Origin: Phycicoccus sonneratiae | GTDB lineage: Bacteria; Actinomycetota; Actinomycetes; Actinomycetales; Dermatophilaceae | Direction: 5' to 3' | Length of the DNA stretch: 64,000 bases | NCBI RefSeq assembly: GCF_016887965.1 | Contig: NZ_JAFDVD010000005.1 | Span: forward strand, 124,001-188,000 | In this document: in pieces, positions 1 through 64,000 of the stretch | Layout of the letters: each line of letters begins with the position of its first letter | Numbering within the stretch: the first letter of the stretch is position 1 | The notes under the pieces: model-generated | Database searches by the model: none | What the model was told of the DNA's origin: nothing | Seen by the model: only the letters and a program-made list of their open reading frames with translations | Translations under genes and position numbers: made by a program

Positions 1-303
1 GCGCACGGCTCGAAGAGCTCGGTCGTCTGCGACGCCCTGCTCGTCGACACGATCTCCCGGTCCGACACCTACCCGTACGTCGACATCCGCGAGGACGACG
101 TGCAGATGGGCCACGAGGCGACCGTGTCCAAGGTGTCCGAGGACCAGATGTTCTACCTGATGTCCCGGGGCATGACCGAGGAGGAGGCGATGGCGATGAT
201 CGTGCGCGGCTTCGTCGAGCCGATCGCCAAGGAGCTCCCGATGGAGTACGCCCTCGAGCTGAACCGCCTCATCGAGCTGCAGATGGAAGGAGCAGTCGGC
301 TGA
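1..303 (+). CDS. sufB: SufB, Fe-S cluster assembly scaffold (3' end only)
   Basis: The gene enters from the left edge, so only the last 100 residues are visible and no start is present. SufB with SufC and SufD forms the cytosolic SufBCD scaffold on which Fe-S clusters are built. The visible part carries the conserved C-terminal stretch of the SufB/SufD family: a SDTYP segment, then HEATVSK, then FYLMSRGMTEEEA and an IVRGF motif. The same end motif recurs in SufD downstream. It heads a co-directional operon with sufD, sufC, sufS, sufU and sufT. A 91-base spacer before sufD is unusually long for this otherwise tightly packed operon. Confidence 0.95.
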   Translation, partial: AHGSKSSVVCDALLVDTISRSDTYPYVDIREDDVQMGHEATVSKVSEDQMFYLMSRGMTEEEAMAMIVRGFVEPIAKELPMEYALELNRLIELQMEGAVG

Positions 304-394
304 TGTTCACCACACGAAGTCTTCCCCCGCTCCGCTCCTCCAGTACTTCGCGGGGACCCCGAACCCCGAACCCGAGCTTCTTCGAGGACCTTGC
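304..394 (+). other. sufB-sufD spacer with a short tandem repeat
   Basis: This 91-base gap breaks the tight packing of the suf operon. Around 355-376 it holds near-tandem copies of ccccgaa (ccccgaaccccgaacccgag). No convincing coding sequence or -10 box is visible. A GAGGACC stretch just before 395 may serve as the sufD ribosome site. The function of the spacer is unknown. Confidence 0.4.
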
Positions 395-1576
395 ATGAGT
401 CTGCTGACCCCCCAGCGCCCCACCGAGGGCGCGCACACCCACAGCGCCGCCACGATGGTCCCCGACCAGTCGCGCGCCGAGCGCCGGGCGTCCTTCGACC
501 CCGCCGACTTCGCCGTGCCGCACGGCCGCGAGGAGGAGTGGCGCTTCACGCCGGTCGACCGGCTCGGCCCCTTCTTCCGTGACGAGGCCGCCGGCGCCGA
601 CGCCGACTGGCACGAGGAGCTGCCCGAGGGCGTCACGCTGAGCACGATGCCGGTCGCCGACTGGCAGGCCCTCGGTGTGCCGCGCCCCCAGGACCGGGCC
701 GCCGCCGTCGCCGCCGCCCGCAGCGGTGGTGTCGCCGTCGTCGACGTCCCGGCCGAGGCCGAGCTCACCGAGCCCGTACGCCTGCGCCTCTCGGGCGATG
801 GGTCCGACCTCGTCCACGGGCACCTCCTCGTGCGGGTCGGCCGCTTCGCCCGCGCCACGGTCGTCCTCGAGCACGCCGGCACCGCCGACTGCTCCGAGGT
901 ACTCACCGTCCTGGCGGGTGACGGCTCCGACGTCACCCTCGTCAGCGTCCAGGAGTGGGACGACAGCGCCCACCACCTCGCCCAGCACGACGTCGTCGTC
1001 GGGCGCGACGCCACGGTGCGGCACATCGCCGTCACGCTCGGCGGCGGGGTCGTCCGGCTCAACACCAACGCCTCGTACACCGGCCCCGGTGGCTCGTTCG
1101 AGGGCCTCGGCGTGTACTTCGCCGACGCCGGCCAGCACCTCGAGCACCGGCTCTTCGTCGACCACGAGGCGCCGCACTGCCGCAGCAACGTCGAGTACAA
1201 GGGCGCCCTCCAGGGCGAGACTGCCCGCACCGTGTGGGTCGGCGACGTCCTCATCCGCGCCGCGGCCGAGGGCACCGACACCTACGAGCTGAACCGCAAC
1301 CTCATCCTCACCGACGGCGCCCGCGCCGACTCGGTGCCGAACCTCGAGATCGAGACCGGCGAGATCGAGGGAGCCGGGCACGCCTCCGCCACGGGCCGTT
1401 TCGACGACGAGCAGCTCTTCTACCTCATGGCGCGCGGCATCCCCGAGGACGACGCCCGCCGCCTCGTCGTCCGCGGCTTCTTCGCGAGCGTCGTCGCGCG
1501 CATCGGCGTCCCCGAGGTGCAGGAGCGCCTCATGGAGGCCATCGAGCGCGAGCTCGCCGGGGAGGTCGCAGCGTGA
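395..1576 (+). CDS. sufD: SufD, Fe-S cluster assembly protein
   Basis: A 393-residue SufD, the SufB paralogue in the cytosolic SufBCD complex, linked to iron supply for cluster assembly. The N-terminal helical part contains the family-typical GREEEWRFTP segment (residues about 47-56). The beta-helix core follows, and the C-terminus carries ETGEIEGAGHASATG then FYLMARGIPEDDARR. The His in GAGHASA corresponds to the functionally important C-terminal His of SufD (family knowledge). The ATG at 395 is chosen because GAGGACC precedes it. Its stop overlaps the GTG of the Rieske gene by four bases (GTGA), which implies translational coupling. Confidence 0.95.
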   Translation: MSLLTPQRPTEGAHTHSAATMVPDQSRAERRASFDPADFAVPHGREEEWRFTPVDRLGPFFRDEAAGADADWHEELPEGVTLSTMPVADWQALGVPRPQDRAAAVAAARSGGVAVVDVPAEAELTEPVRLRLSGDGSDLVHGHLLVRVGRFARATVVLEHAGTADCSEVLTVLAGDGSDVTLVSVQEWDDSAHHLAQHDVVVGRDATVRHIAVTLGGGVVRLNTNASYTGPGGSFEGLGVYFADAGQHLEHRLFVDHEAPHCRSNVEYKGALQGETARTVWVGDVLIRAAAEGTDTYELNRNLILTDGARADSVPNLEIETGEIEGAGHASATGRFDDEQLFYLMARGIPEDDARRLVVRGFFASVVARIGVPEVQERLMEAIERELAGEVAA

Positions 1577-1914
1577 GCGAGCAGCTGACCACCGAGGGCT
1601 TCACCTACGTCTGCCGGCTCGACGAGCTGCCGGAGGTCGGGGCCGCCCTCGCCGAGATCGAGGGCCGCCGCGTCTCCATCGTCCGCACCGAGGACGGCGC
1701 CGTGCACTGCGTCGACGACACGTGCAGCCACGCCAACGTCTCGCTGTCCGAGGGCGAGCTCGACGGCTGCACCCTCGAGTGCTGGCTGCACGGCTCGCGC
1801 TTCGACCTGCGCACCGGCGAGCCCACCGGCCCGCCCGCCATCACCCCCATCGCCGTCCACACCGTCCGCACCGAGGGTGACGACGTCTTCGTCGCCCTGT
1901 CCGAGGAGCTCTGA
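1573..1914 (+). CDS. Rieske [2Fe-2S] ferredoxin-like protein of the suf operon
   Basis: A 113-residue single-domain Rieske protein of the type annotated as the ferredoxin subunit of non-heme iron oxygenases. Both cluster-binding motifs are visible: C-S-H in DDTCSHANVS and C-W-L-H in LECWLHGSRFD, giving the two Cys and two His ligands. It lies inside the suf operon between sufD and sufC, a placement common in Actinobacteria. An electron-transfer role in cluster assembly is therefore likelier than a role in aromatic degradation, but its exact partner is unknown. The GTG start overlaps the sufD stop. Confidence 0.9.
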   Translation: MSEQLTTEGFTYVCRLDELPEVGAALAEIEGRRVSIVRTEDGAVHCVDDTCSHANVSLSEGELDGCTLECWLHGSRFDLRTGEPTGPPAITPIAVHTVRTEGDDVFVALSEEL

Positions 1915-1922
1915 CCCCACGC

Positions 1923-3983
<2,061 letters not shown>

Positions 3984-3984
<1 letters not shown>

Positions 3985-4430
3985 TGGACCTCTACCAGGA
4001 GCTCATCCTCGAGCACTCGAAGCGCCCCGTGAACCACGGTCTGCGCGAACCGTTCGACGCCGAGAGCCACCACGTCAACCCCACGTGCGGCGACGAGGTC
4101 ACCGTGCGGGTGCACCTCTCGGGAGCCGGTGACGACGCCGTCGTCGAGGACGTCTCGTACGACTCGATGGGCTGCTCGATCAGCGTCGCGTCGGCGTCCA
4201 TCCTCGCCGAGGAGGTCACCGGCGGTACCGTCGCGCACGCCCGCGAGACCTACGAGGCGATGCGCGCCATGCTCACGAGCAAGGGGGAGGACCCCGGCGA
4301 CGAGGAGCAGATCGGCGACGGCGTGGCGCTCGCCGGCGTCGCGAAGTACCCCGCCCGCGTCAAGTGCGCCCTCCTCTCGTGGTCGGCGTTCACCGATGCC
4401 CTGTACCAGGCCGAAGGAGCGAAGCAGTGA
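3984..4430 (+). CDS. sufU: SufU, zinc-dependent sulfurtransferase
   Basis: A 148-residue SufU that accepts the persulfide from SufS in Gram-positive and actinobacterial SUF systems. The zinc/sulfur ligands are present: C35 and D37 in NPTCGDEV, C64 in SMGCSISV and C128 in VKCALLSW. The spacing between the first two cysteines includes the SufU-type insertion that separates it from IscU. It overlaps sufS by one base and sufT by four bases. Confidence 0.95.
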
Positions 4431-4756
4431 GCGAGACCACCGCCACCCCCAGCAACGTCGCCGACGTCGAGGAGGCCATGCGCGACGTCGTCGACCCCGA
4501 GCTCGGGATCAACGTCGTCGACCTCGGCCTCGTCTACGGCATCACGGTCGACCCGCAGAACCACGCCGTCATCGACATGACGCTCACCTCGGCGGCCTGC
4601 CCGCTCACCGACGTCATCGAGGACCAGACCGCGGCCTCCCTCGAGGGGGTCGTCGCCGGGCACCGCATCAACTGGGTCTGGATGCCGCCGTGGGGTCCGG
4701 ACAAGATCACCGACGACGGCCGCGAGCAGCTGCGCGCCCTGGGCTTCAACATCTGA
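4427..4756 (+). CDS. sufT: SufT, MIP18/DUF59-family Fe-S maturation factor
   Basis: A 109-residue DUF59 (MIP18/PaaD-like) protein, the standard last member of actinobacterial suf operons, thought to help insert Fe-S clusters into client proteins. Family marks are DPELGINVVDLGLVYG in the first half, the TSAACPLTD segment with the conserved Cys, and VWMPPWGPDKIT near the end. The GTG start overlaps the sufU stop (GTGA). Confidence 0.93.
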   Translation: MSETTATPSNVADVEEAMRDVVDPELGINVVDLGLVYGITVDPQNHAVIDMTLTSAACPLTDVIEDQTAASLEGVVAGHRINWVWMPPWGPDKITDDGREQLRALGFNI

Positions 4757-4758
4757 GC

Positions 4759-5280
4759 GTGACCACCCGCGTCGTCGAGGTCGCGCCCGAGCGGTACGAC
4801 CGCTGGCGGGCGCGGTTCGACGAGAACAACCCCGACGGTCCCCAGCGGGTCGTCGGGGTCTCTCGGCTCGAGGCCGACCCGCTCGCCGTGCTGCTCGTGC
4901 GCCGGGGTGGGTACGCGGTGGGGGTGGCTGTCGGGGACCGGTTGACCGAGCACAAGGTGGGGACGCGCTACGTCCAGTCGCGGACGGCCGCCGGCGGATG
5001 GAGCCAGCAGCGCTTCGCCCGGCGCCGGTCCAACCAGGCCGACGAGCTGGTCGGGGCGGTCACCGAGCACGCCGTGCGGCTGCTGCGGGGGAGCGGCGCC
5101 CGGGGACTCGTGCTCGGCGGGGACCGGGCCCTGGCCGAGGCCGTGCTCGATGACGCCCGGCTCGGCGGGTTGCGCGACCTCGCGCGCATTGAGCTCTACG
5201 ACCTGCCGGACCCGCGGTTCGCGGTGCTGGAGAAGGCCGTCGAGCGGGCGCGGGCGGTCCGGGTCACCATCGAGGAGTGA
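4759..5280 (+). CDS. acVLRF1-type peptidyl-tRNA hydrolase/ribosome rescue factor
   Basis: A 173-residue protein of the actinobacterial VLRF1 family. VLRF1 proteins are eRF1-fold factors that release nascent chains from stalled ribosomes. The diagnostic segment is at residues 68-95: GTRYVQSRTAAGGWSQQRF then ARRRSNQ, including the GG-x-SQQR motif with the catalytic-type glutamines. An Rv/Vms1-like Rossmann part follows (RGLVLGGDRALAEAVL). The GTG at 4759 lies two bases after the sufT stop, so it probably belongs to the suf transcript, a link whose meaning is not known. Confidence 0.82.
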   Translation: MTTRVVEVAPERYDRWRARFDENNPDGPQRVVGVSRLEADPLAVLLVRRGGYAVGVAVGDRLTEHKVGTRYVQSRTAAGGWSQQRFARRRSNQADELVGAVTEHAVRLLRGSGARGLVLGGDRALAEAVLDDARLGGLRDLARIELYDLPDPRFAVLEKAVERARAVRVTIEE

Positions 5281-5289
5281 GGCGCCCGC

Positions 5290-5652
5290 TCACTCCTCCA
5301 TGAGCACGAGCTCGTTGCCCCAGGGGTCGGTGAAGGCGAACATCGACGGCGAGCCCTCGAGGTGGAGCACCTCGTCGTTGTGCAATGTCGCGTCGGTGGC
5401 GCGGAGCCGGTCGTGCGCTGCCTGCGCCGAGGCGGTCCCGAGCCGGACCGCGCGGGGGATCTCGCTGTCCGGTGGGAGGAGGACGATCCCGACGTCCGAG
5501 CCGGGCGGGGCGACCTGGACGTACCGGGCACCGGGCCAGGCCTCGGCGTCGACGACGACCTCGCACCCGAGGACGTCGCGGTAGAAGGCGAGCGCGGCGT
5601 CCTGGTCGGGCACCGTCACGGACACGCTGAGGCCTCTCGTGATCATGGTCAT
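5290..5652 (-). CDS. VOC/glyoxalase-fold protein
   Basis: A 120-residue single VOC domain. It starts MTMITRGLSVSVTVPDQDAALAFYRD, typical of the first beta-alpha-beta of the fold, and ends FTDPWGNELVLMEE, the usual metal-ligand and end motif. The substrate cannot be read from sequence; resistance, lyase or unknown roles are all possible. An ATG two codons further in (5646) is an alternative start. It converges on acVLRF1 and is divergent from the P-loop gene at 5743. Confidence 0.8.
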   Translation of the reverse strand: MTMITRGLSVSVTVPDQDAALAFYRDVLGCEVVVDAEAWPGARYVQVAPPGSDVGIVLLPPDSEIPRAVRLGTASAQAAHDRLRATDATLHNDEVLHLEGSPSMFAFTDPWGNELVLMEE

Positions 5653-5687
5653 GCCCGTTCCGACCGGCGCTCCGATCCGGAATCATC

Positions 5688-5701
5688 GGTCCGGCCGGAC
5701 C
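5688..5701. promoter_or_regulatory. 14-bp perfect palindrome in a divergent intergenic region
   Basis: The sequence ggtccggccggacc is its own reverse complement and lies between the divergent VOC (5652) and P-loop (5743) genes. It is a candidate operator shared by both. Short GC palindromes also occur by chance in DNA of this composition, so the call is tentative. Confidence 0.35.
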
Positions 5702-5742
5702 ACGTTTGCCGACCACCACCCCCGGACGGCATCGTGGGGGTC

Positions 5743-6300
5743 GTGGACGCCCGCCCGACCCTGTTCCTCACCGTCGGCCTGCCGGGCGTCGGCAAGACCA
5801 CCCGGGCCAAGGAGCTGGCCGCGACGCACCGCATCCTGCGGCTGACACCGGACGACTGGATGGCGCCGCTGTTCGGTCGCAGCGACGTCGACGGCCGCCG
5901 GGACGTCCTCGAGGGCCGGATGATCTGGGTCGCGCACCAGGTGCTCCTCGGCGGGTCGAGCGTCGTCCTGGACTTCGGCTGCTGGTCCGCGGACGAGCGG
6001 TACGCCATCCGCGTCATCGCGGAGACGGCCGGTGCGCGGTTCGTCCTCGAGCTCGTGCAAGCCGCCGAGGACGAACGCCGACGGCGCGCGAGCGCCCGGT
6101 GGCGGGAGGCTCCGGAGACGACCTTCGAGATGACCGAGGCCGACCACGACCGGTTCCTCGCCGCCATCGAGCTCCCGAGCGACGCGGAGCTGTCGTACGG
6201 TCCGGTCCCACCGCCGCCGGCGGGTCACGACACCTGGCCGGAGTGGGCCAGCACCCGGTGGCCGACACTCCCGGTGATCACACCACCGAACGGCGCCTGA
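5743..6300 (+). CDS. AAA_33-type P-loop ATP-binding protein, small-molecule kinase-like
   Basis: About 185 residues. Walker A GLPGVGKTT lies at residues 12-20 right after a LFLTV strand, as in small kinases such as AAA_33 and zeta-toxin-like phosphotransferases. A DDW motif follows at the position of the Walker-A-proximal catalytic Asp (LTPDDWMAPLFG), then an arginine-rich lid (DERRRRASARWRE). The substrate is unknown. Two GTG codons are possible starts (5734 and 5743); the second is used because it directly precedes the conserved core. No TANNNT box or strong ribosome site decides between them. Confidence 0.72.
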   Translation: MDARPTLFLTVGLPGVGKTTRAKELAATHRILRLTPDDWMAPLFGRSDVDGRRDVLEGRMIWVAHQVLLGGSSVVLDFGCWSADERYAIRVIAETAGARFVLELVQAAEDERRRRASARWREAPETTFEMTEADHDRFLAAIELPSDAELSYGPVPPPPAGHDTWPEWASTRWPTLPVITPPNGA

Positions 6301-6346
6301 TCGTCGGGTCCGGCGTCCGCACCGCGCTCCGTCGCGGAGCCGCCCG

Positions 6347-7933
6347 TCAGAAGGGGGGTGAGGCGGTGAGGTCGCGCCTGCGGGGCAGCCGTGGGGCGTG
6401 GTCGTGGGGGGCGGGCGCGCAGGTCATCGGCACGCGGGGTCGGGTGATGTGGACACGGCGGGCCGCTTCGGCCGGGCCACGGTGCTCGAGGTGGTGCTCC
6501 AGCGCCGAGTGGGGGCCGTCGGGCAGCACCAGGCTCGGGTTGCCGGGCGGCGTCGGGGGTGGGTCGGTTCCGGTGTCGGTGAGGGTGATCGGGTGGAGCT
6601 GGTCGGGGGGATGAGTGGTGCGGGTGCGGCCGGTGGGGTCGGTCCAGGTCATCGAGGCGTCGGGGTGGAGGACGGCTCGCCAGCCGGGGCGTTGTTTGAG
6701 GCGGTGGTGGCGCCGGCAGAGGCAGGCCAGGTTGGTCGCGGCCGTGGGTCCGAGCGGCCAGGTGCGGACGTGGTCGAGGTCGCAGAAGCGGGCGGCGACG
6801 GTGCAGCCGGGGAAGCGGCAGTGCCGGTCCCGGGCCCGCACGAACGCCACGAGTCGGGCGCCGGGCCGGTAGGCGGAGGTGCTCAGCTCGCCGTGGGGGT
6901 CGAGCGGGGCGCCGGTCGCGGTGTCGCAGGGCTGGAGGCGAGGCCGGCCGGTGCGGTCACGGCCGGTGACCGTGGTGGCGGCGACCGCCCGCTCGAGCCA
7001 GTCGCGCTGGACCAGCATCGGTTCCCCGGCGCGGGCGGTGCCGACCGGCACCAGGTCCCCGGCAGCTCCGCTCGCGATCCCGGTGGGGCGAGCAGGAGCG
7101 TCGGCGGGGGTGGTCAGGACGACCTGGAGGTCGATGGTGGCCTGCTGGGTGACCAGGTCGGTCAGGGCCTTGGCGCGGGCCCGGTCGATCCGCTCGCACA
7201 CCCCGTCGGTGACGTACTGCTGGGCCAGCGCGTCGATCGCGGCCCAGGCCCGGCAGGCCTCCTCGGAGGGAAAGGTGCCCAGCCAGGTGTCCACGCCCGG
7301 CTCGTCCACCCACCGCCGCAGCCCACTGGCCTCCCGCGCCCGCACCGCGCGCTGCCGCAGCAGGTCCGGGCTGATCGACGCCAGTAACCGGCGCACCCGG
7401 CGCCGCAGGTGCGTGCCGTCCTCCCGGCCGAACCAGTCCGACAGGCTACTGACGACCGTCTCGGCGACCTCGGCCGGGACCTCCTCCAGCTCGTACGCCA
7501 CGACGCCCGCCCGGTAGGCATCGAGACGTCCTGCGCGCATCGCGCCGTGCAGCCCACCCAGTCCGGTGCACACCAGCGACCCCTCGGGCGCGTCCGCCGC
7601 CCGGCGCACCGCGTCACGCACCCGGCGTTCGGCGTGCACCGCCGAGACGTTCAGCACCCCCGACACGACCGCGGGCGCATCGAGCGCCACGTGACCCCGG
7701 GCCCGGCGCACCTGCACGACCGTGCCGTCCTCGGCCCACTCGCACTCCACCGCCGCCAACGCCACGATCGCCTCGTCCTGCGCCGCCGCCGCCACGTCGA
7801 GCAGCGCCTGCAGCTCACCCAGCAGCTCCGCACACTCATCGACCGACCCCGTCGGCGACCCTCCCACCAGCGCATCCGAGAGCAGGGCCCGCGCCGCTCG
7901 TGCGGCCTCCCTGACGGTGTCCGTGGTGGTCAT
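6347..7933 (-). CDS. DUF222 + HNH endonuclease domain protein (copy 1)
   Basis: A 528-residue protein of the REP13E12-like family. DUF222 covers about residues 30-330, and a zinc-type HNH nuclease lies at 370-412: CRFPGC (372-377), CDLDH (384-388), N401 and LCRRHH (405-410). A proline-rich C-terminal tail follows. The ATG at 7933 is set by a very purine-rich leader (gaggggagggggagccg). An open frame continues upstream but enters the NYN gene region and is not used. The paralogue at 45300-46895 shares long identical blocks, such as RRWVDEPGVDTWLGTFPSEE. These proteins are multicopy in many Micrococcales; the role is unknown (possible selfish or DNA-processing nuclease). Confidence 0.9.
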   Translation of the reverse strand: MTTTDTVREAARAARALLSDALVGGSPTGSVDECAELLGELQALLDVAAAAQDEAIVALAAVECEWAEDGTVVQVRRARGHVALDAPAVVSGVLNVSAVHAERRVRDAVRRAADAPEGSLVCTGLGGLHGAMRAGRLDAYRAGVVAYELEEVPAEVAETVVSSLSDWFGREDGTHLRRRVRRLLASISPDLLRQRAVRAREASGLRRWVDEPGVDTWLGTFPSEEACRAWAAIDALAQQYVTDGVCERIDRARAKALTDLVTQQATIDLQVVLTTPADAPARPTGIASGAAGDLVPVGTARAGEPMLVQRDWLERAVAATTVTGRDRTGRPRLQPCDTATGAPLDPHGELSTSAYRPGARLVAFVRARDRHCRFPGCTVAARFCDLDHVRTWPLGPTAATNLACLCRRHHRLKQRPGWRAVLHPDASMTWTDPTGRTRTTHPPDQLHPITLTDTGTDPPPTPPGNPSLVLPDGPHSALEHHLEHRGPAEAARRVHITRPRVPMTCAPAPHDHAPRLPRRRDLTASPPF

Positions 7934-7964
7934 CGGCTCCCCCTCCCCTCGTACCCCGATCCTA
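7934..7964 (-). promoter_or_regulatory. Promoter-leader block of DUF222-HNH copy 1, shared with copy 2
   Basis: Upstream of the start codon a 31-base block matches the block at 46896-46926 at 29 positions, well outside the coding region. It contains the purine-rich ribosome site and a TAGGAT -10 box (complement of 7959-7964) 25 bases before the ATG. The spacing is the same in both copies. The conserved leader suggests the copies duplicated with their expression signals. Confidence 0.6.
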
Positions 7965-8058
7965 CCGGACAGGCGTTCGAGAGGGAAGGGTCGAGCGGAG
8001 GGAAAGATGTTGCAACGCAGGACAATCCGCCGAGAACGAGTGACCGGCGACGGACCCG

Positions 8059-8619
8059 TCAGAGGAACTGCGCCGGGTCGAACTCGGCGATCGGGATGAT
8101 GCGCACCCGCGGGAGCCGCTCGTTGAACGCCGCGACGTCGTACTCGAGGTCGAGGAACTCCAGCCCGCGCTCGGACATCCCCGCGAAGGCGCTGCTGCGG
8201 AACTCGCCGAACCCGACCACCCCGACCCGGCGCCCGTCCAACAGGTCCTCGACCTGCTCGGCGAAGTCGCCGTCGTTGCTCACGAGGAGGACGTCGGCCT
8301 CGCGACCCCGCAGCTCGGCGAGCGTGCGCTGGATGGCGATGTCGACGACCTTCTCGCCCGGCCCGCCGGACAGCGGCACCGGGCGGTAGCCGATGGCGAG
8401 CAGCGCCTGGACGAAGGTCATCGGCAGCTCGGTGTTGGCCGCGAGGAAGAACAACCCGACCGCCGGCTGCTCCCACCGGTCCTCGGCGAACTGCAGCAGC
8501 CGCTCCCACCGGGGCCGCTCCGCGGGCTGCGGCCGGCGCCCGAGGATCGAGGTCCCCAGCGTCGCGTCGATGTTCTCGCCGTCGACGAGGAGGTAGGTCG
8601 TGCGCGCAGCGGGAGCCAT
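8059..8619 (-). CDS. NYN-domain (PIN-like) ribonuclease family protein
   Basis: A 186-residue NYN protein, a PIN-like metal-dependent nuclease fold. The N-terminal acidic motif is LLVDGENID (catalytic D13), and the second acidic cluster is VLLVSNDGDF. It matches the actinobacterial NYN proteins of about this length. RNA is the likely substrate by family, not shown here. A TAGGCT box ends six bases before the ATG, suggesting a leaderless transcript. It reads toward the HNH gene on the same strand. Confidence 0.82.
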   Translation of the reverse strand: MAPAARTTYLLVDGENIDATLGTSILGRRPQPAERPRWERLLQFAEDRWEQPAVGLFFLAANTELPMTFVQALLAIGYRPVPLSGGPGEKVVDIAIQRTLAELRGREADVLLVSNDGDFAEQVEDLLDGRRVGVVGFGEFRSSAFAGMSERGLEFLDLEYDVAAFNERLPRVRIIPIAEFDPAQFL

Positions 8620-8625
8620 GGGCCG

Positions 8626-8631
8626 AGCCTA
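8626..8631 (-). promoter_or_regulatory. -10 box of the NYN gene (leaderless)
   Basis: TAGGCT on the minus strand ends six bases before the ATG at 8619, fitting a transcript that begins at the start codon. No clear -35 is seen. Confidence 0.5.
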
Positions 8632-8641
8632 GGGGTCGCCG

Positions 8642-8995
8642 TCAGGCGTGGTGCTGGGCGATGTTGACGACCGTGCCGCCGGGGGCCCGGACGAAGAACC
8701 GCCGCACGCCCCACTCCTCGGTGACGAGCGGGTGCACGACCTCGACCCCGGCCGCGAGGACCTCCGCGTAGGCGGCGTCGACGTCCTCGACCCGCACCGT
8801 GAGCGCCGAGTCCTCGGGCGCGGTCGCGTCACCGGAGACGAGCTGGACGTGGGCGCCGGTGTCGGGCGAGGTGAAGCGGGCGACCCAGCCGAGGTTCATC
8901 TCCTCGGTGGACAGGCCCATGACCTCGGCCCAGAAGCCCCCGGCCGCATCGATATCGGGGACGTTGAGGTTCGGGATGACGGAGACGACGCGCAT
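8642..8995 (-). CDS. VOC/glyoxalase-fold protein
   Basis: A 117-residue single VOC domain, beginning MRVVSVIPNLNVPDIDAAG and ending FFVRAPGGTVVNIAQHHA. The central LTVRVEDVDAAYAEVLAAG is the typical second beta-alpha unit of bleomycin-resistance/glyoxalase proteins. The ATG at 8995 is favoured over upstream in-frame codons because of a strong gcaggaggaagc ribosome site. It is divergent from the DUF1801 gene. The substrate is unknown. Confidence 0.8.
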   Translation of the reverse strand: MRVVSVIPNLNVPDIDAAGGFWAEVMGLSTEEMNLGWVARFTSPDTGAHVQLVSGDATAPEDSALTVRVEDVDAAYAEVLAAGVEVVHPLVTEEWGVRRFFVRAPGGTVVNIAQHHA

Positions 8996-9152
8996 GCTTC
9001 CTCCTGCGGTGGCGGTCCCTCGATGCTCGCCGACAGGGCGCTGAACGTCCACCGCGGAGGTCGGTCAGGTTCGGAGAAGCGCCGTCGGGGACCGGGGGAG
9101 CACGATGGGCGCAGCAGGATCCACGACAGCCACGAGAGAGGGAGGGAGCGCC

Positions 9153-9593
9153 ATGAGCGCCGCGAAGAAGACCACCGGGAGCGTCCTCAGCGACGCCGAG
9201 AAGGCGGCGATGAAGGCCACCGTCGCCGAGCGTCGGGCCGCCGCCAAGGGGGCCAAGGCCGAGGACGACGTCAAGGCCGTGCTCGACGCCATCGCGAAGA
9301 TGTCCGACCACGACCGGGCGCTGTGCACCCGGCTGCACGAGATCATCACCACTGCCGCACCGGAGCTCGCGCCGCGGACGTGGTACGGCATGCCGGCCTA
9401 CGCCAAGGACGGCAAGGTCCTCCTGGCCGTCAAGAACTCTGGCAAGTTCGGCCAGCGCTACACGAGCCTGGAGTTCCAGGACGTCGCGCAGCTCGACTCC
9501 GGCTCGATGTGGCCGGTCTCGTGGGCGGTCACGACCCTGACGAAGACCGGCGAGAAGGACGTCGCGGCGCTGGTGCGCAAGGCGGTGGGCTGA
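9153..9593 (+). CDS. DUF1801 (YdhG/Fra-like) protein
   Basis: A 146-residue protein with a lysine/alanine-rich N-terminus of about 55 residues and then a DUF1801 domain: ITTAAPELAPRTWYGMPAYA, then VLLAVKNSGKFGQRYTSLEF. DUF1801 has a frataxin-like fold and is sometimes linked to iron handling, but no function is established for this branch. The start is set by a gagggagggagcgcc ribosome site; a longer in-frame start at 9105 is less likely. It converges on the metallopeptidase gene. Confidence 0.75.
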   Translation: MSAAKKTTGSVLSDAEKAAMKATVAERRAAAKGAKAEDDVKAVLDAIAKMSDHDRALCTRLHEIITTAAPELAPRTWYGMPAYAKDGKVLLAVKNSGKFGQRYTSLEFQDVAQLDSGSMWPVSWAVTTLTKTGEKDVAALVRKAVG

Positions 9594-9611
9594 CCGGGCG
9601 CAGGGCATTGG

Positions 9612-10529
9612 TCACTCGACCGAGGCGACGGCGAAGGTGTCGCAGCGGTTGAGGTCGCCGGTCGAGTAGCCCTGGAGGAACCAGCGCTGGCGAGCCTCCG
9701 CCGACCCGTGCGTCCACGTCTCGGGGTTGACCCGCCCGCTCGCCGACGCCTGGATGGTGTCGTCGCCGACGGCCTTGGCAGCCGAGAGGGCCGAGCGGAT
9801 GTCGGCGTCGGTGATCGGCCGGAGGAACGGCGTGCCGGTGTCCTCGTCGGGCACGCTGCTCGCGTGCTTGGCCCAGACGCCCGCGAGGCAGTCGGCCATC
9901 AGCTCGGTGCGGACCGCCCCGGACTCGGCCCCCTGCGGGTCCTGCTGGGCGCGGCCGAGCAGCCCGAGCTGGTCCTGGAGGGCGTGCCCGTACTCGTGCG
10001 CGACGACGTACTCCTGGGCCAGGGCTCCGTCGTCGGCGCCGAACCGGCTGGTCAGGAGCTCGAAGAAGCTCGCGTCGATGTAGACGAGCTTGTCGAGCGG
10101 GCAGTAGAACGGGCCGACCTGGTTGCTCGCGGTGCCGCAGGCGGACTGGGTCTGGCCGTCGTAGAGGACGGTCTGGGTCGGCTGCCACTCGCGCTTGTGG
10201 CGGACGAGCTCGTCGCCCCAGAAGGCCTGGACCGAGTTCACCGTGCCGACGACCCGGCACACGTCGCTGGAGTTGGCGTCCGCGCCGCTCTTGCACTCGT
10301 CGAAGGCGCTGCCGTCCTCGGTGCCACCCGCCTGCACCTGGCCGGGGTCGAGCTGGCCGCCACCGGTGGGCAGTGACCCGGGGTCGATGCCGAAGACCAT
10401 GAGCAGGATCGTGAGGATGATCCCGCCGATGCCGCCGCCGACGACCAGGCCACCCGGCCCGCCGCGACCCCCGCCACCGCCGGAGCGCACCTGCGAGGTG
10501 TCGAGCGTGACGTTGTCGTTGAAGCTCAT
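9612..10529 (-). CDS. YpfJ/KPN_02809-family neutral zinc metallopeptidase
   Basis: A 305-residue membrane-anchored metallopeptidase. A glycine-rich cytosolic start (about 1-27) is followed by one membrane segment (about 28-48), then an extracytoplasmic domain with zinc motif HEYGH at 178-182 and the usual family segments FYCPLDKLVYID before it and MADCLAGVWAKH after it. Paired cysteines (C79, C91, C131, C143) suit an exported domain. The physiological substrate is unknown. It is divergent from the ABC-F gene. Confidence 0.9.
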   Translation of the reverse strand: MSFNDNVTLDTSQVRSGGGGGRGGPGGLVVGGGIGGIILTILLMVFGIDPGSLPTGGGQLDPGQVQAGGTEDGSAFDECKSGADANSSDVCRVVGTVNSVQAFWGDELVRHKREWQPTQTVLYDGQTQSACGTASNQVGPFYCPLDKLVYIDASFFELLTSRFGADDGALAQEYVVAHEYGHALQDQLGLLGRAQQDPQGAESGAVRTELMADCLAGVWAKHASSVPDEDTGTPFLRPITDADIRSALSAAKAVGDDTIQASASGRVNPETWTHGSAEARQRWFLQGYSTGDLNRCDTFAVASVE

Positions 10530-10659
10530 GCGGCGGCCTCCGGACTCGTGCCGTGCCGGAGCGCTCCCCGGCCCGCCTTAGACTAGGGGTGACCACGCGC
10601 CGCCGGACACCATCGTCGCCCCCGTTCGCGCGCGTCGCCCCGACCCGAAGGACCCTCCC

Positions 10660-12258
10660 GTGATCACCGCTGCCGCCGTCGAGCTGCGCGCGGGCTCCCG
10701 CCTACTCCTGGACGACGCGACCTTCCGGGTGGCCGCAGGCGACCGCATCGGCCTCGTCGGCCGCAACGGGGCCGGCAAGACGACGCTCACGAAGACCCTC
10801 GCCGGCGTCACCCAGCCCGCCGCGGGGACCATCACCCGCACGGGCGAGGTCGGCTACCTCCCGCAGGATCCCCGCACCGGTGACCTCCACGTCTCCGCCC
10901 GCGACCGCGTGCTCTCGGCCCGCGGCCTCGACACCATCGTCCGCGACCTGCGGGCCGCCGAGCAGGCGATGGCCACCGAGACCGGCGAGAAGCAGGAGAA
11001 GGCGATGCGCCGTTACGCCCGGCTCGACGCCGAGTTCACCGCCGCCGGCGGGTACGCCGCCGAGTCCGAGGCCGCCCAGATCGCCGCCGCGCTCGGTCTC
11101 GAGGAGCGCCTCCTCGAGCAGGAGATCGGCACGCTCTCGGGTGGCCAGCGCCGCCGCGTCGAGCTGACCCGCATCCTCTTCTCCGGTGCCGAGACCCTGC
11201 TCCTCGACGAGCCGACCAACCACCTCGACGCCGACTCGATCGGCTGGCTGCGCGACCACCTCAAGGGCTACCGCGGGGGGCTGGTCGTCATCAGCCACGA
11301 CGTCGAGCTGCTCGACGTCGTCGTCAACAAGGTCTTCCACCTCGACGCCAACCGCGCCGAGCTCGACCAGTACAACCTCGGCTGGAAGGCCTACCTCCAG
11401 CAGCGCGAGACCGACGAGCGGCGCCGCAAGCGCGAGCGCGCCAACGCCGAGAAGAAGGCGTCGGCGCTCATGGCCCAGGCCGACAAGATGCGGGCCAAGG
11501 CGACGAAGACCGTTGCGGCGCAGAACATGCAGCGCCGGGCCGAGCGACTGCTCGGCGGCCTCGAGGCCGAGCGGGCCCACGACAAGGTGGCGAAGCTGCG
11601 GTTCCCGAAGCCCTCGCCGTGCGGGAAGACGCCGCTGCGCGCCACCGGGCTGTCCCGCTCGTACGGGTCGGCCGAGGTCTTCACCGACGTCGACCTCGCG
11701 ATCGACCGCGGCTCGCGCGTCGTCGTGCTCGGGCTCAACGGCGCCGGCAAGACCACCCTCCTGCGCCTGCTCGCCGGTGTCGACGCGCCCGACACCGGCC
11801 AGGTCGAGCCGGGCCACGGCCTCAAGCTGGGGTACTACGCGCAGGAGCACGAGAACCTCGACGTCGGGCGCACGGTGCTCGAGAACATGAAGTCGGCCGC
11901 GCCCGACCTCGGCGAGACCGAGGTCCGCAAGGTGCTCGGCTCGTTCCTCTTCAGCGGCGACGACGTCCTCAAGCCGGCCGGGGTCCTCTCCGGCGGCGAG
12001 AAGACCCGGCTCTCGCTGGCCCTGCTCGTCGTCTCCTCGGCGAACGTCCTGCTCCTCGACGAGCCGACGAACAACCTCGACCCCGCCAGCCGCGACGAGA
12101 TCCTCGGCGCCCTGAGCACCTACGAGGGCGCCGTCGTCCTCGTCACCCACGACGAGGGCGCCGTCGACGCCCTCGAGCCCGAGCGCATCCTCCTGCTCCC
12201 CGACGGCGTCGAGGACCTCTTCAGCGCCGACTACCGCGAGCTCGTCACCCTGGCCTGA
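10660..12258 (+). CDS. ABC-F family ATPase (EttA/Uup-like translation factor)
   Basis: A 532-residue protein with two ABC ATPase cassettes and no membrane segment. Domain 1 has Walker A GRNGAGKTT and signature LSGGQRRRVEL. Domain 2 has GLNGAGKTT and LSGGEKTRLSL. A charged linker with an ARM/P-site-tip-like stretch (RRRKRERANAEKKAS) lies between them. ABC-F proteins act on ribosomes. M. tuberculosis has a comparable ABC-F gene in the suf to fabG1-inhA interval (Rv1473, from memory). The GTG start follows a gaaggaccctccc leader. A TAGACT box about 75 bases upstream (10579-10584) may be its promoter. Confidence 0.9.
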   Translation: MITAAAVELRAGSRLLLDDATFRVAAGDRIGLVGRNGAGKTTLTKTLAGVTQPAAGTITRTGEVGYLPQDPRTGDLHVSARDRVLSARGLDTIVRDLRAAEQAMATETGEKQEKAMRRYARLDAEFTAAGGYAAESEAAQIAAALGLEERLLEQEIGTLSGGQRRRVELTRILFSGAETLLLDEPTNHLDADSIGWLRDHLKGYRGGLVVISHDVELLDVVVNKVFHLDANRAELDQYNLGWKAYLQQRETDERRRKRERANAEKKASALMAQADKMRAKATKTVAAQNMQRRAERLLGGLEAERAHDKVAKLRFPKPSPCGKTPLRATGLSRSYGSAEVFTDVDLAIDRGSRVVVLGLNGAGKTTLLRLLAGVDAPDTGQVEPGHGLKLGYYAQEHENLDVGRTVLENMKSAAPDLGETEVRKVLGSFLFSGDDVLKPAGVLSGGEKTRLSLALLVVSSANVLLLDEPTNNLDPASRDEILGALSTYEGAVVLVTHDEGAVDALEPERILLLPDGVEDLFSADYRELVTLA

Positions 12259-12293
12259 CGGTGGGCCGCCCGCGGGCGGCGCATACTGCACCC

Positions 12294-13352
12294 ATGAGGG
12301 GTCGCGCCGCCGCCGTGGGGGCCGTCGCCCTGCTCGCGCTCGGTGCCTGCGCGAACCCGGCGGCGACGAGGGACCCCACCCCGGAGGCGGCCCCGCGGCT
12401 GACGTCGGCCCCGGCGCTGTCGCCCACGCCGGTCCCCACCGTCCGCAGCCCGCGCCCGGACACGCTGCACTTCTCGGTCCTCGGCGACGTCGGCGCCACG
12501 GCGGACTCCCGGCGCGTCCTGTCGGCGGTCGGTGCCGCCGGCGACGCGTTCACGCTCGTGGTCGGCGACCTGTCGTACGGGGCGGCCGGGGCCGAGCCGG
12601 CGTGGTGCGACACCGTGAAGCAGGCCGTCGGGCCGCACCACCCGGTCGAGCTCGTCGCCGGCAACCACGAGGACCACGGGCCGAACGGCGACATCGACGC
12701 CTTCCGGGCCTGCCTGCCCAACCGGCTCCCCGGGCTCGTCGGGCGCTACGGGCAGGAGTGGTACGTCGACGTCCCGGCGGTGCACCCGCTCGTCCGCGTC
12801 GTCATGATCTCGCCGGCGCTCGACTTCGGTGCCGGGGAGTGGTCCTACGCCGCGGGAACGTCGCACTTCACCTGGACGCGAGACGCCCTCCGCTCGGCAC
12901 GGGCCGCGGGCATCCCGTGGGTGGTCGTCGGGATGCACAAGCCCTGCCTGTCGGTCGGGGTCTACGCCTGCGACCCGGGCGCCGACCTGATGAACCTCCT
13001 GCTGCGCGAGAAGGCCGACCTCGTCGTCACCGGCCACGAGCACATGTACCAGCGGACCAAGCGGCTGGCCCTCGGCCCCTCGTGCCCGGCGGTGGTCCCC
13101 GGCCGGTACGACTCGGGCTGCGTGACCGGTTCCGGGGGAACGACGTTCGTCACCGTGGGCACCGGCGGGCACGAGCTGCGCGACGTCGGACGCTCCGACA
13201 GCGAGGCGGGCTACTTCGCCGCGGTCAGCGCCCGCAACAAGGACGCGGCCTTCGGGTACCTCGCGGTGGACGCCACGAGCCGCACGCTCGACGCGCGGTT
13301 CCGCCCCGCGGCCGGGTCGACGTTCACCGACCGGGTGAGCCTCACCCGGTGA
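12294..13352 (+). CDS. Calcineurin-like metallophosphoesterase lipoprotein
   Basis: A 352-residue exported protein. The signal peptide ends in lipobox LGAC (LLALGACAN), so it should be lipid-anchored outside the membrane. A Pro/Thr-rich linker follows to about residue 55. The metallophosphoesterase core has GDVG, GDLSYG, GNHED, a His in GMHKPC and GHEHMYQR, the full set of metal-binding motifs, resembling purple acid phosphatases. The substrate is unknown. A CATACT -10-like box ends six bases before the ATG (12282-12287). Confidence 0.88.
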   Translation: MRGRAAAVGAVALLALGACANPAATRDPTPEAAPRLTSAPALSPTPVPTVRSPRPDTLHFSVLGDVGATADSRRVLSAVGAAGDAFTLVVGDLSYGAAGAEPAWCDTVKQAVGPHHPVELVAGNHEDHGPNGDIDAFRACLPNRLPGLVGRYGQEWYVDVPAVHPLVRVVMISPALDFGAGEWSYAAGTSHFTWTRDALRSARAAGIPWVVVGMHKPCLSVGVYACDPGADLMNLLLREKADLVVTGHEHMYQRTKRLALGPSCPAVVPGRYDSGCVTGSGGTTFVTVGTGGHELRDVGRSDSEAGYFAAVSARNKDAAFGYLAVDATSRTLDARFRPAAGSTFTDRVSLTR

Positions 13353-13358
13353 CGACGC

Positions 13359-14744
13359 TCAGCCCGGGATGGCCGGCAGCCGGGTGAGGGCGCGCGCGAC
13401 CGACTCCTGGAGCTCGGTGTCGTCCCACGTGTGGTCGACGAGGTCGCCGCGCAGGTAGGCGTCGTAGGCCGGCAGGTCGAGGTGGCCGTGGCCGCAGAGC
13501 GCGGTGAGGATGACCTTCTCCTCGCCGGTCTCGACGCAGCGGATGGCCTCGTCGACGGCGGCGGCGATCGCGTGCGTGGGCTCGGGGGCCGGGACGATGC
13601 CCTCGGTGCGGGCGAAGAGGACACCGGCGGCGAAGCAGTCCTTCTGCGTCTTCGCGGTCGCCTCGATGAGCCCCTCCTCGTAGAGATGGCTGATGAGCGG
13701 GCTCATCCCGTGGTAGCGCAGGCCGCCGGCGTGGATCGGGTCGGGGATGAAGTCGTGGCCGAGGGTGTGCATCTTGAGCAGCGGGGTCAGCCCGGCGACG
13801 TCACCGAAGTCGTAGGCGTAGGTGCCCTGCGTGAGCGACGGACAGGACGCGGGCTCGACCGCCCGGATGACCGGGCCGGTGCCGCCGGCGGCGAGCTTCT
13901 CGCGGAGGAACGGGAAGGTCAGCCCGCCGAAGTTCGAGCCGCCGCCGGTGCACCCGACGATGAGGTCGACGGCCTCGCCGACCTTGGCCAGCTGGAGCAG
14001 CGCCTCCTCACCGATGATCGTCTGGTGCAGCAGCACGTGGTTGAGCACCGAGCCGAGCGCGTAGTTGGCCGTCGGGTCCTGGGCGGCGACCTCGACCGCC
14101 TCGCTGATCGCCAGGCCGAGCGAGCCGGGGGAGTCGGGGTCGGCGGCGAGCATCGTCCGGCCGGCCTCCGTGAGGTCGGACGGGCTCGGGTGCACCGTGC
14201 CGCCGAAGGTCTCCATCATGATCTTGCGGTAGGGCTTGGCGTCGTACGAGGCGCGGACCTGCCAGATCTCGCACTCGAGGTCGAACTGGGCGCAGGCGAA
14301 CGCGAGCGAGGTGCCCCACTGGCCGGCCCCGGTCTCGGTGGTCAGCTTCCGCACGCCCGCCTTCGCGTTGTAGTACGCCTGCGGCACGGCCGTGTTCGGC
14401 TTGTGGGACCCGGCCGGGGAGACGCCCTCGTACTTGAACCAGATGTGGGCCGGGGTGCCGAGCGCCTTCTCGAGCCGGTGCGCCCGGTAGAGCGGCGAGG
14501 GCCGCCACAGCCGGTAGACGTCCTGGACCTCCTGCGGGATGTCGACGAAGCGGTCGGTCGTGACCTCCTGCGCGATGAGGTCCATCGGGAAGATCGCCGC
14601 GAGGTCGTCGGGCCCGACCGGCTGCCCGGTGCCCGGGTGCAGGGGCGGGGGTGGAGGCGTGGGGAGGTCGGCCACGAGGTTGTACCAGCGCGTCGGCATC
14701 TCGTCCTCGTCGAGCAGGACCTTGTGGCGCAGCGGCTCGGGCAC
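13359..14744 (-). CDS. TrpB2-type PLP-dependent tryptophan synthase beta chain
   Basis: A 461-residue TrpB-like enzyme of the longer TrpB2 class, expected to condense indole with serine. PLP lysine is in the SHKPNTA motif, substrate loop is [10 protein letters not shown], and the phosphate-binding loop is [11 protein letters not shown]. TrpB2 features are the long N-terminus ([13 protein letters not shown]) and the [14 protein letters not shown] segment. It stands alone without trpA or other trp genes, so indole salvage or another beta-replacement is possible. The GTG at 14744 is set by a ctggaggaacc ribosome site. Confidence 0.88.
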
Positions 14745-14889
14745 GGTTCCTCCAGCACGTCGGTGGGGTGGTGCGGTCATCCTCCGGGCGGCCGCCACGG
14801 CGCACAAGGGGGTGCCCACGGCGCGCGGAACACCTGTCGGCGCGCGGTGGTTGACTGACGAGCGACGACGACGAGGAGCTGACGACCGG

Positions 14890-16788
14890 ATGAGCATGCA
14901 AGGGTGGCAGGCGCTGCACAGCCTGAGCCGTGACTCCAGCGTGAAGGAGCGCCGGCTGACGCCGGGCACCACCCGCCGGGTGCTCGGTTACGCCCGCCCG
15001 TACAAGACGGCCATCGCCTGGTTCCTCGGGCTCGTCGTCGTCGAGTCGGGCCTCGTCGTCGCGACCCCGCTGCTGCTCAAGTCGATCATCGACGACGGCA
15101 TCTACCCCAAGGACTCCGGCCTCGTCGTCCGCCTGTCGCTGCTCGTCGCGGCCATCGCCGTCGTCGGGGGAGTGCTCACGCTCGTCGAGCGGTGGTTCTC
15201 GGCGCGCATCGGGGAGGGGCTCATCTACGACCTGCGCACCGAGGTCTTCTCGCACGTGCTCCGTCAGCCGGTCGCGTTCTTCACCCGCGCCCAGACCGGC
15301 GCCCTCGTCACCCGGCTCGGCAACGACGTCATCGGGGCGCAGCAGGCGTTCACCTCGGTGCTGTCCAGCGTCGTCAGCAACGCCATCACCCTCGTGCTCA
15401 TCGTCGGGGCCATGGCCCTGCTCTCCTGGCAGCTCACCCTGGCCGCACTGCTCCTGGTGCCGTTCTTCCTGCTGCCCGCGCGCTTCATGGGGCGCCGGCT
15501 GGCCTCCCTCGCGCACGAGCAGATGGTGCAGAACGCCGACCTCGGCACCCGGATGACCGAGCGCTTCAACGTCGCGGGGGCGCTGCTCGTCAAGCTCTTC
15601 GGCCGCCCGGTCGTCGAGGACGGCGAGTACGCCACCCGGGCGGCCCGGGTGCGCGACATCGGGGTCCGCATCGCGGTCAACCGGTCGGTGTTCTTCGTCG
15701 CGCTCACGCTCGTCGCCTCACTGGCCACGGCGATGGTCTACGGCGTCGGCGGCCTCATGGCCGTCGGGGGCTCGCTCACCGTCGGCACCCTCATCGCACT
15801 CACCGCGCTGCTGGCCCGCCTCTACGGCCCGCTGACCGCCATCTCGAACGTCCGCGTCGACATCATGACCGCACTCGTGTCCTTCGAGCGCGTCTTCGAG
15901 GTCCTCGACCTCGAGCCGCTCGTCGCCGAGGCCCCGGACGCCGTCCCGGTCCCCGCCGGTCCGGTGCGCGTCGAGGTCGACCGCGTCGGCTTCTCCTACC
16001 CGTCGGCCGACGAGGTGTCGCTCGCCTCCCTCGAGAGCACCGCCACCGGCGACCGCCGGGGCAGCGGGCCGGTGCTGCGCGACGTCTCGTTCACGGTCGA
16101 GCCCGGAAGCCTCGTCGCCCTCGTCGGCCCGAGCGGTGCCGGCAAGACGACCATCACCGCGCTCGTCGCCCGGCTCTACGACCCCACCACCGGGGCCGTC
16201 CGCATCAACGGGGTCGACCTGCGGCAGGCCGGCAGCGAGTCGCTCCACGACGCGGTCGGGGTCGTCACCCAGGACGCCCACCTCTTCCACGACACGATCC
16301 GGGCCAACCTCGACTACGCGGCCCCGAGCGCCACCGAGGAGCAGATGGTCGCCGCGCTGCGGGCCGCGCAGGTCTGGTCGCTCGTCGACTCGCTGCCCTC
16401 GGGCCTCGACACCGTCGTCGGAGACCGCGGCCACCGCCTGTCCGGTGGCGAGAAGCAGCGCCTCGCCATCGCGCGCCTGCTGCTCAAGGGTCCCGGGCTC
16501 ATCGTCCTCGACGAGGCCACCGCGCACCTCGACAGCGAGTCCGAGCAGGCCCTCCAGCGCGCCCTCGACGAGGCCCTGCGCGACCGCTCGGCGCTCGTCA
16601 TCGCGCACCGGCTGTCCACGGTCCGGCACGCCGACCAGATCCTCGTCGTCGACGACGGCCGCATCGTCGAGCGGGGCACCCACGCCGAGCTCGTGGCCGC
16701 CGACGGCCTCTACGCCGAGCTCTACCGCACCCAGTTCGACGACGAGCTCGGCGAGGTCCTCGACACCCCCACGTCGACGCCCCGCTAG
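14890..16788 (+). CDS. ABC exporter, fused permease-ATPase (MsbA/MdlB type)
   Basis: A 632-residue half-transporter that would work as a homodimer. About six membrane segments lie in residues 35-325. The C-terminal ATPase has Walker [11 protein letters not shown]-loop [10 protein letters not shown], signature [12 protein letters not shown], Walker [13 protein letters not shown] and H-loop IAHRLSTV. The substrate (lipid, peptide or drug) cannot be read from sequence. It starts at an ATG after an aggagctg ribosome site. A ttgact at 14851 could be part of its promoter, which lies in the divergent gap shared with trpB2. Confidence 0.9.
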
Positions 16789-16791
16789 GCC

Positions 16792-18138
16792 TCAGGCCGG
16801 GGCGACGTGCTCGAAGGAGCCGCCGCGGAAGGCGTCGACGAAGAGCCGGTGGTCCTCGCGGGCCTGCTCCGAGTACTCGCGGGCGAACTCGCGCATCGTC
16901 GTGACGAGGCCGTCGACGTCGCCGCCCACCGCAGCGCCGACCGCGTCCTCGACGCTGACGGCCACGAGGTCCTGGTCGGACTCGGAGTCGGCGACGCAGT
17001 GGATCTTCGCCGTCGCACGCCCGAGCTGCGGCACGAGCACCTCGAGGTCCCCCGGCTCGGTCACCTCGTCCCACGACAGGTCCGCCTCGTAGGGCGAGAC
17101 CTCGCTGACGACGAAGCCGACCGGCCCGTCGCGCCCGGCGAGCGAGGTCCAGCCGAGGAACCGGTCGGCGTGCGCCTGGAGGGCCCGCTGCGAGATGGCC
17201 GTGCGGTGACCGTGGTGCTCGAAGTACGAGGCGCCGCGCTCGTCGTCGACCACGCGGCTCGGCGCCGCGACGTTGCCCTGCTTCATCGAGAGCACGACGT
17301 CGTTGTCGAGCGCCTGGGTGAACCCCTCGATTAGCACGCTGTAGGCCGGCAGCCCCGCGCTGCCGATGCCGAACCCGGAGCGCCCGACGACGTCGAGGAC
17401 GTCGAACGTCACGCTGTCCCGGTGCGGCGTCGGCAGGGTGTGCCGGTACCCGTCGAACGCCGCCCGCACCGAATCCTCCTCGTCGGGCTCGAGGCGGCGC
17501 ACCCCCGGGCCGTCGGCGAACCGCCGGCGGAAGTCCTCGACGACCGTCATCGACTCGAGGAGCCCGACCCGCGTCGTCAGCTTGGCGCGGTGCAGCGCGT
17601 CGAGCACCGCTCCCTCGCCGGTCTCGAGGGTGAGGGCCCACTCGGTGTCGTCGGCGACCTCCCGGTAGTGCTCGACCTGGTCGAGGTAGGCCCGCACGTA
17701 GGTCGCGACGAGGTCGTCGACGACGGTCTCGGGCAACGCCTTCTGCCAGCACATCAGCGACAGGCTGGCCACGAACCGCGCGAGGTCCCACGTCCAGTGA
17801 CCGAGGTAGGCCTCGTCGAAGTCGTTGACGTCGAAGACGAGCCGGCCATCGGCGTCGAGGTAGGTGCCGAAGTTCTCGGCGTGCAGGTCGCCCTGCACCC
17901 ACACCCGCGAGGACGCGTCGTCGACCCACCGGACGTCGAAGTCCGCGAACCGGCCGCCCGCGCCCACGTCGGCGTAGAAGAGGCACGCCGAGCCGCGGTA
18001 GAACGCGAACGGGTCGCGGGCCATCTTCCGGAACTTCGTGCGGAAGCCGTGCGGGTCGGCGCGCATCAGGGGCTCGAAGGCCTCGAGGAGGGTGTCGACG
18101 ACGAGGGCGGTGCGGTCCCCGCGGGGCTCCTGGCTCAT
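16792..18138 (-). CDS. DUF2252 family protein
   Basis: A 448-residue DUF2252 protein, a group with a protein-kinase-like/aminoglycoside-phosphotransferase-like fold and unknown function. Typical segments are RKMARDPFAFYRGSA near the start, WVQGDLHAENFGTY (the kinase-like HxDxxxxN-type catalytic loop), FDVNDFDEAYLG (DFD metal motif), and GSAGLPAYSVLIEG. The ATG at 18138 has a weak leader. It is convergent with the ABC exporter with only three bases between stops. Confidence 0.85.
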   Translation of the reverse strand: MSQEPRGDRTALVVDTLLEAFEPLMRADPHGFRTKFRKMARDPFAFYRGSACLFYADVGAGGRFADFDVRWVDDASSRVWVQGDLHAENFGTYLDADGRLVFDVNDFDEAYLGHWTWDLARFVASLSLMCWQKALPETVVDDLVATYVRAYLDQVEHYREVADDTEWALTLETGEGAVLDALHRAKLTTRVGLLESMTVVEDFRRRFADGPGVRRLEPDEEDSVRAAFDGYRHTLPTPHRDSVTFDVLDVVGRSGFGIGSAGLPAYSVLIEGFTQALDNDVVLSMKQGNVAAPSRVVDDERGASYFEHHGHRTAISQRALQAHADRFLGWTSLAGRDGPVGFVVSEVSPYEADLSWDEVTEPGDLEVLVPQLGRATAKIHCVADSESDQDLVAVSVEDAVGAAVGGDVDGLVTTMREFAREYSEQAREDHRLFVDAFRGGSFEHVAPA

Positions 18139-18174
18139 TCCCGCACGATGCCACGTGAGGCTGAACGCCCGCCC

Positions 18175-18963
18175 TCAGGCGTCCTCCTCGTCCCAGATCC
18201 GCACCTTCTTCTCCTTCGGTGGGTACTTCTCGGGGTGCGCGAGCCGTTCCTCCCGGCGGACCCCGAAGCCGACGAGCACGAAGCCGGCGACCGTCGCCAT
18301 CCACCACTGGTAGGCGTAGGCGAGGTGCGGACCGAGGCTGCGGTCCGGCGGCGCGAGGGCCTGCGGGCGCGCCGGGGTGGAGCCGTCGGCGGCGGTCTCG
18401 CCCTGGAGCAGCACGTAGCCCGGCAGCAGCGTGGTCCCCAGGGCCGCGGAGGCGTCGCGCACTGACAGGTTCGCGATCTGACCGGGTGCCGGGGGCCGGC
18501 CGGGGGAGGCCTCGCCGTGCCGCGCCCACCCGATCACCGTCACCTCACCGCTCGGTGCCGGGGCGACCGAGGGCAGCACGCTCGCCCCGCGGTCCGAGGC
18601 CGGGACCCAGCCGCGGTCGACGAGCACGTCGGTGCCGCCGTCGGTGGGGCGCAGGGCCCAGAGCACCTCGAGCCCGACCTCGCCGTCGTTGGGTCGGCCG
18701 CGCACGAACAGGGGCCCCTCGACGTAGGCGCCCCGCACGGTGACGCGGGTCCACTCGGCGTCGCGGGCCACGCCGGCACCGGTGACGACGTCCTCGACCG
18801 GCACGGGGGTGGCGCGGTAGTGCTCGTCGAGGAGGGCGTTGCGCTCGACCTTCGCCTCGTGGCGGTGGTACTGCCACCAGCCGAGGTGGTAGGCCGCGAC
18901 GGCGAAGAGCGCCGCGAGGACCAGCGCGCCGAGCCAGCGAGGAGACACCAGCCGACGCAGCAC
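18175..18963 (-). CDS. SURF1-family protein, cytochrome oxidase assembly factor
   Basis: A 262-residue membrane protein of the SURF1 family, which helps assemble heme-copper cytochrome c oxidase. It has one N-terminal membrane segment (about 9-28), the LGWWQYHR signature just after it, an external domain, and a second membrane segment near residues 220-238 (AYQWWMATVAGFVLVGFG). The charged cytosolic tail is typical of actinobacterial members. The GTG at 18963 has a TAACGT box six bases upstream. It is divergent from moaA with only 33 bases between starts. Confidence 0.88.
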   Translation of the reverse strand: MLRRLVSPRWLGALVLAALFAVAAYHLGWWQYHRHEAKVERNALLDEHYRATPVPVEDVVTGAGVARDAEWTRVTVRGAYVEGPLFVRGRPNDGEVGLEVLWALRPTDGGTDVLVDRGWVPASDRGASVLPSVAPAPSGEVTVIGWARHGEASPGRPPAPGQIANLSVRDASAALGTTLLPGYVLLQGETAADGSTPARPQALAPPDRSLGPHLAYAYQWWMATVAGFVLVGFGVRREERLAHPEKYPPKEKKVRIWDEEDA

Positions 18964-18969
18964 CGTTCC

Positions 18970-18988
18970 ACGTTACGCGACGTAGGCT
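18970..18988. promoter_or_regulatory. Back-to-back -10 boxes of SURF1 and moaA
   Basis: On the minus strand TAACGT (complement of 18970-18975) lies six bases before the SURF1 GTG. On the plus strand TAGGCT (18983-18988) lies eight bases before the moaA ATG. With 33 bases between start codons the two promoters must overlap, so the two genes probably compete for polymerase. Confidence 0.5.
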
Positions 18989-18996
18989 GTTCCCCT

Positions 18997-19998
18997 ATGA
19001 CCGACCTCCCCGAGCCCCGCCTCCTCGACCGCTTCGGCCGTGTCGGGCGCGACCTGCGCGTCTCGGTCACCGACCGGTGCAACCTGCGCTGCACGTACTG
19101 CATGCCGGCCGAGGGCCTCGACTGGATGGCCAAGCCCGAGATGCTCACCGACGACGAGCTCGTGCGCCTCGTGCGGGTCATGGTCGATCTCGGGGTCACG
19201 AACGTCCGCCTCACCGGCGGCGAGCCGCTGCTGCGGCGCAGCCTGGTCCACGTCGTGCGGGGGATCGCCGGGCTCGAGCCGCGTCCGCGCATCGCGATGA
19301 CGACCAACGGCGTGGGCCTCGACCGGCTCGCCGCGCCCCTCGCCGAGGCCGGCCTCGACCGCGTCAACATCAGCCTCGACACGATCGACCCGCAGCAGTT
19401 CCGCGACCTCACCCGGCGCGACCGCTTCGAGGACGTCGAGGCCGGGCTCAAGGCCGCCGCCGACGCCGGGCTGACGCCCGTCAAGGTCAACGCCGTCGCG
19501 ATGCGGGGCTTCAACGACGAGGGCGTCGCCGACCTGCTCGGCTGGTGCCTCGACCGCGGCTACGCGCTGCGGTTCATCGAGCAGATGCCGCTCGACGCCC
19601 AGCACGCTTGGGACCGTTCGCGGATGGTCTCCCAGGCCGAGATCCTCGAGCGCCTCGGCGAGCGGTTCCGGCTCACCCCGGTCGAGGGTCGCGGTAGCGC
19701 CCCCGCCGAGCTGTTCCACGTCGACGGCGGCCCCGAGACGGTCGGGGTCATCGCGAGCGTGTCCGCTCCGTTCTGCGCGGCCTGCGACCGGGTCCGGCTC
19801 ACCGCCGACGGCCAGCTGCGCAACTGCCTCTTCGCCCGCTCGGAGGTCGACCTGCGCGGTCCGATACGCGAGGGCGCCACCGACGCCGAGCTCGCCGACC
19901 TCGTCGTCGCGGAGATGTGGGCCAAGAAGGCCGGGCACGGCATCGACCGCCCGGACTTCGAGCAGCCGGACCGCCCGATGTCGGCGATCGGCGGCTGA
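18997..19998 (+). CDS. moaA: MoaA, GTP 3',8-cyclase (molybdenum cofactor)
   Basis: A 333-residue radical SAM enzyme for the first step of molybdopterin synthesis. The N-terminal cluster is C28-x3-C32-x2-C35 (CNLRCTYC). The C-terminal cluster that binds GTP is C260, C263 and C277 (FCAACDRVR ... RNCLF). The protein ends MSAIGG, with the double glycine needed for activity in MoaA. The SAM-binding LTGGEPLLR is intact. No other molybdopterin gene is adjacent. The ATG has a leaderless-type TAGGCT box. Confidence 0.95.
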   Translation: MTDLPEPRLLDRFGRVGRDLRVSVTDRCNLRCTYCMPAEGLDWMAKPEMLTDDELVRLVRVMVDLGVTNVRLTGGEPLLRRSLVHVVRGIAGLEPRPRIAMTTNGVGLDRLAAPLAEAGLDRVNISLDTIDPQQFRDLTRRDRFEDVEAGLKAAADAGLTPVKVNAVAMRGFNDEGVADLLGWCLDRGYALRFIEQMPLDAQHAWDRSRMVSQAEILERLGERFRLTPVEGRGSAPAELFHVDGGPETVGVIASVSAPFCAACDRVRLTADGQLRNCLFARSEVDLRGPIREGATDAELADLVVAEMWAKKAGHGIDRPDFEQPDRPMSAIGG

Positions 19999-20011
19999 CC
20001 GACCGGCCGGG

Positions 20012-20365
20012 TCAGCGCCGGTGCTCGTCCTCGCGTCGGCTCACCGTGCTCGGCACCTGCTCGAAGGGTCGCTCGGTGAGCAGCGGGGTGTCGTCGGTGG
20101 TCGGCGTCACGACCCGGGCCCGGCCACGCACCCGCGGGGCCACCGCGTTGGCGGCGACGACCGCGATGAACGGCAGGACGATCGCGCCGGCCGCGAAGAC
20201 CCAGCGGTACCACTCGTCGATGACGATGGCGAGGAGGAAGCACGCGGTGCGGACGGACATCGTCACGAGGTAGTGCTTGAGACGGGCCCGCTGGTCGGCC
20301 TCGCGCGACTCCGCCGCGGTCGTCACCGACTGGGCGTCGGGCGCGTGGTGGCGGGTCGTGGGCAC
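20012..20365 (-). CDS. DUF3099 membrane protein
   Basis: A 117-residue protein with a hydrophilic N-terminus, two membrane segments (about 32-48 and 54-73, TACFLLAIVIDEWYRWVF then AIVLPFIAVVAAN) and an Arg-rich then Thr-rich cytosolic tail. This matches the actinobacterial DUF3099 family, function unknown. The GTG at 20365 is chosen because TATGGT ends exactly six bases before it, and an upstream ATG is out of frame. Confidence 0.75.
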   Translation of the reverse strand: MPTTRHHAPDAQSVTTAAESREADQRARLKHYLVTMSVRTACFLLAIVIDEWYRWVFAAGAIVLPFIAVVAANAVAPRVRGRARVVTPTTDDTPLLTERPFEQVPSTVSRREDEHRR

Positions 20366-20371
20366 CCGTCC

Positions 20372-20377
20372 ACCATA
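20372..20377 (-). promoter_or_regulatory. -10 box of the DUF3099 gene (leaderless)
   Basis: TATGGT on the minus strand ends six bases before the GTG at 20365 and supports that start. It shares a 61-base divergent gap with fabG. Confidence 0.5.
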
Positions 20378-20408
20378 CGTCCGGGGCTGTCCGCCTACCG
20401 CCGGGTAG

Positions 20409-21140
<732 letters not shown>

Positions 21141-21183
21141 CCCGCACCCCACGACGACCGACCTCACCACCGAAAGGCCAGTC

Positions 21184-21942
21184 ATGCTGCTCGAGGGCAA
21201 GAAGCTCCTGATCACCGGTGTCCTCATGGACTCCTCCATCGCCTTCCACGTCGCGAAGCTCGCCCAGGAGCAGGGCGCCGAGGTGGTGCTCACCTCCTTC
21301 GGACGCACGACGAAGATCACGACCGCGATCGCCAAGCGCCTCCCGCAGACCCCCCCGGTCATCGAGCTCGACGTCACGAGCGAGGAGGACCTCGCCGCCC
21401 TCCCCGACCGGGTGCGCGAGCACGTGCCGCACCTCGACGGCGTCCTGCACTCGATCGGGTTCGCGCCGCAGGGGGCGTTCGACTTCCTGTCGGCCACCTG
21501 GGAGGACGTCTCGACCGCCGTCCACGTCTCCGCCTTCTCGCTCGCGGCGCTGGCCAAGGCGGCCCTGCCGCTGATGTCGGAGGGTGGCAGCGTCGTGGGG
21601 CTGACCTTCGACGCCCGCTTCGCCTGGCCGGTCTACGACTGGATGGGCGTGGCCAAGGCCGCGTTCGAGTCCACGAACCGGTACCTCGCCCGCGACCTCG
21701 GCCCGAAGGGCGTGCGCTGCAACATCGTCGCGGCCGGCCCGATCCGCACGACGGCGGCCAAGTCCATCCCCGGTTTCGAGCAGTTCGAGGAGGCGTGGGG
21801 CAGCCGTGCGCCGCTCGGCTGGGACGTGAACGACGCCGTGCCCACCGCACGCGCCTGCGTGTCGCTGCTCTCCGACTGGTTCCCGGCGACGACCGGCGAG
21901 ATGGTGCACGTCGACGGCGGGTACCACGCCATCGGCGCCTGA
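21184..21942 (+). CDS. fabI: FabI/InhA, NADH-dependent enoyl-ACP reductase
   Basis: A 252-residue enoyl reductase completing the FAS-II elongation cycle. It is of InhA/FabI type, with TGVLMDSSIAF (11-21), HSIGFAP (89-95) and a Y151-x6-K158 pair in YDWMGVAK, which aligns with InhA Y158/K165. Ser90 in HSIG aligns with InhA Ser94, a position known from isoniazid-resistance work. A gaaaggcc ribosome site precedes the ATG. It is co-transcribed with fabG. The mycobacterial ferrochelatase gene that usually follows is absent; serB converges instead. Confidence 0.94.
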   Translation: MLLEGKKLLITGVLMDSSIAFHVAKLAQEQGAEVVLTSFGRTTKITTAIAKRLPQTPPVIELDVTSEEDLAALPDRVREHVPHLDGVLHSIGFAPQGAFDFLSATWEDVSTAVHVSAFSLAALAKAALPLMSEGGSVVGLTFDARFAWPVYDWMGVAKAAFESTNRYLARDLGPKGVRCNIVAAGPIRTTAAKSIPGFEQFEEAWGSRAPLGWDVNDAVPTARACVSLLSDWFPATTGEMVHVDGGYHAIGA

Positions 21943-21945
21943 GGC

Positions 21946-23175
21946 TCAGGCCCCCGCGGGCTCGCCGGTCTCGGCGTCCTCGATCTCCTCGCGGCTGACA
22001 CCGAGGAGGAAGAGCACCGTGTCGAGGTAGGGCACGTTGACCGAGGTGTCGGCCTGCTCACGGACCACCGGCTTGGCGTTGAACGCGACGCCGAGGCCGG
22101 CGGCGCCGAGCATGTCGAGGTCGTTTGCCCCGTCGCCGATGGCGACCGTGCGCGAGAGCGGCAGGCCCTCGAGCGCGGCGAACTCGCGCAGGGCGTCGGC
22201 CTTGCCGGCCCGGTCGACGACGTCCCCGACGACGCGGCCGGTCAGCACGCCGTCGCGGACCTCGAGCCGGTTGGCCCGCACGTGGTCGACCCCGAGCTCG
22301 GCCCCGATCGGCTCGACGACCTCGGCGAACCCCCCGGACACGAGGGCCACCGTGAAGCCGAGCGACTTGAGGGTCCGGACGAGGGTTCGGGCGCCCGGGG
22401 TGAGCCGCACGGCGTCCCGCACGTCGTCCAGGACGGACGCGGGGAGGCCGGCGAGCGTGGCCACCCGGGCGTGGAGGCTCTCGGCGAAGTCGAGCTCGCC
22501 GCGCATCGCCCGCTCGGTGACGGCCGCGACCTCCGCGGCGGTGCCGGCGTGCCCGGCGATGAGCTCGATGACCTCGTCCTGGATGAGCGTCGAGTCGACG
22601 TCCATGACGACGAGGCGGCCACCGCGCCGGGCCAGGCCGGCCGGGGCGACCGCCACGTCGCAGCCGGTCTCGGCGGACACGAGCGCGAGGTCGCGCCGCA
22701 GCGCCGGGACGTCGGCGCCCGAGACGTCGAGCTCGACGGTCGTCACCGGCCAGCGCGACAGCCGCCGGATGCGGTCGATGTTCGCCCCGTGCCGGGCGAC
22801 GGCACCCGCCACGGCCGCGACGTGGCGGGTCTGGAGGGGGGCGGCCATCGCGACGACGGCGGCCCGGCCGGTGCGCCGCGGCCGGTTGTCACCACGCCCG
22901 GCCACGAGGCCGACGTGCATCCCCATCGCCTGCCCGGCCCGGGTCAGCCGGTCGGTGAGGACGTTCTCGTCGTGGACCGGGGCGAGGAGGACCGACAGGG
23001 CGAGGTGGCCCCGGACGACCACCTGCTCGACGTCGAGGACGTCGGCGCCGACGGTGGACGCCGCCTCGAAGACCGCCTTGGTGACCCCCGGCCGGTCCGG
23101 GCCGGAGAGGGAGACCAGGAGGGTCCGGGCCTCCGGGTCGGGCTGCGGCGGCGGGCTGCTCGCGGGCGAACTCAC
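21946..23175 (-). CDS. serB: SerB, phosphoserine phosphatase with N-terminal ACT region
   Basis: A 409-residue enzyme for the last step of serine synthesis. The first ~180 residues form regulatory ACT-type domains (LLVSLSGPDRPGVTKAVF), as in mycobacterial SerB2. The HAD phosphatase core starts at about 188 with MDVDSTLIQDEV (nucleophile D192, acid D194), followed by LVSGGF and GDGANDLDM. The GTG at 23175 has TAGGGT six bases upstream. The stop is only three bases from the fabI stop (convergent). Confidence 0.94.
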   Translation of the reverse strand: MSSPASSPPPQPDPEARTLLVSLSGPDRPGVTKAVFEAASTVGADVLDVEQVVVRGHLALSVLLAPVHDENVLTDRLTRAGQAMGMHVGLVAGRGDNRPRRTGRAAVVAMAAPLQTRHVAAVAGAVARHGANIDRIRRLSRWPVTTVELDVSGADVPALRRDLALVSAETGCDVAVAPAGLARRGGRLVVMDVDSTLIQDEVIELIAGHAGTAAEVAAVTERAMRGELDFAESLHARVATLAGLPASVLDDVRDAVRLTPGARTLVRTLKSLGFTVALVSGGFAEVVEPIGAELGVDHVRANRLEVRDGVLTGRVVGDVVDRAGKADALREFAALEGLPLSRTVAIGDGANDLDMLGAAGLGVAFNAKPVVREQADTSVNVPYLDTVLFLLGVSREEIEDAETGEPAGA

Positions 23176-23181
23176 GTCTCG

Positions 23182-23187
23182 ACCCTA
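23182..23187 (-). promoter_or_regulatory. -10 box of serB (leaderless)
   Basis: TAGGGT on the minus strand ends six bases before the serB GTG, supporting the GTG start over later codons. Confidence 0.5.
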
Positions 23188-23234
23188 CCCACGGGCGGTG
23201 CCCCGGACGGCGGTCGGCCGCGGACCGGACCGGC

Positions 23235-23240
23235 TAGCGT
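23235..23240 (+). promoter_or_regulatory. -10 box of the P-loop gene at 23247 (leaderless)
   Basis: TAGCGT ends six bases before the GTG at 23247. Confidence 0.45.
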
Positions 23241-23246
23241 GCGAGG

Positions 23247-23792
23247 GTGCGCATCGTCGTCTCCGGGACCCACGCCACCGGGAAGTCGACGCTGGTGGCC
23301 GACCTCGGGACGGCCCTCGGCGACCACGAGATCCTCGGCGACCCGTGGGAGCTCGTCGACGACGACCTCCCGCTCGGCTCCGCCGCGTCGTTCGCCGCAC
23401 AGCTGGAGGCCGCCGCCGAGCGCCTCCTCGGGCTGGCGCCCGGCGCCGACGTCGTCGTCGAACGCGGCCCGCTCGACCTCATGGCGTACCTCCTCGCCCT
23501 GGGCGAGCTGGGGCGCCCGGCGCCGTCGCCGGCGGCCCTGGAGCCGCTGCGGGCCCTGACGGCGCGGGCGACGGCGCGCGTCGACCTCCTCGTCGTGCTG
23601 CCGCTCGCCGGTGTGCATGGGCTGTACGTGCCGGAGGAGGAGGACCTCGACCTGCGGGCGGCCGCGGACGGGTGCCTCCTCGACCTGCTCGACGACGACG
23701 AGGTCCTCCCGCCGTCCGTGGCGGTCCTCGAGGTGGCCGGTCCACCCGAGGCGCGGGTCGCCGCGGTGCTCGCCGCGCTCGGCCGCGGCTGA
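23247..23792 (+). CDS. AAA_28-like P-loop ATP-binding protein
   Basis: A 181-residue protein. Walker A GTHATGKST sits at residues 7-15, of the kind seen in AAA_28 and NadR-type nucleotide kinases. VVVERGPLDLMAYLL is the typical second motif with the acidic residue that activates the substrate. The domain fits a small nucleoside or cofactor kinase, substrate unknown. It is divergent from serB and converges on the small gene at 23811. Confidence 0.72.
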   Translation: MRIVVSGTHATGKSTLVADLGTALGDHEILGDPWELVDDDLPLGSAASFAAQLEAAAERLLGLAPGADVVVERGPLDLMAYLLALGELGRPAPSPAALEPLRALTARATARVDLLVVLPLAGVHGLYVPEEEDLDLRAAADGCLLDLLDDDEVLPPSVAVLEVAGPPEARVAAVLAALGRG

Positions 23793-23810
23793 CCCCCGGA
23801 CGCCCGACCG

Positions 23811-23963
23811 TCAGGCGGCGGCCGGCGGCGGCGGGGGAGCGCTGGGCGTGCCGAGCGGGCCCCGGCTGGCGCCGGGTTCGCTGCGCAGCGCGAGCCCGGT
23901 CACGACGAGGAAGACGCCACCGAGCACCCGCAGCCAGCCGGTCGACCCCGACGACAGCGTCAT
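23811..23963 (-). CDS. Predicted 50-residue membrane protein
   Basis: A short open frame, MTLSSGSTGWLRVLGGVFLV onward. It has one membrane segment (about residues 10-27) followed by a Gly/Ser stretch and a proline-alanine tail. The ATG lies 20 bases after the stop of the LLM gene on the same strand, so it would be the last gene of glgC-LLM. No family recognised. Support is limited to position, frame and the single hydrophobic helix. Confidence 0.42.
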   Translation of the reverse strand: MTLSSGSTGWLRVLGGVFLVVTGLALRSEPGASRGPLGTPSAPPPPPAAA

Positions 23964-23983
23964 CGCCGCGTACGCCCTTCGGT

Positions 23984-24820
23984 TCAGCGGGACGGGTGGT
24001 GGGCGTCGCGCCAGGCGACGAGGTCGCGGATCGGGCCGAGGTCGTAGTCGGGGCCGTTCAGGCCCACCGTGAAGAGGCGCGTGCCGACCTCGAAGAGCGC
24101 CTCGGCGCCGGCGGCGTAGTCCGCGACGTCCTCGGGCAGCCGGCCGGGCTTGGGGGAGACCCCGGACGAGCGCTCGATCTCGGCGGGGTCGCGGCCGAGC
24201 CGCGCGCACCAGTCGTCGAGCACGGCGTGCTTGTGGGCGATCGTCTCGGGCGACCCGAAGCCGTGCCAGATGTCCGCGTGCCGGGCGACGATGCGCAGCG
24301 TCTTCTTCTCGCCGCCACCGCCGACGAGCACCGGGATCTTCCGGGTCGGTGCGGGGTTGAGCCTCGCCAAGCGCTCCTCGATGAGCGGGAGGTCGCGGGC
24401 CAGGGCGTCCAACCGTCCTCCGGCGGTGCCGAACTCGTAGCCGTACTCGTCGTAGTCGCGCTCGAACCAGCCCGAGCCGATGCCGAGGACCAGCCGGCCC
24501 TCACCGCCGTCGCGCGCGCTGATGTGATCGACGGTGCGGGCCATGTCGGCGAGCAGCTGCGGGTTGCGGTAGGAGTTGCACGTCACGAGGGCGCCGATCT
24601 CGACCCGCTCGGTGGCCTCGGCCCAGGCGCCGAGCATCGTCCAGCACTCGAAGTGGGCGCCGTCGGGCTCGCCGTACAGCGGGTAGAAGTGGTCCCAGTT
24701 GAAGATCGCGTCGACGCCGAGGTCCTCGAGCTCTGCACAGGCCCGGCGGAGGTCGGCGTAGGACGCGTGCTGCGGCTGCAGCTGCGCCCCGACGCGGACC
24801 GGGCGGTCGGCCGTGCTCAC
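23984..24820 (-). CDS. LLM-class F420-dependent oxidoreductase
   Basis: A 278-residue luciferase-like protein of the TIGR03560/F420 type. Features are [20 protein letters not shown] near the start, [33 protein letters not shown] and [15 protein letters not shown], the flavin/F420 pocket elements. The substrate is unknown. Its GTG overlaps the glgC stop by four bases, so it is translationally coupled to glycogen synthesis. This is an odd pairing with no known metabolic link. Confidence 0.85.
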
Positions 24821-26070
24821 CCGCTGATCTCCTGGCCCTTGCCGACGACGGTGATGCCCGAGTCGGTGACCGAGAACCCGCGCTCGAGGTCGGCCTCGCG
24901 GTCGACGCCGATCGAGGTGCCGTCGGGGACGACGACGTTCTTGTCGATGATCGCCTTGCGCACCGTGCAGTTGCGCCCGATCTGCACGCCGTCGAGCAGG
25001 ACGCTGTCGTCGACCTCGGTGTAGCTGTGCACGTGGACGTCCGGGGAGACGACCGAGCCGATGATGCGCGCCCCGGAGATGACGACGCCGGGGGAGACCG
25101 CGGAGTTGAGCGCCTCGCCGAAGCGCCCGTGCGCCCCGTGGACGAACTTGGCCGGCGGGTACGGACCGTAGGTCGTGTAGATCGGCCAGTCGTAGTTGTA
25201 GAGGTTGAACACCGGGTGGATCGAGACGAGGTCCATGTGGGCGTCGTAGTAGGAGTCCATCGTCCCGACGTCGCGCCAGTAGCCCATGTCGCGCTCGGTG
25301 CCACCCGGCACGACGTTGTTCTTGAAGTCGTAGACGTAGGCGGCGCCCTGGTCGACGAGGGCCGGGACGATGTCGCCGCCCATGTCGTGCTTGCTGCCGT
25401 CGGTCGTCGCGTCCGACGTCACGGCGTCGATGAGGGCGTCCGCGGTGAAGACGTAGTTGCCCATGCTCGCGAGGATCTCGTCGGGGGAGTCGGGCAGGCC
25501 GTCGGGGTCGGTGGGCTTCTCGAGGAAGGCGCGGATGCGCGAGGGGTCGTCGGGCTCGACGTCGATGACGCCGAACTGGTCCGACGTCGAGCGCGGCTGC
25601 CGGATGGCCGCGACGGTGACGCCGGCGCCGCTCGCGACGTGCTGGTCGACCATCTGCGAGAAGTCCATCCGGTACACGTGGTCGGCGCCGACGACGACGA
25701 CGATGTCGGGCCGCTCGTCCCGGATCGTGTTGAGGCTCTGGAATATCGCGTCGGCGCTGCCCTGGTACCAGGACTTGTCGATGCGCTGCTGGGCCGGGAT
25801 CGGGGCCACGTAGTTGCCGAGCATCGTGCTCATCCGCCAGGTGCGGGTGACGTGCCGGTCGAGGCTGTGCGACTTGTACTGCGTGAGCACGACGACCTTG
25901 AGGTAGCCGGAGTTCACGACGTTCGAGAGGGCGAAGTCGATGAGCCGGTAGATGCCCCCGAACGGGACGGCCGGCTTGGCCCGGTCGCGGGTGAGCGGCA
26001 TGAGCCGTTTGCCCTCACCACCAGCGAGGACGATGGCCAGGACCTTGGGACCTCCGCTGCGGTACGCCAT
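24817..26070 (-). CDS. glgC: GlgC, glucose-1-phosphate adenylyltransferase
   Basis: A 417-residue ADP-glucose pyrophosphorylase, the committing step of bacterial glycogen synthesis. The nucleotidyltransferase motif is [22 protein letters not shown] spread over residues 17-38, with YQGSADAI in the ATP site and FLEKPTDP later. A left-handed beta-helix C-terminal part ([27 protein letters not shown]) follows. It is divergent from glgA. The ATG has TAGGTT six bases upstream. Confidence 0.95.
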
Positions 26071-26076
26071 GGCCCC

Positions 26077-26126
26077 AACCTATGGGGTGCGCGTCCTCGC
26101 CGGGAGTCCCCGATCACCACTACGGT
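26077..26126. promoter_or_regulatory. Divergent glgC/glgA promoter pair (-10 boxes)
   Basis: On the minus strand TAGGTT (complement of 26077-26082) ends six bases before the glgC ATG. On the plus strand TACGGT (26121-26126) ends seven bases before the glgA GTG at 26134. Only 63 bases separate the two start codons, so both glycogen genes are probably controlled from this one small region. Confidence 0.5.
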
Positions 26127-26133
26127 GAAAACC

Positions 26134-27327
26134 GTGCGCATCGACATCCTGTCCAAGGAGTACCCGCCGTCCATCTACGGGGGAGCGGGGGTGCACGTCG
26201 CCGAGCTCGTGCGGGCGCTGCGGGCCCGCGGCGACTCCGACGTCCGCGTCCACGCCTTCGGGGGTCCCCGGGACGAGGAGGGCACGACGAGCCATCCCGA
26301 CCTCCCCGAGCTCGAGGGCGCGAACGCGGCGCTCACGACCCTCGGGGTCGACCTGACGATGGCCGCCGCGTGCACCGGCGCCGACGTCGTCCACTCGCAC
26401 ACCTGGTACGCGAACTTCGGTGGGTTGGTGGGCAGCCTGCTCGAGGGGGTGCCGCACGTCCTGTCGGCGCACAGCCTCGAGCCGATGCGGCCGTGGAAGG
26501 CCGAGCAGCTGGGCGGCGGCTACCGGCTGTCGTCGTGGGTCGAGCGCACGGCGTACGAGGGGGCGGCCGCCGTCATCGCGGTGAGCGCGGGCATGCGCGA
26601 GGACATCCTGCGCTCCTACCCCCAGGTCGACCCCGACAAGGTCGTCGTCGTACACAACGGCATCGACTCCCAGCTGTGGCAGAAGCGCACCGACCCCGAC
26701 ACCGTCCGCCGGCACGGCATCGACCCCGACCGCCCGAGCGTCGTGTTCGTCGGCCGGATCACCCGCCAGAAGGGGCTGCCCTACCTCCTGCGCGCCGCCG
26801 CCGAGCTGCCGCCGGAGGTCCAGCTCGTCCTTCTCGCCGGCGCTCCGGACACCCCGGAGATCAAGGCCGAGGTCGAGGAGCTCATCGCCGGCCTGCGCGA
26901 GCACCGTGACGGCGTCGTCTGGGTCCCGGAGATGCTGCCGCGCGACGAGGTCGTCGCCGTCCTCAGCGGCGCCACGGTCTTCGTGTGCCCGTCGGTCTAC
27001 GAGCCGCTCGGCATCGTCAACCTCGAGGCGATGGCCTGCGAGCTGCCGGTCGTCGCCACCGCCACCGGAGGCATCCCCGAGGTCGTCGTCGACGGCGAGA
27101 CCGGCTGGCTCGTGCCCATCGAGCAGGTGCAGGACGGCACCGGCACCCCGGTCGACGAGGACCGCTTCGTCGCCGACCTCGCCGCCGCCCTCACCGACGC
27201 CGTCTCCGACCTCGACCGGGCCGAGCGGATGGGCGTCGCCGGGCGGGCGCGGGCGGTCGAGGCCTTCTCCTGGGCGACCATCGGCGACCGGACGATGGAG
27301 GTCTACCAGCAGGTGCTCGCCCGGTGA
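26134..27327 (+). CDS. glgA: GlgA, glycogen synthase (actinobacterial type)
   Basis: A 397-residue GT4/GT5-like transferase that makes glycogen or, in some Actinobacteria, maltose-1-phosphate from ADP-glucose. The sugar-nucleotide site is KEYPPSIYGGAGVHV (residues 6-20), and the C-terminal GT-B domain has FVGRITRQKGLPYLL and the CPSVYEPLGIVNLEAMA motif. The length fits the short actinobacterial GlgA. The GTG at 26134 is chosen over 26125 because a TACGGT -10 box overlaps the earlier codon. It overlaps the next gene by four bases. Confidence 0.92.
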   Translation: MRIDILSKEYPPSIYGGAGVHVAELVRALRARGDSDVRVHAFGGPRDEEGTTSHPDLPELEGANAALTTLGVDLTMAAACTGADVVHSHTWYANFGGLVGSLLEGVPHVLSAHSLEPMRPWKAEQLGGGYRLSSWVERTAYEGAAAVIAVSAGMREDILRSYPQVDPDKVVVVHNGIDSQLWQKRTDPDTVRRHGIDPDRPSVVFVGRITRQKGLPYLLRAAAELPPEVQLVLLAGAPDTPEIKAEVEELIAGLREHRDGVVWVPEMLPRDEVVAVLSGATVFVCPSVYEPLGIVNLEAMACELPVVATATGGIPEVVVDGETGWLVPIEQVQDGTGTPVDEDRFVADLAAALTDAVSDLDRAERMGVAGRARAVEAFSWATIGDRTMEVYQQVLAR

Positions 27328-27809
27328 GCGACACCCGGCACGACCCCGTCCTCGGCAGCGGCGCGACGCCCGTCGACGGCCCGCTCGGCGTGCTCGTCGT
27401 CGTGTTCGACAACCGGATCGCCCAGTCGCTCACCGCCATCGCCACCGCCACCGGGTGGTCGGTCACCGCGCTCGAGGCGTCACCCGGCGACGGGGGACTG
27501 GCGGCGCTCGGCCCGGTCGACGCGCTCGTCGTCTGCAACCACGACGGCGAGGGGGCCTACGACCTCGTCCGCGACGCGGTGCGCTCCGGGGTCCGGTACG
27601 TCGCGATGATGGCCAGCCGCGGGCGCTCCGCGGCCCTCGTCGACGAGCTGCGCGGCGAGGGCTTCGGCGCCGACGAGCTGGCCCGCCTGCACGTGCCGGC
27701 GGGGCTGTCGATCGGCGGCAGCTCGGCCGGCGAGATCGCCCTGTCGGTCATGGCGGAGGTCGTCGCCGACGCCCACGACCGTCCCGGCGGCCCGATGCGC
27801 GCGCACTGA
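27324..27809 (+). CDS. Stand-alone XdhC C-terminal (Rossmann) domain protein
   Basis: A 161-residue protein matching the C-terminal Rossmann half of XdhC/CoxI: YVAMMASRGRSAALVDELR then LARLHVPAGLSIGG and AGEIALSVMAEVVA. The N-terminal half of XdhC, needed for molybdenum-cofactor delivery in known XdhC, is missing, so this looks like a free domain with another role. The GTG overlaps the glgA stop (GTGA), placing it in the glgA operon. There is no xanthine dehydrogenase gene nearby. Confidence 0.78.
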   Translation: MSDTRHDPVLGSGATPVDGPLGVLVVVFDNRIAQSLTAIATATGWSVTALEASPGDGGLAALGPVDALVVCNHDGEGAYDLVRDAVRSGVRYVAMMASRGRSAALVDELRGEGFGADELARLHVPAGLSIGGSSAGEIALSVMAEVVADAHDRPGGPMRAH

Positions 27810-27828
27810 GGCGTGCCTCCGGACGGGC

Positions 27829-27852
27829 CCCGACCCGTCGACTAGGGTCGGG
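27829..27852 (+). promoter_or_regulatory. -10 box inside an 8-bp inverted repeat before the ABC ATPase gene
   Basis: TAGGGT (27843-27848) ends seven bases before the ATG at 27856. It sits in the right arm of an inverted repeat, cccgaccc (27829-27836) and gggtcggg (27845-27852). The overlap would suit a repressor operator or a hairpin acting on a short leader. Confidence 0.45.
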
Positions 27853-27855
27853 TGC

Positions 27856-28638
27856 ATGAGCGACGTCCTGGCCCTGGCAGGCGTCAGCGTCGTGCGTGGG
27901 GAGACGACCATCCTCGACGACGTGTCGTGGGAGGTCGAGGAGGGCCAGCGCTGGGTCGTGCTCGGCCCCAACGGCGCCGGGAAGACCACGCTCCTCCAGC
28001 TGGCCTCGGGACGGATGCACCCGACGTCCGGGGTCGCGGGGATCCTCGGCGAGGTCCTCGGGGCGGTCGACGTCTTCGAGCTCCGCCCCCGCATCGGGCT
28101 CTCCAGCGCCGCTCTCGCCGACCGGATCCCGCCGCGCGAGCGGGTGCGCGACGTCGTCGTCACCGCCTCGTACGGCGTCGTCGGGCGCTGGCGCGAGGCC
28201 TACGACCGGATGGACGAGGGCCGGGCCGCCGAGCTGCTCGAGGCCCTCGGCGCCAGCCACCTCGCCGACCGCCGTTACGGCACCCTGTCCGAGGGCGAGC
28301 GCAAGCGGGTGCAGATCGCCCGGGCGCTGATGACCGACCCCGAGCTGATGCTCCTCGACGAGCCCGCCGCGGGCCTCGACCTCGGCGGGCGCGAGGACCT
28401 CGTGCGCCGCCTCGGCGACCTCGCCGCCGACCTCGCGGCCCCGGCGCTCGTCCTCGTGACGCACCACGTCGAGGAGATCCCGCCGCACTTCACCGACGTC
28501 CTGCTCCTGCGCGGCGGCCGCGTCGTCGCCCAGGGGCCGGTCGAGATCACGCTCACCGCCGAGAACCTCGAGGCGACCTTCGGGATGCCCCTCGAGCTCG
28601 AGGTCCGGGGAGACCGCTATGCCGCTCGCGCCCGCTGA
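27856..28638 (+). CDS. ABC transporter-type ATPase without permease (YbbA/ModF-like)
   Basis: A 260-residue ABC ATPase. Walker A is GPNGAGKTT, and the signature is LSEGERKRVQIARAL, with Glu replacing the second Ser/Gly of the usual LSGGQ. Walker B is LMLLDEPAAGLD, and the H-loop is VTHHVEEIPPHF. No permease gene is adjacent, so either the partner lies elsewhere or the protein is a soluble ABC regulator. The role is unknown. Confidence 0.85.
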   Translation: MSDVLALAGVSVVRGETTILDDVSWEVEEGQRWVVLGPNGAGKTTLLQLASGRMHPTSGVAGILGEVLGAVDVFELRPRIGLSSAALADRIPPRERVRDVVVTASYGVVGRWREAYDRMDEGRAAELLEALGASHLADRRYGTLSEGERKRVQIARALMTDPELMLLDEPAAGLDLGGREDLVRRLGDLAADLAAPALVLVTHHVEEIPPHFTDVLLLRGGRVVAQGPVEITLTAENLEATFGMPLELEVRGDRYAARAR

Positions 28639-28704
28639 GCGGTCGCGGAACCGGGTTCCGGCGCACCGCGTCGGAGCGTCGACACCGTAGGGAAGGGGAC
28701 GCCG

Positions 28705-29178
28705 ATGGACTGGCTGACCGACAACGCCTGGCTCGGCTGGGTCGGCATCGCACTGGTGCTCGCGGCCATCGAGGTCGCGACGGTCGACTTCGTCTTCCTC
28801 ATGTTCGCCGGGGGAGCGCTGGCCGGGGCGGTCGCCGCCGCGTTCGGGGCGCCGTTCTTCTTCCAGGTCGTCGTCGCGGTGGTCTTCGCGCTGCTCCTGC
28901 TGCTCGTCGTCCGCCCGATGCTCAAGAACAAGTTCATGGACAGCGTCACCGACCACCACATCGGCGCCGCCGGGCTCGTCGGCCGCGAGGCCTGGGTGCT
29001 GCAGGCGGTCACCGACACCGACGGCCGCATCAAGCTCGCCGGCGAGACGTGGTCGGCCCGGCTGGCCGAGGGCGGCGAGCCGGTCGGCCCGGGTGACCAG
29101 GTCCGCGTCATCGCCATCCACGGCGCGACGGCGATCGTCGTCCCCGTCCCGGCCCCCCCGACCACCCCCACCACCTGA
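28705..29178 (+). CDS. NfeD-family membrane protein
   Basis: A 157-residue protein with three membrane segments in the first ~75 residues, followed by an OB-fold NfeD C-terminal domain (VGREAWVLQAVTDTDGRIKLAGETWSA, split by a short turn). NfeD proteins act with SPFH/stomatin partners in membrane organisation and quality control. The SPFH gene follows 38 bases later, the conserved pairing (Rv1487-Rv1488 in M. tuberculosis, from memory). A gggaaggggacgcc ribosome site precedes the ATG. Confidence 0.88.
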   Translation: MDWLTDNAWLGWVGIALVLAAIEVATVDFVFLMFAGGALAGAVAAAFGAPFFFQVVVAVVFALLLLLVVRPMLKNKFMDSVTDHHIGAAGLVGREAWVLQAVTDTDGRIKLAGETWSARLAEGGEPVGPGDQVRVIAIHGATAIVVPVPAPPTTPTT

Positions 29179-29216
29179 CCCCGCGCCCCACCCGGGCGCC
29201 CACCGAGAGGCACACC

Positions 29217-30401
29217 ATGGACGGAATCGGTCCACTCATCGTCATCCTGCTGCTCGCGCTGTTCGCGATCATCGTGCTCGTCCGCACGGTGCGGATCGTG
29301 CCCCAGCAGACGGCGCTGATCATCGAGCGCCTCGGTCGCTACTCGCGCACCCTCGAGGGCGGCATCCACTTCCTCGTGCCGTTCGTCGACATCGTGCGCG
29401 CGAACATCGACCAGCGCGAGCAGGTCGTCTCGTTCCCGCCGCAGCCGGTCATCACGAGCGACAACCTCGTCGTCTCGATCGACACGGTCATCTACTACCA
29501 GGTGATCGACCCGAAGTCGGCGGTCTACGAGATCGCGAACTTCATCGCCGGTATCGAGCAGCTGACCGTCACGACGCTCCGCAACGTCATCGGCTCGCTC
29601 GACCTCGAGCAGACGCTGACCAGCCGTGACCAGATCAACGGCCAGCTCCGCGGCGTCCTCGACGAGGCGACCGGCAAGTGGGGCATCCGCGTCAACCGCG
29701 TCGAGCTCAAGGCCATCGACCCGCCGGCCTCGGTCCAGGAGTCGATGGAGAAGCAGATGAAGGCCGAGCGCGACCGCCGCGCCGCCATCCTCAACGCCGA
29801 GGGCATCAAGGCCAGCCAGATCCTCACCGCCGAGGGCGAGAAGCAGAGCCAGATCCTGCGGGCCGAGGGCTCGGCGCAGGCCCGCATCCTCGAGGCCCAG
29901 GGCCAGGCGCGCGCCATCCAGCAGGTCTTCGACGCGATCCACCGCGGCAAGCCGACCCAGAAGCTGCTCGCCTACCAGTACCTCCAGGTGCTGCCCCAGA
30001 TCGCCCGCGGCGACTCCAACAAGATGTGGATCATCCCCAGCGAGCTCACCGACGCCCTCCGCGGCATCGGCGGGGCGCTCGGCGCGACGAAGCCCTCGGG
30101 CGACGGTGGCGACGACGAGTGGGTCGACCCGGGCGAGATGCTCGGCAACGCCTTCGAGGAGACCACTCTCGAGGACCCGAAGGAGGCCCTCGAGCGGGCC
30201 CGCGGGCAGGCGGCGCAGTCGAGCAAGGAGGCCGAGGAACACGCCCAGCCGGCCTCGCGGGTCCAGCCGCCGATCACTCCCGGTGCCGACGCGGTCCCGC
30301 CGCGGCAGGCGCCGGCCGCGCCGCCGGTCGCGCCGCCCGCGCCGACCGAGCCCGTGGCACCTCCCGCGCCGCCCACCGAGCCGCCGCCGGCCCAGCCCTG
30401 A
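29217..30401 (+). CDS. SPFH/stomatin-like membrane protein (QmcA type)
   Basis: A 394-residue SPFH protein. One N-terminal membrane segment (about 4-26) is followed by the SPFH/band-7 domain (RIVPQQTALIIERLGRYSRT, IDTVIYYQVIDPK). A long coiled coil comes next with QMKAERDRRAAILNAEG and repeated AEGEKQSQILRAEGSAQA, and then a Pro/Ala-rich tail. It should form large membrane-associated cages with NfeD. The genes are co-directional with no promoter between them. Confidence 0.9.
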   Translation: MDGIGPLIVILLLALFAIIVLVRTVRIVPQQTALIIERLGRYSRTLEGGIHFLVPFVDIVRANIDQREQVVSFPPQPVITSDNLVVSIDTVIYYQVIDPKSAVYEIANFIAGIEQLTVTTLRNVIGSLDLEQTLTSRDQINGQLRGVLDEATGKWGIRVNRVELKAIDPPASVQESMEKQMKAERDRRAAILNAEGIKASQILTAEGEKQSQILRAEGSAQARILEAQGQARAIQQVFDAIHRGKPTQKLLAYQYLQVLPQIARGDSNKMWIIPSELTDALRGIGGALGATKPSGDGGDDEWVDPGEMLGNAFEETTLEDPKEALERARGQAAQSSKEAEEHAQPASRVQPPITPGADAVPPRQAPAAPPVAPPAPTEPVAPPAPPTEPPPAQP

Positions 30402-30411
30402 CCCCGGGGCC

Positions 30412-30738
30412 TCAGGCCTCCTCGAGGACGGCCTCGAGGAGGCCGGGGAAGCGGGCGTCGAGCTCGGCCCGGCGCAGGGTGACGACGCGATGGCGCCCCG
30501 AAGGCTCGTTGCGGACGAGCCCGGCCTCGCGCAGCGTGCGCAGGTGGTGCGAGAACGTCGACTTCGGCACGTCCGGGTCGGTCTCCCGGCACTCCTCGAC
30601 CGTGCGCGGGCCGTCCGCGGCCAGCTCGCGCACGAGGGCGAGGCGGGAGGGGTCGCTGAGCGCGAAGAGCACGGTCGGCAGGGCGACCCCCGCGAGGTCG
30701 GGGTGCTCCATGAGGCGGGGTGACCGCGGACGGGACAA
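30412..30738 (-). CDS. ArsR-family winged-helix repressor
   Basis: A 108-residue ArsR/SmtB-type regulator: ALSDPSRLALVRELA, then recognition helix STFSHHLRTLREAGLVRNE and the wing GRHRVVTLRR. No paired-Cys metal site (CxC) is present, so the signal may not be a metal. A TTG start at 30738 is proposed because AAAGGAG (complement of 30747-30753) lies eight bases upstream. The first ATG, at 30711, lacks a ribosome site, and longer in-frame starts also exist. It is divergent from an MFS exporter, its probable target. Confidence 0.8.
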   Translation of the reverse strand: MSRPRSPRLMEHPDLAGVALPTVLFALSDPSRLALVRELAADGPRTVEECRETDPDVPKSTFSHHLRTLREAGLVRNEPSGRHRVVTLRRAELDARFPGLLEAVLEEA

Positions 30739-30801
30739 CGGTTCGACTCCTTTGGAATAGTGCATGGGGTGCACCGGTTGCAACCGCTCGTACGGTTCGA
30801 C
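30738..30801. promoter_or_regulatory. Candidate operators between ArsR and MFS genes
   Basis: The 83-base divergent gap holds an exact 10-bp direct repeat, acggttcgac, at 30738-30747 and 30792-30801. The similarity continues for ten more bases with mismatches, both ending in ggaa. Between them lies a perfect 12-bp palindrome, cggttgcaaccg, at 30775-30786. The first repeat overlaps the ArsR ribosome site and start codon. This arrangement suits autoregulation and control of the MFS gene by the ArsR protein. Confidence 0.5.
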
Positions 30802-30821
30802 CATTCCGGAACGGAGCACCC

Positions 30822-32072
30822 ATGGTCCCGCGCCTCACCCCGCCCGTCGCGTTCGTCGTCGTCGGTGCGACCCTCGGCACCGTCCTCGCCGCGGCGAGCG
30901 CGCCGAGCCCCCTGTACCCCGCGTACCAGCAGGCGTTCGGGTTCTCGGCGGCCACGCTCACCGTCGTCTTCGCGGTGTACGTGCTCGCCCTCCTCTGGGC
31001 GCTGCTCGTCGTCGGGCGGCTCAGCGACCACCTCGGTCGTCGGCCGGTCCTCGCCGCCGCCCTCGTGCTGCTGCTCGGGAGCCTGGGCCTGTTCCTCACC
31101 GCCGACGACACCTCGACCCTCCTCCTCGCGCGCGTGGTCCAGGGGCTGGCGACGGGCACGGCGACCGCGGTCCTCGGCGCCTACCTTCTCGACCTCCAGC
31201 GCTACGGCACCCAGCGGGGCTCGCTCGTCAACGGCGTGGCGCCCACCGCCGGGCTGGCCGTGGGCGGGCTGCTCGCCGGCGTGCTCGCGCAGTACGCCCC
31301 ACTCCCGCTGCGGACGGTCTACTCCGTGCTGGCCGTCGTCGTCGCCGGGCTGCTGCTCGCCGTCCCGAGCCTGCCCGAGACCGCACCGCGACGCCCCGGC
31401 GCGCTGGGCTCGTTGCGTCCCGTGCTCGCGGTGCCCGGTGCCGCCCGCCGCGTGTTCGCCCGCTCGGTCCCGGCCATGGTGTCGACCTGGTCGCTCGGCG
31501 GGCTGATGCTCTCGGTCAGCGGCTCCGTCCTCGCCACCCGCTTCGGGGTGACCGACCACGCGGTGTCCGGGCTCGTCATCGGCGCCTTCAGCGGTGCCGG
31601 GGCCCTCGCCTCGTTCCTCGCCCGGGGGCTGACGTCGCCGGTCCTCACGCGGGCCGGCCTCTCGGTGCTCGTCGTCGGCCTGGTCGGCTTCACCGGCGCC
31701 CTCGCGGCGACCTCGCTGCCGCTGCTCGCCGTCGCGGTCGTCGTGGCCGGTGCGGGCTTCGGGACCTCCTTCCTCGGGATGCTCCGGGCGCTCAGCGCGC
31801 TGGCCCAGCCGCACGAGCGGTCCGCCCTGATGTCGGCGGTCTACACGGTCAGCTACCTCGCCTTCTCGGTGCCGGCCGTCGTCGCCGGCGTCGTCGCGGG
31901 GCGGATTGGGCTGTCCCGGACCGTCCTCGGCTACGCCGCCCTCGTCGCGGTCCTGGCGGCGGGTGCGCTGGCCGCCGAGCTGCTCCCCGGCTCCCGTCGG
32001 GCCGGCCCGACCGTCCCGGCGGCACCCGCTCGCGTGCCGGCGGCGACCGGGTGCGGCGCGGGGCGGTCCTGA
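30822..32072 (+). CDS. MFS efflux transporter
   Basis: A 416-residue protein with about 12 membrane segments. The MFS loop motif GRLSDHLGRRPVL lies between helices 2 and 3, and motif LARVVQGLATGTATAVLGAYL lies over helices 4-5. It resembles drug/sugar efflux pumps. Its substrate may be the same compound sensed by the divergent ArsR protein. The ATG is preceded by an acggagcacc ribosome site. Confidence 0.87.
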   Translation: MVPRLTPPVAFVVVGATLGTVLAAASAPSPLYPAYQQAFGFSAATLTVVFAVYVLALLWALLVVGRLSDHLGRRPVLAAALVLLLGSLGLFLTADDTSTLLLARVVQGLATGTATAVLGAYLLDLQRYGTQRGSLVNGVAPTAGLAVGGLLAGVLAQYAPLPLRTVYSVLAVVVAGLLLAVPSLPETAPRRPGALGSLRPVLAVPGAARRVFARSVPAMVSTWSLGGLMLSVSGSVLATRFGVTDHAVSGLVIGAFSGAGALASFLARGLTSPVLTRAGLSVLVVGLVGFTGALAATSLPLLAVAVVVAGAGFGTSFLGMLRALSALAQPHERSALMSAVYTVSYLAFSVPAVVAGVVAGRIGLSRTVLGYAALVAVLAAGALAAELLPGSRRAGPTVPAAPARVPAATGCGAGRS

Positions 32073-32080
32073 CCCGCCAC

Positions 32081-32086
32081 TAGGGT
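32081..32086 (+). promoter_or_regulatory. -10 box of the TSUP gene (leaderless)
   Basis: TAGGGT ends six bases before the GTG at 32093, so the transporter may have its own promoter right after the MFS stop. Confidence 0.48.
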
Positions 32087-32092
32087 GACGGG

Positions 32093-32866
32093 GTGTCCGT
32101 CGGTGAAGCGCTGCTCGTCGTCCTCGCGGGCGTGGGGGCGGGCACCATCAACACCATCGTCGGGTCGGGGACGCTCATCACCTTCCCGACCCTCCTGCTC
32201 CTCGGCGTCCCGCCGGTGACGGCGAACATCTCGAACAACCTCGGGCTGGTGCCCGGCAGCATCACCGGGTCGGTCGGCTACCGGCGCGAGCTGCGGGGGA
32301 TGGGCCCCGACCTGCGCCGCTACGTGCCGATGTCGCTGCTCGGCGGGGTGACGGGCGCGGGACTCCTGCTCGTCCTCGACCCCGACCTGTTCCGGACGAT
32401 CGTCCCGGTGCTCATCGTCGTCGGCATCCTCCTCGTCGCCCTCGGCCCGCGGATCAACGCCTGGACGGCCCGTCGCCGCGAGGTCGCGGAGGGCGCCGGC
32501 TCCGGGCGCCGCGTCGCGATGCAGGCCGGCGTGCTCGGGGCAGGGGTCTACGGCGGGTACTTCGGTGCCGCGCAGGGGATCATCCTCATGGGCATCCTCG
32601 GCGCGCTGTCGGGCGAGTCCCTGCAGCGGCTCAACGGGCTGAAGAACGTCCTCGCGTCGGTGGTCAACACCGTCGCGTCGGTCGTCTTCCTCGTCGTCGC
32701 CCCCGAGCGGGTCGACTGGCTCGTCGTGCTCCTCATCGCCGTCGGGTCCACGCTCGGCGGGGTCATCGGCTCCACGGTGGGCCGCCGGTTGCCGGCCCCG
32801 GTGCTGCGCACCCTCATCGTCGTCGTCGGTGTCGTCGCGGTGACCAAGCTGGTGGCCTTCCCGTGA
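32093..32866 (+). CDS. TSUP (TauE/SafE) family membrane transporter
   Basis: A 257-residue protein with about eight membrane segments. The family-typical repeats are GAGTINTIVGSGTLITFPTLL (split by a turn) near the N-terminus and GAGVYGGYFGAAQGIILM in the second half. TSUP proteins export sulfite, sulfonates or related organic anions. The substrate here is unknown. The stop overlaps the GTG of the methyltransferase gene (GTGA). Confidence 0.85.
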   Translation: MSVGEALLVVLAGVGAGTINTIVGSGTLITFPTLLLLGVPPVTANISNNLGLVPGSITGSVGYRRELRGMGPDLRRYVPMSLLGGVTGAGLLLVLDPDLFRTIVPVLIVVGILLVALGPRINAWTARRREVAEGAGSGRRVAMQAGVLGAGVYGGYFGAAQGIILMGILGALSGESLQRLNGLKNVLASVVNTVASVVFLVVAPERVDWLVVLLIAVGSTLGGVIGSTVGRRLPAPVLRTLIVVVGVVAVTKLVAFP

Positions 32867-33678
32867 GCGTCGAGCGCATCACCGACGAGCGCGACCCGCG
32901 CCTCGAGGACTACGTGGCGCTCACCGACGTCGCCCTGCGGCGCCGGCTCGAGCCGGAGGGCGGCCTGTACGTCGCGGAGTCCGAGAAGGTCATCCGGCGC
33001 GCCCTCGCCGCCGGCCACCGCCCGCGTTCGTACCTCATGGCCGAGCGCTGGCTCACCGACCTCGCCGACGTCGTCGCCGACGCCGAGCGGGACGGCGTTC
33101 CCGTCTTCGTCGGGGCGCACGACGTCATCGAGCGGCTCACCGGCTTCCACCTCCACCGCGGGGCCCTGGCCGCGATGCACCGGCCGACCTTGCCCCCGCT
33201 CGCCGAGGTGCTCGCGGACGCCCGTCGGGTGCTCGTCCTCGAGGACGTCGTCGACCACACGAACGTCGGCGCGGTCTTCCGCTCCGCCGCCGCGCTCGGC
33301 ACCGACGCCGTGCTCGTGACGCCCCGGTGCGCCGACCCGCTCTACCGGCGCGCCGTCCGGGTGTCCATGGGCACCGTCTTCCAGGTGCCGTGGACCCGCA
33401 TCGAGCCGTGGCCGGGCGGTGTCGAGGACCTCCGGGGGCTCGGCTTCCACGTGGCCGCCCTCGCCCTGACCAAGGACTCCGTCGGCCTCGACGAGCTCGC
33501 GGCCGACCCCCCGGAGCGGCTGGCCCTCGTGCTCGGCACGGAGGGCGACGGGCTGACCCGTCGGACGGTCGCCGCGGTCGACTCCGTCGTGCGCATCCCG
33601 ATGGCCGGGGGAGTGGACTCCCTCAACGTCGCGGCCGCCGGGGCGGTCGCCGCCTGGGCGCTGCGCCCACGCGGCTGA
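32863..33678 (+). CDS. SpoU/TrmH-family RNA 2'-O-methyltransferase
   Basis: A 271-residue SPOUT methyltransferase. The N-terminal substrate-binding region has YVAESEKVIRRALAAGHRPRS. The SPOUT core carries three motifs: LVLEDVVDHTNVGAVFRSAA (motif 1), LALVLGTEGDGLTRRTV (motif 2) and IPMAGGVDSLNVAAAGAV (motif 3). The target is rRNA or tRNA, not decidable by eye. It is coupled to the TSUP gene by a four-base overlap. Confidence 0.9.
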   Translation: MSVERITDERDPRLEDYVALTDVALRRRLEPEGGLYVAESEKVIRRALAAGHRPRSYLMAERWLTDLADVVADAERDGVPVFVGAHDVIERLTGFHLHRGALAAMHRPTLPPLAEVLADARRVLVLEDVVDHTNVGAVFRSAAALGTDAVLVTPRCADPLYRRAVRVSMGTVFQVPWTRIEPWPGGVEDLRGLGFHVAALALTKDSVGLDELAADPPERLALVLGTEGDGLTRRTVAAVDSVVRIPMAGGVDSLNVAAAGAVAAWALRPRG

Positions 33679-33793
33679 TCCGTCGGCGACGACCATCTGA
33701 TCCAGAGGTCATCCGTCCGGCCATACTTCGGTTTCCGTGCCGACAACGGTGTCAATGGTGCGGTTACGGTGGGAAAGACCTGAAGGAGACGTC

Positions 33794-34504
33794 ATGACCC
33801 GCCAGACCGCGCTCGTCGTCGAGGACTCGCCCGAGTTCTCCCGCATCGCCTCCACGCTGCTCGCCAACGAGGGGTTCCGCGTCGTCACCGCGACGACCGG
33901 CGACCAGGGGGTCGAGGCGGCCCGCAAGCACGCCCCCGAGCTCGTCCTCCTCGACGTGACGCTGCCCGGCCTCGACGGCATCGAGGTCTGCCGGCAGATC
34001 CGTGAGTTCTCCGACTGCTACGTCGTCATGGTCACCGGCCGCACCGACGAGCTCGACCGGGTCCTCGGCCTGACGATGGGCGCCGACGACTACGTCACCA
34101 AGCCGTTCTCGCCGCGCGAGCTGACCGCACGGATCCGGGCGATGCGCCGCCGGCCCCGGGTCAGCCCCGACCCCGAGGTGCGCTCCTTCGGTCGGCTGAC
34201 GCTCGACCCCGTGGCGCGCGAGGTCCTCGTCGAGGACGAGGTCGTCGAGCTGACCCGCATCGAGTACGACCTCCTCGACACCCTGACCGCCTCGCCGCGG
34301 CGCACCTTCACCCGCACCCAGCTCATGGACGCGGTGTGGGGCGGCGACTGGGTCGGGGACGACCACGTCATCGTCGTGCACCTGGCCAACCTGCGCCGCA
34401 AGCTCGGCGAGAACGCCGACCGCAAGGGCTTCATCCGCACCGTCCGCGGCTTCGGCTACCGGTTCGAGCCGGTCGCCGCCCACGAGCCGGCCTACAGCGT
34501 CTGA
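33794..34504 (+). CDS. OmpR/PhoB-type response regulator
   Basis: A 236-residue regulator. The receiver domain (1-~118) has acidic pair E10/D11, phospho-acceptor D54 (LVLLDVTLPG), VTGRTDE and the YVTKPF lysine. The winged-helix effector (about 130-228) has LTRIEYDLLDTL and the recognition helix VIVVHLANLRRKLGE with FIRTVRGFGYRFEP. A tgaaggagacgtc ribosome site precedes the ATG. It lies just upstream of the Hpt and hybrid-kinase genes, its likely phosphorelay partners. A TACGGT at 33765-33770 could be its -10 box. Confidence 0.93.
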   Translation: MTRQTALVVEDSPEFSRIASTLLANEGFRVVTATTGDQGVEAARKHAPELVLLDVTLPGLDGIEVCRQIREFSDCYVVMVTGRTDELDRVLGLTMGADDYVTKPFSPRELTARIRAMRRRPRVSPDPEVRSFGRLTLDPVAREVLVEDEVVELTRIEYDLLDTLTASPRRTFTRTQLMDAVWGGDWVGDDHVIVVHLANLRRKLGENADRKGFIRTVRGFGYRFEPVAAHEPAYSV

Positions 34505-34527
34505 GGCCTGCCGTGCGGTCCCACGAG

Positions 34528-34890
34528 TCAGCGAGCCGGGCGGTGGCCGGCCAGCCAGTCGCGCAGCGCGACCTCGGCCGGTCCGGTGCGCGCCAGCACG
34601 GCGTCGACGAGCTCGGCGACGTCCGGCTCGGACGCCCGGCCGGCGGCCTCGAGGGCGGCGCAGCGCGCGGAGAGGTCGCCGAGCCCGAGCAGGGCACTGG
34701 CCGACTTCAGGCTGTGCGCGGCCCGCACCGTGTCCTCCCGAAGACCCCCACGGGCCGCCTCCAGGGCGCCGACCCGCTCGGGGAGCGCCTCGAGGTAGAC
34801 CTCGACGACGTCGGCCGCCAGGGCCTCGTCACCCAGCTGCTCGACGAGCCCCGACAGGTCGGGCTCGCGCCCCTCGTCACCGGCGACCAT
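34528..34890 (-). CDS. Hpt (histidine phosphotransfer) domain protein
   Basis: About 120 residues, all-helical, a single Hpt domain. The phospho-acceptor is H59 in RAAHSLKSASALLG, with the usual K62 following. The family pattern VYLEALPERVGALEAA lies before it. The ATG at 34890 is preferred because of a gggaggtggaggcg ribosome site; an ATG at 34923 would add 11 residues. It lies on the opposite strand between the response regulator and the hybrid kinase, so it could shuttle phosphate from the kinase receiver (D684) to the regulator (D54). Confidence 0.85.
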   Translation of the reverse strand: MVAGDEGREPDLSGLVEQLGDEALAADVVEVYLEALPERVGALEAARGGLREDTVRAAHSLKSASALLGLGDLSARCAALEAAGRASEPDVAELVDAVLARTGPAEVALRDWLAGHRPAR

Positions 34891-34964
34891 CGCCTCCACC
34901 TCCCACCACGTCCGGGTCGTCATCGTAGGGCGCCCGTCCACCCCACCCCGAGAAGGACCCCCGC

Positions 34965-35588
34965 ATGAGCACCACCCCGTCCCGCCGGCGCACCGCACCG
35001 GCCCTCGTGGCGGCCGCCGCCGTCGCCCTGCTCGCCCTCACCGGCTGCGCGTCCGGTCAGGCGGCGGCCCGCTCCGGCCCGGCCGGCAGCGCCGCGCCGT
35101 CGGCCTCGCCGACCGGCTACACCGTCGTCGCCCAGCCCACGCTGCGTCCCGGTGACCCGCTCCCGGAACCGACCGGCACGGTCGTGCTCACGGTGTCCGG
35201 GGAGCTCGCCGGCGGCAAGGCCGTGCACCTCGACCTCGCGACCATCGAGAAGATGGGTCTGGTCGAGTACTCGGTCGACGACAAGCAGGCCGAGGGCCAC
35301 CGGGTGACCTTCCGGGGCGTCCTGCTGCGCAGCCTGCTCGACACCGTCGGGGCCACGGGCGGGACCACGCTCCACACGACGGCCATCAACGACTACGCCG
35401 TGGACATCCCGATGTCCGACGTCGACCAGTACCCCGTGATGCTCGCGACGAGCGTCGACGGCCAGCGCATGACCGTCGAGCGCTACGGGCCGACCCGCGT
35501 GGTGTACCCGACCGACTCCTTCGACCTCGACCCCGTCACCTACGACCCGCGCTGGATCTGGCAGCTGAAGAGCCTCGAGGTCGAGTGA
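34965..35588 (+). CDS. Lipoprotein with SUOX-fold-like (oxidoreductase molybdopterin-like) domain
   Basis: A 207-residue exported protein. The signal peptide ends in lipobox LTGC with lipidated C28, and a Ser/Ala/Pro linker follows. The rest resembles the small sulfite-oxidase-fold proteins found beside sensor kinases: GTVVLTVSGELAGGKAVHLD, VTFRGVLLRSLLDTVGA, AINDYAVDIPMSDVDQYPVML. The cofactor-binding Cys of true molybdoenzymes is not evident, so it may be a ligand-binding domain rather than an enzyme. It ends one base before the hybrid kinase start, suggesting it feeds the signal to that kinase. Confidence 0.72.
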   Translation: MSTTPSRRRTAPALVAAAAVALLALTGCASGQAAARSGPAGSAAPSASPTGYTVVAQPTLRPGDPLPEPTGTVVLTVSGELAGGKAVHLDLATIEKMGLVEYSVDDKQAEGHRVTFRGVLLRSLLDTVGATGGTTLHTTAINDYAVDIPMSDVDQYPVMLATSVDGQRMTVERYGPTRVVYPTDSFDLDPVTYDPRWIWQLKSLEVE

Positions 35589-35589
35589 C

Positions 35590-37854
35590 GTGCGTGGCCT
35601 CTGGGCGGTCGAGGAGGGCCGGCGCCGCATCCTCGTGGCGCTCGTCATCCCGGCGTTGCTGGCCCTCGCCGGCACGGTGGCGCTCAGCGCGCTGACCATC
35701 AACGCCACCGGCGCCCTGAGTGACAACGTCCGGCTGACCCAGGACCTCGTCGACGGCAACGTCCGCACTCTCAGCCAGGTGCAGCGCGAGCTGCTCCGGC
35801 TCGAGGCGGCCCTCGAGGACGGCGACCCCCACCCCGACCGCATCGACCTCGCCCGCCAGCTCGCCGGGCAGCGGATCCAGGAGGGAACCCTCGACTACCA
35901 GGGCCGCACCCTCGGTGACACCGGGCTGCTCGACCGGTCCCGCGCCCTGGCCGCCGACTGGCGCGCCGACCTCGACCCAGCGGTGCGGGCCGTCGTCGCG
36001 GACCCGGCGACGCTGACCCACGCCCGCCAGGAGCAACTCGCCGGCCAGGTGCGCGCGCTCGAGCTCGGGTACAACAGCCTCGTCTCCGAGGCCGAGCACG
36101 TCCGCAAGCGCGACGCCGCCGAGGCCAACGCCGCCACCGACCACCTCGTCCGCAACACCCGGTGGCTGCTCGGCGGGCTGGTCTTCACCCTCTTCGCGCT
36201 CGTCGGCCTCGTCGGGGGGATGGTCCACGTCCTCTACGCCGCGCGCCGGGCGCAGCTGGTGCAGACGGCGCGGCTGCGCGCGGCCCGGGCCCAGCTGCAG
36301 CGGCACTCGGTCGCCGTCCAGACGACCGACAACCTCGTCGTCGTCACCGACGCCGACGCCCGCATCGAGTGGGTCAACCCCGCCTTCACCCGGCACACCG
36401 GCTACACCCTCGCCGAGGTCGAGGGCGAGAGCCCGGGCGAGCTGCTCACCGGCCCCGACACCGACCAGCGGACCGTCGCCTTCATGCGCGAGAAGATCGC
36501 CGCGCGGGAGCCGTTCACGAGCGAGGTCCTCAACTACGACAAGGCCGGGGAGCCGTACTGGATCGCCCTCGAGGTGCGGCCGATCGTCGACAACGACGAG
36601 GTCACCGGGTTCGTCGCGGTCCAGACCGACATCACCAAGAGGCGGGCCACCGAGGACGCGCTGCGCCGGGCCAAGGAGACCGCCGAGGAGACCGCGGACG
36701 CCAAGCAGCGCTTCCTCGCGAGCATGAGCCACGAGATCCGGACGCCGCTCAACGCCGTCCTCGGGCTCACCGAGCTGCTCCTCGACACCGAGCTGGCCCC
36801 CGAGCAGCGGCAGTACGTGCAGACCGCCCACCAGAGCGGCCGCCACCTGCTCGCGATCGTCAACGACATCCTCGACTTCAGCGCCCTCGAGAGCGGCAAG
36901 GTCGAGACCGAGTCGACCTCTGCGGACGTGCGGGAGACGCTGGCCGACGTCTGCGCGATGCTCCAGCCCAAGGCCGACCGGGCCGGGCTGACCCTCACGT
37001 GGGAGGCACCCGCCGAGGTGCCGCAGCTCGTCTGCACCGACGTCACCCGGTTCCGCCAGGTGCTCATCAACCTCGTGAGCAACGGTCTGAAGTTCACCGA
37101 CACCGGGGGAGTGCGGGTCGTCGCCGCCTACCGGGCCGACGACCTCCCGGCCGACGCCGACGGCCTGCTCGGCGGCCGGCTCGTCGTCGAGGTCCACGAC
37201 ACCGGGATGGGCATCCCCGCCGACCGCCTCGAGCGGATCTTCAGCCCCTTCGCCCAGGGCGACGCGTCGACGACGCGCACGCACGGCGGCACCGGCCTCG
37301 GGCTCGCGATCTGCACCCGGATCGCCGCCCGGCTCGGTGGCGCACTCGACGTCCGGTCGACGCCCGGAGTGGGATCGGTGTTCACCATCAGCCTGCCGGT
37401 GCGCACCTGCCCCGTGGCGAGTGCCGGTGCGGGCACCGGGACCCCGGCGCGGGCCGACGCCGGCCACGTCGTCGACGGTGCCGGTGCGCTGGCCGTCCTC
37501 CTCGCCGAGGACGACCCGGTGAACCGCATGGTGGCCCTGCACATGCTGCGCCGGCTCGGGGTCGAGGCGGATGTGGCGACCGACGGGGTCGAGGCCGTCG
37601 AGGCCACGGCGCTGCGCGACTACGACGTCGTGCTCATGGACGTCAACATGCCGAACCTCGACGGGGTCGGCGCGACCCGGGCGCTCCGGGAGCGCGGTGG
37701 CCGGCAGCCGCACGTCGTCGCGCTCACCGCCAACGCCGCCGAGGGCGACCGGGAGGCGCTGCTCGCGACGGGGATGGACGCCTACCTCAGCAAGCCGTAC
37801 ACGCTGGCCGACCTCGAGCGGGTGCTCGCGGCCCCCCGGGCCCTCGTGGTCTGA
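35590..37854 (+). CDS. Hybrid histidine kinase with PAS and receiver domains
   Basis: A 754-residue membrane sensor. TM1 is about 13-36, an external helical domain spans about 40-190, and TM2 is about 193-215. A PAS domain follows (about 236-350, NLVVVTDADARIEWVNPAF, ending VQTDITKRR). HisKA has H381 (FLASMSHEIRTPLN). HATPase_c has N498 (NLVSNGLKFTDTG), VHDTGMGIP and GGTGLGLAI. The C-terminal receiver has D684 (VLMDVNMPNLDG) and K735 (YLSKPY). A hybrid kinase needs an Hpt step; the Hpt gene next door supplies it. The GTG start is one base after the lipoprotein stop. Confidence 0.93.
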   Translation: MRGLWAVEEGRRRILVALVIPALLALAGTVALSALTINATGALSDNVRLTQDLVDGNVRTLSQVQRELLRLEAALEDGDPHPDRIDLARQLAGQRIQEGTLDYQGRTLGDTGLLDRSRALAADWRADLDPAVRAVVADPATLTHARQEQLAGQVRALELGYNSLVSEAEHVRKRDAAEANAATDHLVRNTRWLLGGLVFTLFALVGLVGGMVHVLYAARRAQLVQTARLRAARAQLQRHSVAVQTTDNLVVVTDADARIEWVNPAFTRHTGYTLAEVEGESPGELLTGPDTDQRTVAFMREKIAAREPFTSEVLNYDKAGEPYWIALEVRPIVDNDEVTGFVAVQTDITKRRATEDALRRAKETAEETADAKQRFLASMSHEIRTPLNAVLGLTELLLDTELAPEQRQYVQTAHQSGRHLLAIVNDILDFSALESGKVETESTSADVRETLADVCAMLQPKADRAGLTLTWEAPAEVPQLVCTDVTRFRQVLINLVSNGLKFTDTGGVRVVAAYRADDLPADADGLLGGRLVVEVHDTGMGIPADRLERIFSPFAQGDASTTRTHGGTGLGLAICTRIAARLGGALDVRSTPGVGSVFTISLPVRTCPVASAGAGTGTPARADAGHVVDGAGALAVLLAEDDPVNRMVALHMLRRLGVEADVATDGVEAVEATALRDYDVVLMDVNMPNLDGVGATRALRERGGRQPHVVALTANAAEGDREALLATGMDAYLSKPYTLADLERVLAAPRALVV

Positions 37855-37861
37855 GGACGGG

Positions 37862-38239
37862 TCAGCGGACGAGGCGCTCGAGCAGCCGCTCGGCCTCGGC
37901 CTCCGGGTCCGCGGTGGAGCCACCGTGGACCGGTCCTGGCTGGAGGACCGTCGAGCGGGGCGCGCTGAGCCACCCGAACCGCTTGCCCTGGGTGGTCAGG
38001 GCGGCGTCGACGTCGGCCGGCGGCCGCTCGCACATCGTCCCGACCGCCTCGAGCGCGGCGCGCAGGGCGTCGAGGTCGGCCTCGGGGGCCAGCGCCCGGG
38101 CGCGGTCGTCGTCGACGTGCCAGACGCAGCGCAGGACGCCGGCCGACTGCGAGTGCACGACGACGCCGACGTTGACGCACTCGCCGCGGTCGACGCGCGG
38201 GACGTAGCGCAGGACGACGTACTGGTACGGGTGGCTCAT
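37862..38239 (-). CDS. DUF3037 protein
   Basis: A 125-residue DUF3037 protein: YQYVVLRYVPRVDRGECVNVGVVV at the start, and RALAPEADLDALRAALEAV later. DUF3037 genes are often found directly after HipA-like kinase genes, as here, where its ATG overlaps the upstream kinase stop (ATGA). Function unknown; the coupling suggests a partner of that kinase. Confidence 0.8.
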   Translation of the reverse strand: MSHPYQYVVLRYVPRVDRGECVNVGVVVHSQSAGVLRCVWHVDDDRARALAPEADLDALRAALEAVGTMCERPPADVDAALTTQGKRFGWLSAPRSTVLQPGPVHGGSTADPEAEAERLLERLVR

Positions 38240-39000
38240 GCCGCACCTCCGAGCCAGGCCGCCGGGGAGGCGAGCCGCTGGGCCAGGTGCTCGAGGTAGG
38301 CCGCGCGGACGGCGTCGAGGTCGGGCAGGCTCGCCGTCGTCTCGAGCCACTCTTCGGGAACCTCGGCGACGACCTCGCGGAGCACGTCCTCGGTGAGCAG
38401 CGGCGCGAGCCGTTCGTGCGCGTCCGGGAGCGGTCCGGCGACGGGGGCGAGGACGTGACCGGAGGGGTCGAACGGCTGGGCGACGAAGCGGGCGACGTCC
38501 GGGGGCCGGCTCGGCCAGCCGTGGTGGAACCACAAGGCGGCGCCGTGGTCGATGGCCCAGGTGCGCCCGTGCCAGACGAGGAGGTTCGGGTTGGCCCACG
38601 TGCGGTCGACGTTCGCCGTGTACGCGTCGAGCCACAGCACGGCCGCGGCGGCCTCGGCGTCCGGCGGGCGGGAGCCGTCGTAGCCGAAGGCGCCGGGGAG
38701 GAAGTCGACGCCGAGGTTGCGACCAGGACTCGCGGTGAGCAGGTCCTGGACCTCCTCGTCGGCCTCGTACCGCGCGATCGCGGGGGGCAGGTCGACGACG
38801 GCGAGCCGCGGGGTCGGGATGCCGAGCCGGCGTGCGACCTCGCCGACGAGCACCTCGGCGACGAGGACCTTGCGGCCCTGACCGGCGCCGGTGAACTTCA
38901 CGACGTAGGTGCCGAGGTCGTCGGCCTCGACCAGGCCCGGCAGCGACCCGCCCTCACGCAGGGGCACGACGTACCGGACGGCGGTGACGGACTCGAGCAC
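38236..39000 (-). CDS. HipA-like kinase-fold protein
   Basis: A 254-residue protein with the HipA/PI-kinase-like fold. The N-terminal glycine/lysine region is DDLGTYVVKFTGAGQGRKVL. The catalytic region is WLDAYTANVDRTWANPNLLVW (D-x6-N type), then the metal-binding AIDHGAALWFH. It is far shorter than toxin HipA and lacks its N-terminal subdomain. The second of two adjacent GTG codons (39000) is chosen because TAGCCT ends six bases before it. It is coupled to DUF3037 by a four-base overlap, forming a two-gene unit. Confidence 0.8.
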   Translation of the reverse strand: MLESVTAVRYVVPLREGGSLPGLVEADDLGTYVVKFTGAGQGRKVLVAEVLVGEVARRLGIPTPRLAVVDLPPAIARYEADEEVQDLLTASPGRNLGVDFLPGAFGYDGSRPPDAEAAAAVLWLDAYTANVDRTWANPNLLVWHGRTWAIDHGAALWFHHGWPSRPPDVARFVAQPFDPSGHVLAPVAGPLPDAHERLAPLLTEDVLREVVAEVPEEWLETTASLPDLDAVRAAYLEHLAQRLASPAAWLGGAA

Positions 39001-39006
39001 CACCTC

Positions 39007-39012
39007 AGGCTA
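39007..39012 (-). promoter_or_regulatory. -10 box of the HipA-like/DUF3037 unit (leaderless)
   Basis: TAGCCT on the minus strand ends six bases before the GTG at 39000. It lies back to back with the kinase promoter at 39043. Confidence 0.48.
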
Positions 39013-39042
39013 GTCGGAGGCCGTCGGCCGGGCGCGGCTGGC

Positions 39043-39048
39043 TACGCT
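39043..39048 (+). promoter_or_regulatory. -10 box of the Ser/Thr kinase gene (leaderless)
   Basis: TACGCT ends seven bases before the ATG at 39056. Confidence 0.48.
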
Positions 39049-39055
39049 GGGACGG

Positions 39056-40579
39056 ATGAGCACCGAGGAGCGAGCACTGGCCGGGCGCTACGTCCTCGGC
39101 GACCCGATCGGCCGCGGCGGGATGGGCGAGGTCTGGCGCGCCACCGACACCGTCCTCGGCCGTGAGGTCGCCGTGAAGACCATCGACCTCGGCCGGGTCC
39201 CCGACGAAGCCGGCGCCGCGCGGTTCGAGCGCGAGGCGAAGGTGACGGCGGGCATCAGCCACCCGAACGTCGTCACGGTCCACGACACCGGCGTCGAGGG
39301 CGACACCGCCTACCTCGTCATGGAGCTGCTCCCCGGCCCGAGCCTGGCCCAGCAGCTCGCCGACGGACCGCTGCCGGTCGAGGAGGTCGTCTCGGTCGGG
39401 CGGCAGGTGGCCTCGGCGCTCGAGGCCGCCCACGCCCGCGGGCTCGTCCACCGCGACATCAAGCCGGGCAACGTCGTCCACGCCGACGACGGTCGGGTGC
39501 GCGTCGTCGACTTCGGCATCACCCAGCTCGGCGAGGCCACCGGGGGCCAGGCGCTCACCGCGACGAACACCGTGATGGGCACCGCCGAGTACCTCGCCCC
39601 CGAGCAGGCGCTCGGGCAGCGGGTCGACGGGCGCGCCGACCTCTACGCGCTCGGGTGCGTCCTCTACGCCCTGCTCGCCGGCCGGCCGCCGTTCAGCGCC
39701 GCGACGCCCGTCGCCACGGTCATGCAGCACACGAGCGACCCGGCCCCGGACGTGCGCGCGCTCCGGCCCGACACCCCGGCGTGGCTGGCCTCGCTCGTCG
39801 CGGCCCTCCTGGCCAAGGACCCCGCGGACCGTCCGGTCGGGGCGGCCGCCGTCGTCGAGTCGCTGACCACGCGGACCGCACCCGCGGTCGCCGGAGCCGC
39901 CGCGGCCACCACCGTCATCCCCGCCTCGGGGGCCGACCCCACCCAGCGCCTCTCGCGCACCGCGCCGGTGCCCCCGGTCCCGCCACCGCCGCTCGACGCC
40001 GGCCCGACGACCCGCTCGGAGCGGTACGACCAGGAGCCGCGGCGCGGGTCCTCGGCCCCGCTCTGGGTCATCGCCCTCGTCGCGCTCGCGGCGGTCGCGC
40101 TGCTGGGGTGGTACCTGTTCCTCGGTCCCGGCGCGTCCGACGACCCGTCCGCGACCCCGAGCAGCACGCCGACGACCTCGGCACCGTCCTCGGCCGCACC
40201 GGAGACGAGCGAGCCCGCACCCACGACCTCCGCACCCGAACCCACACCGAGCCCGTCCGAGTCGCCGACGGCCGACGACCCGGCCCAGGCGGTCTCGGAC
40301 GCCTCGGCCGCGCTGGCCGACGAGGTCGACGCGCTCGACCGGGAGGGCGGCATCGACAAGGACGCCGCCAAGACCCTCCAGCAGGAGATCCGCGACATCG
40401 ACAAGGCGCTGCGCGACGGCGACGCCGGCACGCTCGTCGACGTGCGCAACTCGATGCTCGAGGAGTACGGCACGAACGTCGACTCGGGGGCCATCCCGCC
40501 GGAGGCCGCCGACCGGCTCGACCCGCTCGTGCAGGACCTCGCGGACGCCGTCGACGCCTACGACGAGGCGCAGGGCTGA
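39056..40579 (+). CDS. PknB-like membrane Ser/Thr protein kinase without PASTA domains
   Basis: A 507-residue kinase. The glycine loop GRGGMG is at about 19-24, ATP lysine is K41, catalytic loop is HRDIKPGN with D134, and VDFG (D152) and [11 protein letters not shown] follow. A Pro/Thr linker precedes one membrane segment (about 336-356). The external part (about 357-507) is a Ser/Thr/Pro/Glu-rich stretch followed by a helical region resembling FIVAR/DUF-type coils ([20 protein letters not shown]), not PASTA repeats. The signal is unknown. It is followed by a strong terminator hairpin and has a leaderless-type TACGCT box. Confidence 0.9.
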
Positions 40580-40610
40580 CCCAGGACGCCGCGCGCCCGG
40601 CGACGACGAC

Positions 40611-40642
40611 GAAGGCCCCGAACCGTGTGGTTCGGGGCCTTC
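40611..40642. terminator. Bidirectional terminator hairpin
   Basis: A perfect 14-bp stem: gaaggccccgaacc at 40611-40624 pairs with ggttcggggccttc at 40629-40642, around a gtgt loop. It ends the Ser/Thr kinase transcript on the plus strand and lies nine bases beyond the tRNA-Leu 3' end on the minus strand. There is no long U-tract on either side, as is common in high-GC Actinobacteria. Confidence 0.8.
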
Positions 40643-40650
40643 GACTGCGG

Positions 40651-40735
40651 TGTCCGAGGGGGGACTTGAACCCCCATGCCCTATACGGGCACTAGCACCT
40701 CAAGCTAGCGCGTCTGCCAATTCCGCCACCCGGAC
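40651..40735 (-). tRNA. tRNA-Leu (anticodon GAG)
   Basis: On the minus strand the sequence folds as a class II tRNA. The acceptor GTCCGGG pairs with CTCGGAC, the anticodon stem is CTAGC/GCTAG with loop TTGAGGT (anticodon GAG, reading CUC/CUU), the long variable arm is TGCCC-GTATA-GGGCA, and the T arm is GGGGG-TTCAAGT-CCCCC. The discriminator base is A. CCA is not encoded. A terminator hairpin follows directly. Confidence 0.96.
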
Positions 40736-40855
40736 AGGTGGTGTGCGAGCGGCCCTGGGGAGGCCGTCCGACGACCCGGAACGATACACGGTCCCCACCC
40801 CGTAACCGAAATCCGTCCGACCGGGCGCGGCGTCCACCGGTGAGACCGGCCGGTC

Positions 40856-40861
40856 TACGGT
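40856..40861 (+). promoter_or_regulatory. -10 box of the M20 peptidase gene
   Basis: TACGGT ends seven bases before the ATG at 40869. A ggtggagg ribosome-site-like stretch overlaps the same bases, so leaderless or very short-leader initiation are both possible. Confidence 0.45.
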
Positions 40862-40868
40862 GGAGGCC

Positions 40869-42191
40869 ATGACCGACACGCTGCGCCCTGAGGACGAGGT
40901 CGTCCGGATCTGCCAGGAGCTGATCCGCATCGACACGAGCAACTACGGCGACGGGAGCGGGCCGGGGGAGGCCGAGGCGGCGGCGTACGTCGTCGAGCAG
41001 CTGCGCGAGGTGGGCCTGGAGCCGCAGACCTTCGAGTCCGACCCGGGCCGGGTGTCGGTCGCCGTGCGCATCCCCGGCGCCGACCGCGAGCGGGGCGCCC
41101 TCTGCGTCCACGGGCACCTCGACGTCGTGCCGGCCAACGCCGCGGACTGGTCGGTCGACCCCTTCGCGGGGGAGGAGCGCGACGGCTGCGTCTGGGGCCG
41201 TGGCGCCGTCGACATGAAGGACATGGACGCGATGATGCTCGCCTGCGTGCGGGACATCGCCCGGCGCGGTGTCGTGCCGCCGCGCGACCTCGTCGTCGTC
41301 TTCTTCGCCGACGAGGAGGCCGGCGGCGTGCAGGGCTCGCACTTCATGGTCGAGCAGCACCCGGAGGTCTTCGAGGGCGTCACCGAGGCGATCAGCGAGG
41401 TCGGCGGCTACAGCGTGACCTTCACCGACCGCGACGGAGAGGAGCAGCGCACCTACCTGCTCCAGACCGCCGAGAAGGGCATCGCCTGGCTGCGGCTCAC
41501 CGCCAACGGGCGCGCGGGCCACGGGTCGGTGCCCAACGACGAGAACGCGATCGTGCGCCTCGCCGAGGCGATCGCCCGCATCGCCGAGCACAAGTGGCCG
41601 CGCGAGTACATCCCGTCCGTGCGCACGCTGCTCGACGGGCTCTCGGAGCTGACCGGCACCGGGTGGTCCGACGAGGACCTCGAGGAGCTGCTGGCCCACC
41701 TCGGCGGAGCGCAGGGCTTCGTGCGGGGGACGTTGCAGGACACCAGCAACGTGACGATGCTCGACGCCGGCTACAAGCACAACGTCATCCCGCAGCAGGC
41801 GTCGGCCAACGTCGACTGCCGGTTCCTGCCGGGGCACGAGGAGGCCCTGATGGACACCATCCGCGAGCTGGCCGGCGAGCACGTCGACGTCGAGGTCCTG
41901 CACCGCGACATCGCGCTCGACGCCCCGTTCGAGGGTGACCTCGTCGAGGCGATGGTCGCCGCGCTGCGCACCGAGGACCCCGACGCCGAGGTGCTGCCCT
42001 ACTGCCTGTCCGGGGGGACCGACAACAAGGCGCTGTCGCTGCTCGGGATCACCGGCTACGGGTTCGCGCCGCTGCGGCTGCCCGCCGACCTCGACTTCGC
42101 GCCGATGTTCCACGGCATCGACGAGCGGGTGCCGACCGAGTCGCTGCGCTTCGGCACGCGGGTGCTCGGGCGGCTCATCGAGACCTGCTGA
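40869..42191 (+). CDS. M20/M25/M40 family zinc metallopeptidase (dipeptidase/deacylase)
   Basis: A 440-residue M20 enzyme. Metal and catalytic motifs are VHGHLDVVPA (His and Asp), WGRGAVDMKDM (bridging Asp) and FFADEEAGG (catalytic Glu-Glu). A lid domain lies about 190-310, and DNKALSLLG and the final FHGIDERVPTESL (metal His) complete the site. The substrate may be dipeptides or N-acyl amino acids. M. tuberculosis has an M20 gene in the same uppP-mshC neighbourhood (Rv2141c, from memory). Confidence 0.9.
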   Translation: MTDTLRPEDEVVRICQELIRIDTSNYGDGSGPGEAEAAAYVVEQLREVGLEPQTFESDPGRVSVAVRIPGADRERGALCVHGHLDVVPANAADWSVDPFAGEERDGCVWGRGAVDMKDMDAMMLACVRDIARRGVVPPRDLVVVFFADEEAGGVQGSHFMVEQHPEVFEGVTEAISEVGGYSVTFTDRDGEEQRTYLLQTAEKGIAWLRLTANGRAGHGSVPNDENAIVRLAEAIARIAEHKWPREYIPSVRTLLDGLSELTGTGWSDEDLEELLAHLGGAQGFVRGTLQDTSNVTMLDAGYKHNVIPQQASANVDCRFLPGHEEALMDTIRELAGEHVDVEVLHRDIALDAPFEGDLVEAMVAALRTEDPDAEVLPYCLSGGTDNKALSLLGITGYGFAPLRLPADLDFAPMFHGIDERVPTESLRFGTRVLGRLIETC

Positions 42192-42215
42192 GGGGCGGGC
42201 GAAGGAAGCTGCGGC

Positions 42216-42407
42216 TCAGGCGTTCACGCTGCGCCGGGCGCGGATGATGCGCCGCCGCAACCAGGTCCGCGTCAGCCCGCCCATGTAGGTGCGGGTGCGC
42301 GCGAGCTCCCAGTGGCCGTACTCGGCGTGCTCGGTGAGCGTGCGACGGATGTCCTGGCGCTGGACGTCGCGCCCGAACACCAGGACGAGGTACTCGTAGT
42401 CGGCCAC
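42216..42407 (-). CDS. DUF5703 small protein
   Basis: About 63 residues, highly charged, ending in an Arg-rich tail. The pattern ADYEYLVLVFGRDVQRQDIRR, then HAEYGHWELARTRTYMGGLTRTWLRRRIIR, is typical of actinobacterial DUF5703, function unknown. The GTG at 42407 gives the MADYEY start expected of the family and has a CAGAAT -10-like hexamer six bases upstream. GTG 42413 and ATG 42446 are alternatives. Confidence 0.72.
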   Translation of the reverse strand: MADYEYLVLVFGRDVQRQDIRRTLTEHAEYGHWELARTRTYMGGLTRTWLRRRIIRARRSVNA

Positions 42408-42431
42408 TGACACATTCTGCCCAAGGACCGG

Positions 42432-42437
42432 TACCGT
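42432..42437 (+). promoter_or_regulatory. -10 box of the acidic-protein gene (leaderless)
   Basis: TACCGT ends seven bases before the ATG at 42445. Confidence 0.45.
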
Positions 42438-42444
42438 TCGAGCC

Positions 42445-42777
42445 ATGACCGCTGACCCGCGTGCCGCCCTCGCCCGGCTCGTCACCGCCTTCGAGCGGCA
42501 CCTCGAGGTGAGCAGCACCCGGCGGGGCGACGAGGACCCCGCGGTCGTCGCCGCCTACGAGGACCTCGCGGACGCCTTCGAGGAGTACGACGGCGCCCTC
42601 TACTACGCCTACGGCGAGATGACGCCCCTCGACCTGTACGCGGGCGACGACGAGGACGACGACGACCGCGAGGACGGGTCCGACGACGAGGACCTCGACG
42701 ACCACGACGACGAGGACGGCGACGGTCGGCGCATCTACTCGGGGCTCGACGACGACTACGACGACGAGGACGACTGA
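42445..42777 (+). CDS. Acidic protein with Asp/Glu-rich tail
   Basis: 110 residues. The first ~70 form a helical unit (RAALARLVTAFERHLEVSST, VAAYEDLADAFEEYDGALYYAYGE). The remainder is almost only Asp and Glu with a short RRIYSGLDDDY island. Similar actinobacterial proteins are sometimes labelled primosomal, without evidence I know of. The DNA-mimic-like acidic tail could bind a basic partner. Divergent from DUF5703. Confidence 0.7.
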   Translation: MTADPRAALARLVTAFERHLEVSSTRRGDEDPAVVAAYEDLADAFEEYDGALYYAYGEMTPLDLYAGDDEDDDDREDGSDDEDLDDHDDEDGDGRRIYSGLDDDYDDEDD

Positions 42778-42795
42778 GACCGCTCGCCGACCCGC

Positions 42796-43740
42796 TCAGG
42801 CGTGGTCGGCCGACACCTCGTCGAGCGCCTCGACGATCTGCGCCGGCAGCTCGACGTCCTCGCTCTGGAGCAGGGCGGCCAGCTGACCGGTCGTCCGCGC
42901 CCCGACGACCGGGGCGGTGACCCCCGGGCGGTCGCGCACCCAGGCGAGGGCGACGACCGCGGGCGGGACACCGAGGCCCTCGGCGGCCGTCCGGACCGCC
43001 TCGACGACCCCGCGGGTGTGGTCTCCGACGTGCCGGCCGGCGAAGCGCGAGAACTCCTCGGAGGCGAGCCGGGAGTCCGCGGCGATCCCGCCGCGGTAGC
43101 GCCCGCCGAGCACGCCGCGGCCCAGCGGCGACCAGGGCAGCAGGCCGAAGCCGAGGGCGGCGGCGGCGTCGACGAGCTCGCGCTCGGGACGGCGCTCGAC
43201 GAGGGAGTACTCGACGGAGTTCGCGGCGAGGGGGACGCCGGCCTCGGCCAGGAGCGACATCGTCCGCGCGGCCTGCCAGCCGACGTGGTTGGAGACCCCG
43301 ACGTAGCGCGCCCGTCCGCTCTGCCAGGCGTGGACGAGGGCACCGACGGTCTCCTCGAGCGGGGTGTCGGGGTCCCAGGTGTGCGCGAGCCAGACGTCGA
43401 CGTGGTCGGTGCGCATCCGCCGCAGTGACAGGTCGAGCTGGTGGAGCATCGTCCGGCGCGAGCAGTCGACGACCCGCTCGCCGGTGGCCCGGCTGATGCC
43501 GGACTTCGTGACGACGACGACCTCGTCGCGGTCGGGTCCCTCGAGGAAGTCCCCGAGGAGGTCCTCGGCGAGGCCGCCGGCGTACCCGTGTGCGGTGTCG
43601 ACGAGGGTGCCGCCGGCCGCGCGGAAGGTCGTCAGCAGGTCGCGGGCGTCCTCGGGGGAGGTCCGGGTGCCCCACGCCATCGTGCCGAGGGCGAGCCGGG
43701 ACACGGTGAGGCCGGTGGCCCCGAGGCGGCGGGTCAGCAT
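42796..43740 (-). CDS. Aldo/keto reductase
   Basis: A 314-residue AKR of the YajO/PdxI-like group, reducing carbonyls with NADPH. The catalytic set is Asp and Tyr in VDTAHGYAGG, Lys in VVVTKSG and a His in WLAHTWDPDTP. The cofactor end motif is GARTTGQLAAL. Substrate unknown. The ATG is preceded by a TAGGGT box seven bases upstream. The start codon choice is standard for the family (MLTRRLGATGLTVSRLALG). Confidence 0.9.
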   Translation of the reverse strand: MLTRRLGATGLTVSRLALGTMAWGTRTSPEDARDLLTTFRAAGGTLVDTAHGYAGGLAEDLLGDFLEGPDRDEVVVVTKSGISRATGERVVDCSRRTMLHQLDLSLRRMRTDHVDVWLAHTWDPDTPLEETVGALVHAWQSGRARYVGVSNHVGWQAARTMSLLAEAGVPLAANSVEYSLVERRPERELVDAAAALGFGLLPWSPLGRGVLGGRYRGGIAADSRLASEEFSRFAGRHVGDHTRGVVEAVRTAAEGLGVPPAVVALAWVRDRPGVTAPVVGARTTGQLAALLQSEDVELPAQIVEALDEVSADHA

Positions 43741-43747
43741 GCCGGCG

Positions 43748-43753
43748 ACCCTA
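43748..43753 (-). promoter_or_regulatory. -10 box of the aldo/keto reductase gene (leaderless)
   Basis: TAGGGT on the minus strand ends seven bases before the ATG at 43740. Confidence 0.48.
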
Positions 43754-43770
43754 CCGCCGGGGCTGCGGCG

Positions 43771-44514
43771 TCAGCCCGCGGTCGGCCTGCGCCACACCGA
43801 GACATGGCCGTCGCTGTCCCCGGTGAACGGCGCGCCGCGCCAGTCGGCCGTGCGGCGCTCGAGGGACATCCCGGCCAGCCGGGCCATGAGGTCGAGCTCG
43901 GCGGGCCAGGCGTACCGGAAGTTGCTCGTGCCGTGGCGCACGGTCCCGTCCGGGGAGTGCGTGTAGTGGTGGGAGGTGCCCTGCTGCGTGGCCATGTCGT
44001 AGGTGTCGAAGCCGACGTGGGCCGGGCTGACGTCGAACGGGACCGCCGCCTGGCCCGGCGGGAAGCGGCGGATGCCGGGGACCCAGAGCTCGACGACGAA
44101 CCGCCCGCCCGGCGCGAGGTGGCGGGCCGCGTTGGCGAAGGTGGCGACCTGCTCGTCCTGGGTGCGCACGTTGCCGAGGCTGTTGAAGACGACGAGGACG
44201 AGGGAGAAGGCGCCCGGTGGGCCGGCGGTGGCGGTGGCCATGTCACCGACCGTCACCGGCAGGTCGGGGCGCTTGCGGTGCAGGACCTCGGCCATCGGTG
44301 CCGACAGCTCGATGCCGTGGACCTCGAGTCCTCGTTCCGCGAGGGGGACGGCGACGCGTCCGGTGCCGATGGCGAGCTCGAGGACCGGGCCGTCACCGGC
44401 GAGGTCGGCGAGGGTGTCGACCGCGGGGTCGAGGACGTCCGGGGCGTACATGTCGGCGCAGGCGTCGTCGTAGCGCTCGGCGGTGTCCCGGTCCCAGAGG
44501 TCGCTGCTGGTCAT
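43771..44514 (-). CDS. Class I SAM-dependent methyltransferase
   Basis: A 247-residue methyltransferase. SAM-binding motif I is VLELAIGTGRVAVPLAERG, motif II acidic is HGIELSAPMAEVL, followed by VTVGDMATA and FSLVLVVFNSLGNV. The rest is a beta-rich C-terminal part. The substrate is unknown. The ATG at 44514 is used; an open frame runs far upstream but opposes the HAD gene. It is divergent from the HAD gene. Confidence 0.85.
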   Translation of the reverse strand: MTSSDLWDRDTAERYDDACADMYAPDVLDPAVDTLADLAGDGPVLELAIGTGRVAVPLAERGLEVHGIELSAPMAEVLHRKRPDLPVTVGDMATATAGPPGAFSLVLVVFNSLGNVRTQDEQVATFANAARHLAPGGRFVVELWVPGIRRFPPGQAAVPFDVSPAHVGFDTYDMATQQGTSHHYTHSPDGTVRHGTSNFRYAWPAELDLMARLAGMSLERRTADWRGAPFTGDSDGHVSVWRRPTAG

Positions 44515-44613
44515 CGCCCCACCGTGCCGTGCAGGGCCAGGCGCCGCCATGGGTTTTCGCCCTTGACCTCCGGTGTGCCGAGCGGTGATGGCCGGGTCCG
44601 ACACCATGGGCGC

Positions 44614-45267
44614 ATGTTTCCAGCAGTGCTGTTCGACTTCCACGACACCCTCGTCCATGCCGACTCGGTCGCCGGCTGGCTGGCCGACGCCAGACACGCC
44701 GTGGGGGAGCGACGGCCGTCCGAGGACACGGTGGGCCTCGTCCTGGCGGAGATCTGGTCGAGGGCCTCGACGCGCTATCCCGACATCTGCTGGGACCTCG
44801 ACCCCGTCCAGCACCGCGCGGCGTTTCTCGAGGTGTTGACGCAGGAGTCGGACTGCAGCCATGAGCTGGCGACCGAGCTCTACGCGTCGATGCCCGCCCG
44901 TTGGGTGGCCACCGACGGTGCGGCCACGCTGTTGGCTGCGCTCGCGGCGGCCGGGACCCGTGTCGGGGTGGTCTCGAACATCGCCCTCGACATCAGGCCG
45001 TGCCTCGAGCGACTGGGCCTGCTCGAGTTCGTGGACGCCGTCGTCCTGTCGTTCGAGGTCGGACTGGTGAAGCCCGACGCGCGCATCTTCGAGCTCGCTG
45101 CCCACTCCCTGGGCGTCCCCGTGACCGAGTGCCTCATGGTCGGCGACTCGCCCGCCACCGATGCGGGCGCGGTCGCGGCGGGGGTGCCCACACTCATCCT
45201 CCCCGTCGTCGATGGTCGTCCGCGCCTCGCGACCGTCAGCCGTGCGCTCGCGTGCGCGCTCGGCTGA
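44614..45267 (+). CDS. HAD-superfamily hydrolase with DFHDT motif
   Basis: A 217-residue HAD protein. Motif 1 reads LFDFHDTL: nucleophile D8 is present, but the second Asp of the usual D-x-D is His10, the pattern of haloacid-dehalogenase-like members rather than standard phosphatases. Motif 2 is VVSNIA, motif 3 lysine is in VGLVKPDARIF, and motif 4 is VGDSPATDAGAV. Substrate unknown. Third-position A/T (for example ttt, gca, agt in the first codons) is slightly more frequent than in neighbours. The gene sits beside the second DUF222-HNH gene. Confidence 0.82.
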   Translation: MFPAVLFDFHDTLVHADSVAGWLADARHAVGERRPSEDTVGLVLAEIWSRASTRYPDICWDLDPVQHRAAFLEVLTQESDCSHELATELYASMPARWVATDGAATLLAALAAAGTRVGVVSNIALDIRPCLERLGLLEFVDAVVLSFEVGLVKPDARIFELAAHSLGVPVTECLMVGDSPATDAGAVAAGVPTLILPVVDGRPRLATVSRALACALG

Positions 45268-45299
45268 GTCCGCCGAGCAGGCGTCCTCGGGGGATGTCC

Positions 45300-46895
45300 T
45301 CAGAAGGGTGGGTCGCCACTGGAGGAGCCGCCGATGGTTCGGTGGGACCGGTGGCGGCCTGTCGCCTCGATCGTGGGCCGACCCGGTCGGGGCCACTGGA
45401 TCTCGACGCGGCAGGGCGGTCGCGACGAGTCGGCTCCACCACGGTGCTCGAGGCAGTGCTCGAGGGGGGAGTGCGGGCGGTCCGGCAGCACCGGTGATGG
45501 GTTGTCGGCGGGCGGTGGTGGTGGGTCTGTTCCGGTGTCGGACAGGGTGACCGAGTGGAGCTGGTCGGGTGGGTGGCTGGTGCGGACGCGGCCGGTGGGG
45601 TCGGTCCAGGTCATCGAGGCGTCGGGGTGTAGGACGGCGTGCCAGCCGGGGCGTTGCTTGGTGCGGTGGTGGCGCCGGCAGAGGCAGGCCAGGTTCCGCG
45701 CTGACGTGGGGCCGGTGGGCCAGGGAGTGACGTGGTCGAGGTCGCAGAAACGGGCGGCGACGCTACAGCCGGGGAAGCGACAGTGCCGGTCCCTGGCCCG
45801 GACGAACGCGGCGAGCCGGGCGGTGGGGCGGTAGGCGGTTGTGCTCAGCTCGCCGGTGGGGTCGACGGGTGCGCCGGTGCCCGTGTCGCAGGCCAGGAGG
45901 CGGGTTCGGTCGCGCCCGGCGACCCTCGTGGCAGCGGTCGCGGCCTCGAGCCAGTCACGCCGGACAAGCGCCGGTTCCCCGACGGAGGCGGTGGAGACTT
46001 GCACGAGGTCTCCGGCCGCGCCCGCCGGCAGGGGAGCGGCGGGAGCGGGTGCATCGGCGGGGGTGGTGAGCACGACGTGGACGTCGATGGTGGCCTTGGC
46101 GGTGACGAGGTCGGTCAGCGCCTTCGCGCGGGCGCGGTCGATGCCGAGGCACGTGCCGTCGGCGAGGTACTGCTGGGCGAGGGCGTCGACGGCGGCCCAG
46201 GCACGGCAGGCCTCCTCGGAGGGGAAGGTCCCGAGCCAGGTGTCGACACCCGGCTCGTCGACCCACCGACGGAGCGAGGACTCCGCCCGGGCCCGGACCG
46301 CGCGCCGGCGCAGCAGGTCCGGGGAGACCTTCGCGAGGAGACGCCGCACCCGGCGCCGCAGCCGGGTCGCGTCCTCGGTGGCGAAGTACCCGGACAGGGA
46401 GGCGATGACCGTGGCGGCCACCTCAGCCGGGCACTCCTCCAGCTCGTGCGCGACGACTCCGGCGCGGTACCCGTCGAGCCGCCCCTCGCACATCGCGGCG
46501 TGCAGCCCCCCGAGCCCGGTGCAGGTGTCGGTGCCCTCCGGACCGTCGGCGGCCCGGCGGACCGCGTCCCGGACCCGCCGCTCGGCGGCGACCGCGGACA
46601 GGCACAGCACCCCGGACACGATCGCCGGCGCATCGAGCGAGACGTGCCCGGCGGGCTTGCGGACCTCTCCGAGGGTGCCGTCCTCGGCGACGTCCGGCTC
46701 GATCGCGGCGAGCCGGACGATGACCGAGTCCTGCGCCGCGGCGACGACGTTCGCCAGGGATTGCAGCTCCTCGAGAGCCCGGGACCACTCCTCGACGGAC
46801 CCTTGGCCGTCGGCGGGGGAGAGCAGCCCGGCGACGAGCGTCCGCGCTGCCCGGGCGTCGCGGACGACGTCCTGCGGTGTCGCTGTGGTGGCCAT
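45300..46895 (-). CDS. DUF222 + HNH endonuclease domain protein (copy 2)
   Basis: A 531-residue paralogue of the protein at 6347-7933 in the same orientation. The HNH part has CRFPGCSVAARFCDLDH, an Asn in the ARNLACLC segment and CLCRRHH. DUF222 covers the N-terminal two thirds. The extreme C-termini differ in sequence but both end in PPF. The ATG at 46895 follows a purine-rich leader nearly identical to that of copy 1. The frame extends upstream through the LLM gene on the other strand; that extension is not coding. Confidence 0.9.
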   Translation of the reverse strand: MATTATPQDVVRDARAARTLVAGLLSPADGQGSVEEWSRALEELQSLANVVAAAQDSVIVRLAAIEPDVAEDGTLGEVRKPAGHVSLDAPAIVSGVLCLSAVAAERRVRDAVRRAADGPEGTDTCTGLGGLHAAMCEGRLDGYRAGVVAHELEECPAEVAATVIASLSGYFATEDATRLRRRVRRLLAKVSPDLLRRRAVRARAESSLRRWVDEPGVDTWLGTFPSEEACRAWAAVDALAQQYLADGTCLGIDRARAKALTDLVTAKATIDVHVVLTTPADAPAPAAPLPAGAAGDLVQVSTASVGEPALVRRDWLEAATAATRVAGRDRTRLLACDTGTGAPVDPTGELSTTAYRPTARLAAFVRARDRHCRFPGCSVAARFCDLDHVTPWPTGPTSARNLACLCRRHHRTKQRPGWHAVLHPDASMTWTDPTGRVRTSHPPDQLHSVTLSDTGTDPPPPPADNPSPVLPDRPHSPLEHCLEHRGGADSSRPPCRVEIQWPRPGRPTIEATGRHRSHRTIGGSSSGDPPF

Positions 46896-46926
46896 CGGCT
46901 CCCCCTCCCCTCGTGCCCCCATCCTA
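46896..46926 (-). promoter_or_regulatory. Promoter-leader block of DUF222-HNH copy 2
   Basis: The counterpart of 7934-7964, matching at 29 of 31 positions. TAGGAT (complement of 46921-46926) lies 25 bases before the ATG, followed by a purine-rich ribosome site. Confidence 0.6.
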
Positions 46927-47021
46927 CCCCGGACCACCGACACCGAGCCACCATCCACAGTGCCTATTTCGCTGTGGTCCAACACTTTTCGCCTCGTCAG
47001 CCCCACCGGGTCCGGGTGCGA

Positions 47022-47027
47022 TACTCT
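47022..47027 (+). promoter_or_regulatory. -10 box of the LLM gene (leaderless)
   Basis: TACTCT ends six bases before the ATG at 47034. The gap to the HNH gene is 138 bases with nothing else recognisable. Confidence 0.48.
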
Positions 47028-47033
47028 GCGGAC

Positions 47034-48083
47034 ATGCGTCTCGGACTGGCCGGTGGCTACGCCGGCATGGGTATGGGTGAGGACCTCCTCGAGCTCGTGC
47101 AGGAGGCGGACCGGCTCGGCTACGCCTCGGTGTGGGTCGCCGAGGCGTACGGCTCGGACAGCCCCACCGTCCTCGCCTGGCTCGCCGCCCAGACCGAGCG
47201 GATCGGTCTCGGCGCCGGCGTCATGCAGATCCCCGCGCGCACCCCGGCCATGACGGCGATGACCGCCGCCACCCTCGACACCCTGAGCGGTGGCCGCTTC
47301 CTCCTCGGCCTCGGGGTCTCCGGCCCCCAGGTCAGCGAGGGCTGGCACGGCGTGCGCTTCGAGGACCCGCTCGGCCGCACTCGCGAGTACGTCGACATCG
47401 TCCGCAGCGCGCTGCACCGCGAGAACGTCGCCCACGACGGCGAGCACTTCACCCTGCCGCTGCCCGACGGTCCCGGGAAGTCGCTGCGCCTCACCATCCA
47501 CCCGCCGCGCCCCGACCTGCCGATCTACCTCGCCGCCGTCGGACCCCGCAACCTCCGGCTCACCGGTGAGGTCGCCGACGGCTGGCTGGCGATCTTCCTC
47601 TCGCCCGAGCACTCCGCCGACCAGCTCGCCTCGGTCCGCGAGGCGCGCGCCGCCGCCGGTCGCGGCACCGCCGAGGACCCGATGGACGGCTTCGACACCG
47701 TCGCCACCGTCCCGGTCGTCGTCAGCGACGACCTCGAGGCCGCCCGCGCCGCCGTCGCCCCGTACACCGCCCTCTACATCGGCGGGATGGGCAGCCGCGA
47801 GCAGAACTTCTACAACCGGCTGGCCCGCCGGATGGGCTTCGACGCCGCCGCCGACACCATCCAGGACCTCTACCTCGCCGGGCGCCCCCGCGACGCCGCG
47901 GCCGCCGTGCCGATGGAGCTCGCCGACGCCACCGCCCTCCTCGGGCCCCCGGAGCGGATCGCCGAGCGGGTGGGCCGGTACGCCGACGCCGGCGTCACCA
48001 CGCTCTCGGTCGCCCCGTACGCCCGGACGACCGAGGAGCGCCTCGCCACCCTGCGCCTCATGGCCGAGGTGGTCACCCCCTAG
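47034..48083 (+). CDS. LLM-class F420-dependent oxidoreductase
   Basis: A 349-residue luciferase-like protein of the F420 type (TIGR03559-like). Features are LVQEADRLGYASVWVAEAYGSD, IGLGAGVMQIPARTPAMTAM, GRFLLGLGVSGPQVSEGWHG and PIYLAAVGPRNLRLTGEVADG. Substrate unknown. Its TAG stop forms the start of the uppP -10 box. It is unrelated in detail to the LLM gene by glgC. Confidence 0.88.
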   Translation: MRLGLAGGYAGMGMGEDLLELVQEADRLGYASVWVAEAYGSDSPTVLAWLAAQTERIGLGAGVMQIPARTPAMTAMTAATLDTLSGGRFLLGLGVSGPQVSEGWHGVRFEDPLGRTREYVDIVRSALHRENVAHDGEHFTLPLPDGPGKSLRLTIHPPRPDLPIYLAAVGPRNLRLTGEVADGWLAIFLSPEHSADQLASVREARAAAGRGTAEDPMDGFDTVATVPVVVSDDLEAARAAVAPYTALYIGGMGSREQNFYNRLARRMGFDAAADTIQDLYLAGRPRDAAAAVPMELADATALLGPPERIAERVGRYADAGVTTLSVAPYARTTEERLATLRLMAEVVTP

Positions 48084-48086
48084 GCT
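48081..48086 (+). promoter_or_regulatory. -10 box of uppP, overlapping the LLM stop codon
   Basis: TAGGCT begins with the LLM stop codon TAG and ends six bases before the uppP GTG at 48093, so uppP can be transcribed separately and leaderless. Confidence 0.48.
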
Positions 48087-48092
48087 CGGCGG

Positions 48093-48956
48093 GTGCCCAT
48101 CGAGCTCACCTACCTGCAGGCCGTCGTCCTCGGCGTCGTCGAGGGACTCACCGAGTTCCTCCCGATCTCCTCCACGGGACACCTGACCATCGCCGAGCAC
48201 CTGCTCGGCCTGCCGGTCGACGACAAGGCGGTCACGGCGTACACCGCGATCATCCAGATCGGCGCGATCGCCGCGACCTTCATCTACTTCGCGCGCAAGA
48301 TCGGCCGGCTGGTCGCCGCCTGGGTGAAGGGGTTGTCCGACAACGCCTCCCGCGAGAGCCACGACTACCGGCTGGCCTGGGTCGTCATCGTCGGCTCGAT
48401 CCCCGTGGGCCTCGTCGGGTTCGCCCTCAAGGACGTCATCTCCGGGCCGCTGCGCAGCCTCTGGGTCGTGGCCGCCGCGCTGGTGCTCTGGAGCGCGGTC
48501 ATCTGGTGGGCCGAGCGCCGGCACGACGCCCTCGAGGCGTCGGGCACGCAGCGCGGTGAGGGCGACCTCACGCTCCGCGACGGGCTCGTCATCGGGCTCG
48601 TTCAGTGCTTCAGCCTCGTCCCGGGCGTCTCGCGCTCGGGCGCGACGATCTCCGCCGGGCTCGTCCGCGGGATCAACCGCGTCACCGCCACCGAGCTCTC
48701 GTTCTTCATGGCCATCCCGGCCCTCACCGCGGCCGGCCTCTTCGAGCTGCTCGACGCCTGGGACGACCTCAAGGTCCTCGGGGCGGGCCAGATGCTCGTC
48801 GGCATCGTCGTCGCCTTCGTCACCGCCTACGCCTCGATCGCGTGGCTGCTGCGCTTCGTCGCGACGAACTCGCTGCGCCCCTTCGTCTGGTACCGCGTGG
48901 CGCTCGGGATCATCCTCGCGGTGGCCCTCGGCGCGGGCTGGATCAGCGCCACCTGA
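48093..48956 (+). CDS. uppP: UppP/BacA undecaprenyl-diphosphatase
   Basis: A 287-residue membrane enzyme that recycles the lipid carrier of cell-wall synthesis and is linked to bacitracin tolerance. The catalytic motifs are EGLTEFLPISSTGH (residues 17-30) and PGVSRSGATI in the second half, on opposite re-entrant loops. About eight membrane segments are visible. It belongs to the uppP-phosphatase-DUF3090-SCO1664-mshC neighbourhood found in mycobacteria (Rv2136c side, from memory). Confidence 0.95.
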   Translation: MPIELTYLQAVVLGVVEGLTEFLPISSTGHLTIAEHLLGLPVDDKAVTAYTAIIQIGAIAATFIYFARKIGRLVAAWVKGLSDNASRESHDYRLAWVVIVGSIPVGLVGFALKDVISGPLRSLWVVAAALVLWSAVIWWAERRHDALEASGTQRGEGDLTLRDGLVIGLVQCFSLVPGVSRSGATISAGLVRGINRVTATELSFFMAIPALTAAGLFELLDAWDDLKVLGAGQMLVGIVVAFVTAYASIAWLLRFVATNSLRPFVWYRVALGIILAVALGAGWISAT

Positions 48957-48977
48957 CCGCAGGCCCGCCCGGCCGGC

Positions 48978-49994
48978 TCAGAGCCAGCCGCTGCGCTTGA
49001 AGGCGCGGTACAACACGGTGCAGGCGCCGGCCATCACGAGCAGCACGACGAAGTAGCCGTACCGGAACTCACTGCCGCCGACGTCGATGCTCGCCGACAG
49101 CTCGGGCATGTACTCGAAGTTCATGCCGTACACGCCGGCGATCATCGTCGGCAGCGCGGCGATGGCGACCCACGCCGAGATGCGCCGCATGTCGTCGTTC
49201 TGCTGCACCGACACCTGCGCGAGGTGCGCCGAGAGGATGCCCGAGAGCAGGTCGTCGTAGGACTCGACGTGGTCGATGACGCCCTGGAGGTGGTCGGAGA
49301 CGTCGCGCATGAGCAGCCGCAGCTCGCCCTCGGGCACGGGGGAGCGAGGGGAGGACCAGAGCATCTTCAGCGGCTCGGCGAGCGGCATGGCGGCCCGGCG
49401 GAACTCGAGGACCTCGCGCTTGAGGCGGTAGATCGAGCCGGTGTCGGTGCGCACGTCGGAGAAGACGGCCGTCTCGAGCTCGTCGAGGTCGGTCTCGACC
49501 TCCCCGTCGATCTCGACGTAGCCGTCGACCACCCGGTCGAGGACGCGGTGCAGCACCCCGAGCGGCCCGTGCCGCAGCGCCTCGGCATCGGCCTCGAGCT
49601 CCTTGCGGATCCCCGTGAGCGGCGTCAGCTCCCCGCGGCGGACGGTGACGACGAACCGGTCGCCGACGAAGACCATCACCTCGCCGGTCTCGATGTCGGA
49701 GGTCCGGTCGATGTACCGCAGCGGCTTGAGGACGACGAAGACCGTGTCGTCGTAGAGCTCGACCTTGGCCCGCTGCCGGCCCTTGACCGCGTCCTCGACG
49801 GCCAGCGGGTGCAGCTGGAGCTCGTCGTTGACCTCGTCGAACTCGGCCTGGGTCGGGTCCTTGAGCCCGATCCAGAGGAAGGCGGTGGGGTCGTCGCCGG
49901 CGCGCAGGGCGTCGAGCTCGTCGGAGAGGTCGCCGCACACGCGACGGTGCCCGTCCTCGTAGATGGCGCGGTCGACGATCACGGGCGCCATCAT
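48978..49994 (-). CDS. corA: CorA-family magnesium/divalent cation channel
   Basis: A 338-residue CorA. A large cytosolic domain with long helices (PLAVEDAVKGRQRAKVELYD, then the stalk LLMRDVSDHLQGVIDHVESY) is followed by two C-terminal membrane segments. The selectivity motif YGMNFEYMPEL lies after TM1 (ISAWVAIAALPTMIAGV). Two adjacent ATG codons (49994 and 49991) are possible starts. It converges on uppP. Confidence 0.92.
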   Translation of the reverse strand: MMAPVIVDRAIYEDGHRRVCGDLSDELDALRAGDDPTAFLWIGLKDPTQAEFDEVNDELQLHPLAVEDAVKGRQRAKVELYDDTVFVVLKPLRYIDRTSDIETGEVMVFVGDRFVVTVRRGELTPLTGIRKELEADAEALRHGPLGVLHRVLDRVVDGYVEIDGEVETDLDELETAVFSDVRTDTGSIYRLKREVLEFRRAAMPLAEPLKMLWSSPRSPVPEGELRLLMRDVSDHLQGVIDHVESYDDLLSGILSAHLAQVSVQQNDDMRRISAWVAIAALPTMIAGVYGMNFEYMPELSASIDVGGSEFRYGYFVVLLVMAGACTVLYRAFKRSGWL

Positions 49995-50033
49995 CCCCGA
50001 CCCGGCCCGGGAGGCGGTGCATCCGGGTGCGCC

Positions 50034-50039
50034 TAGCAT
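50034..50039 (+). promoter_or_regulatory. -10 box of the histidine phosphatase gene (leaderless)
   Basis: TAGCAT ends eight bases before the GTG at 50048. Confidence 0.42.
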
Positions 50040-50047
50040 GTCCTCTC

Positions 50048-50740
50048 GTGGCCATCGTCCTGCTCCTGCGGCACGGGCACTCGACGGCCAACGCCGCCGG
50101 GGTGCTCGCCGGCTGGAGCGAAGGGGTCGGGCTCACCGACACCGGTCGCGGCCAGGCCGAGCGCACCGCCGAGCGGCTCGCCGCCCTCACCGTCGTGCGG
50201 GCCGTGAGCAGCCCGCTCCAGCGCTGCCTCGAGACGGTGGCCATCGCGCTCCCCGGTCTCGACCCGAGCACCGACGACCGGTTGGGGGAGTGCCACTACG
50301 GCGGATGGACGGGCCGGCCGCTCGCCGAGGCCGCCAAGGACCCGCTGTGGCGGGTCATCCAGGACGACCCGGCCTCGGCGACCTTCCCCGCGTCCGACGA
50401 GCACCGCGCGGAGTCCCTCGGGCAGATGGCCGAGCGCGTCGTCGGTGGCGTGCGCGCCCTCGACGCCGAGGTCGAGGCCGAGCACGGGCGGGCCGCGGTC
50501 TGGGTCGCCGTCAGCCACGGCGACCCCATCAAGGCCGTCGTGGCCGAGGCGGTCGGCGCGGGCATCGGTGGGCTGCAACGGGTCCGGGTCGACCCCGGCT
50601 CGGTGACCGCGGTGCACGTCACGTCCAACCGCATGGTCCTGCTCGCGAGCAACACCCACGCCGGCGACCTCGCCGGCCTCGTCGCGCTGCCGACCGCCCA
50701 CGACGCGGGCGACTCGACGGTGGGTGGGGGAGCGGGCTGA
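50048..50740 (+). CDS. Histidine phosphatase (MSMEG_4193-type phosphomutase-like)
   Basis: A 230-residue histidine phosphatase. The catalytic RHG is in VLLLRHGHSTAN, with the second arginine in SSPLQRCLET. Glu is in LGECHYGGWTGRPL, and the C-terminal His is in VWVAVSHGDPIKAVVAEA. The family is fixed in actinobacterial genomes next to DUF3090 and SCO1664-type genes. Substrate uncertain (phosphoglycerate or an unknown sugar phosphate). Here a metal transporter operon separates it from DUF3090. Confidence 0.88.
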   Translation: MAIVLLLRHGHSTANAAGVLAGWSEGVGLTDTGRGQAERTAERLAALTVVRAVSSPLQRCLETVAIALPGLDPSTDDRLGECHYGGWTGRPLAEAAKDPLWRVIQDDPASATFPASDEHRAESLGQMAERVVGGVRALDAEVEAEHGRAAVWVAVSHGDPIKAVVAEAVGAGIGGLQRVRVDPGSVTAVHVTSNRMVLLASNTHAGDLAGLVALPTAHDAGDSTVGGGAG

Positions 50741-50782
50741 CCGGTCGGAGGGGTTCGGGCTCCCGGTGTTGATCGCCCTGCT

Positions 50783-50827
50783 TGTTGCGAATACTGTGCA
50801 GCAAGGTGTTGCGAACACTTCGCAACA
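50783..50827 (+). promoter_or_regulatory. Tandem Nur-like metal-regulator operator before cbiM
   Basis: A perfect 9-3-9 inverted repeat, tgttgcgaa (50807-50815), cac, ttcgcaaca (50819-50827), lies 25 bases before the cbiM ATG. Read as TTGCGA-ACACT-TCGCAA it fits the TTGCAA-N5-TTGCAA box of the nickel-sensing Fur protein Nur. A second tgttgcgaa (50783-50791), 24 bases upstream, is followed by a degenerate other half (gtgcag). No cobalamin riboswitch was found. The sites are well placed to repress the operon when metal is plentiful. Confidence 0.62.
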
Positions 50828-50852
50828 ACGCGCCGCAGCCAGGGAGGCCACC

Positions 50853-51542
50853 ATGCACGTCCCCGACGGGTTCCTCGACGCACCGACGTCGGTCGCCACG
50901 GGCGTCGTCGCGGCCGGCGTCGTCGGCGCCTCCCTCGTCCGCGCCTCGCGGCGCGAGCTCGACGAGCGCACCGCACCGCTGGCCGGGCTCGTGGCGGTGT
51001 TCGTCTTCGCGGCCCAGATGGTCAACTTCCCGGTGGGCGCCGGCACCTCCGGGCACCTGCTCGGCGCCGCCCTCGCGGCCGTCCTCGTCGGGCCGGCGAC
51101 GGCGACGCTCTGCCTCACCGTCGTGCTCGCCGTGCAGGCCTTCCTCTTCGCCGACGGCGGCGTCACCGCGCTCGGCACGAACGTCCTCCTCATGGGGGTC
51201 GTCGGGGTCTGGGTCGGCTACGGCGTGGCCCGGGCGGTGCTCTCGGTGCTGCCCCGCCGGCTCCCGAGCATCCCCGTCGCCGGGGCGGTGGGCGCCGCCG
51301 TGAGCGTGCCGGTCGCCGCCCTCGCCTTCACCGGCCTCTACGCCGTCGGGGGAGCGGCCCCCATCCCGCTCGGCTCGCTCGCCACGGCGATGGTCGGCTG
51401 GCACCTCCTCATCGGGCTCGGGGAGGCCGCCATCACCTTCCTCGCGGTGTCGAGCATCGTCGCCGCCCGACCCGACCTCGTCCACGTCGCGCGAGGACGG
51501 ATGCCGGCCCTCGAGCTGCGCACCCCCGAGGTCGTCGCGTGA
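50853..51542 (+). CDS. cbiM: CbiM/NikM-type substrate-binding membrane component of a Co/Ni ECF transporter
   Basis: A 229-residue S-component. It begins MHVPDGFLDAPTS, the Met-His-x-Pro N-terminus whose His binds the metal in CbiM/NikM, followed by about six to seven membrane segments (LLGAALAAVLVGPATATL, GTNVLLMGVVGVWVGYGVA). The ATG is set by agggaggccacc; a longer in-frame start would bury the conserved N-terminus. It is first of cbiM-cbiN-cbiQ-cbiO. The metal (Co or Ni) cannot be told from the protein, but the operator favours nickel. Confidence 0.92.
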   Translation: MHVPDGFLDAPTSVATGVVAAGVVGASLVRASRRELDERTAPLAGLVAVFVFAAQMVNFPVGAGTSGHLLGAALAAVLVGPATATLCLTVVLAVQAFLFADGGVTALGTNVLLMGVVGVWVGYGVARAVLSVLPRRLPSIPVAGAVGAAVSVPVAALAFTGLYAVGGAAPIPLGSLATAMVGWHLLIGLGEAAITFLAVSSIVAARPDLVHVARGRMPALELRTPEVVA

Positions 51543-51871
51543 GCGCCCCGACCGCCGCTGCGCGCATCAGCACCCGACGCCTCGTCCTCGTCGGCCTCGC
51601 CGTCTGCCTCGTCATCGCCGGGGTCGTCTCGTTCTACGCCTCGAGCCACCCGGACGGCCTCGAGTACGTCGCCGGCTCGCTCGGGTTCGACGGGGTCGCG
51701 CAGGACTCCGCCACGGCCGGCTCGCCGCTCGCCGACTACGCCGTGCGCGGGGTCTCCGACAACCGCCTCTCCGGGGGGCTCGCGGGCCTCGTCGGAGCGG
51801 TCGTCACCGGCCTCCTGATGTTCGGCCTCGTGATGCTCGCGCGCCGGCGCGCGCCGCGCGGGCGGGACTGA
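51539..51871 (+). CDS. CbiN/NikN-like PDGLE-domain component
   Basis: A 110-residue protein with two membrane segments (about 14-35 and 83-103) and the PDGLE motif at 38-42 (SSHPDGLEYVAGSLGFD) that defines the CbiN/NikN accessory domain, followed by the usual PLADYAVRGV. It is needed with CbiM for metal uptake. The GTG overlaps the cbiM stop. Confidence 0.9.
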   Translation: MSAPTAAARISTRRLVLVGLAVCLVIAGVVSFYASSHPDGLEYVAGSLGFDGVAQDSATAGSPLADYAVRGVSDNRLSGGLAGLVGAVVTGLLMFGLVMLARRRAPRGRD

Positions 51872-52636
51872 GTGGGCTCCGGCCCCGGGGAGCACCTGCA
51901 CGTCGAGGGCGACAGCCCGCTCCACCGCCTCCCCGCCCACGTCAAGCTCATCGGGCTCGTCGCGTTCGTGCTCGCCGTCGTCGCGGTGCCGTCGCCCGCG
52001 CACGCCGTCCTCGCCGGTCTGCTCCTCCTCGCCGTGGGGCTCGTCCTCGCCACCCGGGTCCCCGCCCGGCACGTCCTGCCCCGGCTGGCCGTCGAGACGC
52101 CCTTCGCCGTCTTCGCCCTCGTCCTGCCGTTCGTCGCCGTCGGCCCGCAGGTCGAGCTCGGGCCGGTCTCGGTGTCGCAGACCGGGCTCACCGCGGCCGT
52201 CGCCCTGCTCCTCAAGGGCACGACGGGCGTGCTCGCGGCGGTCGCCTTCGCCGTCACCACCCGCCCCCGCGACCTCGTCCGCGCCCTGCAGCACCTGCGC
52301 GTCCCCGACCCGCTCGTGCTCATCGCGTCCTTCATGGTCCGCTACGTCGACGTCGTCGCCGACCAGCTGCGCCGGATGAAGGTGGCCCGCGCCTCCCGCG
52401 GCTTCAGCGCCCGGTCGGTGCGGGCCTGGCCGGTGCTCGCCGCCGGGACCGGGGCCCTCTTCATCCGCAGCTACGAGCGCGGCGAGCGGGTCCACCTCGC
52501 AATGGTCAGCCGCGGCTGGACCGGCCGGATGCCGATGACCTCCCCCCTCACCGCCACGCGCCGCGACTGGGCGACCGGCCTCGCTCCGGCCCTCGTCGCG
52601 GCGGTCGCGGCGGCCACCGTGATGATGGTGCCGTGA
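51872..52636 (+). CDS. cbiQ: CbiQ, ECF transporter transmembrane coupling protein
   Basis: A 254-residue T-component with about five membrane segments. It starts SPLHRLPAHVKLIGLVAFVL. The coupling helices carry MKVARASRGFS and the second A-R-G-like motif LAMVSRGWTGRM, which bind the ATPase. The GTG follows the CbiN stop directly, and the stop overlaps cbiO by four bases. Confidence 0.92.
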   Translation: MGSGPGEHLHVEGDSPLHRLPAHVKLIGLVAFVLAVVAVPSPAHAVLAGLLLLAVGLVLATRVPARHVLPRLAVETPFAVFALVLPFVAVGPQVELGPVSVSQTGLTAAVALLLKGTTGVLAAVAFAVTTRPRDLVRALQHLRVPDPLVLIASFMVRYVDVVADQLRRMKVARASRGFSARSVRAWPVLAAGTGALFIRSYERGERVHLAMVSRGWTGRMPMTSPLTATRRDWATGLAPALVAAVAAATVMMVP

Positions 52637-53364
52637 CCACCCCCGTCCTCGACCTGCGCGGTGTCGCCTACGCCTACCCCGGCGGCCACCAGGCCCTCTT
52701 CGGTGTCGACCTGCACGTCCACCCGGGGGAGCGGGTCGCGCTGCTCGGGCCCAACGGGGCCGGCAAGACGACGCTCGTGCTCCACCTCAACGGTGTCCTC
52801 ACGCCCGGCCGGGGCTCGGTGACGGTCTCCGGCCTGCCGGTCACCGAGGAGAACCTCCTCGAGGTCCGCCGGCGGGTGGGCATCGTCTTCCAGGACCCCG
52901 ACGACCAGCTCTTCATGCCGACCGTCCGCGACGACGTCGCCTTCGGACCGGCCAACCTCGGCCTGCGCGGCGCCGAGCTCGACGCGCGGGTGCACGAGGC
53001 GCTGTCCGCCGTCGGGGTCGACGACCTCGCCGACCGGGCGCCGCACCACCTGTCCTTCGGCCAGCGCCGCCGGGTGGCCATCGCCACCGTGCTCGCGATG
53101 CGCCCGGAGATCCTCGTCCTCGACGAGCCGTCGTCGAACCTCGACCCGGCCTCCCGGCGCGAGCTCGCCGACATCCTCCGCGGCCTCGACGTGACGATCC
53201 TCATGGTCACCCACGACCTGCCCTACGCGGTCGAGCTCTGCGAGCGCTCGGTCGTGCTCTCCGAGGGCACGGTCGTCGCCGACGGCGGCACCCGGGCGCT
53301 GCTCGCCGACGGCGACCTCATGGCCCGCCACCGCCTCGAGCTGCCCGTGGGGTTCTCGATCTAG
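52633..53364 (+). CDS. cbiO: CbiO, ECF transporter ATPase
   Basis: A 243-residue ATPase for the Co/Ni uptake complex. Walker A is GPNGAGKTT (39-47). The Q-loop is FQDPDDQLFMPTVRDDVAFG, typical of ECF ATPases, followed by the signature LSFGQRRRVAIATVLAM, Walker B EILVLDEPSSNLD and H-loop MVTHDLPYAVEL. One ATPase gene is present, so it should form a homodimer. Confidence 0.94.
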   Translation: MTTPVLDLRGVAYAYPGGHQALFGVDLHVHPGERVALLGPNGAGKTTLVLHLNGVLTPGRGSVTVSGLPVTEENLLEVRRRVGIVFQDPDDQLFMPTVRDDVAFGPANLGLRGAELDARVHEALSAVGVDDLADRAPHHLSFGQRRRVAIATVLAMRPEILVLDEPSSNLDPASRRELADILRGLDVTILMVTHDLPYAVELCERSVVLSEGTVVADGGTRALLADGDLMARHRLELPVGFSI

Positions 53365-53367
53365 GGT
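53362..53367 (+). promoter_or_regulatory. -10 box of the DUF3090 gene, overlapping the cbiO stop
   Basis: TAGGGT begins with the cbiO stop codon and ends six bases before the DUF3090 ATG at 53374. It restores separate control of the housekeeping genes downstream of the inserted transporter operon. Confidence 0.48.
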
Positions 53368-53373
53368 GGAGCC

Positions 53374-53883
53374 ATGCCAGCCACCGTCTTCGACCCGCCG
53401 GAGCGCTTCGTCGCCGGCACCGTGGGCCCGCCGGGCGGCCGCACGTTCTTCCTCCAGGCGAGCGGCGGCGGCCGCGTCGTCTCGGTGTCGCTCGAGAAGG
53501 TGCAGGTGAGCGTGCTCGCCGACCGGGTCAACGACCTCCTCGACGCGCACGCCGAGGGCACGGCCACCGAGCCGCTCGGCGACGGCGACACCGGCCCGCT
53601 GACCACCCCGATCGAGGACGAGTTCCGCGTCGACACCCTCAGCCTCGCGTGGGACCCGGAGCGCCTCGTGCTGGCCATCGAGTGCCACGACCAGGACCCC
53701 GAGGAGGCCGACGAGAGCACTGTGAGCACCCTGCGCGTCGTCCTCGACCCCGCGGCCGCCCGCGCCTTCGCCCGGCGCTGCGGCAAGGTCGTCTCCGCCG
53801 GTCGCCCGGCGTGCCCCTTCTGCGGCCAGCCGCTCGACCCCACCGGCCACATCTGCCCCCGTGCCAACGGATATCGGCGCTGA
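53374..53883 (+). CDS. DUF3090 (YjbF-like) zinc-site protein
   Basis: A 169-residue DUF3090 protein. Its body includes TVGPPGGRTFFLQASGGGRV and VSLEKVQVSVLADRV. The C-terminus has a zinc-type site C147-x2-C150 ... H159-x-C161 in CPFCGQPLDPTGHICPR. The function is unknown, though the gene is nearly always beside the SCO1664-type and phosphatase genes in Actinobacteria. Its last 23 bases overlap the next gene. Confidence 0.88.
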   Translation: MPATVFDPPERFVAGTVGPPGGRTFFLQASGGGRVVSVSLEKVQVSVLADRVNDLLDAHAEGTATEPLGDGDTGPLTTPIEDEFRVDTLSLAWDPERLVLAIECHDQDPEEADESTVSTLRVVLDPAAARAFARRCGKVVSAGRPACPFCGQPLDPTGHICPRANGYRR

Positions 53884-54661
53884 GCTCGAGGAGCTGCTGA
53901 CCCGGGGGGACCTCACGCCCGTCGGGCGCATCTCGGGGTCCTCCAACGGGGCGTTGCTCTGCCTCGTGGGCGACCCCGCCGACGAGGTGCTCGTCATCCA
54001 CAAGCCGGAGGCCACCGAGCGCCGGCTCTGGGACTACCCCGACGGCACGCTCGTCGCGCGCGAGCGGGCCGCCTGGCTGGTCAGCGAGGCCGGCGGCTTC
54101 GGCGTCGTGCCCCCCACGGTGCTGCGCGACGGACCGCTGGGGCCGGGGTCGGTGCAGCTGTGGGTCGGCCCGACGACGGGGGAGCAGGAGCCGCTCGTCG
54201 ACGTCGTCGGGCCCGGCGAGGTGCCGGAGGGCTGGCACGTCGTCCTCGAGGGGGAGTCGACCCTCGGGCAGCCGGTCGTCGTCGCGCACTGCGGCGAGCC
54301 GGCGCTGCGCACCGTCGCCGTCCTCGACGCCGCCCTCAACAACTCCGACCGCAAGGGCAGCCACCTGCTCCGCGACGGCGACGTCGTGCGCGGCTGCGAC
54401 CACGGAGTGAGCCTCGGCGTCGAGCCCAAGCTGCGGACCGTCCTCTGGGGCTGGGCCGGCGAGCGGATCCCCGAGGCCGACCTCGCGCGCCTCGAGCGGC
54501 TCGCGCAGGCCCTCGACGGGTCGCTCGGCGAGGCGCTGGCGCCGCTGCTCACCGTCGAGGAGGTCGACGCGCTCGTCCACCGGGTGGGGTCGCTGCTGCG
54601 CTGGCCGCACCACCCCGTGCCCCGCGGGGACTGGCCGGCCATCCCGTGGCCGGCGCTGTGA
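53861..54661 (+). CDS. SCO1664-family kinase-fold protein (PI-kinase/HipA-like)
   Basis: A 266-residue protein with a PI3/4-kinase/HipA-like fold. A glycine-poor N-lobe holds VGRISGSSNGALLCLV. The catalytic loop is LDAALNNSDRKGSHLL (D-x-x-x-N-N-S-D-R) and the metal motif is GCDHGVSLGVEPKLR. The mates DUF3090 and mshC are conserved partners in mycobacteria (Rv2134c, Rv2133c, Rv2130c, from memory). Function unknown. It overlaps DUF3090 by 23 bases and starts at GTG. Confidence 0.85.
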   Translation: MPTDIGAELEELLTRGDLTPVGRISGSSNGALLCLVGDPADEVLVIHKPEATERRLWDYPDGTLVARERAAWLVSEAGGFGVVPPTVLRDGPLGPGSVQLWVGPTTGEQEPLVDVVGPGEVPEGWHVVLEGESTLGQPVVVAHCGEPALRTVAVLDAALNNSDRKGSHLLRDGDVVRGCDHGVSLGVEPKLRTVLWGWAGERIPEADLARLERLAQALDGSLGEALAPLLTVEEVDALVHRVGSLLRWPHHPVPRGDWPAIPWPAL

Positions 54662-54672
54662 GTGCCGCCCCG

Positions 54673-54678
54673 TAGGCT
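54673..54678 (+). promoter_or_regulatory. -10 box of mshC (leaderless)
   Basis: TAGGCT ends six bases before the mshC GTG at 54685. Confidence 0.48.
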
Positions 54679-54684
54679 TGCCCG

Positions 54685-55944
54685 GTGAAGTCGTGGCCCA
54701 CGCCGTCCGTCCCCGCCGTCCCCGGTCACGGAGAGCCCCTCCGGCTCCACGACACCAGCCGTGACGCGGTCGTCCCCCTCGACGCCGGCGACGTCGCCCG
54801 CATCTACGTCTGCGGCATCACCCCGTACGACGCCACGCACCTCGGCCACGCCGCCACGTACGTCACCTTCGACCTCGTCGTCCGCGCGCTGCTCGACACC
54901 GGGCGGCGGGTCGAGTACGTGCAGAACGTCACCGACGTCGACGACCCGCTGCTCGAGCGGGCGGCGCGCGACGGCCGCGACTGGCGCGAGCTCGCGACGG
55001 CCGAGATCGAGCTCTTCCGCGAGGACATGACCGCCCTCGGTGTCATCCCTCCGGACGAGTACCGGGGCGTCGTCGAGTCGATGGACGAGATCGTCGACGC
55101 CGTGCGCCGACTCGTGTCGTCCGGTGCGGCGTACCGGGTCCCGGTGCCCGAGGGCGAGGGCGAGGGCCCCGGTGATGACGTCTACCTCGACCTCGCGCAG
55201 ACGCCCGCGTTCGGCGAGGTCTCGCACTGGTCCCGCGAGCAGATGATGTCGGTCTTCGCCGACCGCGGGGGCGACCCCGACCGCGCCGGCAAGCGCGACC
55301 CGCTCGACCCGCTGCTCTGGCGCGGGGCGCGTGACGGCGAGCCGTCGTGGGACGACGACGTGCTCGGCGCCGGCCGCCCCGGGTGGCACATCGAGTGCAC
55401 CGCCATCTCGCTGGCCCACCTCGGCCACCCCTTCGACCTCAAGGGCGGGGGCAGCGACCTCGTCTTCCCGCACCACGAGATGAGTGCCGTCCAGGCCACC
55501 GCCCTCACCGGTGGGGAGGTGTTCGCCCGCCTCTACGTCCACCAGGCGATGGTCGGGTTCCAGGGCGAGAAGATGAGCAAGTCCAAGGGCAACCTCGTGC
55601 TCGTCTCGCGCCTGCGCGCCGACGGGGTCGACCCCATGGCCATCCGCCTCGTCCTCCTCGCCCAGCACTACCGCACCGAGTGGGAGTACACCGACTCCCT
55701 TCTCGCCGAGGCGCAGTCGCGGCTCGACCGGTGGCGCGAGGCGCTGTCGACCAACGGCGGGGTCGACGCCACCGACACGGTGGCCGCCGTCCGGTCCGCG
55801 GTCGCCGACGACCTCTCGACGCTGCGGGCGCTCGAGGCCGTCGACGCCTGGTGCGAGCGGACCCTCGCGGGCGAGGGCACGGACGCCGCGGCCCCCGGGG
55901 TCCTGGCCCGCACCCTCGACGCGGTCCTCGGCGTGCGCCTCTGA
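54685..55944 (+). CDS. mshC: MshC, cysteine ligase of mycothiol synthesis
   Basis: A 419-residue CysS paralogue that joins cysteine to glucosaminyl-inositol in mycothiol synthesis, an actinobacterial thiol pathway. The HIGH motif is THLGHAATY with the zinc Cys C43 (YVCGITPYDATHLGH). The KMSKS motif is EKMSKSKGN, and zinc ligands are in GWHIECTAISL and VFPHHEMSA. Compared with cysteinyl-tRNA synthetase it lacks the anticodon-binding C-terminal extension, as MshC does. Confidence 0.95.
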   Translation: MKSWPTPSVPAVPGHGEPLRLHDTSRDAVVPLDAGDVARIYVCGITPYDATHLGHAATYVTFDLVVRALLDTGRRVEYVQNVTDVDDPLLERAARDGRDWRELATAEIELFREDMTALGVIPPDEYRGVVESMDEIVDAVRRLVSSGAAYRVPVPEGEGEGPGDDVYLDLAQTPAFGEVSHWSREQMMSVFADRGGDPDRAGKRDPLDPLLWRGARDGEPSWDDDVLGAGRPGWHIECTAISLAHLGHPFDLKGGGSDLVFPHHEMSAVQATALTGGEVFARLYVHQAMVGFQGEKMSKSKGNLVLVSRLRADGVDPMAIRLVLLAQHYRTEWEYTDSLLAEAQSRLDRWREALSTNGGVDATDTVAAVRSAVADDLSTLRALEAVDAWCERTLAGEGTDAAAPGVLARTLDAVLGVRL

Positions 55945-55973
55945 GCGCTGCCTCGGCTGGCATGCTGTGCCGC

Positions 55974-56771
55974 ATGCTGCCGCTCCTGGGGCCGGTCCCC
56001 ACCCACGACGCCTTCGTGGCGCTCGGTGCCGTCGTGGCGGCCGGGGTCTTCGTCCTCGAGGCCCGGCGGCGCGGGCACACCGACGAGCGGCTCTACGTCG
56101 TCGTCACGGCGGCCCTCGTCGGCGGGGCGCTGCTCATGCGGCTCGGGACGTGGCTGCAGCACCTCGACCTGCGCGCCAACGCGACCCTCGTCGAGCAGTG
56201 GGCCTATGGCAACCGGAGCATCCTCGGCGGCCTCGTCGGGGCCTGGCTCGGGGTGCACGTCGGGAAGCGGCTCAGCGGCTACCGGCTGCGCACCGGCGAC
56301 CTCTTCGCCGCGGCGGTCGCCCTCGGCATGGCCGTGGGCCGGGTCGGCTGCCTGCTCACCGAACGCCCCGGGACGCCCACCGGCCTCCCGTGGGGCCTGC
56401 GGCTCGACGCCGGGGCGGCCGAGCGGCTCGGCGTGCCGGCGGGCGTGCCGCTCCATCCCTCGTTCCTCTACGAGATCGGCTTCCACGTGGTCGTGTTCGC
56501 GCTCATCTGGGGCTGGCTCCGGTTCCGGCCCACGCCGCCCGGCGAGCTGTTCGTCTGGTGGGTCGCCGCGTACGGCGTCTTCCGGTTCCTCGTCGAGGAG
56601 GTCCGCGGCAACGAGGTGGTCTGGAACGGGCTCACCCGACCCCAGCTGTTCCTCGCCGTCACCGTGCCGCTGGTGCTGCTGCGCATCGGGCTGCAGGTGC
56701 GGCGCGGCGCGTACGCCGGCGTCTTCGGGGGTCCGCCGCGCGCCACCGCCGACGTGGGGGTCGGCGCGTGA
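55974..56771 (+). CDS. Lgt-like membrane protein with altered active site
   Basis: A 265-residue protein with about seven membrane segments and the Lgt fold: RSILGGLVGAWLG, GRVGCLLTERPG and PSFLYEI match the diacylglyceryl-transferase frame. In true Lgt the signature GRxGN carries an essential Asn; here it is C126. The His of HGGLIG is replaced (ILGGLVG at 83-89). R123 and E130 remain. It is therefore probably not the housekeeping lipoprotein enzyme. The stop overlaps the radical SAM gene by four bases. A CATGCT box ends seven bases before the ATG chosen. Confidence 0.82.
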   Translation: MLPLLGPVPTHDAFVALGAVVAAGVFVLEARRRGHTDERLYVVVTAALVGGALLMRLGTWLQHLDLRANATLVEQWAYGNRSILGGLVGAWLGVHVGKRLSGYRLRTGDLFAAAVALGMAVGRVGCLLTERPGTPTGLPWGLRLDAGAAERLGVPAGVPLHPSFLYEIGFHVVVFALIWGWLRFRPTPPGELFVWWVAAYGVFRFLVEEVRGNEVVWNGLTRPQLFLAVTVPLVLLRIGLQVRRGAYAGVFGGPPRATADVGVGA

Positions 56772-58360
56772 GCACCGCGGTCCGGGGGGCGGGGATGCCG
56801 CTGCGCGGCGACCGGATCCACCGCTACGTCAACGCCTTCTGCCCGCTGTGCCACGAGGAGCGCCCCGACCGACCGCTCGAGGAGGTCGTGCGGCTGTCCG
56901 GGTGGCTCGTCGAGCGGGGCGGACGGATCTGGTTGGAGCGCGGGTGCACCCGGCACGGGCTCGTCCGCACGATGTACGACGAGTCGCCGCAGATCCTGCG
57001 CTACCTCGAGGAGTGGACGGCGCCGACGAAGGTGCACGCGCCCGACGTGCCGGGCAACTTCGCACCGGTGCCGGCCGCGTACGCCGACGGGCTGCCCGAG
57101 ATGCAGAGCCAGCACACGTGCATCCTCCTCGAGGACCTGCTCGACCACTGCAACCTCAAGTGCCCGACCTGCTTCGCGGCCTCGGCTCCGGCCCTCGCGT
57201 CGGTGGCGCCCCTCGCCGAGGTGCTCGCGTCGGTCGACGCCCGGCTGGAGCGCGAGAACGGCCGGCTCGACGTCCTCATGCTCAGCGGCGGCGAACCCAC
57301 CCTCTACCCGCACCTCGCGGAGCTGCTCGACGAGGTGGCCGCCCGGCCCGTGGTGCGGGTGCTCGTCAACACCAACGGGCTCCTCGTCGCGCAGGACGAC
57401 GAGCTCCTGGCCCTGCTGCGGCGGCACCGCGAGCGGGTCGAGGTCTACCTGCAGTACGACGGCGAGTCCGCGCAGACCTCGGCGCACCACCGCGGCGCCG
57501 ACCTGCGGCGCATCAAGGACCATGCGCTGCAGCGCCTCTCGGAGGCCGAGATCTTCACGACGCTGACGATGACCGCCGCGCTCGGTGTCAACGACGGGGA
57601 GATCGGCGCCGTCATCGACCGGGCGATGGCCACGCCCTACGTCGGGGGCGTGAGCATCCAGCCGGTGTTCGGATCGGGCCGCAGCACCGGCATCGACCCG
57701 ATCGACCGGCTGACGCACACCGGGGTCCTGGCGCGCCTCGACGAGCAGACCCGGGGCCGCGTGACGTGGCGCGACCTCACCGCCCTGCCCTGCTCGCACC
57801 CGCACTGCTGCTCGGTCGGCTACCTGCTGCGCGACGACTCCGGCACCTGGGTCTCGCTCGTGTCGGTCATCGGCCACGAGCGGCTCAAGCAGTGGCTCGA
57901 CCTCGAGCCCGACCTGCTGGCCAACCGGATCGCCGACGACGCCATCCCCGAGAGGCTCCGCGGGGTCGTCAAGTCCTCCCTGCTCGACCTGCTCTCGGAG
58001 CAGTCCTCGCTCTCGCACCCCTCGATGGCCGACATCTGGCGCGATCTCTGCACCGCGTGCGACCTCGGCCTCGGGACGCTCGCCACCCTCGCGTCCTCCC
58101 GGCTGCCGGGGCGGCACGACCGGCTCCGGCGGCTGCTCGGCGAGCGCGTGCTGCGGGTCACCGTCAAGCCGTTCATGGACATGGACACGATGATCGAGGA
58201 GCGTCTCGTGCAGTGCTGCGTCCACGTCGCGACCGTCAACGAGGAGTCGCGCGACCACCAGTGCGCCCCGTTCTGCGCCGTGCAGGCGTGGGCGCCCTTG
58301 TCCCGCAGCCGGTTGTCCACCGCAACCGGCGCCCGTGAGCTACCGCTGGTGGCTCGGTGA
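56768..58360 (+). CDS. Cysteine-rich radical SAM enzyme, tetraether-synthase (Tes)-like
   Basis: 530 residues. The radical SAM core has C128-x3-C132-x2-C135 (CNLKCPTC) and SAM motif LSGGEPTLYP (172-181). An N-terminal CPLC (25-28) plus CTRH (60-63) could bind zinc or iron. Further cysteines sit at 342, 347, 348 (PCSHPHCC), 428, 431 (CTAC), 483, 484, 499 and 503, enough for auxiliary clusters. The layout resembles the archaeal Tes/MJ0619 group that couples lipid chains, known to use several Fe-S clusters. Lipid C-C coupling is inference. It is translationally coupled to the Lgt-like gene. Confidence 0.85.
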   Translation: MSTAVRGAGMPLRGDRIHRYVNAFCPLCHEERPDRPLEEVVRLSGWLVERGGRIWLERGCTRHGLVRTMYDESPQILRYLEEWTAPTKVHAPDVPGNFAPVPAAYADGLPEMQSQHTCILLEDLLDHCNLKCPTCFAASAPALASVAPLAEVLASVDARLERENGRLDVLMLSGGEPTLYPHLAELLDEVAARPVVRVLVNTNGLLVAQDDELLALLRRHRERVEVYLQYDGESAQTSAHHRGADLRRIKDHALQRLSEAEIFTTLTMTAALGVNDGEIGAVIDRAMATPYVGGVSIQPVFGSGRSTGIDPIDRLTHTGVLARLDEQTRGRVTWRDLTALPCSHPHCCSVGYLLRDDSGTWVSLVSVIGHERLKQWLDLEPDLLANRIADDAIPERLRGVVKSSLLDLLSEQSSLSHPSMADIWRDLCTACDLGLGTLATLASSRLPGRHDRLRRLLGERVLRVTVKPFMDMDTMIEERLVQCCVHVATVNEESRDHQCAPFCAVQAWAPLSRSRLSTATGARELPLVAR

Positions 58361-58677
58361 GCACCCCTGCGGCCGGCGACCCCCGGCAGGTCGAGCCACC
58401 CCGCCACGCGGTCGACCCTCCGGTGCGACCCCACGGCGGGCCCGACGACCCGCTCCGGCTCTGCGTGTTCGCCACCGTCTCGCTGCTCGGCTGGCTCCTC
58501 GGCCCGTTCGCGGTGCTCGTCTTCGCCGGGACGGGCGCGGCCGGCTACGTGTCGGCCCGGCGGGCCGGGCTGCTGCGGTCGCGGTGCAAGCTCGGTGACA
58601 CGCGGCTGGTCATCGCCTACCTCGTCGGCCTCGGTGCGCTGGCGGCGGTCTTCGCCGTCCGGACGGTCCTGCGATGA
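58357..58677 (+). CDS. Small membrane protein of the radical SAM cassette
   Basis: 106 residues: a Pro-rich cytosolic start, membrane segments at about 34-56 (LCVFATVSLLGWLLGPFAVL) and about 83-102 (LVIAYLVGLGALAAVFAV), and a basic loop between them (RRAGLLRSRCK). No family recognised. The GTG overlaps the radical SAM stop, and its own stop overlaps the next gene. Confidence 0.72.
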   Translation: MSTPAAGDPRQVEPPRHAVDPPVRPHGGPDDPLRLCVFATVSLLGWLLGPFAVLVFAGTGAAGYVSARRAGLLRSRCKLGDTRLVIAYLVGLGALAAVFAVRTVLR

Positions 58678-59024
58678 GCACCCCGCCGCTGCCGCCGCCC
58701 CCGCCGGCCGTTCCGCCGCGCGGCCCGGGCCTGTCGCGCACCGCGCGGTTCTGGATCGGTGTCGCCGTGGGGGTCTTCGGTGCTCCGGCCCTGACCATCG
58801 GGGTCGTCGTCCTGCTCTCCACGCTGACGAGCGGGTCGGGCAGCGCGGGCGACACCGCCCTACAGGCCCTCGTCGTCCTCGTGCCGGTGGCGCTCGTCGT
58901 CACCGGGCTCGTCGTCCGCGCCACGCGCTGGGTCGTCCTCGGCGCCCTCGCCGGCGGGTCCGTCGTCCTCATCGTCCTCGCGGGCGCGTGCGCGGCCATC
59001 CTCAAGGGGCTCGGGGCCTACTGA
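58674..59024 (+). CDS. Small membrane protein of the radical SAM cassette
   Basis: 116 residues: a Pro-rich start (PPLPPPPPAVPPRG) and three predicted membrane segments (about 26-48, 60-80 and 86-109). No family recognised. It is the last gene of the four-gene unit, followed by a GC-rich hairpin. Confidence 0.7.
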   Translation: MSTPPLPPPPPAVPPRGPGLSRTARFWIGVAVGVFGAPALTIGVVVLLSTLTSGSGSAGDTALQALVVLVPVALVVTGLVVRATRWVVLGALAGGSVVLIVLAGACAAILKGLGAY

Positions 59025-59044
59025 CCCCGCCGCGGGCCGCGGGG
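59025..59044. terminator. GC-rich hairpin between convergent genes
   Basis: ccccgc (59025-59030) can pair with gcgggg (59039-59044) around an 8-base loop, directly after the last gene of the radical SAM cassette and facing the PAC2 gene end. It has no U-tract, so it is a weak terminator candidate. Confidence 0.35.
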
Positions 59045-59049
59045 CGCGC

Positions 59050-59907
59050 TCAGCCCGCGCCGGTGTCGTCGCTGCCGCGACGGCGCAGGTAGCGCTCGAA
59101 CTCCTTGGCGATGGCGTCGCCGCTCGCCTCGGGGAGCTCGGCGGTGTCCTGGGCCTCCTCGAGGCTCTCGACGTACTCGGCGACCTCGGTGTCGGACTCG
59201 GCGAGCTCGTTGATGCCGCGCTCCCAGGCGCGGGCGTCCTCGTCGAGCTCCCCGTGCTCGACGGGCGCGTCGAAGAGCTCCTCGAGCCGGCCGACGAGGG
59301 CCAGCGTGGCCTTCGGCGAGGGGGAGTGGCCGGCGTAGTGCGGAACCGCCGCCCAGCACGACACCGACGGGATGCCCACCTGGGACGCGGCGTCGGCGAG
59401 GACCCCGACGATGCCGGTCGGCCCCTCGTAGCCGCTCTGCTCGAGGTCGTGGCGGTGGCGGGTGTCCTCGCTGTCGGAGGTGGCGGTGACCGGGATCGGG
59501 CGGGAGTGGGCGACGTCGGCCATCAGCGCGCCGAGCGTGACGACCATCGAGACGTCGGTGGCCTCGGCGAGCTCCATGAGCTCGACGGCGAAGGCCCGCC
59601 AGCGGAAGGAGGGTTCGACCCCCTGGACGAGGACGACGTCGCGCCCGAGGGAGGTGTCGCGGGCGACGAGGACGCGCGTGGTGCGCCAGCTGATGCGGCG
59701 CTTGCCGCCCTCGGAGACCACCCGGGGCCGGTTGACCTGGAAGTCGTAGTAGTCCTCGGGGTCGAGCGCGGCGACGACGTCGGCGTCCCACACCTCGGCG
59801 AGGTGCTCGACGACGGCGCTGGCGGCCTCGCCCGCGTCGTTCCAGCCCTCGAAGGCGGCGATCATCACGGGGTCGCGCAGCTCGCCGATGTCCTCGAGCT
59901 CGATCAC
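59050..59907 (-). CDS. PAC2-family protein (proteasome-assembly chaperone fold)
   Basis: A 285-residue PAC2 protein: PVMIAAFEGWNDAGEAASAVV at the start, then ALDPEDYYDFQVNRPRV, ALMADVAHSRPIPVTATS and an acidic, helical C-terminal tail. Actinobacterial PAC2 proteins are conserved near metH (Rv2125 beside Rv2124c, from memory), with a debated link to the proteasome. The GTG is preceded by ggaggagga, and a TAGGGT box (complement of 59936-59941) lies further upstream. Confidence 0.9.
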   Translation of the reverse strand: MIELEDIGELRDPVMIAAFEGWNDAGEAASAVVEHLAEVWDADVVAALDPEDYYDFQVNRPRVVSEGGKRRISWRTTRVLVARDTSLGRDVVLVQGVEPSFRWRAFAVELMELAEATDVSMVVTLGALMADVAHSRPIPVTATSDSEDTRHRHDLEQSGYEGPTGIVGVLADAASQVGIPSVSCWAAVPHYAGHSPSPKATLALVGRLEELFDAPVEHGELDEDARAWERGINELAESDTEVAEYVESLEEAQDTAELPEASGDAIAKEFERYLRRRGSDDTGAG

Positions 59908-59935
59908 GGGCGTCCTCCTCCGGGGTCAGGATCCC

Positions 59936-59955
59936 ACCCTACGGCTCGATAGGCT
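59936..59955. promoter_or_regulatory. Divergent -10 boxes of PAC2 and HAD genes
   Basis: TAGGGT on the minus strand (59936-59941) would give the PAC2 mRNA a short leader with a ribosome site. TAGGCT on the plus strand (59950-59955) ends eight bases before the HAD ATG. Confidence 0.48.
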
Positions 59956-59963
59956 CTCTGCTC

Positions 59964-60629
59964 ATGAGCCTGCCCGCAGCGGTCCTCTGGGACATGGACG
60001 GAACGCTCGTCGACACCGAGCCGTACTGGATCGACGCCGAGCGCGCCATCGTCGCCGAGCACGGCGGGACGTGGGACGACGAGTTCGCCCATCAGCTCGT
60101 CGGCAACGACCTCATGGTGTCGGCGGCGTTCATCCGGGAGCACTCGCCGATCACCTGGGAGCCCGAGCGCATCGTCGACGAGCTGCTCCGGCGGGTCGTC
60201 GTCCAGGTGCGCGAGCACGTGCCGTGGCGGCCCGGCGCCCGCGAGCTGCTCGCCGCCCTGCGGGCCGAGGGGGTGGCCAACGCGCTCGTGACGATGTCGT
60301 GGCGCTCGCTCGCCGACGCGGTGGTGACGGCCCTGCCGGAGGGGGCGTTCGACGCGGTCGTCACCGGTGACGAGGTCGAGCACGGCAAGCCGCACCCCGA
60401 GCCGTACCACGCGGCGGCCCGGCTGCTCGGGGTCGACCCGGCGCGCTGCGTGGCCATCGAGGACAGCCCCACCGGGGTGCGCTCGGCGGTCGCGGCCGGC
60501 GTGCCGACCCTCGCGGTGCCGCACGTCGTGCCCGTGCCGCCGATGGCCGGTGCGGTGCAGGTGCAGGGGCTGGCCGGGATGACGCCGCAGCGCCTCGCCG
60601 AGACCGTGGGGTCACTCGTCGTCGGGTGA
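59964..60629 (+). CDS. HAD-superfamily phosphatase (beta-PGM-like)
   Basis: A 221-residue HAD protein. Motif 1 is LWDMDGTLVDTE with both aspartates, a helical cap follows, then motif 2 LVTMSW, motif 3 lysine HGKPHPEPY and motif 4 AIEDSPTGVRSAV. The cap and motif pattern suit a sugar-phosphate phosphatase or phosphoglucomutase. Its end overlaps the opposing RecB-like gene by 18 bases. Confidence 0.9.
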   Translation: MSLPAAVLWDMDGTLVDTEPYWIDAERAIVAEHGGTWDDEFAHQLVGNDLMVSAAFIREHSPITWEPERIVDELLRRVVVQVREHVPWRPGARELLAALRAEGVANALVTMSWRSLADAVVTALPEGAFDAVVTGDEVEHGKPHPEPYHAAARLLGVDPARCVAIEDSPTGVRSAVAAGVPTLAVPHVVPVPPMAGAVQVQGLAGMTPQRLAETVGSLVVG

Positions 60630-61457
60630 GGCCGCCCCCGAGTGCACCGGGTCGAGGGCGATGAGGCCCGCGCCCTCCGGCAGCGGCGGGGGAGTGCCGC
60701 CCCACTCGGGGCAGTACTCGCGGAAGTCGCACCAGTCGCAGAGCCGGGAGGTGCGCGGCCGCCAGTCACCGGTCTGCGCGGCGCGCACGACGGCGTCCCA
60801 GATGGCGCGGACGTTGCGCTCGATGGCCCGCAGGTCGCGCTCGTCCGGGACGTAGCGCACGACCTCGCCGTTGCCGAGGTAGACGAGCTGGAGCATCCGC
60901 GGCACCTCGCCGTGGAGGCGCCAGAGCACGAGCGCGTAGAACTTCATCTGGAAGAGCGCCTTGGCCTCGAACAGCTCGCTGGGGGAGCGGCCGGTCTTGT
61001 AGTCGACGACGCGCATCGCGCCGTCCGGGGCGACGTCGAGCCGGTCGACGTAGCCGCGCAGCGTCAGGCCCTCGATCTCGGTCTCGACGTACAGCTCGCG
61101 GGCCGCGGGCTCGAGCCGGGTGGGGTCCTCGAGGTCGAACCACTGCTCGACGAGGGTCTGCGCCCCGGCGAACCACGCCTCCTCGCTCAGCTGCTCGTCG
61201 TCGGCGATCATCGCGCCGAGCTCGGGGCGCTCCTCGACGAGGGCCCGCCAGCGCGGCTCGAGGAGCGCGACGGCGGCGGCCGGCGTGCGCTCGGCGGCCG
61301 GGAGCTCGAAGAGGTGCTCGAGGACGGCGTGCACGAGCGTGCCGCGGGCGGCGGCCGGCGACGGGGGACCCTCGAGCTTGTCGATCGTCCGGAAGCGGAA
61401 CAGCAGCGGGCACTGCTTGAAGTCCGCTGCGCGGCTCGGGGACAGGGCGGGGGTCAT
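60612..61457 (-). CDS. RecB-family (PD-(D/E)XK) exonuclease-like protein
   Basis: A 281-residue single nuclease domain of the PDDEXK_1/Cas4-like group. It starts LSPSRAADFKQCPLLF with the first Fe-S Cys. The nuclease motif is RGYVDRLDV then MRVVDYKTGRSP. The C-terminal Cys cluster is SRLCDWCDFREYCPEWG, so a 4Fe-4S site is expected. A role in repair recombination is inferred. The ATG has TACCGT seven bases upstream (61465-61470). Confidence 0.9.
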   Translation of the reverse strand: MTPALSPSRAADFKQCPLLFRFRTIDKLEGPPSPAAARGTLVHAVLEHLFELPAAERTPAAAVALLEPRWRALVEERPELGAMIADDEQLSEEAWFAGAQTLVEQWFDLEDPTRLEPAARELYVETEIEGLTLRGYVDRLDVAPDGAMRVVDYKTGRSPSELFEAKALFQMKFYALVLWRLHGEVPRMLQLVYLGNGEVVRYVPDERDLRAIERNVRAIWDAVVRAAQTGDWRPRTSRLCDWCDFREYCPEWGGTPPPLPEGAGLIALDPVHSGAASPDDE

Positions 61458-61464
61458 GGCGCCC

Positions 61465-61470
61465 ACGGTA
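61465..61470 (-). promoter_or_regulatory. -10 box of the RecB-like gene (leaderless)
   Basis: TACCGT on the minus strand ends seven bases before the ATG at 61457. Confidence 0.45.
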
Positions 61471-61509
61471 GGCGTCCGGGCCGACACCGCCGAGCCGCCA
61501 CCCCGGACC

Positions 61510-64000
<2,491 letters not shown>

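Follow-up and report, generated by a model that had tools for sequence, protein, structure and literature searches.

The question raised by this locus is what four tightly coupled genes in Phycicoccus sonneratiae do together. The window, i.e. the whole stretch of DNA that was analysed, is 64,000 nucleotides long, and all four genes lie on its plus strand. The first gene, lgtL (55974–56771), codes for an Lgt-fold membrane protein of 265 aa, assigned by Pfam LGT and by residue mapping to E. coli Lgt. It is followed by rSAM (56768–58360), which according to Pfam, a PDB match and a predicted model codes for a Tes-fold radical SAM enzyme of 530 aa with 16 cysteines, and by the genes of two small membrane proteins, orf3 (58357–58677, 106 aa) and orf4 (58674–59024, 116 aa). 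Adjacent genes share 4 bases at every join (GTGA, GTGA and ATGA). Both flanks were identified by profile score: MshC at 54685–55944 (TIGR03447, 627 bits against a cut-off of 485) and PAC2 at 59050–59907 (210 bits), the latter on the strand opposite to the cassette. The original prediction had described four genes joined by overlaps as a block between mshC and PAC2, with a 530-residue, 16-cysteine radical SAM protein among the products, and all of this agrees with the open reading frames. It had also called the two small membrane proteins unrecognised, which does not stand, since both belong to conserved families (88 rows for Orf3, 98 copies for Orf4).

Conservation of the cassette was assessed in 75 loci (window included, duplicates dropped) that have at least 3 kb on either side of the rSAM gene; most of them belong to the 80 top-ranking loci among the 336 that matched, so that close relatives are over-represented. 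An Lgt-like gene lies no more than 3.5 kb from the rSAM gene, in the same orientation, in 75/75 loci, orf3 is nearby in 70/75 and orf4 in 71/75. Neither small gene looks indispensable, as orf3 is missed in five loci and orf4 in four. The Lgt-like gene lies upstream of the rSAM gene in 37 loci and downstream in 38. Thus, the expected conservation of gene order is true of the set, which is kept as a unit, and not of the order itself, which is permuted. In an even draw of 396 genomes of the phylum, a close rSAM homologue is encoded in ten, the window's own genome among them, each time with an Lgt-like gene next to it; in genome G179 the Lgt-like gene is on the contig bearing the N-terminal half of rSAM. 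No Lgt-like gene was seen beside distant rSAM homologues (0/8 loci, each visible with no more than some 1.5 kb of flank). Among 58 related genomes, rSAM, lgtL and orf3 co-occur in the same 10 (own included, one fragmentary), and none of the three is found in the other 48. A strong orf4 match (E below 1e-17) is present in only seven of these ten genomes and always inside the cassette, the remaining matches in the 58 genomes being weak (3e-6 to 8e-4). We conclude that the cassette is a conserved unit, its genes being present or absent together. A description of such an Lgt-like/rSAM unit was not found in the available parts of the open-licence literature searched, which is consistent with the claim that no pathway of this composition has been described.

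The surroundings of the cassette differ between genera. It is present on two Mycobacterium plasmids, in 4/12 genomes of the window's genus, and in hosts that include the cultivable genera Microbacterium, Nocardioides, Knoellia and Agromyces. In 96 clustered loci no non-cassette family recurs in more than 14, the two commonest reading by eye as an MFS transporter (in 14 loci) and as the rRNA methylase RlmN (in 13); all flanking genes were read in this way and not by an annotation tool, and a rarer redox partner could escape this count. A phage origin was rejected: tblastn gave no match in 50,697 phage records, and no relative was found in viral contigs. A defence system was also considered and rejected, the PADLOC pVip match covering a short core only (residues 124–210, 35 bits).

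What kind of enzyme is rSAM? The protein of the window matches Pfam Radical_SAM and Zn_ribbon_HMPTM, and its PDB sequence match is the archaeal tetraether lipid synthase Tes (GDGT-MAS, MJ0619; 7tol, E 4.5e-29). With the AlphaFold model of rSAM as query, Foldseek ranks 1–2 are 7tom and 7tol at TMq 0.71 (TMt 0.75 for 7tom, rank 1), and beyond these two none of the 50 matches listed exceeds TMq 0.36. The model thereby predicts the overall four-domain fold of Tes, with 22% identity in the structural alignment. Specifically, in a ligand map of 91 rows (window included) the rubredoxin-like CxxC...CxxH site of Tes, C9-C12-C33-H36, corresponds to C25, C28, C60 and H63 in 91/91 rows, and the CX3CX2C motif of the SAM [4Fe-4S] cluster (C128, C132 and C135; 57149–57172) is retained in all of them. 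rSAM also has C-terminal cysteines at the C338, C455, C456 and C470 columns. In contrast, the N-terminal [4Fe-4S] ligands C73, C77 and C80 of Tes are cysteine in 0/91 rows at each column (V101, D107 and P110 in the window), the Met439 column is Lys in 91/91, and the Tyr459 column is Val in 90/91 and Ala in 1/91. rSAM has five further invariant cysteines that distinguish it from Tes (C118, C342, C428, C431 and C499). The first four are found in 91/91 rows and also in 7/7 distant actinobacterial relatives, and are absent from MJ0619 Tes. The NCBIfam Tes score (NF045702) is 139.9 bits against a cut-off of 450. Despite the predicted whole Tes fold, rSAM is not Tes, and the label "Tes-type" of the original prediction fails on the family score and on the lost cluster ligands. 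Its pairing of an Lgt-fold with a Tes-fold protein in one conserved unit is upheld by the Pfam LGT match, the first Foldseek rank and the 75/75 loci.

The best NCBIfam score of rSAM is that with TrsS, a radical SAM (seleno)protein (NF045646): 182.5 bits, above its own Tes score and below the cut-off of 490. The seven distant relatives share C118, C342, C347, C428 and C431 with rSAM but, unlike it, keep the N-terminal cluster (7/7); those scanned score 314–355 bits, below the TrsS cut-off, and TrsS was compared by profile only. Selenocysteine, present in some TrsS members, was dropped as an idea for rSAM: there is no in-frame TGA within the rSAM gene of the window, and the sole TGA flagged (in G027) is an ordinary C-terminal stop. 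In the tree rSAM falls into a firm cluster of its own kind (29 rows, 100/100) and does not join any functionally characterised family; the firm link to a non-lipid family that would speak against a lipid role was not found. Three distant relatives are carried on plasmids beside a methyltransferase gene, with CcdA, disulfide oxidoreductase or peroxiredoxin/redoxin genes, and not lipid genes, in the vicinity (among the distant rows of the tree, a methyltransferase is annotated only at L139, L141 and L142, and was read by eye at L035, L036 and L037). In Persicobacter (Bacteroidota), a single case, an Lgt-like frame overlaps a Tes/TrsS-type radical SAM frame. The tree sets Persicobacter beside the rSAM family at a support of only 89/85 and on very long branches, and this placement is not relied on.

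LgtL scores well above the cut-off of Pfam LGT (98.6 against 24.9 bits) but below that of the equivalog TIGR00544 (64.8 against 118.9). When 91 rows (window included) are mapped onto E. coli Lgt, R143 is kept in 91/91 and E202, Y235, R239, E243 and R246 in 89/91 each, with two gaps. These residues sit at or near the phosphatidylglycerol site according to the available parts of two papers (PMC4728403; PMC8689077). The Asn146 column, which is part of the same phospholipid network, is Cys in 91/91, and Y26 has no counterpart; the residues of the altered site are R123, C126, E167, Y200, R204, E208 and R211. Consequently, LgtL keeps R143 and R239 of the four residues essential in E. coli Lgt, and not Y26 and N146. 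A normal Lgt is encoded elsewhere in the genome (214 bits) and keeps both. His is absent from the His103 column of LgtL, but it is absent from this normal Lgt too, and we dropped its loss as proof that LgtL is no Lgt; the argument that LgtL is not a plain Lgt is based on N146 and Y26. The E151 column is ambiguous (a variable residue is aligned, one position off the invariant Glu, E130) and was not counted. As most of the phospholipid-site residues are kept, it is plausible from the sequence that LgtL places or holds a glycerolipid.

The two small proteins have a few cysteines that are strongly conserved. In Orf3, C36 and C77 are invariant (88/88 rows); AlphaFold predicts helices at 32–48, 50–69 and 82–105 with a break at Gly49-Pro50, at a pTM of only 0.38, and membrane topology is read from hydropathy and this low-pTM model. 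Orf3 of the window has no Pfam match, and matches among its relatives are scattered and weak. Orf4 combines a variable, Pro-rich N-terminus and three hydrophobic stretches with a conserved C-terminal Gly-x-Cys. The cysteine is present in 92/98 copies and missing in 6/98. Among the 92 copies that bear it, Gly occupies position −2 in 90 and the last Arg or Lys is 20–21 residues ahead in 87; a canonical lipobox, [LVI][ASTVI][GAS]C, is found in 0/92. In the window this residue is Cys106 (LAGAC, codon at 58989–58991), a candidate acceptor in view of the copy statistics. Two or three Orf4 matches overlapping by less than half occur in 12/75 loci. Pfam DUF6264 was set aside for Orf4, as it was matched by 1/15 members at E 0.0007 and by 0/7 on re-scan.

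Taking these observations together, we suggest that the cassette is quite possibly, and we would not put it higher, an accessory system with which Actinomycetota modify a membrane glycerolipid. rSAM, at the cytoplasmic face, would take hydrogen from an unactivated lipid carbon and then form a new C–C or C–S bond on the lipid. LgtL would bind a phosphatidylglycerol-like lipid and, at the outer face, move or present the diacylglyceryl portion of it. Orf3 would dock or support rSAM, its cysteines lying near the cytoplasmic face if the positive-inside rule applies. As acceptor, the best candidate is Gly-x-Cys of Orf4, which the spacing between Arg and Cys would put at the outer face. This glycerolipid reading is favoured by the linkage of the Lgt-like and rSAM genes (75/75 and 10/10), the shared presence of rSAM, lgtL and orf3 in 10/58 genomes, the Tes fold match, the phospholipid-site residues of LgtL beside a normal Lgt elsewhere, the single Persicobacter frame pair and the statistics of the Orf4 cysteine. 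Against it stand the loss in rSAM of the N-terminal cluster cysteines, Met439 and Tyr459 of Tes, the changes at N146 and Y26 in LgtL, and relatives that lie near methyltransferase and thiol-redox genes. The absent lipobox, Orf4 copies without the cysteine, the dispensable look of orf3 and orf4, the strong orf4 match in only 7/10 genomes and a topology read from hydropathy and a low-pTM model also argue against it. A more specific version is improbable in our estimate: rSAM, as a third Tes/TrsS branch, would alter a phospholipid tail and the re-tooled Lgt would transfer that diacylglyceryl to Gly-x-Cys of Orf4. If it were true, the product would be a lipoprotein of a kind not known so far, anchored at its C-terminus by a lipid with a modified tail.

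Would the whole-length Tes fold of the model not rather indicate a bacterial synthase of membrane-spanning lipids, like Tes or Mss, that couples the tails of two phospholipids with LgtL and the small proteins doing no more than presenting lipids? The available part of one paper (PMC8941075) names homologues of Tes in bacteria as proposed makers of brGDGTs, and for Mss, the bacterial membrane-spanning lipid synthase, homologues are reported in 17/146 Black Sea Actinobacteriota MAGs (PMC11868695, available part). The product type would be the same, and a Tes-like architecture is reported for Mss in the available part of PMC13274423, a description on which its possible likeness to rSAM is based. 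Replacement of Met439 and Tyr459 and loss of the N-terminal ligands speak against such a synthase, yet Tes M439A, Y459F and Y459L are still active according to the available part of the Nature paper. The score below the Tes cut-off (140 against 450) also counts against it, and overall we consider this unlikely. To our knowledge, membrane-spanning lipids have not been reported from these actinobacterial genera, which weighs in the same direction. It is distinctly unlikely that rSAM is a protein maturase, cross-linking or making a thioether at the conserved cysteines of Orf4 or Orf3 with LgtL as a membrane scaffold. Modification substrates often combine variability at the N-terminus with a conserved motif at the C-terminus and more than one copy; Orf4 has the first two and, in 12/75 loci, two or three matches. 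But Tes is the top match by fold, with SkfB and further maturases reaching a TMq of about 0.3, and the search for SPASM/RiPP maturase features gave TMq 0.33 for the SkfB fold and 19.5 bits against 300 for NCBIfam skfB. The active-site residues of LgtL are almost invariant, unlike those of a mere scaffold.

The cysteines C118, C342, C428 and C431, common to rSAM and seven relatives and absent from Tes, together with the methyltransferase and redox genes beside or near the plasmid relatives, could mean that the substrate is a small compound, a thiol or a metalloid, and not a lipid, as may be the case for the relatives linked to a methyltransferase; LgtL would then transfer the group concerned or export the product. 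We find this quite unlikely, as no gene family outside the cassette occurs in more than 14/96 loci, in flanks unannotated by a tool. Last, LgtL could be a second prolipoprotein transferase in an incidental neighbourhood; the Pfam LGT score and the missing His103 of the normal Lgt, by which the same loss in LgtL proves nothing, are in its favour. The score below the TIGR00544 cut-off, Cys for N146 and the missing Y26, both kept by the normal Lgt, and the near absolute linkage of lgtL and rSAM make it very improbable.

We regard the cassette as a good candidate for a novel type of membrane-lipid modification. One branch of a wider radical SAM family is tied to a re-tooled Lgt in every locus with enough flank, and mostly also to two small membrane proteins. 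With such fixed partners, the search for substrates can concentrate on phosphatidylglycerol-like lipids and a small set of named cysteines. Nature offers a comparison here, since some congeners carry the cassette and others lack it, as in the window's genus. Should the products be unusual lipids, they could also matter for biomarkers and for membrane physiology.

The cassette occupies positions 55974–59024 of the window on the + strand, and each join of its four ORFs (the Lgt-like gene lgtL, the radical SAM gene, orf3 and orf4) overlaps by 4 bases. As originally predicted, the block lies between mshC upstream (TIGR03447 score above the cut-off) and a reversed PAC2 gene downstream, in a host genome of 4.1 Mb. 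Located 5' of mshC (51872–54661) are CbiQ-like and ABC genes of a cobalt-type transporter and genes for a DUF3090 protein and a SCO1664 family protein. Two short peptide patterns, run against 84,980 species genomes, found 336 loci bearing a relative; the 80 best of these 336 were used, all of them actinobacterial by title. We compared 75 loci with at least 3 kb on each side, taken from these best 80, from loci of other genomes and from the window. The Lgt-like gene is present in 75 of them, orf3 in 70 and orf4 in 71, while the gene order is divided 37 to 38. Of the four-gene block described in the original prediction, the gene set is kept but the order varies. Two or three orf4 matches, not overlapping by half or more, are found in 12 of the 75 loci. 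The radical SAM gene, the Lgt-like gene and orf3 co-occur in an identical set of ten out of 58 genomes, with one case fragmentary; four of the ten belong to the genus of the window, which has 12 members among the 58. A close homologue of the radical SAM protein (rSAM) is present in 10 of 396 genomes drawn across the phylum and is adjoined by the Lgt-like gene in 10/10; in the same draw no Lgt-like gene lies within the short flank of the distant rSAM homologues (0/8 loci).

The rSAM protein contains the Pfam domains Radical_SAM and Zn_ribbon_HMPTM, a zinc ribbon. Its NCBIfam scores for TrsS (182, cut-off 490) and Tes (140, cut-off 450) reach neither cut-off. By sequence, Tes is its sole strong solved relative (4.5e-29, residues 8–504). 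An AlphaFold model built on 31 sequences (24 family, 7 distant) has a mean pLDDT of 79.6 and a pTM of 0.85, with the SAM loop 128–143 below 50. Foldseek places Tes at ranks 1 and 2 (TMq 0.71) and SkfB at rank 3 (0.33); besides Tes, none of the 50 matches listed exceeds TMq 0.36. In a tree of 41 rows, 29 of them family, the cassette rSAM proteins form a single clan (100/100); long branches make its placement relative to the other rows uncertain. In print, 456 bacterial Tes homologues are reported in the accessible part of PMC8941075, in whose main text 'actinobacteri' is absent, and according to the available text of PMC9433317 such homologues exist in organisms with no known production of biphytanyl chains.

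Cofactor ligands of Tes, as given in the latter text, were mapped onto 91 rSAM rows, window included. All 91 rows retain both the rubredoxin-like site and the SAM cluster, and the three cysteine columns of the N-terminal cluster hold Cys in 0/91. In contrast to the cassette rSAM, all seven distant actinobacterial relatives (loci L033–L039) retain the N-terminal cluster. Tes Met439 is replaced by Lys in 91/91 rows and Tyr459 by Val in 90/91. Invariant cysteines are C118, C342, C347, C428, C431, C483, C484, C499 and C503. C118, C342, C428 and C431 are common to the cassette rSAM and the seven distant relatives but absent from MJ0619 Tes; C499 is found, among these three groups, in the cassette family alone. 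In the complete genome of Phycicoccus sp. HDW14 (L067:10001–11577, same gene as G010) the rSAM gene is broken across two frames, which reflects either a sequencing error or cassette decay. A single 900-codon open frame of genome G217 (L129/L031/L042) holds the rSAM match in two segments separated by about 72 codons, which suggests an insertion around profile position 357.

LgtL lies above the Pfam LGT cut-off (98.6 bits) and below that of TIGR00544, a comparison with the lgt cut-off that covers the LgtL of the window alone; all 16 diverse members scanned hit the lgt model with E values no higher than 0.1. Among the 58 genomes its orthologues score at least 208 bits and every other Lgt match at most 106. 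Available text of PMC8689077 describes a network around phosphatidylglycerol in Lgt (R143, N146, S198, E202, Y235, R239, R246) and complete loss of activity in N146A; that of PMC4728403 reports that Y26 mutants are inactive and E202Q is still active. When E. coli Lgt residues were mapped across 91 LgtL rows, R143 was retained in 91/91 and E202, Y235, R239, E243 and R246 in 89/91 each (two gaps), whereas N146 is Cys in 91/91 and a counterpart of Y26 is missing. Since R143, E202, Y235, R239 and R246 are kept and N146 is Cys, LgtL retains most but not all of the network. Loss of H103 (0/91 rows) was dropped as a mark against Lgt because it is also missing from the normal Lgt of the host, a 214-bit match at another place on the contig of the window. 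The Lgt-like gene is broken across two overlapping frames in both L044:9264–9995 and L062:8846–9624.

Orf3 carries C36 and C77 in 88/88 rows, and its AlphaFold model (pTM only 0.38) has three helices with a break at Gly49–Pro50. Orf4 (98 copies, E < 1e-8) begins with a variable, Pro/Gly-rich stretch, and its end is conserved. Its C-terminal Cys is present in 92 of 98 copies, with G two residues before it in 90/92 and the last Arg/Lys 20–21 residues ahead in 87/92; none of the 92 fits a lipobox. The six copies without the Cys, in L048, L049, L054, L057, L060 and L065 (Nocardioides and related), are additional ones: each of these loci holds a Cys-bearing copy as well. Pfam gave no match reaching the cut-off for Orf3 and Orf4 of the window. 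Among their relatives sporadic weak matches appeared, the best being FA_desaturase for Orf3 (2e-4, 1/13) and DUF6264 for Orf4 (7e-4, 1/15); a second scan of seven Orf4 proteins gave none.

We infer by analogy that the cassette acts on a lipid, as the two folds bind glycerophospholipids in characterised members and both genes are strongly linked. We keep the alternative that its chemistry concerns a thiol or metalloid. The extra cysteines common to distant actinobacterial relatives and the cassette rSAM speak for it, as do methyltransferase genes adjoining plasmid-borne rSAM relatives, with redox genes nearby. On one mycobacterial plasmid and haloarchaeal plasmids (L139:3181–6327, L141:1556–5171, L142:1541–5171) such a gene directly follows the distant rSAM relative, near disulfide oxidoreductase/CcdA or peroxiredoxin/redoxin genes and DUF547; this group is another uncharacterised system. 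Plasmid pPP1 of Persicobacter psychrovividus (Bacteroidota; L140:4238–6392) has an Lgt-like frame overlapping a Tes/TrsS-type rSAM frame, and neither orf3 nor orf4 was found beside them. The two folds are paired here a second time, in parallel to the cassette and not as a member of it: the case stands alone, and its rSAM retains the N-terminal cluster cysteines. If the substrate is a lipid, modification by rSAM would probably come first and transfer by LgtL second, since rSAM is expected to be cytoplasmic and the site of Lgt action is the outer face. From the statistics of its Cys, Orf4 is a candidate acceptor. No description of this gene set was found in the open-licence literature, as far as accessible; PMC7641849 was rejected as one, the two key terms occurring in unrelated places of the available text.

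The surroundings of the block differ between lineages. Nine of the best 80 loci, all Nocardioidaceae by title or tree label, have frr/cdsA upstream and rlmN downstream (named from our own sequence reading), and in Microbacteriaceae the neighbours fit neither this nor the mshC–PAC2 setting. The cassette also sits, at L136:6225–9545 and L138:6358–9551, on plasmids of Mycobacterium avium and M. branderi; the former plasmid has 344 kb and is typed as mobilizable by PLSDB, the latter has 864 kb. Two orf4-like genes lie there between lgtL and the rSAM gene, and orf3 was not found in either. The PLSDB gene table labels are radical SAM protein, prolipoprotein diacylglyceryl transferase family protein and hypothetical protein. 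With such differing neighbours and the Mycobacterium plasmids, the cassette resembles an accessory unit that is transferred in one piece, although the transfer as such is our inference.
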